Position numbers and translations under genes: made by a program. Source: Helicostylum pulchrum (taxonomy: Eukaryota > Mucoromycota > Mucoromycetes > Mucorales > Mucoraceae). From it: a DNA stretch of 64,000 bases. Shown here piece after piece: positions 1 to 64,000 of this stretch (the stretch's first letter is position 1; every line of letters begins with the position of its first letter). The notes under the pieces were generated by a model. That model was not told the DNA's origin, searched no databases, and saw only the letters and a program-made list of their open reading frames with translations. The stretch is taken from NCBI GenBank assembly GCA_025677825.1, contig JAIXMO010000044.1, positions 186,001-250,000 on the forward strand, in the 5' to 3' direction.

Positions 1-897
1 AGTCAAGATATAAGTCTTCCATTGTTTGTATGATTTCATAATGAAGATCAATCGGTAAGCAAGTCTTTATAAGTGATTTTATACTGTTTTAATATCGTCA
101 ATGGTAAAAGAGAAGGATTTTGAGCGTATGATTTTTATGAACATCAAGGAATCAGAGAAATCGAATAAAGGATGTAAAGCAGAAAAATCCAATTTGATCG
201 AAACTTTATTTTCTTCGGGGTTCCCAATTCTACATATAACTGTATTTTCCCCTCTTTCTAAGAGAATTCTTAGATCATTAGATGTCGCATAATAGTAATA
301 CATAGCTTCTAAATCAGAACAGAACAGAAGTACGTCTTGGTGATCTTCGTTTGATATTAAATTTGCCTTTACAAAAATAGGTCGAATTATGGTTTCTCTA
401 ATTTCCTCCTCCCATTCTGAAGGAACGACAAAGACGCAATGAAAAGAACCTGTATCTATCTACTAATAGACGCATAAAATCCGACACCGCTTGCAACAAA
501 AATATATCACCTTGATCCCAGTTATCTTTGTCTTTTTTAAAGATATGATATGGCCTCTCTTTGAAACCATCATATATTATAGTATCTTTAACTAATTATT
601 ATCATTACAGCTATTAAAACTATCATATCCCCAACTTAAAATATTCCTATGTTGCTTATCATATGCGATAAAAGTATCTTTTCTATATGTATATGCATAC
701 GCTATGAATTCTTCATGTCTTAGAGAATTTCTCATTGATGTAGAAAAATAGTCTATATCAATTTCATTATCTTTTAACACTATATATCAAAAAGAAAAAT
801 TTATAAGACGAAATATTTACTTACAATTGAAAATAAAAGACTACTTACAAATTACCACACAGTTTTTATGTTGATGTAGATCATATATTTCCTCCAT
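1..897 (-). pseudogene. Decayed Hsp70-superfamily (HSPA12-like) ATPase fragment, runs off the left edge
   Basis: Read on the minus strand, an ATG at 897-895 opens a short exon (897-849). A good 68-base intron (848-780) joins it to an exon starting at 779. The frame gives a weak first Hsp70-type phosphate region (KNCVVI followed by IAYAYTYRKDTFIAYD and ILSWGYDSF), as in fungal HSPA12-like proteins. It then stops at 592-594. Homology continues in other frames: DIFLLQAVSDFMRLLVDRY near 500, then VVPSEWEEEIRE and LISNEDHQDVLLFCSDLEA near 430-310, then LLERGENTVICRIGNP near 270-220. The last part aligns by eye with the segment that carries GGGT in active relatives, but GGGT is absent. At least two frame breaks and a stop make it a pseudogene. 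Family assignment is from pattern memory, not a search. Confidence 0.6.
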
Positions 898-2432
898 AAT
901 GCTAAGTAAGTAACACTTTTTTTTAAAAAAATGAAAAAGAGGGAAGGAAGGAGTAAAAGTAAATCTTCTTTCAGGGCTCAGTAAATAAAAAGTACCACAA
1001 GCTCAAAGCCACTGTTGGAACTCAACATTGGAGGAACAAAGTAAAAATGTTATGCTTGCTAAGAGCTACATTTCTTTCCGCTCTATTTTTTAAGTACCAT
1101 AAATTTAAATAATCTGTTATCTACAACGTATATTCTTATTGTTGGGATGTAGCAAATCAATGGACATTATAAAAAGAGGCAAAGTAAACTGTACAACATT
1201 TAAAATTTTCTTGCTCCGTCGAGATATGATTGTAAGGCTCGCACAACTCCCTCCTTTTTGTGTGTCTAGAGGTACAGAAGAACATGATCGTATCATCACT
1301 ATAAATGCATCAGAAAATTCCGTCCTTTGGAGCTATAAATACCGACTACAATTAAATAATATAGAGGAGACTTTAAACAAAATTACAAGACGCAGTATGT
1401 ATATTCATTCGGCAAGTGTTTACCAAAATACCAGATTTTTTTAGTTCAAGACACGTTACACTAACAATTTTTTATTTTATTTTTTTGCTAAAGTATGGCT
1501 TTCTTTTATGATATATCAAAAAGAAAAAGTAGGAGAAAATTCAAGAGAAAGACTTGAATTTATTGAAAGATATCTGGAAGACTATTGTAACTGTACCAAT
1601 TATCGTCAAAGTTCGTTTATTGAGGATACTAAAGTATATACATCATACATCAATAATCTCAGCAATCACTTTCGGCGCGCAGTATATGCGTAGTCAAAAA
1701 TCTACCCCTCAAGCATATGCACGAGTAAGAAAGAAGATTAGCAGAAGAAATATATCAAGAAATAACAACCCCAGCTTGTAACTTTAAATTGGCTATAAAA
1801 AAGTGATTAACCCATTTGAGCGAGCCTAGACAACAATTCGTAGATCCTACTTTAGATAGTTAGGTTGGGCTTGAAAAATAGATGAGATACACTTAAATAA
1901 GTAATCTTGATAATCACTTTGACATTTGACCAGAAAGTATTAATCTCACTGCAAAAATAAATAAAAATAAGCAGGGAAGATTAGCCTCTAGTAACCCTGA
2001 TTAGACTTTTATAATTAAAGTTTTAAGCAATTTAAGCTGTAATGTTTAAAAAGTAAAAGGATGAAACTAGTAAAATAAAAATTCTATTTGTTATTATTGT
2101 AGGGCACTGGTTCTTTTTTTAGTGGAAATCGTAATGATTGTGTAGCCAAAGTAGTACAAAGGAAATATGTTACCGGAACAAGCACAAAAAGTCAAATTAT
2201 ATATATAAAATGGGTAAATTAAAATGGAATAGGGAGTAAAATAAAACTAGTTTACAAAAATTCTCTATACCATCATGAAAAAAAAAAGAATGCATCTTGT
2301 TATTTATATACACATAAAAAAAAATTAACCTTTTTTTTTGTGTATAAATATTGCCGTTTGTTTATCATCTCCTTTTTATTTCATCTTTTTTTTTTTTTCT
2401 TCTTATCTTTTTCTTTATTAAAGTAATTTTAT
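898..2432. other. Intergenic stretch, no recognisable gene
   Basis: Only short open frames occur here (for example 1139-1444 and 1508-1693 on the plus strand), with no recognised domain and no consistent splice model. The last 150 bases before the trehalase start are rich in poly-T and poly-A tracts, as seen upstream of most genes in this window, and probably hold its promoter and leader. Confidence 0.5.
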
Positions 2433-4980
2433 ATGCAATCGACTATTCATGTCGTATCAAATCAAGATGTTGATGTTCATGCCCCAGCTAAAACATATTA
2501 CACTACTGGAAGTAATGCAGGTGGATTTATCAGTAGATTAAAATCTTTTACTGTATGTTTATGTATATAAATAGTGATGAAATTAAAGTACTAACAAATT
2601 TATATTATATATATAATAGCCGCTCATGGATAAATATCAAGGTATACCTCCACGTAAAAGAAGAGCTTCTCACGGTAACTAATATTATATGTATATATAC
2701 AAGAAAAAAAAAACGTGCTTATATCCTGTTGTATTAGATGATAAGAACAAGGCCCAAAAATTTTTAATTGACGTAAAAGAAACTCAAAGGATTCTAGTAG
2801 AGCAAGAAGACACGGATGGAGATTTTCAAATTACGGTGAATGATTTGGGACCTAAATCATTTTCGGTTGGTACAGCGGATTCGGGTGGATATCGTAAAAT
2901 TGAAATTCGCGGTACATATATGCTTTCCAACTTACTTCAAGAATTGGCACTTGCAGATGATTTTGGCCGTAAGCATATTGTTCTAGATGAGGCCAGATTG
3001 AACGAGAACCCTGTAGATCGTTTATCCCGTATGATCAAGCATAACTTTTGGGACGGTTTAACTCGTCGTATTGATGCAGAAGGACTTGAGATTATTTGTG
3101 CGGACACAAAGAACCGTTCTGCTAATCATAACCCGCGTATTTACATTCCTTATAGCGAAGACGCCATGTTTGAATACTATAAAGAAGCTGCTGAAACTCG
3201 ATCTCATTTAAACTTGGAAGTAGAAAGGTTACCAAAGGACATTACACCAGAGTATGTTAAAAGCATTAATGATCGACCTGGTATTCTTGCACTTGCGATG
3301 GAAAAAGAATTCGATGAGATTAGTCGAAAGTATATTTGGCGTGGTGTACCGTTTGTTGTGCCAGGTGGAAGATTTAACGAAATGTACGGTTGGGATTCTT
3401 ATTTTGAAACGTTGGGGTTATTGATTGATGGTCGTACCAATCTTGCACAAGGTATGGTAGATAACTTTGTTTACCAAATTAAACACTACGGTAAAATTTT
3501 GAATGCCAATCGTTCTTACTACCTAAGTCGATCTCAACCTCCTTTTTTAACTGATATGGCTATTCGCGTATTCAAAAAACTGGATCATTCAACTACTGAA
3601 CTCAAGCTGAAGCAATTGTCTTGGTTAGCAAACGTCATTCGAACTGCAATTAAAGAATACAACCAAGTTTGGATGTCTGAGCCTCGTTATGATAAAAAAA
3701 CCGGCCTTTCCAGATTTAGACCGGAAGGTTTAGGTATACCTCCCGAAACCGAAGCTTCACATTTTGATCATGTGATTCAACCGTTCGCTGCTGAGGCACA
3801 GTTAAATATTAACGAGTACATGCACTGTTATAATAACGGAACTATCAAGGAGCCAAAATTAGATGAATATTTCTTACATGATCGTGCCGTACGTGAATCA
3901 GGTCATGATACCACTTATCGATACGAAAAAGTGTGCGCCAATCTTGCTACAGTTGATTTAAACTCTTTGCTTTACAAGTATGAAACTGATATTGCTGATA
4001 TTATTGAAAACTTGTACGACGGTGAACTGTCTTGGAAAGAGGATGACACACTGGTGCGTCATACAGCTGATTCATGGAGAGACAAGGCAAGTATTCGAAA
4101 AGAAAGAATGGACAAGTACCTTTGGAATCAAGAAAAGCATCTCTATTTTGATTATGATACTATTTTGGAAAAACAAACAAACTATGAATCAGTAACCACG
4201 TTTTGGGCCATGTGGGCAAAATGTGCTAGTGAGAAACAAGCAGAAGACATGATTGAACATTCTCTTTATAAGTTTGAAGTACTTGGTGGCCTTGTGTCAG
4301 GTACTGAAGAATCAAGAGGTATTACTTCTTTGGATAGACCTAATCGTCAATGGGATTTTCCTTTTGGCTGGGCTCCTCATCAAATTATGGCATGGCAAGG
4401 ATTCGAAAATTATGGAAAGCATGCAATTGCAGAAAGAATATCTTATCGTTGGTTGTATACGTAAGTAAAGCATTCAGAAGGAAAAAAAATGATGTCGACA
4501 TTTATTTATTTATTTATATACAATGTTTTATATAGTATTACCAAATCTTTTGTTGATTTTAATGGTGTAGTACCAGAAAAATTTGATATTGTAGGCATGA
4601 CTCATAAAGTACAAGTAGAGTACGGTAATGTAGGCGTAGACTTTAAATATGTACCAAGGGAAGGGTTTGGCTGGATGAATGCATCTTACCAAATTGGCCT
4701 TAGTTTAATTAGTACCAAAATGCGTCGCGCTTTAGGAACTTGTACTCATCCTGATTTATTCTTTGAAAAGACGCTTAATAATACGACGATTGATCCCGAG
4801 GAAATCTCTCGTCGTTTGAGACGTAGAAAATCGGCTGAAGCTGCGGCAAGAACTATTACGCGTAATGGTCAAATCACAGCTGCTATTACTCGTATTGGAG
4901 GTGGTGGCGGTGGTGGTTCTGGTCATATAGATCCTGCTGCATCCTCAAGATTTTTAGAATTGACTGAACCACACAACTAA
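2433..4980 (+). CDS. NTH1: Neutral (cAMP-regulated) trehalase, GH37
   Basis: Hydrolyses intracellular trehalose to two glucose molecules in the cytosol. Exons 2433-2552, 2620-2674, 2738-4460 and 4536-4980 give 780 residues, near the usual length for fungal neutral trehalases. Both trehalase signatures are present: [15 protein letters not shown] near residue 267 and [10 protein letters not shown] near 596. An N-terminal KRRAS motif (Ser about 57) fits a protein kinase A site. [12 protein letters not shown] (about 83-94) matches the calcium-binding loop that links 14-3-3 control to activity in yeast Nth1. Both marks argue for the neutral rather than the acid, secreted enzyme; no signal peptide is seen. 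The C-terminus carries a run of seven glycines before [10 protein letters not shown], which is unusual for the family. The third exon start was chosen because phase 1 and the RRASHDD junction both fit. Confidence 0.95.
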
Positions 4981-5219
4981 TATATATGTTATTTATATAT
5001 AATAAACTTTCTCTTTTTAAGGGGACCATGTCCTTGGGATTGTTTCTGCATAAATAATTGGAATATATTTATACGCGTATATTTTGTAAGGTGCATCTAG
5101 GGGAGACTTCACACCTTTTTCTTGTCGGTTTTTTTACTTTAAAAAGTTATCATCAATAGCGTAACAATATTCGTAATAAAAACACATGAGAAAGTAACTA
5201 ATTTATCAACCTAATATGT
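4981..5219. other. Intergenic, trehalase 3' region
   Basis: AT-rich sequence with AATAAA-like signals soon after the trehalase stop (around 5000). No gene is seen before the repeated 5' module that begins near 5220. Confidence 0.4.
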
Positions 5220-5362
5220 ATTTATTCCGTTATTTTTTTTGGAATAGATAAATCACTTTTCTTCCTCTTTTCGTTTACAAATGCATATCAGTAAGTATTT
5301 TTTACATGTATACTTTTTAAAAGAGCTTATCAATACTCATTTATTACTCTGCATTTTTTTAG
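5220..5362 (+). repeat. Copy A of a duplicated 5' module (leader, ATGCAT start, first intron)
   Basis: This segment resembles 37448-37610 along its length. Both have a T-rich tract, then ATAGATAAATCACTTTTCTT, a second pyrimidine tract, a start ATGCAT, a GTA-type donor, the shared words TACTTTTTAAAAGA and TTATTCATTTA-like sequence, and an acceptor ending TTTTTTTAG. The layout (leader, mini-exon, intron) suggests two copies of a gene family rather than transposon ends, since no inverted or direct repeat flanks either copy. Confidence 0.65.
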
Positions 5363-5679
5363 AGCTCAAAAAAAGTAAATTTAGTGCCTTATATTAACTA
5401 TACCCGGTTTGCTTAGGAAGAACTGTATCCTTTTGTACGGACATAAAGCAAAAAAGAAAGAAAAAACGCTTATTTATTATAAAGATATCTATACCCCCAA
5501 AAAATGTCACGGATTTCCTTTTTGTTTCGTTCTAATTCAGAAGCATCTTATTAATAAAAACATAGAAGTTCCTTCAGGAATCGATGTTGATGACTTCTTT
5601 AATAAATAACTGGTCTTTCAAAGACTATCTATCGTCTCTTGACGATCTCAGCGTCATGAATTTAAAGAAGCTCAAATCC

Positions 5680-5714
<35 letters not shown>

Positions 5715-7325
5715 GATTATGTAAACCTTCTTGATTCTTTAAAGAATAAATTAAATCTAGGTCGTTGCTTAATAGCTTCCACTAACAAGCTTAGAAGCGA
5801 AAGCGTAAGACAATATTGCTAAAAATCCTAAAAGCACATCTAATAAATTTACGTATAGAGCTCCGACGAGAAGTTGAAAGCGGTACTGCGCGAGGCTCAA
5901 GTTACTCCTGCTATCAACATTTCTTAAATTAAAGGTTCAACAATCCTAATAGCTGGAAGAGATAGTAACACCGTTATCATAGACAAGGTAAATGGCTTTT
6001 TATTCACTTTATCATACCTATTTACTAATACGCGTACGTTTGACAGGGCAAGGGAAAGTTGAACGAAGATAACGATTCCGCAGTCGACGTAGAAAAAAAA
6101 ACAAAAAAAAGTACAGTTATATCGAGCCTGTCACAACTGAAACTCTTTATAACTTCAACAGCCACGAATTCGACTTCCAGTACAAAAAATATATCGACAA
6201 AGTTGTTTCAATTAAGCTCAACGAGGGTCATATTTTCGAGGACGCGGCAGTTACCAGTTCTTACGATATAAATATGAAAACCCAATTATCTCTTAGTGGT
6301 ATTGACCAAAACCCTGCTCTCTTAGAGTTTCTCCGAGAAGTTGTTGAGCCAGATTTAGAAGACTTGTCTTTGTGGGCGGGTTTATACCCCATCAAAAAAG
6401 GGTTTCAGAAGAAGAAAATAATCTAGTCTTTGGTAAGCTCATGACCGCTAACTACTGGAAAAATTACGTGAAGCAAGTAGTCGGTGTGAAGCTGAATGAT
6501 AGGACTCCTTTTGTGGAGCACGTTGTACCGTTGTACTGTTGTTCAAGTACTTCAGCGCCGTATATAAAATACAGTGGGCTTTCAATGGTAAGGCTTGCTA
6601 CAAAAAAAAAGTTTAGTTGTGATCACTTAAATCCAAAGTTTTATCAATTTAAGGTGCGAGAAAGGTTTGGAGACAATTAGGTATATCCCTCTTTACCACG
6701 CAGATTAATCAGGAAGAAGAATACTTTCTGAACGGTGTCGGATATTCAGTAGAAGCATCGGATGAAATTCTTTTGGTAGAATCATCTGTGTAAGCTATTT
6801 ATATGAGCATATATTGCGGAACCTAATTTGACTTTTTCGTATAGTGATGACGGCGAATACCACAGCAAAGAAAATACGATGAAGTTGCTGGAATGTAGCA
6901 TTAGGTCTTTTATATCAAAGGCAGCAAAAATGAAGTTCTCCTCAATAGAGACATTTAAAAAAAGAAGTTCTTTTACCTGCTTGTACTGCAAAGATAAGCT
7001 TACCATGGTGTCTACTTTTCTTGCAGATAAAGAGCGTTGGGGCTTCGTCTTTGTTAGAGAGGCTAATACTCCTAGGTCGCGGGAGAGTCGTTACGACTGG
7101 CTCCAAGTATTCGAGTTGGTATACTGCTTAAAGGTAAATATTCTAATAATAAACCAACTAGATACGGTCACTTATTTATCTCATCTACTAGAACCATTGT
7201 TACGCCCGTTTAAATTCAAGGCAACACGAACCTTGGATTTTTATATAAATACCCTTTTTCTTTTTAACTCAAAACAGGAACGAAAGTTCTTGGTAATAAA
7301 TAAGTTTATAAAATATTCTACTTGA
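5281..7325 (+). pseudogene. Broken multi-exon gene of unknown family
   Basis: Starts with the ATGCAT mini-exon at 5281. Downstream, long coding-like stretches appear in changing frames. One ends VPSGIDVDDFFNK near 5608. A 102-codon open frame without its own ATG runs 6121-6426 (YNFNSHEFDFQYKKYIDKVV ... LREVVEPDLEDLSLWAGLYP). A shifted frame runs 6400-6680 (TANYWKNYVKQVVGVKLNDR). A block EEEYFLNGVGYSVEASDEIL (about 6713-6790) has a plausible donor at 6791 and acceptor at 6844. The last block has LYCKDKLTMVSTFLADKERW and SRYDWLQVFELVYCLK. A run of about 32 A's at 5682-5713 sits inside the region. I recall similar C-terminal blocks in repeated hypothetical proteins of Mucorales but cannot name a function. 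Confidence 0.5.
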
Positions 7326-7524
7326 TTTTTATAAGTTTTTCCTCTACAATTCCTCTATGATTAACTCCAGTATTTTCTTCTTACATTTTGTGCTTTAAAA
7401 TAACAATTACGCAAAAAATAAAAAGATAGATTCAAACATAGCTAGTCTTATTATTAAGATAAAAAAAGAGATGTAGTTTATAGAGTAGTTGTATATAAAA
7501 TAAAAGTACAATTTAATAAAGCGG

Positions 7525-8761
7525 CTACGTAGTTTCATGATGATGAGGATCATAAACATAATTGCGACTGGGAGGAGGGGTTGGAAAGTACTTGTAATAA
7601 GCGTTAAGAACAGCAAATGTGCCGAATAAAATCAAGCCAATACCAAGGAACCATAAACCAATAAAACCTCCATGTACGCTGATAACCTGATTAATTGCAT
7701 CTGAAAAGGCATCTCTATTGGAAACCATTGTAGGATGTCGAAGCGACTTAAACATAAATACAGCTACAAACATAAAGACCTAATAAAATGACAGTTAACT
7801 TTTTTTTTTTTTTTTTTTTTCGTCACTAGTTTTTAATGATACCTTACACCAGCTCTGGCTAAGAAACCTAAATGACCAAGTACATATAAAATGTACTTTT
7901 CGGTCTTTGTTATTTCTTTTATTTTCAAGTCTACATGCCATCGATCGGAAAAGCCGTTTTGGGCTTGAGTTATAAAGGCGATTAAAAAAGCGACACCGAA
8001 TACACCTACAGCCATACGATACACCCATTGATCGGAGCTAGCCCAACAAGCAGGGAAGCAGCCTGTGGATCCTTTAGCACCCTTCATTCTTTCCTCACGT
8101 GATTGATGCAATAGTTGACCGATGTATACCAAGTAAACGATATATACGATGCCTGAAACAATAGGAGATACTCTTGCGCGAAAGAAATTTCCAAATGGAG
8201 CTTGTAATGCATCATAACTCTGCCCTGAAAAACCTTCCCAACTTTTTTTTTTTAAGTACAGCGAATGGGTATGAGTTGATTTTTTATATACAGCTAAAGT
8301 TTTACTTACAATCTCCAAAGAGAGTAAAATAATACACCTATAAACATTATGATAAGTATAGGTGTACCGATTGAAAACAATCCCAAGAAAATAAAAGCGC
8401 CCTGAAAAAAGTTTTAATGAAATTTTGTTTTTTGTAAGAGAATTTATTAGATATATGTACTAACCATGGGAGATTCAGTACCTGTAATATCGCCTTTTAA
8501 ATGTTGAGCTGTAGCAATACATAATCCACCCATGACAGCATATACAATTCCTTTCGCTATAAAGCCAATTCTACCTAGCCAAGTGACAATAACGTAATGC
8601 TTTAATCGAACACCTTTTGGTTTATAAAAAGCAGATATCCACTGATCATGTATCCACGATCGAAATGATGGCTTTGCAGGTTCATTTGTTTGTTCAATTG
8701 CGCTGTCTATAGATATACTAACATCTTCAATATTATTATTATCATTATTATTAGTGTACAT
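7525..8761 (-). CDS. DUF1206-family multi-pass membrane protein
   Basis: Exons (minus strand) 8761-8465, 8401-8310, 8241-7848 and 7779-7525 give 345 residues with no stop. The protein has about six hydrophobic segments arranged as three similar pairs. Each pair starts with a variant of the DUF1206 core: LGRIGFIAKGIVYAVMGGL, a middle PFGNFF...GIVYIVYL unit, and LGHLGFLARAGVFMFVAVFM. DUF1206 is best known from bacteria, with some fungal members; its function is unknown. The N-terminus is polar (about 60 residues) and the tail is short and His-rich (DPHHHETT). It is divergent from the kinase gene at 9346 and may share its promoter region. Confidence 0.75.
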
Positions 8762-9345
8762 TTATAAAAGTTACAAGGTAAGTAGTTGCAAAAGAAAAGA
8801 AAAAGGAAAGAAGAGAGAGAGAAAACTATTTATTGGAGTTTTTATAAGTATTGGTTTATGCGTTGTATCGTAATGCATGATATGAATGATTTACTTGTAC
8901 ATGGTTATTATGGAAACTTCTTCGAAACAAATGCAGTAACTAACAAAAACTCAACATTCATCATTTATTAATTCCGATAAGAGTTACACCAAGAAGACAG
9001 TTAGAAGACAAGTTTTAGTACATGTGTTTAAGCTTCCAAAAAGAGTATATAAATGATTCCAATGACTTGTAACTTTTTATTGGCAAATTATCTGGTATTT
9101 ACATAAAATTAAAATGATAGGAGTCATAACTATACCTTGCATAATATGATAACTATTTTATATTATTTCATACGTGTATTATGTTTGTATACAGACACAC
9201 ACATACAAGCATAAGTAAGAATAAAGGAGATGCAAAAATAAGCCACTTTTTGCTTGTGTTTTTTAAACACGTTTTTTTTTTTGGTTTATTTAAATTTTTC
9301 TTTTTCTTTCTCCTATTATATAATACATACACACACAAACACTCA
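8762..9345. other. Intergenic between divergent genes
   Basis: About 580 bases between the divergent DUF1206 and kinase starts. It holds AT-rich sequence, a purine-rich tract near 8790-8825 and CA-rich repeats just before 9346. No gene or motif is recognised; it presumably contains both promoters. Confidence 0.4.
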
Positions 9346-11563
9346 ATGCAACAAGTGAATGGTGTACCTGTTCTTTCTTCAGACCCAAGTTTATTGTACT
9401 TTGGTTTAGATGAAGAACCGACTTGGTTCAGTGCGCAAGGAGGAGTTTATAAATGTATTGAACGTACAACAGATAAACATGTAGCAGTAAAAAAGTATCT
9501 AGTAGAAGAAGATAGTCAACATCAGGATATGTTTGTCATGCCAAAAGAACTTGTAGAAAACGAAATATATTCCATGACAAAGTGTCTTCATCCAAACATT
9601 TTAAAATTATTAGCTGTTCATTTACACCAAGAGTTTGTCTACTTGATTATGCCACTTTGTACTGGTGGGTCTTTGCAACAATATGTATTTGACCATCACC
9701 TTACTGTTGGGCAACTTGTTCATATTATTACTTCCGTAAATATTTTTTTACCCTTTTATAAATTATTTATTTATTCAAATTATCTTTTTTTTTTTTAGAT
9801 TGCTTCTGGTTTAGCCAAGGTGCATAGTTATGGTTATATTCATAGAGACATAAAATGTGATAACATCTTTCTGGATCAAGAAGACAATAGCATTGTTATT
9901 GGTAAATAATAAGAATATTACTATTTTATAAAAGAAAGCCAAAAGTATTCACATATTTTATACTAGGTGATTTTGGCGTTGTTTCTATCTCGCCTGCAGC
10001 CGATTCAAGTGTAGAAGAAGCTGGGGTTGTGTTATTCTGGTCACCTGAATTAGTGCAACAAAAGATTGTAAATCATAAAGTGGATGTTTGGGCATTAGGT
10101 ATTGTTATTTTAGAAGTATTGAATGGTGGTAAAGCACCTTATGAAGATGAAAAGTTAGACGAAGATGAGGTAAAAATAACAAGTTTGACACCTTTTTTAT
10201 TTATTTATTTAATTTGCAAGCTAATTTTTTTTTATTGTAGATTAAACAGAGAATCTTGGATGCTGGTAAACCAGATTATCCACCTAATTTACCTTCTCGC
10301 CTTGTGGACTTATTGGATTGTTGCCTTGACCCTGATCCACGTATAAGATCTTCAGCTAGTAGTATCTTGCAGGTAAATAATAAACAGTCAAAACTAAAAA
10401 TAGCCGCTTATTCCCCTTTATTTATTATTCATTTTATTCACTTTATAATTATTACTGTGTAGCACCCATTTTTAAAAGATTATGAACCCGAGTTATTATT
10501 CCCAGCTACTAGATTAGAGGAAGAAGAAGAAGATATATCATCACAGTCAGATTCAGATCAACTGGATAATATTATGCATGATATTATTATAGAACAGGAG
10601 ACACCAAACGAACTAAATCATAAACAGTTAAATACTACTACGGACGTGCATTATTTCGACACAGAAACCGCTTCTGTGTTACCTCTTCCACCTACGAAAT
10701 GTAGATTACCACTTCCTTCCTTTTCTTTCGATAAATCTATTTCTGCCGCTACTCCTGTAAAAGAAAAGATTGCAAATGTTATTCGTAAAAGACAATCTTT
10801 AACTGATTCGAATCGTAGTCAAGGTTCTCGTATTCCCATGTTGTGTATTTTAAAACCCGTCACTGAAGAACCTGTTGCTGCTGCTATTATCGTTAAACAA
10901 CCACGTTTAAGATCTGTCAAGTCTGTCAGATTACCACCTCAACAATTAATACAACAAAAGTCATCGGTTGATGTAACACCTATACCACCAAGAAAACCAC
11001 TTAATAGATCAAATACCGCACCTGCACCTGCTCAAAAGAGACAATCTCAAAGATCTCCATCAAGTGATGTTAAATCCAATTTACGAAAACCTAAAATTAC
11101 TTCACCTCAACCACCACCTACTCAAAAAGCTAAAAAAGAACTACCACCTAAATCATCTATTTACAGACATAAACGACTTCCAGCAGGAGAAAGTCGTACT
11201 GCTAGATTAATGATGGGAGTAAGTACAACTGGTCGTAGACAATCTTTTAGACAAAGAGAAGAAACAGAAAAGGAAGTTGCACCTACTTTAGGGAATCGAT
11301 TTGGTAAATTATTCAACAAAAAAGAAACAGAAAAGAAGAGACCCATCTCTTTTGCTGCTTCTTCTTCATCTGCTTTACTTTCAAAACCACCACAACAACA
11401 TAATACAGAAACCTCTTCTATTAAATCTATACCCAATAAGCTCACTACTCGCTCAAGAAGACAGTCTGTACCCATTCCTCCTAGTAAATTGATCGAAGAA
11501 ACAAAGAGTACTAAAAAATCTAATGGTATCAAAAACAGCATAAAAGCACTTCGAGTTCATTAA
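9346..11563 (+). CDS. Ste20/PAK-like serine/threonine protein kinase with long basic tail
   Basis: Exons 9346-9735, 9799-9901, 9967-10169, 10241-10372 and 10463-11563 give 642 residues. The kinase domain fills about residues 20-290: VAVK lysine near 49, HRDIKCDN catalytic loop (Asp about 147) and DFG (about 166-168). Subdomain VIII reads LFWSPEL in place of the usual PYWMAPE, followed by DVWALGIVILEVLNG and ending HPFL. Overall shape is closest to Ste20/PAK kinases. The glycine-rich loop is poorly kept (SAQGGVYKC), and the activation segment lacks a clear TPY-like threonine, so regulation by loop phosphorylation may differ. The C-terminal 330 residues are Ser/Pro/Lys-rich with PPxP motifs and RRQS repeats, a likely disordered docking region. 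The start at 9346 is preferred to upstream in-frame codons because domain similarity begins after it. Confidence 0.85.
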
Positions 11564-12179
11564 TTTTTTCTCTCTCTCTCTCTCTCTTTACGTCATTATT
11601 TATTCTTATGAAAATGTTAAATCTTACCCCCAATTCTCTCTTTCACCCACACTCACACTCACAAATACTCTCTCACACACACATACATAATACAACTCCA
11701 TTTTTTTCAAAGTATAAATACTATTCCCCCACCCCCCTTTTTTTTTCTCTACCATAATTAATTACTTCATATATATTTTATAATTAAAATTTTAAGCTTC
11801 TTTTTTTCTTTTTTAGTTACAGAACTGTTTCAGATTAAAAAAGAGGCAAATAACTTTATTTCTATTTAGGTTACCCAGCTTTTTATAAATTGTTTGAAGC
11901 TACACAAATTAATTCTAACCCTGGTGAGGTGTACACCTATCATGTCACTTGTCTGACAGCTTTTTTTTTTTTACATGCAATAGACATTATATCCTTGTAA
12001 TGTCATCATGTATCCAAGTTTTTTCACTAGTTACTGTTTTATACCACATGACTCAAAAGTACATGTATAGGACTTGTGAAAGAGTTTACGAGATATATGA
12101 CTGCTTTTCAAGTAGAAAAAAAAAAGTGGAGGGGGGAAGCTACTGAGGGTTACTCTCTATTTCTTTTCTTTTTTTCAAG
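11564..12179. other. Intergenic with simple repeats
   Basis: Begins with a (TC)n tract at 11567-11587, then CA/CT-rich sequence to about 11690 and several poly-T runs. Nothing gene-like is seen before the frataxin start; small open frames such as 11949-12146 have no support. Confidence 0.5.
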
Positions 12180-12929
12180 ATGCTTAGAAATATTGTTCGA
12201 AATGCTTTAAAGCAGCAACTGTCACGTAATGTCCTTTTACAGTCTAAGAGAATGCCTATTATAGCAAGTCATTGTAAACCTCTTATGGCTGTTACTACAC
12301 GTCAGTTCAATACCGCTTTTGTTCCCTGGAACCAGTATACTATTACGTAAGTTTTTTTTTTCTTTAAGCAAGTACATTGCAAAACGTTCGAGTAACTGAA
12401 CTAAGGCGGTTTTTTTCTTTTTAGTGAGTTGACAACAGATAGATATCATCGATTATCAGATGAAGTATTGGAGCATATGTGCACAAAGTTAGAGGAACTT
12501 GTGGATGAAACTGATTTGAAAGGATTTGATGTAGAATTTAATGTACGTGAACACACACTCTATGGGTACTGTGTAATTATATGTTTTGCTGATAATTTAT
12601 TATAGCAAGGTGTCTTGACGATATCTGTTGGAGAACATGGTACTTATGTGCTTAATAAGCAGCCTCCCAATCATCAAATTTGGTTGTCCTCGCCTATTAG
12701 GTAAGCACACACAGAAGAAAAAAAAAACTGGACAAAAAAAGTTAGCCGCTAACCCTCTCAATCTGTACAAATTAGTGGGCCTCAAAGATACGATTTTGAC
12801 GAGAAACACCACAAGTGGTTCTATCATCGTGATAACCATACAATAGACGAAGTTTTAAACACTGAATTATCTAAAGCATTCGGTAAAGAAATCGATTTAC
12901 TTGATGGATTTGTACCTGAGGAAAAATAA
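12180..12929 (+). CDS. YFH1: Frataxin, mitochondrial iron-sulfur cluster assembly protein
   Basis: Exons 12180-12346, 12425-12542, 12606-12700 and 12776-12929 give 177 residues, the normal size. The first 45 or so residues are basic and lack acids ([17 protein letters not shown]...), typical of a mitochondrial presequence. The conserved frataxin fold follows: acidic helix [19 protein letters not shown], then [43 protein letters not shown] and the C-terminal LLDGF. Frataxin acts with Nfs1-Isd11 and Isu1 in the matrix as an allosteric activator of sulfur transfer. The acidic ridge and the NxQIWLSSPxSGP strand are intact, so it should be functional. Confidence 0.95.
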
Positions 12930-13642
12930 ATGTAATAAAAAAGACGATATCGTTTATACTTTTAGCACAACAATACATCACTGAGCGGAACTGCTTTTTT
13001 TTTCTTTTCTTCTTCGACGCATTTCTTACTGCGGATTCAAAGAGAGAAAAGGAATTCATGCAAAAAAAAAAAAAAAAAAAAAAAAGAAAGACATTCTTTG
13101 TTTGTTTACAAAGTGCAGATGGCACTGAGTGAGAGTATACCTAAAATTTCTTGTTCTGTATCCGTTGTAAATCATACAACGGGTGGTAGTAGGGAATTTA
13201 TATAACTAAAAAACCGCCAATACCTTCATTCTCGCCTATTACTCTAGACCTCTTCAATAAGTACAGCTAATCTGTGTTTTATTTAACAATAACTACTTAC
13301 GTTTTAAATCCTTTATTTCGCAATACATCAAACATAAAAATATCATTTGCCCATGTACGGAATAATTCATATGTGGTCATTTATATATATATGTATAAAG
13401 GCATGAATATATATGATAAACAAATACATATATAAACCAGACCATTCCTTACTTTTTTTTTAATATATGCTTTTACAATGACAGCTAGACTAGATTCATG
13501 CCAATATTTAAGGTCGTACAAAAAATATACAGTGAGTAACCAGTTTTATTTTTTACATAAGGCCTCAAATAAGCAAATAAATAAATAGAACGCGTGGTTA
13601 TTGCTTTTTTTATCACTTTTTTTTTTACTATTGTTATTAAAA
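12930..13642. other. Intergenic, no gene seen
   Basis: AT-rich, with a poly-A run near 13063-13085 and a (TA)n stretch near 13384-13420. No protein of interest, tRNA or repeat is visible. Confidence 0.5.
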
Positions 13643-15013
13643 ATGAAGCTGCTTATTTTACCAGCAGAACTGTTGATTGAAATTGTTCAATACCTTCCGA
13701 GTATTAGAGACAAATGCCAAGTGTTACAAACATGTAGTCAATTGAAACATTTACTTTGTACGCAATTAGCTTGTTGGACTCATCTTGACTTTGCACCTTA
13801 TTCCAATATTAACAATGGAGAATTATTAAACTTTTTAAAGGATAAACATATTCGGCTTTACAATTATACGCCCATGATTACAAGACTGGATTTAAGTGGT
13901 TGCTGGTGTTTATCTCAAGATATGATTGTCGGGTTATCCAGATCGTTTTCTAGTTTAAATGAATTACACTTGAACGGATATAGGTTGCAGTCTACTAAAT
14001 ATCAAGAGAGAGATCACTTGTATCAAATGCGTCCCTCTCATGACTTGGCTTCAATGACGATGGATCTTTCGAAAAAGACAATGTATCAGTTAAAAGTACC
14101 GTTGATATTGCTAGTGAGTATACTAGGGGATATGCAGGATAATATTAAAACACTGTCAATACAGTATCAAGACTTGACACCTATTCAATACCGTTACTCT
14201 ACAATATTTAGCCAAATACAACACTTGGATATATCATCATGTACATTAAGTCAAGCAGGGTTACAAACGTTACTTCGTAAATCAGGACAACAATTGATTA
14301 GTTTAAAGATGTTGAATATTGAATTGAATACTTTGACATGGTTAAGCTTGGGACAGTTATGTCAGAAATTAATCTGCTTACATATATCCTGTACAGATCC
14401 TGGTTACCTGGGATGTGTTAGACACTGTATATCCAACTTGAACGAATTACAAGACTTTAGATTGACTCGTATGCGTACCGGTAGTTTAGATTCAATCATT
14501 CAAAAATTGAATCCAAAGATATTAACAAGACTTGACTTATCGCCTAAAATGAATATTTATTTAAACGGTTTAAGGAAATTCGCAGCTATTAAAACAACAG
14601 AACATGATTTATTACTGTCTGAGATGGGTGTAAGTCATTTGTTTGCGTGTCATCAACTGGTCGAACTACGTCTTTGCTTTCCTATTGTTTCTGCAGAGTA
14701 TTTGTATACCTTGTGTCGGTATTTACCTCAGCTGGAAATATTTGAATTAAGAAGGCAAGAACATCAGCAAGAAGTAGATGATTTAAAAGGTTTAAACTAC
14801 TTGGTAAATTTGAAAGAAATTTACCTTTACTCTGTTATTGTAACAAATCAATGTATGGATACACTTGCAATGTTACCTCTACGCCATGTGACACTTATTT
14901 GTCATCGTACTATTGATCATACAATACTCTACCGCTCAAAAGATTTAAAATCAATTCATTTAGGTCAAAATTTTTCCTTTCAAAAAAACGGAAACCATTG
15001 GTATAAACTCTGA
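13643..15013 (+). CDS. F-box / leucine-rich-repeat protein
   Basis: A single exon of 456 residues. The N-terminus is an F-box: LPAELLIEIVQYLPSIRDKC followed by VLQTCSQLKHLL, the segment that binds Skp1. The rest has irregular leucine-rich repeats of about 25-30 residues (MITRLDLSGCWCLSQ, IQHLDISSCTLSQAGLQTLL, LTRLDLSPKMNI, LVELRLCFPIVSAEYLYTL). The likely role is a substrate adaptor of an SCF ubiquitin ligase; the target cannot be told from sequence. The start at 13643 is used rather than the upstream frame at 13601, because the extra residues are only a poly-Leu stretch encoded by leader T-tracts. Confidence 0.85.
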   Translation: MKLLILPAELLIEIVQYLPSIRDKCQVLQTCSQLKHLLCTQLACWTHLDFAPYSNINNGELLNFLKDKHIRLYNYTPMITRLDLSGCWCLSQDMIVGLSRSFSSLNELHLNGYRLQSTKYQERDHLYQMRPSHDLASMTMDLSKKTMYQLKVPLILLVSILGDMQDNIKTLSIQYQDLTPIQYRYSTIFSQIQHLDISSCTLSQAGLQTLLRKSGQQLISLKMLNIELNTLTWLSLGQLCQKLICLHISCTDPGYLGCVRHCISNLNELQDFRLTRMRTGSLDSIIQKLNPKILTRLDLSPKMNIYLNGLRKFAAIKTTEHDLLLSEMGVSHLFACHQLVELRLCFPIVSAEYLYTLCRYLPQLEIFELRRQEHQQEVDDLKGLNYLVNLKEIYLYSVIVTNQCMDTLAMLPLRHVTLICHRTIDHTILYRSKDLKSIHLGQNFSFQKNGNHWYKL

Positions 15014-15137
15014 TTGGCTTATCTAATCAAACATACCACAGAACTTATCCAAACACACTCGTTCCCGCCCCCGCTACACCCCTTTTTTTTTCTGGTTTTT
15101 TTTTTTTTTTTCACTCTCGTTTTTTTTTCCCCTTATT

Positions 15138-16906
15138 ATGTATTATTATAATTATTATTTGATTTTATTTATATTATTTTCAAGTCTTGTTCATCTGCAA
15201 GAACATGATGACGACGACGATTCACCACCCGAGTTAAGTGATCCAGTAAATCAAGACATTTACAACTCGAAAGAATTATTTACACATGAGCCCAACATTA
15301 CTCGAATCAATGATTTAATTCAAGTTAAAATGTATTGCGAAGTGGGTCACGAACATTGTAAAAAAGTACAAAACTCGCTTGTTTCAGCAGCAACACGTCT
15401 ATCACAAGTTTTAATTTTAAGAAATGAACTAGTGTGAGTAAAAAAAAAAAAAGAAGATAATTGTCCCTTTTGTCGTGTATCAAATCAACACATTATATTA
15501 ATACATACAGATCCAATATAGTATCAAAGCTTCTTATTATAGCTTTTGTTTAAATAGTTGTTCTAATACTACATTTGGGTGGGGATCACCGAGCTCACAA
15601 GTAAGAATAAAAAACCAAGGCTTTATATTATGTATTAACATGTATATAGTTTACACTTATTTCACTAAATCAAGCAGACTCGAATTTTATTTACCCTCAA
15701 GCATTAGCAAAACAATTAAGGGCATCGTACACAGATAGTTCGACGTGGGCAACATACGATATTGCGATTGATATTAATCATGACATTTATTTAAACGATG
15801 AAGGACTTTGGTTTAATTCAAGTGAAACAAGCATTAATGATAATCAAGTGGACGTTGAATATGTCATGTTGCATCAGATCATTCACGGACTAGGTATGCT
15901 TTCTTCATGGGCACCTTACTTTTCAGATACATCCTCACCCTTTCAACAGCTATTAAAAGGAGTAATACCTTCAGATAACTTAAAGATGATGACACCTAAT
16001 CCGAATTGGATTATTAAACAAGATGCTGGACCGGCTTATATAACAGGTTTTCAACCTAGTTTAATTTTTGACAAGTTTTTAAACCTATTTATACCAGCAA
16101 AAAATATTACAGTCGACCTAGTTGAATATAGTTTTGATATGCAAGGTTTCTGTATTGGGGATTTACAAGGATCTTTTATAGTCAACTTTATGAATTCGTT
16201 TTTAAATAATGCAACACAGTCTTCTAGAGCGAAATCAATGTACGTTTCAATGTCTACGCCAAAGACACTAGAATTCAAATATGTTCATTCAAGAGAAAAT
16301 CCGAGTGTATTTTATACGGATCCTTATTTAAATTCAACATATAAATCAATTCAATTAATGACTGGTCCAGATTTATTATCTATGACAAGACAAGAATCTT
16401 ATTATAGACCTGGCATATCTACTTCTCATGTTGATGATGATTATATTGGTACGCCTGACTTTTTAATGTTGCGTACTTTTATAAAAGGAAGATCTCTTGA
16501 TTCACTCGTTGAAGAAGGTTATTCGAATATTCCAACCATCCATTATAATATTACAAGTGAAAGAGATGTCAATATAACAACATTTGTGAATAATACAATG
16601 GTAAATATAACAGTAACAAGAAATGAAACAATAGAGTATACCTATAAATATGCAATCGGTCCAGGTATCTTGCGTATTTTAGAAACAATTGGATATTCGA
16701 CCGTCTTAACGAATACAAATTATACAACGGCCGTCATCAAAACCAATAAACCCGATTCACCCTGTGATGATATGGAAGTGAACACCTATAGTGGTTTAAC
16801 TGATAATATTATGCCATTATCTAGCACTTCGGATGGTATTCGTTTTAGTCCTAATACCATTATTACTCTATATATATTAGTGAATACTGCATTATTACTC
16901 ATTTAA
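15138..16906 (+). CDS. Secreted GPI-anchored protein with altered zinc-protease motif (HQxxHGLG)
   Basis: Exons 15138-15433, 15522-15600 and 15650-16906 give 543 residues. It starts with a hydrophobic signal peptide (YYLILFILFSSLVHL), followed by an acidic stretch. It ends with a hydrophobic tail (TIITLYILVNTALLLI) after a Ser-rich region, as expected for a GPI anchor. Many N-glycosylation sequons lie in the second half (NITT, NNTM, NITV, NETI, NYTT). Residues about 200-207 read HQIIHGLG. The spacing is that of the HExxHGLG zinc motif of secreted metalloproteases, but the catalytic Glu is Gln. I recall mucoralean relatives with Glu there but could not check. It is probably a cell-surface protein, possibly catalytically dead. 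The second exon's acceptor was chosen because the nearer one gives a stop. Confidence 0.7.
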
Positions 16907-17119
16907 ATAAAGGAGAAAAAAAAAAATCTTGTATATTATCCACAGTCTAAAGGGATTTTTTTTAAGTGAACCTGGCAAAAAAATTCTATAAAGTGCATTT
17001 CTTGATTAAATAAAAATTCTAGACTCGTGTTGTATACGGTTGTTTAGCTTAGCCACCCAATTTGATTACATATTTATATAATATAAAAAACTATTGCTCC
17101 TATCATCTCCTAATAAAAC

Positions 17120-17156
<37 letters not shown>

Positions 17157-17813
17157 GGCATTTTAAATTGTCCACAGTGTATAAACTTTTTTGAAATAAC
17201 AAATAAATATGAATTTATGCTAACCGATAATATAGATATAATACCATTCTTGCTATAAACAACAATAACAATAACAACAACCGCAGCAAAAACAACAACA
17301 ACAAAAAAAACAACAACAATTTTGCATGAATTTAAATACGCAGGGGGTTAAACAAGAGTTCTTTATTGCCACCAACACAGGAGAATAATCTATCCATCTA
17401 TATCTAAATAAGCCTTTATACTTGTATTTATTTATGTATACGCGTGAGTATAAATGTGTATAAGTGTGTGAGTGTATGAGTGCGTGAGTGCGTGAGTGCG
17501 TGAGTGCGTGAGTGCGTGAGCGCGTGTGTGTGTATATGTGTGAGTATATACATATATATACTAATAAATGTATACAGATGAGGAAGAAGAAGAAGAAGGC
17601 ACAAAGAGTGACATATCTCCTAGATAATAATATATGTATATGTGTATATGTATATAAATATATATTTATATATGCCCCTTTTTATCTCTCCCACCTTTCC
17701 TGTTTCAAATCAAGGGTTATAAAGTACCTTTTATTTTCCTTTTTTCTCATTTCCTTTTTTTTTTTTTTTTTTTTTTTTTTTCTTTACTATTATATATATA
17801 TAAAAAAGAAAAT
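16907..17813. other. Intergenic rich in simple repeats
   Basis: Holds a poly-T run of about 35 at 17121-17155, CAA/ACA triplet repeats at 17262-17320, a tandem octamer block at about 17465-17525, (TA)n near 17640-17670 and another poly-T of about 25 at 17755-17781. No gene is recognised; the end probably serves as leader for the gene at 17814. Confidence 0.6.
17465..17525 (+). repeat. Tandem GTGAGTGC octamer microsatellite
   Basis: The unit GTGAGTGC is repeated about six times with one or two base changes at the edges (GTGTGAGT, GTGAGCGC). There are no spacers, so it is a simple tandem repeat. Confidence 0.8.
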
Positions 17814-18380
17814 ATGCACCCACTTGTACAATCACCTACAACAACTACATTTAAAACTAAATGGAATACAATTAAGGATTGGTTTACACCCGATCTAGCA
17901 AAGAGACGACCTTCTCATTGTAGTACAACTAGTACCAATACAACAGCGACAACATCATCTAGTTGCCGCTGTAAGGAGGATACATTTATTCCATCACATA
18001 CTAAAAGGCCTTCATTAACCAATTCATTGAATGAAGGTGTGTTAGATAAATGTATGTCACCATTTCGTAGAAGACCATCAAATGCATCTTGTGCAACAAG
18101 TACGTCAACAATCAATGATGATATGGATAAAGAAATTGAAAAGTTATATGAACTCTATAATTTCGCAATGGATGAAATTAATTATGCTGAAGATTCCCGT
18201 GGCTCACCGTATTATCAGGGCGATCGAATTTCGGCTAAAGAAGCTATCGATCAATGCGATCAAACCTATAAAAAGTTGACACAAAAGTTTGAAATTGATA
18301 GCACAATAGCTTATAAAATATCTACTCTATCTATAAAGTTTGACTCTTTACCGCTACAAGATGATCAACGTTCTATTTAA
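17814..18380 (+). CDS. Hypothetical Ser/Thr-rich protein with helical C-terminus
   Basis: A single exon of 188 residues that I do not recognise. Residues 1-105 are Ser/Thr-rich with two basic phosphosite-like motifs (KRPSLTNS and RRRPSNAS, both fitting protein kinase A). From about residue 110 the sequence is acidic and helical: MDKEIEKLYELYNFAMDEINYAEDSRGSPYY, then AKEAIDQCDQTYKKLTQKFE. The helical pair with a conserved-looking loop resembles a MIT/TPR-like hairpin, but that is only a shape comparison. The ATG follows a long poly-T leader, as for other genes here. Confidence 0.65.
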   Translation: MHPLVQSPTTTTFKTKWNTIKDWFTPDLAKRRPSHCSTTSTNTTATTSSSCRCKEDTFIPSHTKRPSLTNSLNEGVLDKCMSPFRRRPSNASCATSTSTINDDMDKEIEKLYELYNFAMDEINYAEDSRGSPYYQGDRISAKEAIDQCDQTYKKLTQKFEIDSTIAYKISTLSIKFDSLPLQDDQRSI

Positions 18381-18689
18381 CTTTTTATATCTATCTATCT
18401 CTCTCTTTTTTTTTTATACGCATATATATATATATATTATAAAAGAAAACCCAACAAAAAAAAAACCAACAAAAAAACAAAAAATTCTCAAATTGACCAC
18501 AAAAAAAAAATTATCATTATTATAACTTTACTATTTTATACTTATACCTCTTTTATAAATTATCAGCCCCCAAACTCCGTTTATACCCTACTCCCCTCTC
18601 TTTCTCTCACACAAAAAAAAAATACTCTTTCCATCTTTTTCTTTTTTTTTTCGTTCCCTTTTTTTTTTTTTTTTTTTTTTTTTAATAAA
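18381..18689. other. Intergenic, low complexity
   Basis: Poly-A, (TA)n and poly-T tracts, including a T run of about 24 at 18660-18683 immediately upstream of the next start. Nothing else is seen. Confidence 0.6.
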
Positions 18690-20270
18690 ATGTTGTCAAA
18701 ATTACCCAGAGATATCTTGCTTCAAGACATTCTTATATTACTTGATAGTAAATCATTAATTAATTTATCACTTGCGTCTACATATTTCAATTATTTAGTT
18801 AATAACGATCAACATATTTGGAAAAGGTTATGCTTTCAAGAATTTAATATTTCACAAGATAATGCATTTAGAAATAAAGGCTGGAAGCAGTTATATGTTG
18901 CCTTATTGACTGATACAAAGGTATTTACTTGGGGAGAGAACTCTGATGATAGGTTAGGTTTAACACCTACAGTCACCCCAGACGCGTTTCAGTTTAACAT
19001 AAGGTAACAAAAAATGCCAAGACATTTTCTTTTTTAAAGTTAAGTAGTATTAAACAGATAAAATAAAATATAGAAACCCTCGCAGAAGATATTCAAGAAC
19101 TGTAACTACTCCTCAGGAGGTAGCCTATTTACAAGATAAAGGCATTATTGATATCACTTCAGGAGGTTGGTCATTTCATGCATTAGATTCTTCTGGTTCC
19201 GTCTGGATGTGGGGAACAGTAAAGTATTTTTCCTACTTTTAGTAGTACTACTTTGCAATAACAATAATAACCTTTTATAATGATAATAGATGCATCAAGA
19301 AATAAGTCCTCGTAGTTCCGCTGGTACAAGGCGTTTAACTACGCCTACTAAAATACAAGAGACAAACAATACCACCCAACCAAAAATTAAGTTTCGTTCT
19401 ATATCTTGTGGAAGAACACACGTCATTGGGCTAGCTAGAGATGGAACCGTTTGGCATTGGACCAATCACTTGATGTTACAACGCGTTCAATTAGATTTGG
19501 AACCAAACGAAACAATTGTTCAAGTTGTTGCCAACTGGAGTTACTCAACTGTATTAACAAACGAAGGTGCTATTTATGTTATTCCTTCTCCCGATCTGAT
19601 TATTCCGTCACAAGTCACTGTAGAACCTACTCCTACCTCGATTGTTACACCAAAAGTACCCATGGATATTGTGCAAATTGCTGGTTTGGACGGTTACACG
19701 TTAGCATTAACAAAAGATGGTCGTGTCCTAAAGTTAAATACAAGAAATCATATTGAGTTTAGCGCAAATCCAGAGCTCTATACAATCGAATTGGTTCATT
19801 TCAGCGCAAAGAAACCTGAATTCAATTATCGTGATGGTTCCATGAATAGATTTATTACTGGTGCCTTCCTCAATTTTGCTGTATATACAAAATCAGGTCA
19901 AGTTTTGTTGGGTAAAGTAGACGCTGAAGTTGATACGGAACCGACCATGTTGCCCGAATTACAAAACAGAGATGTTTGTAAAGTCTCTTTTGGAGAGTAA
20001 AGTATAATATTACAGAGAGTTTAAGATAAGGAGAACATATATTAACTTTATTGTATCAGTTATCATTTTGGAGCTTTAACAAATCAAGGTGAATTGTTAA
20101 CTTGGGGTGCTTATAGTTCAGGTGCTTTAGGCCATGGGCCTGAAGACGAACACGATGAGCCTGAACCGAGACTAGTTGAGTCTATGAAGGATATGTTTAC
20201 GTTTGCTATTGGTTTTGGTGGATGGCAAAGTTCGGTATTAGCTATTCCTACTTACAATGATCACGCATGA
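18690..20270 (+). CDS. F-box protein with RCC1-type repeats
   Basis: Exons 18690-19003, 19074-19218, 19290-19996 and 20060-20270 give 458 residues. An F-box opens the protein (LPRDILLQDILILLDSKSLI ... WKRLCFQEF). It is followed by RCC1/ATS1-like repeats: VFTWGENSDDRLGL, IDITSGGWSFHALDSSGSVW, RSISCGRTHVIGLARDGTVW, VKVSFGDYHFGALTNQGEL and LTWGAYSSGALGHG. The pairing matches Saf1-type F-box proteins of fungi, which deliver substrates to SCF ubiquitin ligase; the substrate here is unknown. Repeats in the middle are degenerate, so blade number is unclear. Confidence 0.85.
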
Positions 20271-20389
20271 AACTCGATATTTCATGTGTAAATCGTGGCT
20301 TAAAGTCTTTTTTAGGCAAGTCTTGTGAAAATTAAATAAAACAACTTTTTTTATTTTGTTATTTCTTCCTTTTTTTTCTACGCACACAT

Positions 20390-21124
20390 ATGCCTTATAT
20401 TATATACATACTACTAAGTTTTGCTCTATCGGTGAAAGCAGATTTACTACAAGAATCGGCTGCAACTATAGCAAGTGACCAACAACAACAACAACAACTT
20501 GTTCAAATATTTACTTCCTTATTAGGAGCAATAAAGCTATCCTTTTCTTTTTTTCATTCTTTTTTTTATTTTATATACAAATGTATAACTACACTGTTAT
20601 CACCCATTATGTGGATTACAACGAATGCTTGGTCTAATTTCGTAACAAAACCATTTCAACTGTTTTTACATCTTGCACATATTTTATATCCAGTAACTTT
20701 ATTTTGTGTCGCGGCTGTTTGTTGTGGATTATTTATTGGTGGTTGTGCTGGGTTTGCAGCTGAAGCGTGTTCTTCGTTATTAATATCTGCAACATGGGGA
20801 CCTCAACCAAAGAAAGTATCAGTACAAGAAGATGAAGATGAAGACGAAGAGGAAGAGGAAATGGAAGAAAACGAAGAAGGAGAGGAAGAGAGAGTCATGT
20901 TAAATGATAACGAATCTACGATACATAATACTACTGGTAGTATTTCATCATTTTTTGGTCAACGAAAGCGAGAAAAGGAACCACTTTTACAAAAACCAAA
21001 AGTTGAACAGTGGAGAGATTCAATTGATACTTCACCTGTATTAATACGTAGAAGGAAATTATCCTCTGATAAGAAAAATGGTTGGGATTGGGATGAAGAC
21101 GAAGAAGACGAATTTTGTAAATAA
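20390..21124 (+). CDS. Acidic membrane protein, uncharacterised
   Basis: A single exon of 244 residues that I do not recognise. It starts with a hydrophobic segment that could be a signal peptide (YIIYILLSFALSVKA). A poly-Gln patch and three hydrophobic stretches lie between about 45 and 145, the last being Cys/Gly-rich (LFCVAAVCCGLFIGGCAGFA). The cytosolic-looking tail has a long acidic run (residues about 147-170), an EPLL dileucine-like motif and an acidic end (WDWDEDEEDEFCK). General layout suggests an ER or vacuole membrane protein; no function is proposed. Confidence 0.7.
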   Translation: MPYIIYILLSFALSVKADLLQESAATIASDQQQQQQLVQIFTSLLGAIKLSFSFFHSFFYFIYKCITTLLSPIMWITTNAWSNFVTKPFQLFLHLAHILYPVTLFCVAAVCCGLFIGGCAGFAAEACSSLLISATWGPQPKKVSVQEDEDEDEEEEEMEENEEGEEERVMLNDNESTIHNTTGSISSFFGQRKREKEPLLQKPKVEQWRDSIDTSPVLIRRRKLSSDKKNGWDWDEDEEDEFCK

Positions 21125-21186
21125 AATTTAAACCTCTTTTTTCTTTTTTCTTTTTTATTCTTTTTCTTTTTTTATTCAGTAAACAA

Positions 21187-22245
21187 ATGTTAACATGGGC
21201 AACTGAAACAACGTTAATACGTCCCAACTTGAGACAAGTTGCATTTATTGTATTGAAATGGGTATCACTAATAATAATATTGGGTTTTATTCTCTTTTTT
21301 ACTTTATTTGGTATTGACCTTAATCTTCATGTCACTTTAAGAGAATCTTTCTCTCCCATGAGACGTGATCCCGAACCTTTATTGTCCAACTGCTTTAAAG
21401 ATTATATTCCCGAATCAACCCCACATTTTGGAATAATACCTAGTATACCTGTCATTGAAGATAACCTATGTTACGATTTTGTATCTTTAATAAAGCCAAC
21501 CAAAAACATGACAGCAATCTTTCATACATTTTGGTCTGGTAAAACAAGCAGCTTTTCTGATATAGAACTAGCTACACTAAGGTCATTTATCGCTACGCAA
21601 TCACTTGAATCCATTATTTATGTTTGGACAACATCAAATGATCATGACCCGTTAAAACCGTGGATTCATGATGATAGAATTCAATTGCAAGTGATTGATA
21701 ATCATGAATTAATTCAAAATACGCCATTAACTGACTCTGACTGGTTAATAAACCATCAATTGCTCAAGTTTACTACTTTATACAAGTTTGGTGGTGTTTG
21801 GTTTGACTTAGATGCATTGTTTATACGCAACATGTCGCCTCTATTATCTCAGGAATGGGTGTCTCAATCAAACTGTCTTGAAACTTCTCCAAAAGGTTTC
21901 TTTTTACACTTTTTTAAAAATTCACCTTATCTTTGCGAAATCATGACAGAAGCAAATAATCAATTAATCAGTCGTCAATCCTTGGCTTTAGACTTGTATA
22001 AAACTGTATTTCATCGTTTATTAAAACTTGGGATGAAAACTTGGTCTGTCTTACCGTGGTGCTACACTGACCCGTCTCAATGTTTAAAGTCCAATTCTTT
22101 ACCCAGTGCCTTTGACCGTAATGAATTCGATATAAACAAATTAAACAGAACCTTTGTGTATCATTTGCACAGGTCATGGAATTCTTCTCCAGGTACCATC
22201 TTCAAGTACTTGGTTAACCAACACGAGAAAATTGTTTCTTGGTGA
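21187..22245 (+). CDS. Type II membrane glycosyltransferase with DXD motif (GT32-like)
   Basis: A single exon of 352 residues. A short N-terminal cytosolic part precedes one transmembrane anchor (IVLKWVSLIIILGFILFFTLF), the layout of Golgi glycosyltransferases. The catalytic core has IFHTFWSGK, then LLKFTTLYKFGGVWFDLDAL, in which DLD is the DXD nucleotide-sugar/metal motif of the GT32/alpha-1,4-GT sugar-binding family. A downstream HLHRSWNSS motif is also family-like. The donor and acceptor sugars cannot be told; mannose or N-acetylglucosamine transfer would be usual. It starts only 62 bases after the preceding stop on the same strand. Confidence 0.85.
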   Translation: MLTWATETTLIRPNLRQVAFIVLKWVSLIIILGFILFFTLFGIDLNLHVTLRESFSPMRRDPEPLLSNCFKDYIPESTPHFGIIPSIPVIEDNLCYDFVSLIKPTKNMTAIFHTFWSGKTSSFSDIELATLRSFIATQSLESIIYVWTTSNDHDPLKPWIHDDRIQLQVIDNHELIQNTPLTDSDWLINHQLLKFTTLYKFGGVWFDLDALFIRNMSPLLSQEWVSQSNCLETSPKGFFLHFFKNSPYLCEIMTEANNQLISRQSLALDLYKTVFHRLLKLGMKTWSVLPWCYTDPSQCLKSNSLPSAFDRNEFDINKLNRTFVYHLHRSWNSSPGTIFKYLVNQHEKIVSW

Positions 22246-22407
22246 TTAAATGTTTAACCGAAATGCGTGTAACTTGAAATACTGCATACATTACATTCGT
22301 CTTTTATAAAAATAAAATAAAAAAAAAAGATCTATTATTATTACAAGAAAAAAAAAGGTAAATACTATTGTACAATGGGGTTACGCGCAGAAAAAAGGAA
22401 AACGCTA

Positions 22408-23774
22408 TCATATTGGATCCTTCATCAATTGATCTTTACGATCGTACCAACGAACAACTTCTTCATAAATTGTCCAAGAGATGGCAGAATTAAGTGGCTT
22501 ACGAATAAGTCTTACACTAATACCATCAAAGAAACCCATAAATCCCTCCTCCTAATAATAATAATAAAACCTTGTTAGAGCCTAATATATACATGTACAT
22601 AAATTTGCAATATTACCAAATACACCTTCCTTGCAGATTGAATTAAATTTTTATACATGATAGGTTTCAATTGCATGCGAGTTTTCAACATATCAAAAGG
22701 TTGTGTTGTACAAGTCGCAGTCATACCAGCTACAACACCAGAACCCATATTAATTACTGCATTGGCCACAGGCAATTGATTACTGACGGAATATTCTACA
22801 TATACACATATTAAAAAAAAAATAAAAAAAACTATGCTTGTACATATACTATATTTACCGTGGGCCCAAGTTTTACATCCTTCATAAAAGAATAAATAAA
22901 TACCAGCAAATGGAGCATCACGAATAAATGTTGCACCATAACCAGCAAATAAACCTATAATTTCATTCTATTTAGAATTGATACGAAAAAAAAAAGACCG
23001 AAATTAAAAATAATACCTCTAATACCGTCCGTTTTAATAATTGACTTGAATGCTTGGTTTAAACTGGTATAATTATAAAAATTACTCTTTAAAAAAAAAA
23101 TATGAGTCAAAAAATTGTTTCCGAAAAAAGTCATGTGAAAAAAGTACACATACCTCATATCTGACTTTGACAACTGTAATTGGCATCATAATGTACCCAA
23201 CAGCTCCTCTTGCAGTAGAACCAGATACTAAATTTTCCCATCGCTGATGTTCGGCTGTAGTTTTACCGTCGATCCCTGCTTTATTCAAGAGGGGTTGCCA
23301 GGTAGATCGGGTATTGGCAAGGATCATGCGTACTTCCGATAACGCAAAAAAATACAAGGCTGAACCTGGTACATTTCTATGCACTATATAAGTTTTCTTT
23401 TTCTTTTTTTACGGATCATACAACGTATCGTTATTATTTACCTCATAATAGTTGGTACTGTTCCTCTCCATAATCCACTATACCCATTATTACTAACAAT
23501 ATCCTTTACCGTAGAATAAATGTTGCTAAAACAAAAAAAACTATTAGGTTTTTTTTTTTTATTTTTGGTATGAAGAGGTAACTTACCTCTTTTGAGGAGA
23601 TACCGAGAGACCTTTACTCTTGGCTTCTTTTAAAAAAGCTAAATGGTCTTGACGTTGTTGTTGTAACCGTGTCTTGATCAAGTCAAGTGGTTGAAGCATG
23701 ACACAAGCTGTCATGCCTGATAATGCTCCACCAACTAAATGTAAAGCAGGGTTCTTTTTATCGTTCTTTGACAT
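22408..23774 (-). CDS. HEM25: Mitochondrial carrier, SLC25A38/Hem25 type (glycine import for heme synthesis)
   Basis: Exons (minus strand) 23774-23587, 23525-23442, 23376-23154, 23086-23017, 22954-22859, 22795-22617 and 22551-22408 give 327 residues. Three mitochondrial-carrier repeats are clear from their PxD/xxxK signatures: PLDLIKTRLQQ, PITVVKVRYE and PFDMLKTRMQ. The stretches LWRGTVPTIMRNVPGSALYF and LFAGYGATFIRDAPFAGIYL match the SLC25A38 subfamily, which supports glycine entry into mitochondria for 5-aminolevulinate synthesis. All seven exons keep frame. It is tail-to-tail with the glycosyltransferase. Confidence 0.88.
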
Positions 23775-23947
23775 GGACTTACTTATTTTTACACAGGGGT
23801 TAAAAAAAAGTTTTTTTTTTTATAAATATGATACAAGAGAATAGGAAAAATGTGAAAAAAAAAATGTGTCATGCTTCTTTATAAATTGGAGATTATGGGG
23901 CCCACTCAAATTTAACATCACATGACTTGCATTTTATTTATTTAAGT

Positions 23948-24774
23948 TTATTCAATGACATTTTCAATAATTGTGTTATAACTACCATCCTCTTGTTTCT
24001 CTACACGGACACTATCTAAACGGTTGACAATAATTGTAGCTCCTGCTTCCTTTAATTGTTCAATAGTATGTGTTGTCACACATGCTACACATTCCATACC
24101 GGCTGCAATAGCAGCTTTTACACCAGCTGGTGCGTCTTCAAAAGCTAAACAATCCTTGGGGTCTCTATTGATCATTTCAGCAGCCATCAAGTAACCTTCA
24201 GGGTGAGGTTTACCAAAATTGACCTAAATTTCCCCCCGCTATTAGTATTTTTTATTTTATTTTTATCTTTTTTTTTTTTTACTTTGTACCTTATCTCCCG
24301 TAGCTAATTTTTCAGGAACATGAATACCAAATTGTGCTAATCTGGTAATAGCCATAATATGTGTACCCGCAGTATTGACAGTCCAATCTTGGTTAGGGAT
24401 ACTTGCCAATAAGTCAACCACACCTGGCAACACAGAGACACCGTCCATGATAACGCATAATCTTGCTTCTAAGTCATTGACATACTCCTTTGTTGCAAGT
24501 ACGGGAATCCAACGTTCTAAAGTTTCAATCGTTCTACGACCGTGAGAAGTGGCAAGAATCTGTCATTTAAATTATTATTATTTTGGTTTAGTAATCAGTT
24601 CTTTACCGCGCGCGTTTCCCCTTTTTTTAAAAAAAAAATACGTACCTGACTTGGGTCCAAATTATATTCTTTGGCAATATCTGTCCAATACTTTATAACA
24701 AGAGGTGTAGTATCAATAAGTGTACCATCAAGATCGAATACGAATGCTTTGGAGTTTAAAGTCTTTGTAACCAT
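23948..24774 (-). CDS. HAD-family sugar/glycerol phosphatase (GPP/DOG type)
   Basis: Exons (minus strand) 24774-24646, 24559-24290 and 24223-23948 give 224 residues, close to yeast Gpp1/Dog1. All four HAD motifs are present: FVFDLDGTLIDTT (nucleophile Asp in DLDGT), VNTAGT (motif II), GKPHPEGYL (lysine motif III) and FEDAPAGVKAA (motif IV). The family dephosphorylates glycerol-3-phosphate or 2-deoxyglucose-6-phosphate in the cytosol; which substrate is preferred cannot be told. Glycerol production for osmotic balance is the likely role. Confidence 0.85.
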
Positions 24775-25967
24775 GATGAAGTAAAACGGGAAGAAAAAGT
24801 GATCTAGAAATGAAAGAAAAGGGGAAAAAAGGGAATTTGCAGGGTCTTTAAATAGTGAAGTGCGGTGTTGTAATTATCAATAACAACGTTAACCCGTATT
24901 GTTTCCCCATTTGACGGGTTTTTTTTCTATCTTTTGAACACAAGCGAGACGTAATTAACAACTTTTTTTAAAACCCCCCCCCCCCCCAGATAATAAGAAC
25001 ATTCTTTTGAGATGATAGACTTGACAATCTTAACCGTAAAAAAAATGAAACCCTGTATTGTATAAAGTCGCGAAAAGGATTTTTAACAATGTGCAGACAA
25101 CAAAGAGAGAGACGGCTGGGAATGAAACGGCCCTGAACATCTGGTCGTACAGTGACTCCCGTGGATGTTCTTTTGTTAGTTTCTGTAAAATCAGATGAAC
25201 AGCGCCTTAAAAAAATCGTCTTTTTGTCGTCTGTAAATTGTTAAAAAAATTGTAATCTTATTTATAAAAAAACCTGTTAACATCTTAAACGATTTTTTTT
25301 TAACAAGCTAACTATTGAAGAAAGACTGATTTTTTGAGAATTTATTATTTCCTGTTAGCTATCGAAAGTTTAATTTCGCCAATTTTAAGAGCCTTGTTTG
25401 ACGTATTATTGCCAGTTCACACCTAGTAAATTTAAAAAGAGTACTTGAGAGGTATATTTAGCTTCCACAACAACAGTTTGACAGGTAAACAGTTTATTGT
25501 TATATTTAAATAACCACCGTTATTTCCGCACAACTTTAATTCGTCTTGAAGAAAAAAATAGCACAGGTCTTCTATTAAATTATACCTCAAACTCTTGAAG
25601 CAGAGTATCCTTTATAATGGTATAGCAATTTGGCTTCAAAATAAAAAGAAATCTACAAGAAATAGAAGAAAAAGAAGTTATTTCAAAAATAAACAATCGA
25701 AGCGCACAAGAAACTGACTGTGCAGTTTGGAATATATCCTGAGTACGTCCGAATCTGGCTCCAACGTATAGAAAATATACAGTTGAAAAATAAAGAAGCC
25801 TTTCTTATGCATGAACGTAGATCTCCCGTTTATTATTGGATCCGGGTCTAAATTACTTTTTTCGATCGTCCCTTATATTTTATTGGTAACCATCATGAGA
25901 AAAAAAAATAGTTATGCAAACAAAAAACAAAGTAACAACAGAACAATACCAATTAATAAAAAATAAT
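24775..25967. other. Gene-poor stretch
   Basis: About 1.2 kb with no recognisable gene, including a run of 14 C's near 24976-24989. Short broken frames exist around 25620-25740 but without a recognised domain. The region separates the housekeeping genes from the small secreted protein and the Fanzor relic. Confidence 0.5.
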
Positions 25968-26103
25968 ATGCTTCATCTTAAAGGTCTGGACCATATCAAC
26001 AAGTTAATATATACACAGGATACTAATCGCTGAAGAATTCAATTTTTTTTTTCTCTCATCAAATTCAATCTCTCTAAATATAACATAAAATGAAGAACTA
26101 ATA

Positions 26104-26376
26104 GCACTTGTCTGCTTTTTACGGCCAATTCTCTCCGTAACTGCTGCAGAAGAAGCTAACGTCGAAACTGATACCGATAACGGTGGTGGTGGCGGTCGTG
26201 GCGGTTATAGCGGTTGTGGTGGCTGCGGAGGTGGTCGTCACTATGGAGATCGCTGGAATTGGGGTTACAACGCATGCTGGTGTGACCGTAGCGGTACTCA
26301 TTGTACAAACTACCGTTGTCATTATGTTGACGAAGATCCCACCCTAGCTCCACATAAATACTCTTTTGTAAAATAG
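26104..26376 (+). CDS. Small Gly/Cys-rich secreted protein, start unclear
   Basis: A frame from 26104 to the TAG at 26374-26376 reads as a hydrophobic signal-like segment (ALVCFLRPILSVTAA), an acidic linker, a glycine-rich run (GGGGGRGGYSGCGGCGGG) and a C-terminal domain with four Cys (YNACWCDRSGTHCTNYRCHY). It has no in-frame ATG: the nearest, at 26090, is in another frame and stops after three codons. Either a first exon lies upstream (an ATG at 25968 with a weak GTCTGG donor at 25984 and the TAG acceptor at 26102-26104 would keep phase) or the start has been lost by a frameshift. Gly/Cys-rich secreted proteins of this size are common in fungi; no function is claimed. Confidence 0.5.
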   Translation, partial: ALVCFLRPILSVTAAEEANVETDTDNGGGGGRGGYSGCGGCGGGRHYGDRWNWGYNACWCDRSGTHCTNYRCHYVDEDPTLAPHKYSFVK

Positions 26377-26590
26377 CCTCTCTCTGTAAATAGTCTTCAC
26401 TTTTTTATTTCTCCCTTCCGAGAAAAAAATTACATATAACCTTTAATTCAAATTTTTTATGCAATTATAAAAGAGACTATGGAAAATGCTCGGCAAGTTA
26501 TCTATTACACGTCCAGAGGGAAACTATCCATTTATGTAACATGATTAATATGGTTCACGGTCACAGGGGATTTATTTTTACTTACTATAG

Positions 26591-27745
26591 TTACTGTTGT
26601 AAATTTCTTAACTCACATGGGTGAGAACCGTGTTCGATACGGCGAATGTAAGGTTCAAGTTTAGTTCTTCGACAAAATACGGCTGGTAATTCTTTGTCTT
26701 GTAATTTCAACGTAGAAATGAGTTTGATGTTTTAGTGGCGCTTACATCACGCTGCCATACTATTCTGCTGTTTTTGCAAACGAGAACAGCGTGGCGGCGT
26801 GAGTCTACCTTAATGAGAGAAGGACTTTGACAAGAATGGAAAATCTATAAAACATATGTATATATTTAACAAACAAACAAATATCTTTGAAACTAAGTAT
26901 GTAGATAATTACGCGTGATGTCCGGAATTCATCTACTCTTGCAACGATCAAGTCTCCAGATTTTTGTCGATTTTGTAATTCTTTCCACAAAATACCCGTT
27001 ATTCTGCATCTATTTCTTTTGATCTTTACACAATCTTTCCCAAACATACCGTTTCCGAAAAAAACGACTAGTAATCTGCTACTTTTGATTTTCAGAGCTA
27101 GTACGTACACAATACTAGTAAGCCGAATACGTAAATATCGTTTCTCGAAATTCTTTTCTTTGCTTCTGTTCTTTTGTTTTTTTTCTTTTACTTTATTTTT
27201 TCCCCCCGTTGATTAAAACATTGCACATTTCTGCGCGAGCTTTTTGTTTTCCTCTATAAAGTAACAGATTGTCTTTTGGCTTATTAAAACCATTGTAGCG
27301 TAATATGCTTTCTAAGTTTTGTAAGATATAAGCTACATAATCGAAATATACATAAATACGACTTGTTTTGCTAGTAGGAATACGTAAAAATATTTCTGTC
27401 ATATTTTTTCTCTCTCTTTCTTTCAACTCTTTCCTCGAATAAACAACCGACCTTGTTAAATTGTAATATTCCTCGGTTGAAATTCTTCTCAGGTCATCGG
27501 AACCAGCTTGAAATACTTGACCCCTACCTGGATCTAACCCAAATACGTTGAATAGGTCATCTACAAGGTCAATGGTACCTTTCAGATCGTCGAGCTTAAA
27601 CCCATAATCTTCATAAAAAATAATTCGCCTTTGGTTATTTTTTATGTATCTCAGTGAGCTTTTTTCTTTAGAAGTAATTATCCACTGTTCGATATAAAGG
27701 TGGATTTCTTCCACATTTCGGCCACCCTTAAACAGAGACGCTACT
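26591..27745 (-). pseudogene. Fanzor-like (eukaryotic TnpB homologue) RNA-guided nuclease relic
   Basis: Minus-strand remains of a TnpB/Fanzor nuclease. RuvC-I is FGLDPGRGQVFQAG (Asp codon 27534-27532), followed by RRISTEEYYNLT, a typical Fanzor motif. The frame then stops after VLINGGKK (27195-27193). A second frame carries VVFFGNGMFGKDCVKIKR and VDEFRTSR (Glu codon 26930-26928). A 68-base intron (26912-26845) with good sites leads to IFHSC, then VLVCKNSRIVWQRDVSATK, where WQRD gives the RuvC-III Asp (26748-26746). One missing base near 26730 shifts the frame, and the C-terminus continues as KELPAVFCRRTK ... IEHGSHPCELR to a TAA at 26593-26591. The N-terminal half is absent. Two of four zinc-ribbon cysteines appear lost (F for C before HSC; S after CKN). 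It is therefore dead as a protein. Confidence 0.75.
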
Positions 27746-27910
27746 GTATTCCTTTATTTAGTTTCCTTTTCGTTTTAACGGAAGCTTTGGGTCTGGTAAG
27801 TCATCATTTTTTATGGGGTTAAAAAAAAACTTTATTTATTATGTAAAGTTCAGGGTAATAAGAGTAATAAAGAAACCGACAAAAAATAAAGGTTTTTAAT
27901 AATAGAAAAT

Positions 27911-30804
27911 TTACAATTTGCTTTCACGAGCAGAAGCATTGAGTTCAACAGCAGCGTTAGAGATGGCAATAACATCACGTTCAACAACACGGGTTTGGAA
28001 AATAACCTTGTTACCTTCCTTCCACATGGATGTTTCGAGTGTCTCACCGGGGAAGACGTGTTTAGCAAAACGAGCCTTAATGTTCTTGAAGGCTTCAGGA
28101 TCATCGTTACAGAAAGTCTTGAGTACATGCTTACCAGAGATACCGAAAGAACAAAGACCATGGAGAATGGGTACTTCGAATCCACCAATAGCGGACATAT
28201 CAGGATCAATATGCAAGGGGTTGAAATCACCACTTAAACGGTAAAGAGCGGCTTGATCTTCGTTAGTCTTTTCAGTAACAACGGCATCGGGTTTACGGTT
28301 GGGAATGGCATTAGCAGCGGTAGAAGCTCCACGGTCTTCACCCTTGGACTTACCACCGAATCCACCACTACCACGAATGAAGAAAGTGAATTCGTTTTCA
28401 AAGACAACCTCGTTTGTATCGTCTGTTGTGATAACAGCAAGAGTAACTGAAGCACCCTTACCCTTATCGAGGATATCAACAATATGAGAGCGAGACGTGA
28501 GTGTACCAGAGGTAGGGATAGCCTTCTTTACTGACAAGAATTGTTCACCATGTAACAACATCATAGGGTTGAAGTTGGGGACAATGTCACCGAAAGGAAC
28601 AACGCTTGTGGCAGCGAAAGAAGGAATGACACCAAAGGTAGGTAAAACACTAAAGTTGACATCATTTTCGTAAACATATTTGGTATCAGTACGCTTGCAA
28701 CCAACACCTAAAGCATATAAGATAGCTTCACGTTCTTCATAATGGAATTCTTGGGATTCAAGTTCTAACTTTTTAGCAGCTTCAACACTGAGCAAACCAT
28801 CCTCAGACTTGGGCTCCTCTTCTTGGATGTTACTAAAGTTATCCATGAAACCTTGGAAAGAATCTTGAGTGCTGTTGGGGTTAGTAGCGCGACCATCTTC
28901 AAAGTCAATGATACGAGACCAGGCAGCAGCAACTTGTTCAGGGGATAAATCACGGTTGGCGGGGAATCCAACACCACCGGAACGTTGCCAGCGGACTTGA
29001 GCAACCCAACCACTACCAACTTCAAAGATACCACCGGTCTCTTCATTGCTGCTGTGACCGAGGAATGCAACAAGAGGAGCAACGTATTCAGGCTTGAAGG
29101 CCTCGACCATCTCTGGGGGCATAACAGTGGCAGTCATACGAGTACCAGCATTAGGAGCAATAACGTTAGCAAGAATGTTTTTACGTTGACCTTCAAGAGC
29201 TAAAGTACGAGTGAAACCAACAACACCAAGCTTGGCAGAACTGTAATTGGTTTGACCAAAGTTACCGTACAAACCAACAGCAGAAGCAGTGTTAATAATA
29301 CGACCATACTTTTGCTTAACAAAGTGAGGCCAGGCAGCTTGAACGACCTTATAAGTACCTCTCAAGTGAACACGGTGAACGAGATCCCAATCAGCATCAG
29401 TCATACGGGCGAAAGATTTGTCACGAAGGATACCAGCATTGTTAACAACGATATCAATACGACCAAAGGCCTTGAGGGCAGTCTCAACAACCTTATCGCC
29501 TTCTTCAACGGAATCGTAATTGGCAACAGCCTTACCACCGGCCTTACGGATCTCTTCAACAACAAGATCAGCAGCACGGCTATCAGAACCTTGACCAACA
29601 GCGGAACCTCCGAGATCGTTTACAACAACAGAAGCACCCAATTTGGCAAAGAGTAAAGCATAAGCTTTACCGAGTCCACCACCAGCACCAGTGACTACAG
29701 CAACTTGACCATCGAATCTCAACGCATCAGCCTTAGGGTTAGCATTAGCAGCCTTTGCACGTTCCAAAAGGGCTAAGAAATCAGTATCCATAATAGAGGT
29801 AGGGTACTCATTCTCCTTTTCAAAGTCAGTAATTTCTTCCCACTTGGCTCCAACAGCAGCAGGATCGAAAGAATCATCGGCCTTGAAAACGGCACCAGCA
29901 GAACGTTCCCATCTCAACTTGGAAACAAATCCACCTCCAACTTCAAAGATACCACCGTTATCTTCAGTCTTTTCGTGACAAAGATAACCAACAACAGGTG
30001 TAACAAATTCAGGTTTAAGAGAAGCAAGAACCTCAGCAGGCATGACGGTTTCGGTCCTATATAAAACGTAAGTATATTGGAATATGTATATTATTATTTT
30101 TTAAAAAAAAAGATATCCTTACATTCTAGAAGCAGCCATGGGGGCAATGGTGTTACAGTGAATGTTATCCTTAGCACCTTCCTTGGACAAGGAGTTACTG
30201 AAACTAGCAAGAGCAAGCTTGGCTAAGTGCATTAAAAAAATAAGGGCAATTAATAAGCAAATAATAATAAATAAAAAGGTTCCCACCACTATAATTGTTA
30301 CTTACCAGCACTATAATTAGCTTGACCAAAGTTACCATATAAACCAGCAGCAGAAGCAGTCATGATGATACGACCATACTTTTGCTTCTTCATGATGGGC
30401 CAAGCAGCCTTAGTGACAGCATAAGAACCCTTAACATGAACAGCTTGGATGAGATCCCAATCGGCATCGGTGATTCTGGCAAATGACTTGTCACGAAGAA
30501 TACCGGCATTGTTAATAATAATATCAACGCGTCCAAAGGCCTTCATGGCAGTCTCGACAATCTTCTCACCATCTTCAACAGAGTTGTAATTGGCAACGGC
30601 TTTACCGCCAGACTTTAAAATTTCTTCAACAACAACGTCAGCGGCTTTACCGCTGGATCCGTCTCCAGTGTGAGATACACCAAGATCGTTAACTACAATA
30701 CTGGCACCGCGGCTAGAAAAGTAAAGTGCATATGCCTTACCAAGTCCTCCACCAGCACCGGTAACAATAGCTACTCTTCCATCATATCGAATATCGTTAC
30801 TCAT
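27911..30804 (-). CDS. FOX2: Peroxisomal multifunctional enzyme (two SDR domains plus enoyl-CoA hydratase 2)
   Basis: Exons (minus strand) 30804-30306, 30222-30123 and 30056-27911 give 914 residues, the usual fungal length. It catalyses hydration and D-3-hydroxyacyl-CoA dehydrogenation in peroxisomal beta-oxidation. Domain A (residues about 1-290) has [21 protein letters not shown] and, after splicing, YSAAK. Domain B (about 310-600) repeats the same motifs with YSSAK. The C-terminal hotdog domain has the hydratase-2 motif [14 protein letters not shown]. The last three residues are SKL, a peroxisomal targeting signal type 1. Codons favour C in the third position, unlike neighbours, suggesting high expression. 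Confidence 0.96.
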
Positions 30805-31543
30805 TTCTTTTTTAATTATAATAGAAAAAAATGTATTTAAGAAAAGAAGAAGAGTAAAAATGTTTAGAAAAAAAAATATAGTATTTATAAGGCCAATTAC
30901 TTTCACATGAAAATGCAGAGGAGATAAATAAGTAACCTATAGCAAGCCAGTATCATGTGATTCAGAATATACGGGTATATATATGTTTATATCTATAAAT
31001 GACGACTGTTTTAAAAAAGAAAAAGATTAAGTTTATGGTTGTACCTTTAATGTAATTACTTCAGTTTATAAATACAAGTTATTCATGCATCTAAAACATA
31101 TCTTGCTGCCTTCTTTTTTTCTTTTTGTTAACTCTACCCCGGCTAATAAAAACCATTCTGAGGTTACTCCGATAATATTTGGGCCATACAAGATGACTAA
31201 ACTGTGAATTTTTTTATTTAGCCTAATCGACCCCAACTCATATACACATAGAACAAGTAATCCTTAACAATATAAAAATACTTGTTAAAAGTAGCGTAAT
31301 TTTGAAATTATTTTTTATATCAGTTAAAGCTACATTATATAATTTGTCTTTTTTTTTTTTAAAAAAAAAAAGTGACACATTGATAGAACAGTTCTCGCTT
31401 TAAATAGCTTGTTACACGGTGAGCAGGTTTATAACTATATGAGCCTTTTTATTCCCCACATGTGTGTAACAGGTATCTGATTTATTTTTCACATGTAATT
31501 TAATTCGTTGGTCATCACCATTTATTATATGCGTGTGTATAAA
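30805..31543. other. Intergenic, no gene seen
   Basis: Upstream region of the multifunctional enzyme gene and 3' region of the Ssd1-like gene. Contains poly-T/poly-A at about 31347-31371. No further gene or repeat is recognised. Confidence 0.45.
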
Positions 31544-33587
31544 TTATACTATTACTATTTCCCCAGAAAAGGGATTTACAGGATACAAGTTAATTATAGG
31601 TGGTGATCGAGTTTCATTCACTTGAATTCGTACATCAATTTTAGAAAAGACCGCTAATAATTGTACACAGGGGATTTCTTCAAATTCAACTGCATCTTTA
31701 TCCTTCGTTACTGACAACGCAGACATTAATTGATCAAGCTCTGGTACAATCTCACATTTGTCGTCTTCTTCCTCCTCTTCTTCCTCTTCGTCATCATCAC
31801 CATTACCATTTGTTCCGGATGTAAAACTTTCATCATTATGCATTGGTACGGGTACACCGGGTTTCCAGTGAATCTCCAATACACCGTGTCTATACTCGTA
31901 TTGTTGAATAGGTAGATTCTTTAAATGAAATTTACCCTCCAAACCATACTTTGGTACGCTTATTTCATAATATTCTTTAGTTACTGCAATAACATTCGCT
32001 TTAACAAAGACAGCTCCTTTAATCATTTCACATCTTGTCAAGTATTTAGCCAAGTATAAGTTGTTACTGCCGTCTTGAGCCTTTCTTGCTCCATCTTTCT
32101 TTGTGTTACATGTAAACGTTATTTTTTGAACTGATTTTTGAGGATATCCACAGAATTCTATATATATTTTAAAAAAAACGTTGGAACCCTCTTTCTTTTT
32201 TATATTATTATTAACATAAAACAAAAATACTTACTTTTCCCTTCTAAAGCCGATTCTAATAATCGATGAACCATAACATCAGCATAACGCCGAATAGGTG
32301 AAGTAAAATGCGTGTAAACAGGTTCATTTAAAGCGTAGTGCTGGTATTTTGCGGTTTCAATATTTCCTGAACAAAAGTACTTTGCTCTTTGCATACAACG
32401 AATAGCTAGTACTAAAAGGACGTCTTTTTCATCTTTTTCCAGGATCTTATCAAATGATATTTGGAGCGAACCTGCCGATGACCCGCAAAAGTCCAACCCG
32501 AGTTCTTCGGTAATTTTAATAAATTTATCCTATTAAAATTTTAATTAAGTATTTAAGATAAATGTATACATGTATGTATGCACTTACCAATCGTCTTTGT
32601 AAAGGAGGCTCATGCCTACGTAATAAAGCTTCTTCTGGATAAGCAGTGGAGATCTTTTTAGCAACGCTGATATTTGCCAATAACATAAACTCTTCAATCA
32701 ATTGATTAGCTTCCTTTGATTCAGCTGTAGAGACTGAAATAGGTTGTCCCTCGCTATCCAATTCAAATTTCAATTTAACAGAATTTAATTTTAAAGCTCC
32801 ATAATCATATCTCTTTCTGCGTAATTCCGTAGCTAGTTTATTAAGCATGAAAATACTAGCAGATACTTGCGAGGCCGAATGAGTGCCATAGATTTTTACG
32901 TCATCAGGTATTTCATCACCATCTATTACACATTGTGCATCATCGTATGAGAGTTTAGCCCGAGATCTACACTATTATTTAGTATGCAAACATTTAAGCT
33001 ATCCCATACTTTTTTTATGTACCTTATTACAGTTTTTCCAAACCATGTTGAAAGTTGTTTACCGTATGCATCTAACTTCCAAATTACAGAAAATGCCAAC
33101 CTATCCACATCAGGATTTAAACTACATAGTTCTTCACATAGTAACGGTGGAAGCATGGAAAAAGTTTTATCGACCAAGTAGGTACTTGTTCCGCGTTTTA
33201 ATGCCTCTTGATCAAGTGAAGATCCGCGCTTTAAAAAATATCCTACATCTGCAATGTGCACACCGACTTCATAGAACCCATCGTCCAATACTTTAAAATG
33301 AACGGCATCATCTAGATCTCTGGCTGTATAAGGATCGATAGTAAAGATAATCTCTTGTCGAAGATCTCTGCGTTGTTTTATTTCTGATTCGGGGATCTCC
33401 CAGGGTGTACTAGGTAGACCAGCTAAAGCAACTGATGTGAAATCATTGGTGACAATACAGTTGCCAGCCAAAAGGGCATGTCTTTCTGTATTCAAGTCTC
33501 CTAAAACTCCAATCTTTTCCTCGAGTTTTCCCGTAGGCGAAGTGTCATGTATAGGCCATTGTAACATGGTTACCTAATTTACTCGTA

Positions 33588-33621
<34 letters not shown>

Positions 33622-34859
33622 TTTTATACATATAATTTACGACTTACAGAATAAAGATAATTTTTATATGCATCTGCATTTTTTATTAAGTCCGCGGGAA
33701 CATCATCATCACGTAAAATAATAAGTGGCACGCGTTGATCCACTGGTTTGAACCAAGCGATACGAGGTGCTCGATCGTTTCTACTGAATCTACCATTATC
33801 AGGTTGACCGGGTGCTCGAGATGAACCAATTGTTCCTACAAATGTCATATTCGGGGATCGCAGTGTAATACCTACAACTTCACCGCAGTAAGCAGGTTTG
33901 TAACTTTGTTCTGCGTCGGCATCTTCATCTAGGTTGACTGTACTAGAGCTCTCTACCTCATTTTCATTTTTCTGTTGAGGTAGATGTTGCTGTTGTTGTT
34001 GTTGGTTGTGTTGTTGTCGATGTTGATATCGCCCTTTTCTCCGCTCTTCTCTCATATTCCATACTGTGTCAATATCAACTAATTGGACGACGACACGATC
34101 TCCATCAAGCGATCGATTCCTACTCTTTAATCCACCAATAAATATATCAGCGTCTAATCCATCACAGGTGACATACGCATCATATCTATTCTTTGTTATC
34201 CTAATAACCCCTTCATACGAAGTACCATTCTGAATTTCTCTTTCCATATCTACTGGATCTAAATATGGGCAAAAGAAATTATTGCGTTTCGTGAGGTTTA
34301 CATCATCAGGATGTATATATTGGTTTTTAATTGGACGTGCAGCTATAAAGAAAATAAGTCAGTACCAGACTTATATAATATGCAAATATAATTAATTTAC
34401 TTGAACGCCAGTTATTATCATTAAGACGATCGTTTTGTCGTTGATACCTGTTCATATCATAGACTTTAGGCTGATTTATTGGCTTTTCGGTAGGTGCAGT
34501 GCCATTTCCATTCGTGTATTGGTAATAAACTGCGGTCTGTACTGGGGGTTGCGTATAAGAACTATAAGATCTGTTTGTACTATAGTTACGGGTACGATCG
34601 CGGTTTCGTGTGTTGGAATAAGGATAATTGCCAACGGAAGTATTGTTAGGCATATAGGGTGCTGAATTGTCATAATTTACAGTGTTCGTGTTAAATGAGC
34701 TTCCGAAATCGGCGGGTGCTGTTTCAACAGGTTTTTTCTTTCCGATATCAGAATCAGAGTACCTATTAAACTAGAAAGTTTTGAGTGCTTTTAGAAAATA
34801 ACATTACTTGAGTTTTAGTTTACGTTACTTACGTGATTGGCGTTGTAATTGTAGCTCAT
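31544..34859 (-). CDS. SSD1: Ssd1-type RNB-domain RNA-binding protein
   Basis: Exons (minus strand) 34859-34833, 34770-34401, 34342-33648, 33573-33023, 32966-32588, 32529-32235 and 32157-31544 give 976 residues. After a disordered Asn/Tyr/Arg-rich N-terminus come cold-shock domains (YDAYVTCDGLDADIFIGGLK). The RNB domain follows, with IDPYTARDLDDA at about 443-454, EELCSLNPDVDRLAFSV, and the late motifs SSAGSLQ and THFTSPIRRYADVMVHRLL. A C-terminal S1-like part contains a Glu-rich insert. Linker sequences (DGDRVVVQLVDIDTVWN, RIAWFKPVDQRVPLI) fit Ssd1 better than DIS3L2. Ssd1 binds mRNAs for cell-wall proteins and controls their translation. All four acidic residues of the RNB centre are present; whether the protein cuts RNA is open. 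The 27-base first exon is small but in phase. Confidence 0.88.
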
Positions 34860-34967
34860 TCCAATAGTATGCAGTGTCTGATAACAGAAAAAAAAAAAAG
34901 AAGAGAGATCTTTTCATACACACATACTCACATAAATATGTCTGTTTTTTTTGTTGCAAACTCCGAT

Positions 34968-35960
34968 TTATTCTTCAAGCTTATTTAAAAACAAACAAGT
35001 AAATATTTCGGGATTACAGTCAGGTAAAGAAGCTAGCTCCCAATATGAAGCACGAGGATTATATGTAGATAGTTTAGAAGGTTTCAGGTACCCAATTGAT
35101 ACTTCTCGTTCCGTTTGTTGAATCAACTGTCGTTCATCTTCCACTTGAAACGTTTCAAATAATTTATTACTTGCTTGCACTCGAGATTCTTGGTTTGACC
35201 ATATGTTTGCCTCATTCATTTCAATCTTGACTTTTTTATCTACTTTGTTTAGTGATTTGGACAATGCGAGTGTAGTCTGGTATAATTCGTCATTCTTGTC
35301 TTCATTTTTAGTTACCCGTCGTTGATTGATTTTACTTATAATGTACTTTGTGGAAAAGTCTGCATCACTTTCGGTATCCATAGCTCCAAATGCATTATGA
35401 TTTTGATCGGTATCCATCATATTAAAGTCTTTTTGATATTTATCGATGTTAGAACTATCTAAACACTTGTTTAGATGAACTTCTTTTTGATACAGGCTAA
35501 ATTGAGCAAGTTCTTTTCCGCAAATAATACACCCTTCAATCACTTGCTCAACATGGTTTAAAGACGAAATACATTCTTCTATATGTGTTTGTCGAAATTC
35601 AGTGGTATTAAACGACAAGTCTATTTTGCAAATAGGACAAGCATACTCGTTCAAGTTAACCGTAAGTTCCTGTTTATATTTATTCTCTTGCTGCTCCATA
35701 AACTGTCCTTCTGCTCTTGACGGTGAGGGAGACTCGGCCTTATGACAGTTTAAATTTGCTGATGTATATTCTTTTTTTAATCGAGCTTCAGTCGATTCAG
35801 AGTTAAAAGATGACATACATGGTATATTGTTATTCTCTTGTTTCCATTTGTTGTCAATTTCGTTTTTTACTGCGTTAGAGAGATTAGGTTTGGCTTCTTT
35901 TTTCAAGCGAGTTTTACGTAGAGATAAAGAAATTGGTTTCTTTTTTGTGCCGTTGTCCAT
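34968..35960 (-). CDS. Protein with tandem UBZ4-like zinc fingers (possible SLX4-type scaffold)
   Basis: A single exon of 330 residues if started at 35960 (MDNGTKKK); an in-frame extension to 36038 adds only leader-like hydrophobic residues. Two zinc fingers of identical spacing, C-x2-C-x14-H-x3-C, lie at about 108-130 (ACPICK ... HIEEC) and 144-166 (GCIICG ... HLNKC). Tandem UBZ4 fingers of this form bind ubiquitin in DNA-repair proteins such as SLX4 and FAN1. The basic N-terminus (KKKPISLSLRKTRLKK) could be a nuclear signal. No nuclease or SAP domain is visible, so SLX4 is only a suggestion. The stop is 108 bases from the divergent-oriented leader of the Ssd1 gene on the same strand. Confidence 0.65.
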   Translation of the reverse strand: MDNGTKKKPISLSLRKTRLKKEAKPNLSNAVKNEIDNKWKQENNNIPCMSSFNSESTEARLKKEYTSANLNCHKAESPSPSRAEGQFMEQQENKYKQELTVNLNEYACPICKIDLSFNTTEFRQTHIEECISSLNHVEQVIEGCIICGKELAQFSLYQKEVHLNKCLDSSNIDKYQKDFNMMDTDQNHNAFGAMDTESDADFSTKYIISKINQRRVTKNEDKNDELYQTTLALSKSLNKVDKKVKIEMNEANIWSNQESRVQASNKLFETFQVEDERQLIQQTEREVSIGYLKPSKLSTYNPRASYWELASLPDCNPEIFTCLFLNKLEE

Positions 35961-36049
35961 GTATATACAAAAATAAATAAAAATAAAAAAAATAGATAAA
36001 AAAAGATTTTTTTTTCTAGGAAATAATTCTTTCAGCACGTTACACCTGT

Positions 36050-36973
36050 CTATTCTCTGGTCTTATCTCCTTTCTTCCCTTTTCTTCTGCTTTCTCTTCT
36101 TCTGGCCCTATTTCTTCTTTTTTCTTGCTTCCTCTTCTTTTCTTGGGCCTCCATCTCTTGTCTTCTCTTTGTCTCCTCAGCTTCTTCTCTCAAGTTAAAC
36201 AAATGAAGCTCCGTCTTTCTTGCTTCTTCTTCTTCTCTTGCTATTCATTTTGCCATTTGCAATCTAACTATCTCTTCTTCAAATTCAGTTTGTACTAAAG
36301 AAGGTCTTAACCTTGGTGTAGCACGAGGCGGATCATCTTATTGATTAGTTGCTTGTATTAAGGTATGTCGTTTTAAAGTCACTTGCTGACTAAGTGAAGG
36401 CGAAGCTGCAGCACTTTGTGAAGTACGTAACTTAGCAGCACGCGCGAAAGTAGGAGGGGCTTGGCTATCGGTAGTATTGGAAGGTGCTTTTTGGACTTTT
36501 AGATTCTTTTTAGAAACACATTTTTGGACTTTAGAATGTGCCTTTTGGGTTTTATAAAGTAACTCTTGGCTATTGGTAAAAGAAGAATCGGTGTTGGAAG
36601 AAGGCACTTTCTGGTTCTTGATAGGAGGAGTTGAACAAATCTCGGTGGAAAGAGCTTTTTGGACCTTGGCAAGTTCTTTTTGGGATTCATTAAGTAATTT
36701 TTGGCTTTTGGAAGAAGGTGTCTTTTGACCCTTTGATGAAGGTGGTACTGCCTTTTTGGTATATGGGGCCTGTTTTTTTTTTTGGTCAAGTATTAGAATT
36801 TACCTTTTGGCTCATTTACCTTTTTATTATTCAATACATTAGTTTCCTTGGAAATATTTTTTAAAGCACTTCCTTTATTCTTTGAACTTTTGTTCTTTTG
36901 GACTTGCTTTCCTTTTTTTATTGAAGGAAAGGGTAGCGACGGTAGGCTTGTTGTTTCCTTTGCTCTTAGACAT
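36050..36973 (-). pseudogene. Broken gene for a Lys/Ser/Glu-rich repetitive, coiled-coil protein
   Basis: Minus strand. An ATG at 36973-36971 opens MSKSKGNNKPTVATLSFN, then the frame is lost at a poly-A tract. After a candidate acceptor at 36771-36770, one frame runs from 36769 to a TAG at 36052-36050. It is interrupted only by TAA at 36340-36338 and TGA at 36247-36245. It encodes degenerate repeats (KGQKTPSSKSQKLLNESQKE, KVQKALSTE), then PRATPRLRPSLVQTEFEEEI and a highly charged helix (EEEEARKTELHLFNLREEAE). Coding character clearly continues across both stops. I do not recognise the family. It ends 90 bases before the UBZ-protein start on the same strand. Confidence 0.6.
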
Positions 36974-37447
36974 ATCGATAGTAGGTTCTGGGAAAAAAAT
37001 AAAGAGATAGAGAGAGGAAAAAAAAATTAACGAACTAAAAGAATAGAAAAATAAATGTATGTCAAATTAGGGGGTATAGCGAAATAGCAACAAAATTAAA
37101 GGCTTTCATGAACCAAAAAAAAAAAAGCATATACATGTATATATATACATAACGATGTAGACGATCTTACCAAGTTTGCTGTTTACATACAATATTGCAA
37201 GCTACAGTTATATATATATATAGTATGTTGGCTTTTGACGTCTTTTCCTTGTCAATGCAAGAGAATGCAAAATGAATTAGACTCAAGCCAATAATAGAGC
37301 TTGTTTCCGATCACTACGAAAACCCCAATCTCAACTTTATAATTATCAATAGTTTAATAAAGTACAAAGTTAAAAGAAGATTGTGTCATCCAACAACATT
37401 TTTTCTTGCATGTGTGAAAGTGACTATTTTATCAGCCTACTAAGCGG
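36974..37447. other. Intergenic, no gene seen
   Basis: AT-rich with (TA)n near 37140 and 37205-37220. No gene is recognised. Confidence 0.5.
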
Positions 37448-37610
37448 TATTTATTCTATCTTTTTTTTTTAAAAAAAATAGATAAATCACTTTTCTTTCT
37501 CTTCTGCTTTACAATGCATACCACTTGTAGGTATTATATATGTACTTTTTAAAAGATCTTGTAACTATATCTTCTAGTTATTCATTTACTATCCTTCATT
37601 TTTTTTAGTA
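37448..37610 (+). repeat. Copy B of the duplicated 5' module
   Basis: Counterpart of 5220-5362: T/A tract, ATAGATAAATCACTTTTCTT, pyrimidine tract, start ATGCAT at 37514, a GTATTATATATG donor region, TACTTTTTAAAAGA and an acceptor ending TTTTTTTTAG. It is somewhat longer in the intron part than copy A. Downstream coding remains of the two copies are not obviously the same. Confidence 0.65.
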
Positions 37611-38497
37611 TTTTTATTTTCTATATCTTCATACAAAAGAATAAAGTTATTTTTTCAAGCAACTGCCAGGCGTAAGCTAGCACAAGGCCATGAGATCCGC
37701 CAAATTATTATGGGCTCCACTTATATAGGTATCCTCAAAAAATTCTACAAACCAAAACTTCAACATTTACCAGGTGAAGTCGTTCTTGATGCTAGCATTA
37801 GGAAAAAAACTTAATATTTCTAATGCTATCCTCTATGATGAAGTTAAAAAATGGGAAAATTGTCATGATTTAGTACAGTTTTTTTCAAAATTGTGAATCT
37901 GCCGCTGATACTCGTACGAGAATTTTATAAAAGACCATACTGAAAGTTTGCGAAGAATATTAGAAGCCGAACATAATAATAACAAGAGCAACACACTATT
38001 ATCAGAGTTTGCTCAGGACATCAAAGCCTATTTACTGCATCCTGCCGTTGATAAGATTCTCGGTATGCGTTTTTCTAAAGGGTTGAAAGAACTGGATGCG
38101 ACCAACGAGAGGGAAAACCTTCATCACGAAGGCCTAATGACAGCTCTCTTGGTAGCATACTGTTCTTTATTAAAATATAAACAATACACATACTATAAAA
38201 AATTTATCAAAAAAAAAACTGCAATAACGCTTTGTGATGCATTCTCTACTTCTGCTGGTAGTAGATGATGCACCAACTTTGGCCAAATTGGGTGAGATCA
38301 ATTAGGAAGGAGAGACCATCGCGGCGGGATGTTTGTTCTTGACACATCTGTAAAACAAATCAAGAGAACAAATGGTGTTTTGTTTGATTTTATCCATAGC
38401 AAAACTCTTTCTTTCGCCAGTAAAAAAGATGAAATCAATACTGATTCGTTCGATTTCCAGCTTTCTATGCCTATCAGCTCTCTAAATATTATATAAA
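37514..38497 (+). pseudogene. Broken gene downstream of duplicated 5' module
   Basis: Coding-like blocks in different frames follow the module. The first (about 37670-37790) reads ARRKLAQGHEIRQIIMGSTY and LQHLPGEVVLDASI. The second (about 37948-38268) reads DIKAYLLHPAVDKILGMRFSKGLKELD and HHEGLMTALLVAYCSLLKYK, but stops. The third (about 38310-38497) reads GMFVLDTSVKQIKRTNGVLF, FASKKDEIN and SFDFQLSMPISSL before TAA. Stops and frame changes separate them. No known domain is recognised. Confidence 0.5.
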
Positions 38498-38850
38498 ATA
38501 ATAAAGGTTTTATCTCTTCATATGATCTATTTAATCATGATGATGTATTCAATTTTTTTTGTTTGTACTCATATTTATGAATATATCAACTTGTTATTAC
38601 AGCTTGTTTCGTGCAGCAGATTCCTTTTTTTATGAGAATAAACAAAGTTGAGTGAGTGCATAAACGTGCAAATAGAATGTGTTTCGAAATAAAATAAAAA
38701 TAAATAATCGGAGTTGTAATGTCAAAGTTGGAGTTTTTTTTTGCGAGGCTCTCTTGGGGGGAGGTGCCGGACAGACAGGATTATCAAAAGTGAAACAGCA
38801 AGGCAAAAGTAGATAATCTTCCTCTTCTCTTTGACAGATCTTCAGCAACC
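38498..38850. other. Intergenic, RPL27 upstream region
   Basis: Contains AT-rich sequence with a GC-richer patch near 38745-38790. It probably holds the ribosomal protein promoter; no specific element can be named. Confidence 0.4.
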
Positions 38851-39920
38851 ATGGTCAAATTCATCAAGGCTGGTAAAGTACGTACACTTACCTCTACAGC
38901 GAAACGAAAAAAATGGATGAAATCTGATGGATTGATTTCGTTATGGATGGATGGAGGGGGATTTTTTTAATTTATGGATATCTTTTTTAAAAAAAGACAG
39001 AAGAGCAAATTTTTTGTTACATGGAAAAATACCTCCCCTTTCCTCCATTGTTCAACTTTGTGTTTTTAATGTTTTCAAATTGACTTATTTTTATCATTAT
39101 TATTAGGTTGTCGTTATTTTACAAGGTCGTTTTGCCGGTAAAAAGGCCGTTGTCGTCCGTAGTACGTATTTATATTTATTGAACAACAGAAAATATAAGA
39201 GTATTCCTTCAATTGTGCTTTGGACTTTTTGTGTATGCGATTCAACTGTTACTTTTAATGATGTGTATATTATACAACAACAAACAGCGTCACCCATGGA
39301 TAACATAAAATCGATAGCGGCACACTATTTTAATTCGATAACAACAGTAGCAACAAAATCACGAATACAAACGTCAAAAAAAAAAAAAGCACAATTTTAC
39401 GATACTCTTGTATATAAAAAAAATGAAATCAATTATTAATATAAATCATTATTATAGACCATGACGAAGGAACCAAGGATAGACCCTACGGTTATGCCGT
39501 TGTCGCTGGTGTAGAACGTTCTCCCCTCAAGGTCACCAAGGCCATGGGTAAGAAGAAGACTGCCAAGCGCTCCAAGGTCAAGCCTTTCGTCAAGATTGTT
39601 AACTACAACCACATGATGCCCACTCGGTAAGAATTTTAACTGACGAATAAATGCGACACAGAAGAAGAAGAAAAAACTAACTAACTGATAATTTTATAGT
39701 TACGGTTTGGAATTAGAACAAATCAAGGGTACCGTCTCTGCTGAGACTTTCAAGGAACCTACTCAACGTGAAGATTCCAAGAAGGTAAATTATAATTTTT
39801 CATCTGTTTGTTTTGCAGGAAATTAACTTTTTTTTTAATTAATAGGTTATCAAGAAGCTCTTCGAAGAACGTTACCAAACTGGTAAGAACAAGTGGTTCT
39901 TCAGCAAGCTCAGATTCTAA
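38851..39920 (+). CDS. RPL27: 60S ribosomal protein eL27
   Basis: Exons 38851-38877, 39107-39161, 39458-39626, 39700-39784 and 39846-39920 give 136 residues, exactly the family length. The start [20 protein letters not shown] and the end [11 protein letters not shown] are diagnostic of eL27. It has the KOW-type fold of the large subunit. The first exon is only 27 bases and introns 1 and 2 (229 and 296 bases) are the longest of a clear gene in this window, a pattern common for ribosomal protein genes. Codons are C-rich at third position. Confidence 0.97.
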
Positions 39921-40450
39921 ACTCGTTTTTTTTTTCTTTCAAATCTGTCACTTTTTTCTTTAAAAAAAATGACTTTTTTATTTTTGTAATAAATAACAAA
40001 TCTCTTTGAAAATATACAATGTCTTTTTTTTTATATATGTATTTAAAACTCTTAAAAGCAATTAGAGCTGACATGATAGTATTCTTATTTAAAAGGTGCA
40101 TTTTCGGAAAGTTTTTATCATTTACAAAACGTTTACTCTGAGGTTTGATGTACGTCTAGTAACAGCTGTAAAGGAAATTGCCTTTTTTTTCAATTAAAAA
40201 GCGCGGCCCGGGAGTCGGAGAAAAAAAGCTATACACAGACAGAGAGAGAGAAAGGTGGGGAGAGGCAGATATAGGGGGGAGTTCAATGAGAGGATGGGGG
40301 GAGAACAATGTAAAATTGTGGTCAGTGGTACAGTCAGATTAAGCCTTCTCTTTCCTTGCACATCAAGTAATGTATCCATCCATCCATCCAAATGTTACTA
40401 TAACAACAAACAAACACAGCAGTAAAAAGTTCTAATTGACTTTTATAGAT
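39921..40450. other. Intergenic, RPS0 upstream region with probable leader intron
   Basis: Poly-T tracts follow the RPL27 stop. A GA/GT-rich segment lies at 40225-40330. A GTAATG donor near 40366 and a TATAG acceptor at about 40448, two bases before the RPS0 ATG, suggest an intron in the 5' untranslated region. This is an inference from splice-like sites only. Confidence 0.4.
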
Positions 40451-41419
40451 ATGTCTCGTGTTCCTTCCGTTCTCAACCCCACCGAAGAGGATATCCAACT
40501 CCTTTTGAGTGCCCAATGTCACATTGGTACTAAGAACGCCAACACCCGTATGGCTACTTATATCCACAAGCGTCGTGCTGACGGTAAGAAAAATAAGCTT
40601 ATTTGTTTGTATATTGGAAAATCACCAACACCTTTTTTTTTTCTAACTTAGGTATCAACTTGATCAACGTTGGTAAGACTTGGGAAAAGCTCATCCTCGC
40701 TGCCCGTGTCATTGCTTCCATTGAGAACGTAAGTTTTTCTACAATTCAATATATATACATATATAGAAAAAGAAGACTTATATTATTATCACTATTAGCC
40801 CCAAGACATTGTTGTCGTCTCTGCTCGTCCTTATGGTCACCGTGCTGCCCTTAAGTTCGCCAAGTATATTGGTGCTGAAGCCATTGTCGGTCGTTTCACT
40901 CCCGGTACTTTCACCAATTACATCACCCGTTCTTTCCGTGAACCTCGTTTGGTTATCTGTACTGATCCTCGTTCAGATTTCCAAGCTGTTCTCGAAGCTT
41001 CTTATGTCAACATCCCCGTTATCTCTCTTGCTGATACCGATTCTTCTCTCCAATATGTTGATGTTGCTATCCCCACTAACAACAAGGCCAAGCACGCTAT
41101 TGGTTTGATCTACTGGCTCATGGCTCGTGCCGTCCTCCGTCTCCGTGGTACTTTGGACTACGAGACCGCTTGGGACGTCATGGTTGATATGTTCTTCTAC
41201 CGTGATCCTGAGGATATCGAGAAGGAAAACGCTGATGCCGAGATCGAGGAAGGTGAATTCGCTGCCACTGCTGAGGCTGCCACTGGTGAGTGGGCTGTTG
41301 AAGGTGAGGCCACTGAAGGTGTTGCCGGTATTGCTGCCGCTGCTGACTGGTCTGCTTCTCGCACTACCGATTGGGCTGATGAGACCGAAGCTCCCGCTAC
41401 CTCTTCTTGGGAAGCTTAA
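40451..41419 (+). CDS. RPS0: 40S ribosomal protein uS2 (S0/SA)
   Basis: Exons 40451-40583, 40652-40728 and 40799-41419 give 276 residues. Conserved uS2 motifs are plain: [68 protein letters not shown] and [13 protein letters not shown]. The acidic tail with W-containing repeats (GEWAVEG, ADWSAS, SSWEA) is typical of eukaryotic S0/SA. It works in late 18S rRNA maturation and in the small subunit. C-ending codons dominate. Confidence 0.97.
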
Positions 41420-41694
41420 ATGTTATCTATTGTAACAATTTAATAAAATTACCTTTTTTAAAAGAACAAACAAAATACAAACTAGCACTTTAAAAAAAAA
41501 AGGGGGGGGGGGGGAGAGAGTATGATATTAAGGAGCTTTTTTATCATTATTATACAGTCGTGTCATTTAGTACTCCCTGTTTATTATATATGTATTGTTA
41601 CACATGGAATAAATTATCTGTCTTTATTTTTCTTTATTTTCTTATATTATAAAATATTATCTCTTCTTTCCTTTCCCTTCTCATCACATTCATA

Positions 41695-42840
<1,146 letters not shown>

Positions 42841-42942
42841 TTTATATCTTCCCCATACACAAAACACATCCAAATTTAGTATTTTAATTTTACCACATAA
42901 TCTCTCTTTTTACATATACACAAAAAAAAACTTTTTTATTTT

Positions 42943-45900
42943 TTATAATTTTCTTTTTTTATGAACATTTACTACTGCTTTTCTATTTGGAGTTAGGTTT
43001 TTTTGTGCCGAGCTTTCTTTATTTCTTCGCATAGCCTTAGCTTCTTTTTTCTTTTCTTTATCATTCTTCTTTGTTAATTTGGCGAGCTTCTTACGTTCTC
43101 TTTCTCTTCTTAAAAGCTCTTCAAATGAATATGCGCCGTCCCCTGTATTTTTTTCTTCAGTAACTACTTTAGTCCCCTTATTTTCAAGAGATGAATGGGA
43201 AATTGTTGGTACTTCTAATTCATCATTACTTTTTTGAACGCTACCTTGGCTGTTTTCTGTTGGTGTTTCTTGAGAGACATCATCTTCGATTGGTGTTTTC
43301 CTTTTTGAAGTTTTTTTATTGCTTTTAGTCTCTTTAGGTGTAGTCTCCTCTACATCGGGTATCTCAGCTTCGATTTCTTTAGTACCTTCTTCTCCAGTAG
43401 GTATATTTCGATATGCTTTTTTCAATTTTGCGTTTTTAGTAGGTTTCTCAACCACATAAATCTCTTGAATTGTTGGTTCATTCGAGCTACTAGTCTCTTC
43501 AACAGGAATTTCTTCAGTATACTTACGCACAGAGGTTCGTCTTGGTTTACGACCCTTAATTCTTTTATTTGATATATTTTCTGCATCGGTCGGCTCTGAT
43601 AGTGCCATCTCCGTATCTTTAAGTTTATTTGCAATGTTAGTTAATTCACTGGAAGATTCCTCTTTGATTTCTTCGTCAAAGACATATGGATCGACTTGGT
43701 TTAGGAGTGTGTCAGTATTAGTGAGCTCTGATGATACGGTCTCGATATGTTGTTCTTGAGAAACAGTCTTTTCGATTTGCTTTACAGGTTCTTCACGTTT
43801 ATTTTTGGAACGTTTTGTTTTTTTACTAGGAGCTTGTTCAATCTCTACAGGTTCAACATTGGTAGTTTCAAGATTTGTAGAAGTTATAATTTTTTCCGAG
43901 TTTTGTACTGCTTGTTCATCTACTAAATTATTAGATTGTTTCTTTTCTGTCGAGGCAGTTGGTCTTCTGCGTTTAGGCGTTTTAATAGGCGTAGTCTCAG
44001 TACTTGGCGCAATAGAACCGACTTCTTCAATATGCTCTACTGGAGTTTCTTTAACTGGTCTTTTTTTGGCCGGTTTCTTGGCTCTTGAGTTCGTTTTCGA
44101 AGTAAGCTCCTTGACATCAGTTTCTTCGTTAGTTTCGGTAGGAATGCTTTCAACGGGTATATTATCAAGTACTTTTTTCCCTACAGGGCTCTTTGATCTC
44201 GTGCGACTTGCTACTGGGGTTCTTGGTCTTGAGGCATTGGATACTGGGCTACTAGATCTTGTCTTCTTTGTCACGGGAGTCCTCGGTTTTCGGGACTTCC
44301 TTTGAACTGGTGCCTTTTCTTCGATTAAGCTCTCTGCTGTTGGTCCCTGCTCTGCTGGGTTCTTATCTACTGTGCTATGCTCCACTGGGCTCTGTTCTAC
44401 TTGGATTTGTTCTACTTGGATCTGTTCTACCGAAGAATTTGTTGGTCGCTTTTTGACTTTCGAATTTCTTGCTTTTTTACTCGGGAAAACTTCAGTCTCG
44501 ACAGTCCAATTAGTATCTGCATTATGAGGTACATCATTTGATTTGGCTTGATCGCTATTAGATTCTGGTATTGTATCGACTGTTTCCGTGGATTGATTTT
44601 CTAGCTTCATTCGCTCTTCGTACAGCTTTTTGGTCTCGCTTCTAGATGTCCTTTTAGGTCTAGGACCGTGTACTACTTGTGCTATAACATCTCTACTGCC
44701 TATACTCTTCTTTGGGATTGGATTTTCTTGCAGTACAGCTTTTGGTACCACATATTCTTTCTTGATATGGACTCGTTTTTTGGGAACTCGCTTTTCAGCT
44801 TTTAATTTTTCAGCTTTTAACTTTTCGGTTATTAATTTGTGTGCATTTAATTTTTCGGCTTTTAACTTTTCAGCTTCTACACTTTCAGCTTCGACTGCTG
44901 GGGTTTCAGTTACTCTCTGTTCGACTTCCAGCTTTTCAACTTCCAGCCTTTCAGCGACTCGCTTTTGTTTTTTTGTTTTTTCTTTCCTCGATAACTTATA
45001 TATGTCTGTACTATTTGATATTTGTGGATTTTGATCTACTGTGACTGGATCAGATAGACTAGAGTTGTTGTTTAGATCTGGCTCTTTTGATCCAAAAGTT
45101 GTTTCCAAGTAGTTACATATATAGCCAACATCAAATTCATCGTCATCAAGTGGAATATCGGCCAACATATCTGGACAGCTAATAAAAGAAAGTATGTTAA
45201 TTTAACGTATATAGAAACAGTGTTAAAAAAATCTTACTCTAATACGCCGGGAGCGTCAAGAGATAAATCACTATCTGAATCTACACTTGAAGCTACAGTT
45301 GAATTTATAACGGATCTCCCAGCTGATCCTCGAGCTGATCTTCGGGCTGAATCAGCTATACCTCTGCTATCGACTTCTTTTTCGGCTTCTTTCTCGACCT
45401 CTTTCTCGATTTCTTCCTCTTCGTCAGATTCACTTTCACTATCACCCTGTGAGACAAAATTTCCCATAAGATGAACACCACTGTATGTACGGTATAAGAT
45501 AGAGAATATATTTTATTATTATTATTATTACTATTATTTCTACTTACTTCGGACCAGCGGATCGGAAGAGGATTTTTTCACCTTTTAAACAAGTAATGTC
45601 AATAACATGTTGCTCAAACTTTTCTGGAATCAATGAGCATAATAAAAAGCGTGTATCTTGAAACTCCATATACACGGATGTCCTTTCCGGACCTTGGAAA
45701 CTACTGATAGAAGCCTAAAATGGGGTAACTATGCATCAGTTATTTTGAAAGCTTGCCCATTTAAAGTGAAAAAAAAATATACCATGGTTATTTTGAACGA
45801 TCCATCAACGGAAACCGCGCGGGTCTTCCCAGGTTCTATTTCTAAACCTAGAAAAAAAACGTGTTATAGCTTAACATTACGGGTTTGGCACACATGCATA

Positions 45901-45945
45901 TATATGTAAAACGAAATTTATACCCCAAAGGCCTCTCACTTTCAT
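42943..45945 (-). CDS. Nucleoplasmin-like (NPL) domain protein with long Lys/Glu repeats, no FKBP domain
   Basis: Exons (minus strand) 45945-45924, 45847-45783, 45714-45548, 45480-45238 and 45178-42943 give 910 residues. The first 100 residues match the NPL domain found at the N-terminus of nuclear FKBPs and histone chaperones: GLWGLEIEPGKTRAVSVDG, FKITMASIS, FLLCSLIPEKFEQ and GPNGVHLMGNF, followed by an acidic tract (SESESDEEEEIEKEVEKEAE). The fourth exon's acceptor at 45482-45481 was chosen because it alone gives the NPL motif VHLMGNF in phase. The other 750 residues are low-complexity Lys/Glu/Thr/Val repeats (KLKAEKLNAHKLITEKLKAE; repeated PVEQI and TPVSRTRS-like units) ending in a basic KKRKL. 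No FKBP isomerase domain follows. Likely nuclear or nucleolar. Confidence 0.75.
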
Positions 45946-46050
45946 ATTTATTTGTTTTGAAGAAAAAAAAAAAAGGGGGTGAATGAAATATAAAAAAAAA
46001 TATTTATTTATTTATTTGATGTGTTTATGGTGATATGATTATGACTGGCT

Positions 46051-48707
46051 TTAATTTATATTTTCGAGTAAATTCCAGCTATTAAACCAAAGGCGACTGG
46101 AATAATTCTGAACATCTCCTACCATACCGAAAGAAAAAGGCGCAAAATGAATAAAATTAGCAAGCACAAGTGTAAATAAGACGCCGTATACTGTGTAACG
46201 ATTCTGGCTTGTCATGTTGTTACAGAAATGCTCCATCAAAAATGGCACCATAAATACACTAAAATAAAGTGCTGGGAAATAATGGTGAATGTACGTGACA
46301 CGACCCATCATAAAGAAAGGAATATAGTGAAAGAACCATCCATAAAAGAATAATTTTCCTACTGATATAAATTGGGTCCATCGCGCTATTTTTTTAAAAA
46401 AAAATTAGTCATCGATACGGTCGCTATAGTTTGTTTTGATTTGTTTTTTTACCTGGTGTCATATCGATTATTTGACGCTTTTGTCGAATGTTGTAAGCTA
46501 AAATCGCAACTGGGAACGATACAATTGAAATAAAGGAGGTCCACCAAACAGAAGGATTTCCCAAAAGATAATACTTGATGTTATCGTCATCCCATGAACA
46601 CATACGAAGACCGACACTAACCATGGGCCATTCAGTAGGTCCTGAAGCCAAGATATCATCCTTATCAGGGTCGATAACCAAAGCGTTATTAGTATTCCAC
46701 ATTACCACATTCAGGTGCCAGAAATCTTCAAAGAAATTAGACTTGTAAACGCCAGGAGGTGCAGGAGGTACTATTTTCGACAACAATGGAAAGAAAAAAA
46801 AATTAGCATTATAAAATTAACGCGTACATGTAAACTATACTATACAGGCATCATTATGGTGTTCTTCTACATTCCACATAGTATGAGGATCAGATGGACT
46901 ACTCTTTCTATCACATACAACTTCTTGTTGTTTAAAACCCCATTGAGGCAAAACTACACCTCGTGAGGCCAAAACACAATCCAAATGAATGTGTCGTAAT
47001 CTGAATCGCGTAGTTAAAGCTTTAATTGTATCAGATTCGAGTCCAGAGATATCCTTGACAACTTCTATCTTCCAATTATCTTGTAAATCACCAATTTCCT
47101 CTGTACCATACGCGCTTACTTCCCAATTTTTGGAAGAAATGGGTGCATTAATAGGATGACTATGTAAATTACGGCCGGACATTACATGAGCTAAGCGAAC
47201 AATATCGCCATCTTTCACTAACGTAATTCCTTCTTCAGCAGTTACAACTCCACCAAAAATGTCACGGGGTTGACGGATTATCCAGTTATTATTTGAATCC
47301 CTGAAAGAGTAGGCCGTAACTTGTTGTTGCTTTGACCCTTCAGGGTAAATACTAGGATGAGAATGTAATAAGCCTCCACCATACCCAAAGTTTTTCAAAG
47401 TAATATTAGATCCGAAGGCAATCTCTAAAGGATGGTCCTTAAAGGAACTTCCGTTTAATTTTGCTTGAAATAAAGAACCCATCATAGCATCTCCAGGACC
47501 ACTATTACTCAGAATATGAAAATGAACAGCAAAGCTAACCATATAAATAGATGCCGGGATACCAATTAAACAAACGGCACGCGCTAAAAAATGTCCTAGA
47601 TAGGTCTTTTTGGGCATCTGGATATCTCCCAACATATCCCAAAGGTCTTCCAACGTATATGTACCAGCCAATGCAACAGCAAACAGACCGACCCATTTAA
47701 CACTAAGAACACAGCCAAGAGACATACCAAGAGCTGAAATCCAACCCCACCAGGAGAGTGAAAAGGGCCTAAAACAAATAAATATGCACGTCAGTTTCCA
47801 ATAGTCTTGAATATAGTTAAATTAGTTTTTTTTTTTTTTTATACCTGTTTCTTACTGAACGAAATCCAGCTAAACAAAAGAACGTGGCACCAGTAAAGAA
47901 AAGTAACATAGAATCCAATAAAACAAATCGACTGATGGTCAATAAAGCAGTATCGAATAAAACCAAGAAACCCGCCATGATGGAAGGCATGAGAGAAAAG
48001 TTTAATAGACGTGCTGTTCCGAATGCAATAGGAACCAACATGACCCCCCAAGCAGCGTTAAAGATACGCATAGTATAAATATCAAGTTCATCAGGATAAA
48101 CTTTACCAGAGTCAAAAGTAAAAGAGCCATTGTAGTTTGCAATTTTACCAGATAAACCAACCAACATTTTTCCTAGAGGTGGGTGAACATCATGGTAAAA
48201 TTCATTTTTCAAGTAGAATGAACCAAACTATACATATAAAAATGTTAGCTAGACGCATCTTTATTGTTAAATATGTGTATATCTACCTTGCCAAAATGTG
48301 CCTGAAACAAGTAATAAATGTCAGCAAAATAAAAATTTAATACGTCTTTTTTTTTTCTCCTGTTACCTCATCCCAAATGACTTTTCTTGATAAGCCAATT
48401 AATCGAAATCTTGTCCAAAAAGAAAATAGAGTTAACACAGTCAATGCCAATGTATTTTTATGACTATATATAAAACGCAGTGTCTATTATGCCACTTGTT
48501 AATACATTTTAACTTTTACATTATTATTATCATAATTGTTATTACTTTGTTATTGTAGTATTGCTTTTTAAAAACTTTGCTATCCTTTTCATCAGCCAAT
48601 GTAAACTTTTCATTGCTTACAGGAACAGGTTCATAGGTATCAGAATACTTCGGTGGAGGAGAATCCGGTGCCTGAGACACGTTATGTCTTCTCTTTAAAG
48701 TATCCAT
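46051..48707 (-). CDS. PMT2: Protein O-mannosyltransferase, PMT2 type
   Basis: Exons (minus strand) 48707-48520, 48463-48367, 48301-48287, 48227-47845, 47768-46846, 46770-46453 and 46385-46051 give 752 residues. It transfers mannose from dolichol-phosphate-mannose to Ser/Thr in the ER. The first luminal loop reads [30 protein letters not shown], with the catalytic Asp-Glu pair. Three MIR motifs occupy the large loop (GGGLLHSHPSIYPEGSKQQQ; LAHVMSGRNLHSHPINAP; RLRHIHLDCVLASRG), then multiple C-terminal membrane spans. [20 protein letters not shown] is PMT2-like rather than PMT4-like. Exon 3 is a 15-base micro-exon (AHFGK) needed to keep the motif. The exon 1 donor is slightly uncertain but is the one that keeps phase. 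Confidence 0.92.
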
Positions 48708-48856
48708 AATTTATAAAGAGAAAACGAGAAAAAGAAGAGTGATTTAGTAAATATTTATACCATTCATTTTTTTAATTTAATAAACGATGCATTAATGAAT
48801 TTCCTAAAAGCTGTGACCCTTTTCTCTCGTTCTCTTTCTTTTTGTTTTTGTTTATA
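48708..48856. promoter_or_regulatory. Short shared promoter between PMT and DusA-type genes
   Basis: Only 149 bases lie between two divergent start codons, so both promoters must overlap here. AT-rich, with pyrimidine tracts facing the DusA-type start; no clear TATA box can be assigned. Confidence 0.5.
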
Positions 48857-50136
48857 ATGACCATTTTTAGAAACTGTCTAATCCCAACATGGTCAAAACG
48901 CTCGATGCATACTTTAAAAAGGTTGCAACGACCTATCAGTGTAGCACCTATGGTTGATATCACTACACCTGTAACTATTTATTTGCTTTTATTTTTTGAC
49001 ATTAGACTTTTTTTTTAAAAACCTTCGATCTACTCACTCGAAAAAAAACATATATAGCAATTCTTGGAACTACTGCATATTATATCGGGAAAAGATCGTT
49101 ACGATTACTATACTGAAATGCATCATTGTCAGGCAATTCTTCACCATGCCGATCACTTGGATCGTTTTGTAGGCACACCTCGATCCAACATTGTAGTTCA
49201 ATTAGGTGGATCTGACATCGAACCCATGGCACAAGCAACCAAGCTACTACAAGACTATGGATATAAACATGTCAATATTAATAACGGTTGTCCTAGTCCT
49301 AACGTACAACATGGTAGCTTTGGTGCGGTTTTGATGAGGACCCCTGAATTAGTAGCTGATATGCTTTCTGCCATGGTCAAACACAATGTGACTATCCCTG
49401 TCACTGTCAAATGTCGTACTGGTGTAGATTATCAAGACGATTTCAACTTTTTAACAAATTATGTCAATGTATTAAATCAAAGTGAAAGGCCGCCACCTCA
49501 CCTTATTGTTCATGCTAGAAAATGTATATTAAAGGGGTTATCTCCTAAACAAAATAGAATGATACCGCCCTTAAATTATGAAAGAGTGTTTGAGCTGTCA
49601 AAAGCTTTTCCTGATTTACCAATGACAATTAATGGTGGGTTTACTGAAGTGGATCAAATCAAGAATGTATTAGAAAAAGTAGATGGCTGCATGATTGGTA
49701 GAAAAGGTATATCGAATGCTTAAATATATATCATATATCATATACTCATATAGTTGTAATTAGTGATGGATGAACCCATATTCTTACAGGCTTTAGATCA
49801 AGAAATATATAATGATGAACAAGTAAAATCAATCGAGCAAATCACTGGTGAATACTTGGGTAACTAAAAAAACCATTTCCTTCCTTTGTTTTTTCTTTGC
49901 TAATCGTACATGTATAAATAGACTACGTTGATAAATTATACTCAAGACCATTGGGTAAAGATGAATACGGATTACCACCTGCTACACTTATGGTTCGACC
50001 ACTAATGCCACTATATAAAGGTCGCGAAGGTCGTAATTTCCGTCGTCATATGCAAGAAAAGCTAAAACGCGATAAATTACCTACTACCCAATTTTCCAAT
50101 CTAGTTTCGACCTCTTTAATGCAAAGTAAAATATAA
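48857..50136 (+). CDS. tRNA-dihydrouridine synthase, DusA type, probably mitochondrial
   Basis: Exons 48857-48970, 49058-49706, 49797-49859 and 49922-50136 give 346 residues. It reduces uridine to dihydrouridine in tRNA using FMN. Motifs: ISVAPMVDITTP (flavin site), VVQLGGSD, VNINNGCPSPNVQHGSFGA (catalytic Cys near 116), HARKCILKGLSPKQNR and MTINGGF. The HARKxxLKGLSP segment is diagnostic of the bacterial DusA group rather than of the usual fungal Dus1-4. The basic N-terminus (FRNCLIPTWSKRSMHTLKRLQR) looks like a mitochondrial presequence. The third exon acceptor (CTTTAG at 49796) was picked because the one five bases earlier leads to a stop. Start is 149 bases from the PMT start on the other strand. 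Confidence 0.88.
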
Positions 50137-50213
50137 AGTTTCTAAAATAATTTTTTTTTTTTTAATAGTAAAGAGGGAAAAATGTACAAAATGCTGAGAG
50201 TATGGGATTCGCT

Positions 50214-50580
50214 TTAATGAGATAAGAACTTTCTACCCTTCATACGACGTCTAATAATAACACGGCGACCGGTCTTGGTAGCTAAACGACCTAAAAATCC
50301 ATGTCTTCTCTTACGGACAAGTTGAGAGGGTTGATAAGAGTTACCATAAGTAACAAAACGCATTTGAGTTGCTGTGTTTAACCCACTGAGAGGGTTACGG
50401 AAGGCACCCAAACTATACGAAACTGATCAGTTTTTTTTGCTTTTTTTTTTTTCAAACATGTCAAAAAAAAGTAATTTACCTGGCGGATAAAATGCTAGAT
50501 CCTTGAGTAAGCATAGTAGGACGGGCAGCTGCGACAGCACCGAATCTAGCTGAGGCTGTTGACCATAATTGTTGAAACAT
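50214..50580 (-). CDS. MRPL34: Mitochondrial ribosomal protein bL34m
   Basis: Exons (minus strand) 50580-50480 and 50412-50214 give 99 residues. The last 45 residues are bacterial L34-like ([20 protein letters not shown], then [19 protein letters not shown]). The preceding 50 are Ala/Ser/Arg-rich, fitting a mitochondrial presequence. It is a small basic protein of the mitochondrial large subunit. It is tail-to-tail with the DusA-type gene, only 77 bases between stops. Confidence 0.93.
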
Positions 50581-51018
50581 TGTATATACTGTAATTAAAA
50601 AAAGGGCTTTTTTTTATTATTCCCCTGCCCTTGCTAAATGGCGCTGGGGGATCAGTTTGAAGTAGTTGAAACAAGTCACTCTTATGGCTTATTTGATTGG
50701 CTAATACCTGAAAGCTACCTTCAAATTTACATGATTTTTCAAAATGAATAGCAAATTAAAGACAAAAATTCCTGGCTCTATTTGTTGTTACAAGTAACCA
50801 TTGTCATAGTTTTGAAGATTCTTACTGTTAATACAAAAAAAGTTTATTTAATTTACTTCATGCTTTTTGCGAAGCAGCTGCAAAAAAAACAATGTTATTG
50901 GCTAGGTCTACATGCCAAAAATAGCAATATAAATTTTTACTCTCTTCCTTTTTTTTCTTCTCTCTCTCTTTTTTTTCTTTCCGAAAAAAAATACTAATTT
51001 TTTTACATTAAAATAACT
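50581..51018. other. Intergenic between divergent genes
   Basis: About 440 bases separating the bL34m and zinc transporter starts; pyrimidine-rich tracts at 50940-50985 lie just upstream of the transporter. No gene is seen. Confidence 0.4.
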
Positions 51019-52506
51019 ATGAGTACTTCAGAAAGAGAACCACTTTTAGCACCTATACATAATGTACCTTTGCCAAGTGGTTCTGTCGTTTCGTATACTT
51101 ACTCGCAACACAACTGTTCCAACGTAGCTTTAAAGGACCGTTCAGCTGCAAAATCAACTAAACGAAAACTATGGTTTGCTGTAGTTTTAGCTTGTTGCTT
51201 TTTTCTCACTGAATTAATTGCAGGTTATTTTGCAAATTCACTAGGTAATATATTTTTTTGAATAAAAAAACTTGTAAATAGCGAGATAGAGAGAATCCTG
51301 ATATGCAAGAAATAACATATAGCTTTGATGTCCGACGCGTTTCATTTGTTATCTGATGTTGCTAGTTTTATCGTTGCTCTGATTGCTATCTTTTTAGCAG
51401 AGAAGCCTCCAACAAAGAGTAAGTAAAGATGAAGAAAAGTCTTAAAAGAAAAGGGGGAAGATGCTAAATTAAAATTCACAGAACATAGTTTTGGTTTTCA
51501 CCGTGCAGAAGTGATTGCAGCACTTATATCTGTTTTAACAATTTGGGTTCTTACTGCTTTTCTAGTACATGAAGCTATTCAGCGTATAAAAAACCCGCAA
51601 GAAATCAATGCAAAGTTGGTAAGCTAAAATTTCAATTTGTACTACTAAAAAAAGGATACATGACCTAATTTGAGATATTATATGATAGATGTGCATTACC
51701 GCCGCTATTGGTGTTGCTGTCAATGTAGTGTAAGTATTATTTGTGTTTCATCTATCTATCGAGACAATTGACGGTACATATATAGTTTGGCATATGTGTT
51801 AGGTGGTCATCACCATGGACATTCTCATGATGAGGAAGATAATAACCATGTTGAGTCCTCCGGTCCAGTTACTGAGTCCGTACCCCATAAGGTAGTAGAC
51901 TATCGGACTTTTTAATAAACCGACGTAACTTAGACTCTTTATTTTTAGGAAACTAATATCAACCTTAGAGCTGCTGCACTCCATGTTCTTGGCGACCTTT
52001 TAGCTTCTGTTGGTAAGTAGTAGTAGTTTTGTTTTTAGTCGCTTGTATTTTATTAATACTTTTTTTTCTCAGGTGTACTTATTTCTTCGATTATCCTTAT
52101 CTTTAAACCTCATTTGACCATTGTTGACCCTTTATGTACATTTGTCTTTTCAATTCTTGTTTTGTATACAACTTACCACCTTGTTAAGGATTCATTGGCC
52201 GTATTAATGGAAGGAGTACCGGGAAATATTCACCCTGATTTAATTGAGAAATCGTTGCTCGGTATTCCCGGTGTTATTGCTGTACACGATTTACATGTTT
52301 GGACGTTATCTCCTGGCAAGTGTTCTTTGACTGCTCATATCAAGATTGACCATAAATCAAACGCTAACTATGACGAGATTCTATCAAAGGGACAACACAT
52401 TGTATGTGATCTTTATGGCGTACATCATTCAACACTTCAAATAGAATCTGACAATACTGCTTTTACGAGCCATTGTAATCCCGAATTATGCGCTCCAAGA
52501 ACCTAA
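51019..52506 (+). CDS. ZRC1: Cation diffusion facilitator, ZRC1/ZnT-type zinc transporter
   Basis: Exons 51019-51244, 51323-51418, 51482-51618, 51689-51729, 51786-51891, 51949-52012 and 52073-52506 give 367 residues. Six membrane spans with the metal site in helices 2 and 5: SDAFHLLSD and LHVLGDLLASVG (His-x3-Asp in both, the zinc-selective form). A His-rich cytosolic loop (GGHHHGHSHDEED) lies between spans 4 and 5, and a ferredoxin-like C-terminal domain has VHDLHVWTLSPGK. The N-terminal EREPLL is a dileucine-type sorting motif, fitting a vacuolar location. Moves Zn2+ out of the cytosol in exchange for protons. Confidence 0.93.
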
Positions 52507-52762
52507 TTTAGCATTTTATTTTTATTTTGTCACATTTACATCTTACCCCCATTTCTGACACATAAACTAAGAGACCCTTCATTGATTGGTTTTTTTTTTT
52601 TTTTTTTTGGTGCTAAATTATTTAATGATGATCACATTTTTTTTTTTTTTTTTTTTGAGTGCTCTATGTTACACATGTCTGTAAAATAAAATTATATATT
52701 TCACAGGGAAAAAAACTATTTTTGATTTACTTCTTTTTCTTTTTTATATAACGAAAAAAAAA

Positions 52763-54495
52763 ATGACTCGACAACAATTTATAGGTGCTATTGATCAAGG
52801 CACAACTTCAACAAGATTTGTCATTTTTGACAAGGAAGGAAAACTTTTAACTTATCACCAAATGGAATTTGAACAACACTATAGACATCCTGGGTAAAAA
52901 AAAAATATACACATAAAAAATCTTGTATTTTACTTACTTTTTTTTCTTTTTTAGATGGGTAGAACATGATCCTTATGATATATTAGCCTCTGTTGACACT
53001 TGTATTGAACACGCTGTTAGAAAGTTATCTTTATTGGGTTATGATGCCTCCAGTATACAATGTGTAGGTATCACAAACCAGCGTGAAACCACCATAGCCT
53101 GGGACAGTGAAACGGGGCAGCCGTTGTGTCCCGCCATTGTCTGGAGTGACAACCGAACTTCTCATACCGTTCAAGATCTTGCTTCTCAAGAGGGTCACAA
53201 ACAAGGTGTCAACGCTATTCATTCTATTTGTGGATTGCCCTTAACTACCTATTTCTCGGCTGTAAAATTAAAATGGATGATGGACCATGAACCTGCCGTG
53301 AAAGAAGCACATGAAAATAATAGATTACAGTTCGGTACGATTGATACTTGGTTAATTTATGTAAGTATTGTTTGAATCATATGATAAAAACCTTTTTTTT
53401 TTTTTTACTAACACAAAATAATTAGAACTTAACTGGAGGTGTAAAAAATGGGGGCGTCTTGGTCACAGATGTAACAAACGCTAGCAGAACCATGTTGATG
53501 GATATACACACGCTAGAATGGAGTCAAAAAGCAATTGAGTACGTAGTTTTTTTTTTAAAAAAAACATGTCATTTAATTATTTTATTAGTTTTTTCGGATT
53601 TAAAGGTTTACGCTTAGCAAAGATTGTACCTTCTTCTAGCGTTTACGGTAAAATTCATAGTGGTTCACTTAAAAATATACCCATCTCAGGTTGTCTTGGA
53701 GATCAGCAAAGTGCATTGGTAGGACAGAAATGTTTCAAAGTAGGAGAAGCTAAAAATACATACGGTACCGGTTGTTTCATGCTTTTCAATACCGGAGACT
53801 CTCCTGTGATTTCGAAAAACGGTTTATTAACGACTGTAGCTTATCAACTTGGAAACGATAAACCCATGTACGCGTTAGAGGGTTCAATTGCTGTAGCTGG
53901 TTCTTCTATTCAATGGTTAAGAGATAACTTGGGTATAATTAAAGAAAGTAAAGATATCGGTACATTAGCAGAAAAGGTGGAAGATACAGCTGGTGTTTAT
54001 TTTGTCACTGCCTTTAGTGGTTTGTTTGCCCCTTATTGGCGTGATGATGCAAGAGGTACCATTTGTGGATTAACCCAGTATACGAAACGTGAACATATTG
54101 CTCGAGCTACTTTAGAAGCTGTTTGTTATCAATCCAGAGCAATTCTGGAAGCTATGAATAAGGATGCTGGTGAACCCCTTCGATCTTTGAAAGTAGATGG
54201 TGGCGTATCAAATTCAGATGCATGTATGCAGATCCAAGCTGATATATTAAATATTGAAGTATGTCGTCCACAAATGAGAGAAACTACTGCTCTAGGTGCT
54301 GCTATTGCTGCCGGTCTTGCTATGGGAGTATGGAATAGTGTAGAAGATCTTAACGACGTCAATAAAGATGGAAGAACTGTGTTCAAGTCAAAGATTACAG
54401 ACGAAAAGAGAGAAACCATGTACCATGGCTGGAAAGAAGCAATAAAACGTTCATTTGGCTGGGCTGATGTTGTGGGCGACCAAGATGATGTTTAA
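52763..54495 (+). CDS. GUT1: Glycerol kinase
   Basis: Exons 52763-52893, 52955-53360, 53426-53538 and 53589-54495 give 518 residues, normal for the family. Phosphorylates glycerol to glycerol-3-phosphate. FGGY-kinase motifs are clear: [86 protein letters not shown] (signature) and [17 protein letters not shown]. No membrane segment is visible. The segment before the stop is acidic. Neighbour relation to the zinc transporter (same strand, 256 bases apart) has no obvious meaning. Confidence 0.96.
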
Positions 54496-56554
54496 ATTAT
54501 ATACCACCCCCTTGTAAACATTTATTTTAATAAATAATCATCATATAAATATCATATTTTACCCTCTTCTAATTCTTTGTGCAACCTTAATATAAATTTT
54601 TCTCGCTTTTTGCATGATAAAGTAGTAAAAACTTTCTTGTACGCACATGTGAAAAAAAAGGTTAAAAAAAATGTCCCTGTGAATAACAAGAGCTTGTTAA
54701 TTTAGTCTTTGTAACTCAAAAAAAGTATTTAGTCTTTCTATTGTTTCTTAAAGAATAATAAGTACTAAAAAGAGTTAGTACGCAGAATTTCTCTCACATT
54801 CTATTTCAAGAGTTTACTTCTATCATCATAATCATCATCACCATCAAATGCTGTAAAATTAAACAGCAGTAGATTTTCTTATTTAATATCCAGGTACCGT
54901 AACCGAAATATAACTTTTGTCTTATGCAGCTTTTTAGTACAGTAATTTTTTTAACTGTCGTTTTTTTTTTTTTCCTTTCTCGATCTCTGTTTGACACTGG
55001 TACTACTTTTAAAATAAAATCATTGTCAAGATCACCTGTCGTATTTAACCTTAAAACCATTCTAGCTATTTTCCGTCCAAGACGGAAATTCGGGGCATTT
55101 AGTTAATATATTTCACCGCCGGGAAAAAAATCGGGTTACTTTGATATGGAATGAGAGGTTTACGTTTGCAAAATTTCCTCCCTTTGAGTTGCCATCATCT
55201 CGACGGTAAAATCAGGTTATTTCAAAACTGCTGCTATTTCCAATTAACTATATTCTCCTATATATCAATTCTGAAGTAAATTTGTTTTATTCCAAAATAT
55301 AATCACAATCAGGTCTTTCTCGTGAAGTTTAGAATGTTACATACCATATATACATTTATCATACAGAAGTGAACCTAATGTTAGGCCTTTCGAAAATATA
55401 CCGTTCGATTAAATAGAGCATTCTTTTTCTTTTTGCTATCCCTGATTGGCGCTTCAAATTTTACTACTATTCTCTTCGAGTATAAATTACGTCAAATAAA
55501 AAAAATTATGTATGCAGCTCATACAGATATATGTACGTCCTACAATTAGGTAAAAATTACTATCTCTTGGTGACTTCATATCGGTATTGAATGATCATTA
55601 TCAGCTACTTCCGAGTAGTTAGCCGTTATCTGAAGCGTATGTCTGTTCTTAGCGAGCACACCAAAAATAAAATTGGATGTAAAAATAAAACATTACGAAG
55701 AAATTGAGAACGAAACAATTATTATCAACTTAATCACAAAATAGATGATTTAACTGATTTAAATGCCTTCGGTTTGAGAATCTTACTTATCATTTCGTTT
55801 CAGTATCTTCAGTTTCTTCACTACTATCAGTATCATCTGCATTTCAAATGACTTTTTGAAATGCACAACCGCGTATCTTGCTTAGAATCATCACATAGAG
55901 CTAAATCCATGGATTTCATAAATAAGCACATGTCCTATAATTAGTTATGTTTCTATAAATTAGTCTACAAAAAAAGACAAATAAATCTTCAGCTAAAATT
56001 TGTATGTTTGGATAAATGCTAATAATAAACTTTATTACATAAAATCCACTACCAATAGTAATACCTAATAAAAAGTAAAAACTTGTTACAATAATATACG
56101 TATCTTAACAGACTTGTTTTCGGACGAGACGATATGATAAGTCGTTTTAGAAGCTACGACGGCTTTTTTTCCTATAAAGGATTATCTCTCTTAATATAAA
56201 AAGGCAAAACGTATGAGTAAAATAATCAAATTTGTGCTAAAAAAAACCGTCAAAACCAATGAGGAGTAATATCAGCGTTTTATAAAAGCAGAGACCAGGG
56301 TTTGGCCAAGAAGTACTCGCCTTTCGAGAAAGTCCTCTATATGTTTCTTAAATATAAACCCAAAGGAATTTAATTAGACAACGACAAAATCGCTGTGAGA
56401 AAATCGGTTTTAGGTATGCATAATGCGATCGATCCTCCAACAGTAGTCACAAGCGGATTTGTATTTTATTTCTTTAAACAGAAAACTTCTCATGGATTCC
56501 CCTATCTCTCTTTCTCTTCTTTTTTTTGCATTTCTTTTTTAACAGATACAAATA
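54496..56554. other. Two-kilobase gene-poor stretch
   Basis: The largest region without a recognisable gene. Base composition is less skewed than usual spacers and homopolymers are few, so it may hold an eroded sequence, but no frame longer than about 85 codons and no known domain were seen on either strand. Confidence 0.45.
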
Positions 56555-57813
56555 ATGCAGTGGATTACTGAATCTAGTCCGAATTTTCCTACAAAGGCTA
56601 CTTGGTCACACACCTGGAACATCGTGCAGGCCGGGTTTAATGACTTGGTTTCTTCTAAGCATATTGTCTCTTCTATTTGCTCAGCTCTTCAAAACTGTAG
56701 TGAATTCCAAGCGTTCTATAAAAATACGGATCCTTTGGTATCCGCGTTATACTTTACCACTATTCTTATATCAATTCATTACGTCATGTCTGAAATTACT
56801 AAAAATTATAGTCAAGTTGGTAACGTTATTTATACATCTCGATACCGACATAAATACGAACTTACCTCTTTTTTTTTTTTTTTGTATATATAGATAAGGC
56901 TTGGTCGATTTTACCTGCAGTATATGCATGGCATTTTACTATTCATGATTATGTTTTACATGGATCGTTTCATCCTCGATTATTAGCTGCCACCGTTTTA
57001 ATTTCAATTTGGGGTACACGTCTTACATATAATTTTGCTAGGTAAAAAACAAAGAAAAATTTTGTGTGTAATACAAACATTAACAACAAAAACAGAAAGG
57101 GAGGTTATTACTGGTCTGGTCAAGACTACAGATACCCATACCTTCTTGAAAAGCTTGGAGCACCTTTAATGGCACTTTTGAATCTTTTTTTTATTGCACC
57201 ATTCCAAGATTATCTTTTACTTCTTATGGTCACACCTTTATATATGACTAATTTGTTAGCGTCAGCAATCAAAACTCGTACGTTAAGAACACTTGACTAT
57301 GTAGCGGTTGTTTCTCACCTAGCTCTTTTGCTTATCGAAACGATTGCTGATGAACAACAATACGTATTTCAAACAGAAAAATACGCATTGTTAAAGCATT
57401 TAAAGCCAGCGCAATTAACTGGCGATTATAAACTTGGGTTCTTGTGGCACTCTGGGTTATTCCAATACAGTCGTCATGCTAATTTCTTTGCTGAGATGTC
57501 AATATGGTGGGTTATTTATTTGTTCTCGGTATCTGCTGTGCAAGAAGCATCAGGATCAAATGATTGTAGCACTTTTATTAATTGGACAGTTGCTGGTCCA
57601 CTCGTATTGACAGGTCTGTTTCAAGGTAGCACATGGTTGACAGAGGTAATAAACTCATATTATACATATAATCTGTGTTTAGCAGTAGAAACTAATCTGT
57701 TTAACGCGTAGAGAATTTCGTATGAAAAATATCCTGATTACTTAAAGTATCGACGATCTGTTAGTCGTTTCATTCCCTGGTTCCCTTCTAACCCCACGCC
57801 CAACAACGTCTGA
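56555..57813 (+). CDS. DUF1295 / steroid-5-alpha-reductase-like membrane protein
   Basis: Exons 56555-56819, 56894-57041, 57096-57645 and 57712-57813 give 354 residues. It has six or seven hydrophobic segments. Family marks of DUF1295 are the central GTRLTYNFARKGGYYWSGQDYRYPYL, then HSGLFQYSRHANFFAEMSIWW and the C-terminal YEKYPDYLKYRRSVSRFIPW. The last motifs form the NADPH-binding end in related steroid reductases and isoprenylcysteine methyltransferases. Substrate unknown; probably ER. The small last exon is supported because it supplies the conserved KYPxYLxYRRxV tail. Confidence 0.87.
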
Positions 57814-58139
57814 GCGCTACTGTTTAAAAGCCAATTTTTTTTTTTAAAAAATGGTCTATTGTAAAGCACTTACTTTTATTGCTTTACCTTACTAATATGA
57901 CATGAATTACTTTTTTTTTGTATACTTTAAATATTAAAAAAATAAAAATAAAAAAAAGCAGCATTAATATTGGATATTTCCACCTTTAGCTTCTAACATA
58001 AACGCCCTGATTTACATTGTAGTCCAGGAAGACAAGATGACTCCAGATTATCACCAGTCATACTTCTGAGATTAAACATTTTTCTATAAACTTTTGAAAA
58101 AGTGAAAAAAAAACCACCACTTTTTATACCTGTAAAACA
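57814..58139. other. Intergenic, no gene seen
   Basis: AT-rich spacer of 326 bases with poly-T/poly-A and an AATAAA-like signal near 57940. Confidence 0.5.
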
Positions 58140-58361
58140 ATGTACGAAAAAGAAAAAGAAACGATCGAGATTGGTATTATAGGTGCTGGTGGTATGGGTC
58201 GCTTCTATGCTCAAACCTTTTCTAAGGCTGGTTGGAAAAAGTAACAGCTTACAACAACAAAAAAAGTTTTATTTGGCTTAACTCATCTCTCTTGATAGTG
58301 TTCACGTTTGCGATTTACCTGAAAAATATGAAAGCTTAAAAAAAGACTTTGAAGGTAACGC

Positions 58362-58395
<34 letters not shown>

Positions 58396-59878
58396 ATAGA
58401 TAGCTTGTAACTAACTTTTTTTTAAAAAAACTAAAAGGAACAAATATCAATGTATTGCCTGATGGATTTCATATCTCCAGACGTTGCGATTGGATCATGT
58501 ATGCTGTTGAAGCAGAATACATTAATGCTGTTGTAAAGACATATGGTCCAGGTAAGCAAAAAAAAAAAAAAACTGATCTAAAAAAAAAAGAGACGTTGTA
58601 CTAATTATGTGTCATAATTTTTTATGTCAGCTACCAAAATGGGTGCGATTGTTGGTGGACAGGTACGATTTTTTATTTTTTGAAATATATATTATAAATG
58701 CTTAGTGCTTAAACAAAATGCACGTATATAGACATCAGTCAAGAAGCCAGAGATTGAAGCATTGGAAAAATACTTGCCTCCCGATGTCCATATTATCTCT
58801 TGTCATTCTATGCACGGACCTGGTGTGGATCCTACCGGCCAACCTTTGATTGTTATTCCTCACCGTGCTTCAAAGGAAAAGCTTGAACTAGTACTTCGAC
58901 TTTTATCTTGTTTTAAATCGAATATTGCACAACTTACTGCTGATGAACATGATCGTATTACAGCCGATACACAAGCAGTAACCCACGCAGCATTTTTAAC
59001 AATGGGCAGTGCATGGAAAGCCAATGCACAATTTCCTGTAAGTAAAGAAGAGCAAAATATGTAAGCCAAAAAAAAAAAGATTTTTAATATACTGATAAAA
59101 AAAGGATGCCAGTGGTTATTACCTCATTTTGTAGGTGGTATTGAAAATGTCAAGGTCAATGTAGCATTACGTATCTACAGTAACAAGTGGCACGTCTACG
59201 CTGGTCTTGCGATTATGAACCCTATTGCCAAAGTTCAAATCACACAATACGCTAAATGTGTGGCGGATTTATTTAAATTGATGATTCAAGAAAAGGAAGA
59301 TGAGTTTCGTGCTAGAATTAAAAAGGCAGGCGAGTTTGTGTTTGGAGGGCTTCAAAAGGACCATGTTCCAATTCTTTTAGACGATACCATTTTAGACGAA
59401 TTTTCTCTATCCAAAATTCCAAAAGAAAAGAAACAACCTAATTCGCATTTATCATTATTAGCTATGGTCGATTGTTGGCATAAATTAGGTTTAAATCCTT
59501 ATGAACATATGGTCTGTCAAACCCCATTATTTAGAATGTGGATGTAAGGATATTTTTTTTTTTTCAAAAAATAAGATAACAATGTTATTCATTGATATTA
59601 TTTGCTTTAGGGGCATTACTGAATACTTGTTCCGTAATCCAGTCATGTTGGATGAAGCTATTAATGCTGCATTATACCGTAAAGAAATTCGAGCAGATGA
59701 TATGGAATTTGTTACTTGCGCTAGAGGTTGGGCTGAATCTGTTTCTTTAGGAAGTATGGAAGGTTATCAAAAACGATTTGAGGAAACTGCTGATTTCTTC
59801 AAGGATCAGTTTGCTGAAAGTACCCTTGTCGGTAATAGAATGATTTCAATGATTTCAAAAAATATATCTCAAAAATAA
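58140..59878 (+). CDS. TYR1: Prephenate dehydrogenase (tyrosine synthesis)
   Basis: Exons 58140-58240, 58299-58354, 58438-58551, 58631-58662, 58732-59037, 59113-59543 and 59611-59878 give 435 residues, near yeast Tyr1. Oxidatively decarboxylates prephenate to 4-hydroxyphenylpyruvate. A Rossmann NADP site opens the protein (IGIIGAGGMGRFYAQTF). Family motifs are GAIVGGQTSVKKPE, CHSMHGPGVDP, LTADEHDRITADTQAVTHAAFL and ECWHKLG-like VDCWHKLGLNPYEHM. Intron 2 contains a poly-T of about 30. All exon junctions keep frame. Confidence 0.94.
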
Positions 59879-60300
59879 AAAGCATTTTCCCCTACTTCAT
59901 AATTTAGTTGATCTTTTTTACAAATCAGCATCCCCATTTTTTTTTTTTACCTTTTTAAAAACCCGCGCATCAACAAAAAAATCAAGGATTTTCAAATTGA
60001 AAAAATCATTCCATTGAACAGTCTTTAGCTTTGCTGATAAAAAAAGATATGAACCCCCTAACCATGATACATATCCACCCACATTTAAAAAAGTGTGGAG
60101 AAAAGTACGTCATATTTTAATCGGAGAGAAGTAGTATTTTGTTACTTCCAAAAAAAAAAACGCTTATCGAAAAAAAAGCATAAATTTAATATGGTACCCC
60201 GGTCTTTTTTTTTTTTATTGATTATATAAAACGCGGAGGGAAATAAAAACTAATTCGTTTTTCTTTTTAAAAAAAGTCTTTTTTTTTTTTTTATTGTAAT
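59879..60300. other. Intergenic, fumarase upstream region
   Basis: Contains several poly-A and poly-T runs and a GC-rich word (CGCGGAGGG) near 60231. No gene recognised; probably the fumarase promoter. Confidence 0.45.
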
Positions 60301-62330
<2,030 letters not shown>

Positions 62331-62552
62331 ACAAATTATTATTATTTCCCCACCACTCTGCACTTTCCAACTAGATTCTTTCAAATAAACCTCTTTTTTT
62401 TTTGACTCCTTGCATTAAAACCTGCGTTTTAATTTATCTGCATAAGTTACGTGTAGTATATGATTAAGTTGTGTAAATATATGAGAGAAAAAGAGAAAAG
62501 ATTTTGGTCTTTTTTTTATTAAAAAAATTAATAATTTTTTTTTTTTCTACTT

Positions 62553-64000
62553 TTACTCTGAATCTCTGGTAGCCAAATGTTGCTTGAGAACTTCCATAGC
62601 TTCTTGAACTTTGCTATGTAAAGATTCTTTATCTTCAACTAAATGTAAGAGTTCGGTATTATCCATCTCTAAAAGCATACCGGTAATCTTTCCAGCGTAC
62701 TCAGGTTCTTGAGCACTAATAAGAGGGTACAATCTTTCACCAAGCATTTGCTTTTGCACTTCAGGGGCAGCAGCAGCAAGAGCACTAGCAGTCAGAGGTT
62801 TAGGCTCACCGTCGAAATCATTACCGGTAAGGTCACCACCTTCTTGCTGATGCATTTCACCAGGTCTTCCACCACGATGACCACCTCTGCTAGCACCACC
62901 ACGAGGAGGACGAGGACCACGAGGAGGTCGTTGCATAGGGGGATAACCCTGAGGCATAGGTTGAGGAGGATAACCTTGCTGTTGCATGTTTTGTTGCTGT
63001 TGTATGTTTTGTTGCTGTTGTTGTTGTTGTTGAGCCCAACGAGGACGAGGCATCATGTTTCCTTGAGGGAAGACAGGACGTTGACCTTGTTGAGGCATAA
63101 ACCCACCAGGAGGAGCATAAAACATGGGAGCGCCAGGCATATAACCAGGTTGAGCACCTACACCGCCCATACCCATTACACGCATCTGGTTGCGTTGAGC
63201 CATTTGAATCTCTAATTGAGAACGTCTGACTTCTTTACGTTGAGCAAGAGCAACGTAAATAGGCTTGGAACCCAACATACGACCGTTCATTTCGGTTACA
63301 GCACGTGTAGCTTCTTCAGGAGAGGAGAAACAAACAAATCCAAATCCACGACTGGTACCTGTCTTTTCATCACGCATAATCTTTGCAGATGTAATGACAC
63401 CATACACAGAGAACTCTTGACGAATACGATCATCATCAACGTCATCATCCAAGTTTTTGACGTAAAGGTTGACACCTTGGTATTTACTCAACTTTTCAAG
63501 CTTGGCTTGTTCATACTGATGGCGTAACTCTTCCTCACGCTCATTCTTCTTTTGTGCTCGAGATACATACAATTGTTGACCGTGGTGCTCGGTTTCGTTA
63601 AGAGCTTCGACGGCATTGTAAGCATCATCATGATCTTCAAAATTGACAAACCCAAAACCACGTGATTTTCCTTCGTTATCGCGTGTAATTACGGCGGATG
63701 TAATAGGACCAAACTTGCCAAACATGACACTAAGTTCATCATCATCGACATCAAGAGAAAGATTCTTTACGTAGACATTGGTGAAATGAGAACGAATCTC
63801 TTCAATCTTGGATTGGCGTTCTTTACGAGGAATGTGATGACCAACGTAACTATTACAACAACAAAAAATTGTAAGCTAAGGGAACAAAATAAAAAAATAA
63901 AAGAAATAAAAAAAAAATAAAACTTACACTTTTCTGTCATTCAAGAGCATACCATTAACATGTTTGATGGCATTATCGGCAGCTTCTTCAGTTTCATAAT
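62553..64000 (-). CDS. PAB1: Polyadenylate-binding protein, C-terminal part (5' end beyond the window)
   Basis: Exons in the window (minus strand) are 64000-63928 (its left part lies outside) and 63849-62553. The partial protein has the end of RRM2 (HVNGMLLNDRKVYVGHHIPR), RRM3 (NVYVKNLSLDVDDDELSVMF; RGFGFVNFEDHDDAYNAV), RRM4 (NLYVKNLDDDVDDDRIRQEF; RGFGFVCFSSPEEATRAV) and a Gln/Pro/Met-rich linker with RGG-like arginines. It ends in the MLLE/PABC domain (LYPLISAQEPEYAGKITGML), which binds PAM2 motifs. It coats poly(A) tails and supports translation and mRNA stability. C-ending codons dominate. Confidence 0.96.

Follow-up and report, generated by a model that had tools for sequence, protein, structure and literature searches.

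Fanzors are eukaryotic nucleases that cut DNA under the guidance of RNA, and are borne by transposons. Fanzor1 genes are already known in Mucorales (available text of PMC3627910 and PMC11423790). Mucor circinelloides, Rhizopus and Phycomyces carry several Fanzor1 families per genome, as well as deletion copies, and the described mucoralean elements are either MuDR-like, with 9-bp duplications, or devoid of TIRs, according to the available text of Bao and Jurka (2013, PMC3627910). The same source describes, in Dictyostelium, 5' regions common to elements with different Fanzors, and, in Mucor, one Fanzor family with differing 5' regions. The omega-RNA of Spizellomyces punctatus is made by a 75-nt scaffold, located between the stop codon and the 3' repeat, plus 14–15 nt of flank (available text of PMC10432273). 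The typical Fanzor signature consists of a DPG motif and of a RuvC-II Glu placed six residues before a zinc finger (available text of PMC10711439). No paper naming both Fanzor and Helicostylum was found in the literature searched, and a search for Fanzor, pseudogene and intron found none on the subject, judging by titles.

The stretch analysed (the window, 64,000 nucleotides) corresponds to positions 186001–250000 of contig C108 in the genome of the mucoralean fungus Helicostylum pulchrum (32.2 Mb, 168 contigs). On its minus strand, the interval 27648..26506 appears to be the 3' half of a degenerate copy of a Fanzor1-bearing transposon. A dead, 5'-truncated, Fanzor1-bearing DNA transposon copy in a mucoralean host is the best explanation of the locus, and very probably the right one. 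The remnant is flanked on one side by a 729-aa open frame (27911–30100, minus strand) resembling by eye a peroxisomal multifunctional enzyme, on the other by a small Gly/Cys-rich open frame (26089–26376, plus strand). Farther away, a 741-aa Lys/Glu-rich, low-complexity open frame (42943–45168, minus strand) underlies a strong AT skew at 43–45 kb, and contains a 15-bp tandem repeat (44792–44891). The features of the remnant are given below. Scores in bits refer to profile A1, made by 16 mucoralean Fanzor proteins and scored against window frames 1 to 4.

27646..27749, minus strand: terminal part of an unrelated, dispersed TIR transposon (TACAGTAGCG..), not Fanzor; 11 other loci continue differently
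27196..27645, minus strand: frame 1, RuvC-I region of a probable Fanzor1; 53.9 bits to A1, hhalign E 3.8e-13
27534..27532, minus strand: RuvC-I catalytic Asp codon, DPG motif, in frame 1
26913..27212, minus strand: frame 2, shifted relative to frame 1; 8.0 bits, sibling alignment
26930..26928, minus strand: displaced RuvC-II Glu codon, in frame 2; motif also found in other Fanzor families of the genome
26845..26912, minus strand: spliceosomal intron, GT..AG, 68 nt, phase 0; same position in siblings L049, L050 and L051
26733..26844, minus strand: frame 3, zinc ribbon and RuvC-III; 12.3 bits, siblings
26748..26746, minus strand: RuvC-III Asp codon, in frame 3
26591..26731, minus strand: frame 4, C-terminus ..EHGSHPCELRNLQQ and stop; DNA alignment with siblings, no profile match
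26506..26590, minus strand: right arm, ending ..CTGGACGTGTA; kept in siblings, sharp end

An earlier note, based on the letters alone, had recognized Fanzor peptides in these frames. All are in place, in the order and spacing claimed on the minus strand: FGLDPGRGQVFQAG and STEEYYNLT in the frame 27645..27196, VVFFGNG and VDEFRTSR in the frame 27212..26913, CKNSRIVWQRDV in the frame that begins at 26844, EHGSHPCELR in the frame 26731..26591. Membership in the Fanzors holds as well. The scores of frames 1 to 3 exceed the maximum of 5.8 bits reached by 800 shuffled frames (200 per frame), and frame 1 alone matches A1 at 97.9% in hhalign. A second profile, A2, made by the window sequence and eleven relatives from the same genome, matches A1 in profile-profile comparison (hhalign) with E 2.5e-22 (99.5%). 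Solved chains matched by A1 up to E 1 are 19, and include SpuFz1 (E 8.5e-11), a TnpB (7e-5), GtFz1 (1.4e-4), ten LaTranC/Cas12g/TnpB-type chains (0.0021–0.11) and, at the bottom (E 0.5–1), six unrelated proteins. A2 matched SpuFz1 (E 5.4e-7) and PpFz1 (0.0089), the remaining 7 of the 9 listed matches being ribosomal protein L15e (E 0.26–0.27). Among the solved chains compared, both profiles have Fanzor1 chains as their top matches. The profile check proposed by the earlier note succeeded for frames 1 to 3 with the mucoralean profile, and gave nothing for frame 4 or for window frames searched singly in Pfam. Zero matches were also found in PDB with frame 1 alone; the Fanzor kinship of the window frames becomes visible only through profiles and relatives.

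The window copy has kept its three catalytic codons, for Asp, displaced Glu and Asp. The motif FGLDPG is found at RuvC-I in the window copy, L049 and L052, and the RuvC-III Asp follows the ribbon (WQRD) in frame 3. FFGNG stands where the RuvC-II Glu would normally be, while the Glu of VDEFRTSR is located 42 residues past the G of FFG by hand count, in keeping with the displacement of about 43–45 residues proposed earlier. Once spliced, the window copy reads E-FRTSRI-[F]HSC, and with its DPG motif and a Glu at six residues upstream of the zinc finger it fits the Fanzor signature (as given in the available text of PMC10711439).

Frame 2 ends exactly at the 5' splice site. The intron, with GT at 26912 and AG at 26845, was found in 4 of the 4 aligned copies spanning the site (window, L049, L050, L051); in L051 the 5' splice site reads CT, and is lost. 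Presence in all four copies indicates that the intron is older than their spread, and it appears to be ancestral to the Fanzor family of the window, predating the window copy. A spliceosomal intron had been correctly predicted; its gain by the dead copy is contradicted by the siblings, which have the same intron. Other Fanzor families of the genome feature no intron at this motif, and the sequence from the Glu to the zinc finger is continuous (VDEFKTSRICSRC in L061, IDEYLTSQIC in L062 and L064, NEYLTSQICPRC in L060). The displaced-Glu motif has the form VDEFKTSRIC in another Fanzor family of the genome, and a Gly stands in the place of the displaced Glu in L059.

The part homologous to siblings begins at 27648 and extends to 26506, or slightly further (26506–26500). 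The left border had been set at 27745 and must be moved, as the segment 27749..27646 belongs to another dispersed repeat, the end of which adjoins the Fanzor remnant at 27648. The terminus of this repeat recurs inverted 1.13–1.23 kb away in 4 of the 11 loci (22 of 24 bases match in L026 and L023, 20 in L021, 19 in L019), the best match in the remaining 7 being 14–16 of 24. Differing continuations at the 11 loci, together with the inverted termini, point to a separate TIR transposon abutting the remnant. About 100 bases of the range originally reported (27745..27649) are part of its end, and are not Fanzor. The segment 27749..27649 was considered as Fanzor N-terminal coding DNA, and rejected because it is a dispersed repeat with other continuations at 11 loci. 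Ends of this TIR transposon (TACAGTAGCG..CGCTACTGTA; L018–L028 and L043) mark many genomic copies, which measure ~1.1–1.2 kb in 4 of the 11 loci.

The window copy has no left end, and the type of element to which it belonged rests on its relatives. Left termini read CTACACACCCGATCAG, or differ by one base, in L048, L051, L052 and L057; right termini read ..CTGGACGTGTA or near in the family of the window, ..CCAGGTGTGTA or similar in other families. Taken together, they denote a short inverted terminus, TACACACC... Elements have the form TA-CACACC..GTG-TA, and flanks share TA only in the three both-ended copies (L048, L051, L057), compared by eye. This would fit a 2-bp TA target duplication, as in Tc1/mariner elements.

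A non-coding left arm of ~0.5 kb adjoins the left end (L051:2900–3345, L064, L065, L048, L042, L069–L072). The arm precedes members of three Fanzor families: A, which is the family of the window, B (L042, L064, L065, L067) and C (L048, and L044 and L046, located at C132 and C100). Relative to the L051 reference, left arms in B and C are 71.5–82.7% identical at the DNA level; matched protein pieces between the families sharing the arm are 29–47% identical. Apart from the arms and termini, family A shows no DNA match of at least 40 bp (E 1e-5) with either B or C. One 47-bp stretch (L044/L067) is common to the latter two, and zinc-ribbon stretches of 69–83 bp are common to A and a further family, D. 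The left arm matches the genome in 40 rows, some being pieces of one place. In 13 rows the arm is followed, on its own strand and at no more than 6 kb, by a listed Fanzor match (about 0.2 expected); in the other 27 there is no Fanzor among the matches listed over the same 6 kb. Ten arm-to-right-end intervals span 1.2–5.0 kb, and four of them (C115, C166, C114, C113:199290) contain no Fanzor among the matches listed, in the manner of the S. punctatus ghost elements (available text of PMC10432273). The family C elements at C100 and C132 measure 4.7–5.0 kb. The genome includes at least 159 DDE_3 matches; none of those listed is inside the ten arm-to-arm intervals, and among them neither a transposase tied to the element nor an autonomous carrier was identified.

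In the light of the Dictyostelium and Mucor cases of Bao and Jurka (available text of PMC3627910), the shared left arm is most simply explained by gene capture or swapping. The arm might alternatively be a selected functional module, such as a promoter, or a guide-type RNA encoded on the 5' side and serving several Fanzors, rather than the backbone of a swap; we regard this as unlikely. A structured RNA in the left arm was discarded, as the consensus fold had z scores of -1.25 (sense) and 0.19 (antisense) against 60 column shuffles. The fold was computed from 11 of the 13 rows of the alignment A4, leaving out the partial L054 and L042 and removing gap-rich columns.

Gene or right-arm parts of the window copy are matched at 82–94% DNA identity in at least nine other places (C127, C95, C1, C136 twice, C125, C93, C158, C108:117634), and at 74–85% in C79:494200. 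Sibling counts are lower bounds, from 40 scored among 226 candidates, most other rows being the unrelated dispersed repeat. One sibling of 1.15 kb is 90% identical to the window copy, and further copies are partial. The nine siblings analyzed with wide flanks (L049–L057) are all truncated, internally deleted or frame-broken, and no intact member of the family is among the copies found. L050 (2300–2930, 5215–5700) seems by eye nested in a different Fanzor relic: its left flank holds AIVGIDPAGEVF, its right flank, which translates VDEFRTSIKCSECHDTL.., begins at the displaced-Glu motif of the host relic (VDEFRTSIKCSEC).

Comparison with siblings bears out the decay described in the earlier note. 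The reading frame is broken near 27200 and near 26735. Phe and Ser replace zinc cysteines 1 and 4, so that the window copy does not have the four-cysteine ribbon; both cysteines are retained in L049 and L051, and cysteine 1 is missing also in L050. The Fanzor family of the window has the ribbon, and we read the missing cysteines as decay. The protein is not full-length either, as the WED/REC half is missing and homology stops at 27648; N-terminal halves are present in L050, L051 and L052. Having lost all upstream of RuvC-I, with two frame breaks and two missing zinc ligands, the window copy cannot make a nuclease.

Codon positions were compared by counting every variable alignment column once, because pairwise counts would repeat the same window changes. 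Changes among copies at positions 1/2/3 are 63/52/63 when pooled, with no significant bias (P 0.12 for a deficit at the second position, 0.29 for an excess at the third). Frame 1 alone features 16/17/9 changes, with no third-position excess, and frames 2 to 4 feature 47/35/54 (P 0.03 for the low second position, 0.07 for the high third). These figures suggest a recent history with little coding constraint, and give a weak hint that the C-terminal part was under constraint earlier. The weak bias in frames 2 to 4 may reflect constraint in the past, so that absence of constraint throughout, or neutrality over the whole family history, would be too strong a statement.

The 85-nt right arm, intact in the window, lies between the stop codon and the right end, in the place of a Fanzor omega-RNA. 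Single-sequence folds of the arm in the window and two siblings are not above shuffles (z 0.31, -0.03, 0.42). A 7-row consensus features 17 pairs, of which one shows a compensatory change, and its fold gains no support from column shuffles (z -0.73). The shared omega-RNA that the earlier note proposed to seek at 26370–26600 found no backing in folds, and homology to other copies ends at 26506–26500, short of the rest of that interval. Rfam gave three chance-level matches in 25900..28000 (E 0.55, 0.93, 4.1), and none at gathering score in four related loci. By position, the right arm probably served as omega-RNA scaffold when the element was alive.

Could the locus still be used, as a shortened domesticated Fanzor-derived protein, or as a guide-RNA right arm for Fanzors made elsewhere? 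Retention of the three catalytic codons and of the splice sites, a frame 1 open across 150 codons of Fanzor sequence, an intact right arm, and the long Fanzor frames that stay open in another family of the genome would all agree with such a use. Against it stand the two frame breaks, the loss of two zinc ligands and of the N-terminal half, the lack of third-position excess in frame 1, right-arm folds no better than shuffles in the family, and the failure to see, among the copies found, an intact same-family member that could serve it. Continued use is therefore held to be very improbable. Chance likeness, by which short Fanzor-like motifs would have arisen in AT-rich non-coding DNA, agrees with the lack of Pfam matches for single frames, and can practically be dismissed in view of the shuffle control (best 5.8 bits), the 90% identical 1.15-kb copy at another genomic place, and the profile-profile E of 2.5e-22.

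The locus is best viewed as a dead transposon copy. The live element would have carried, 5' to 3', a short TIR (TACACACC..), the ~0.5-kb non-coding left arm, the Fanzor1 gene and the ~85-nt right arm. The gene would have encoded a predicted RuvC nuclease guided by RNA, bearing the DPG motif and the displaced Glu, the intron lying between Glu and zinc ribbon. The right arm was probably the omega-RNA scaffold, the guide being taken from flanking host DNA, and a transposase acting in trans presumably mobilised the element. TnpB has been proposed to cut vacated or empty sites, favouring re-copying of the element, and the Fanzor nuclease would have acted likewise, aiding retention. The window copy has lost all upstream of RuvC-I at the junction with another transposon.

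PF07282 matches at least 18 places in this genome, 17 above cut-off. L060 (C158; 2599–5116) features overlapping open frames of 383 and 476 aa, together covering a whole Fanzor in which DPG, the displaced Glu and an entire zinc ribbon are present. The 476-aa frame is matched over 89% of its length, at 90% identity, by a Mucor flavus protein, the record of which has VGPG and stops inside the zinc ribbon. The public models P0018 and P0015 cover just the N-terminal part of the L060 Fanzor. Long open Fanzor frames thus exist in the genome, in a family other than that of the window. The suggestion that functional copies may be found elsewhere may hold for this family, and is not borne out for that of the window, no copy of which was found intact.

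The relic is a further fossil of the spreading of RNA-guided nucleases in fungi, and a single copy otherwise ordinary. With several Fanzor families, varied decay and shared arms, Helicostylum and its relatives may be used for testing Fanzor gene exchange between transposons.

The mucoralean family can be aligned with S. punctatus SpuFz1 (PDB 8gkh) over the RuvC-I region, the displaced RuvC-II Glu and the zinc ribbon; alignment is weaker with Guillardia theta GtFz1 (9cer; 1.4e-4 with A1) and Parasitella parasitica PpFz1 (9cf0; 0.0089 with A2). The window copy differs from these three proteins in being truncated and broken, and its family in having an intron directly before the zinc ribbon. The 85 nt from stop to right end are close to the 75-nt scaffold of the SpuFz1 omega-RNA, and arms with no gene among the matches listed (27 of 40 left-arm rows) are reminiscent of the Spu-1 ghost elements of S. 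punctatus; Spu-1 features 30-nt repeats, instead of a ~0.5-kb left arm common to three Fanzor families (available text of PMC10432273). Helicostylum resembles the Mucorales elements described in the available text of PMC3627910, as it belongs to the same order and has several probable Fanzor1 families per genome, deletion copies, and 5' regions common to elements with different Fanzors, the case described there for Dictyostelium. It differs from them, by that description, in having ends TACACACC..GTGTA and flanks sharing TA only (three copies, by eye). The window element is of an already known kind, to which corrected borders and the observation of a shared arm are added.
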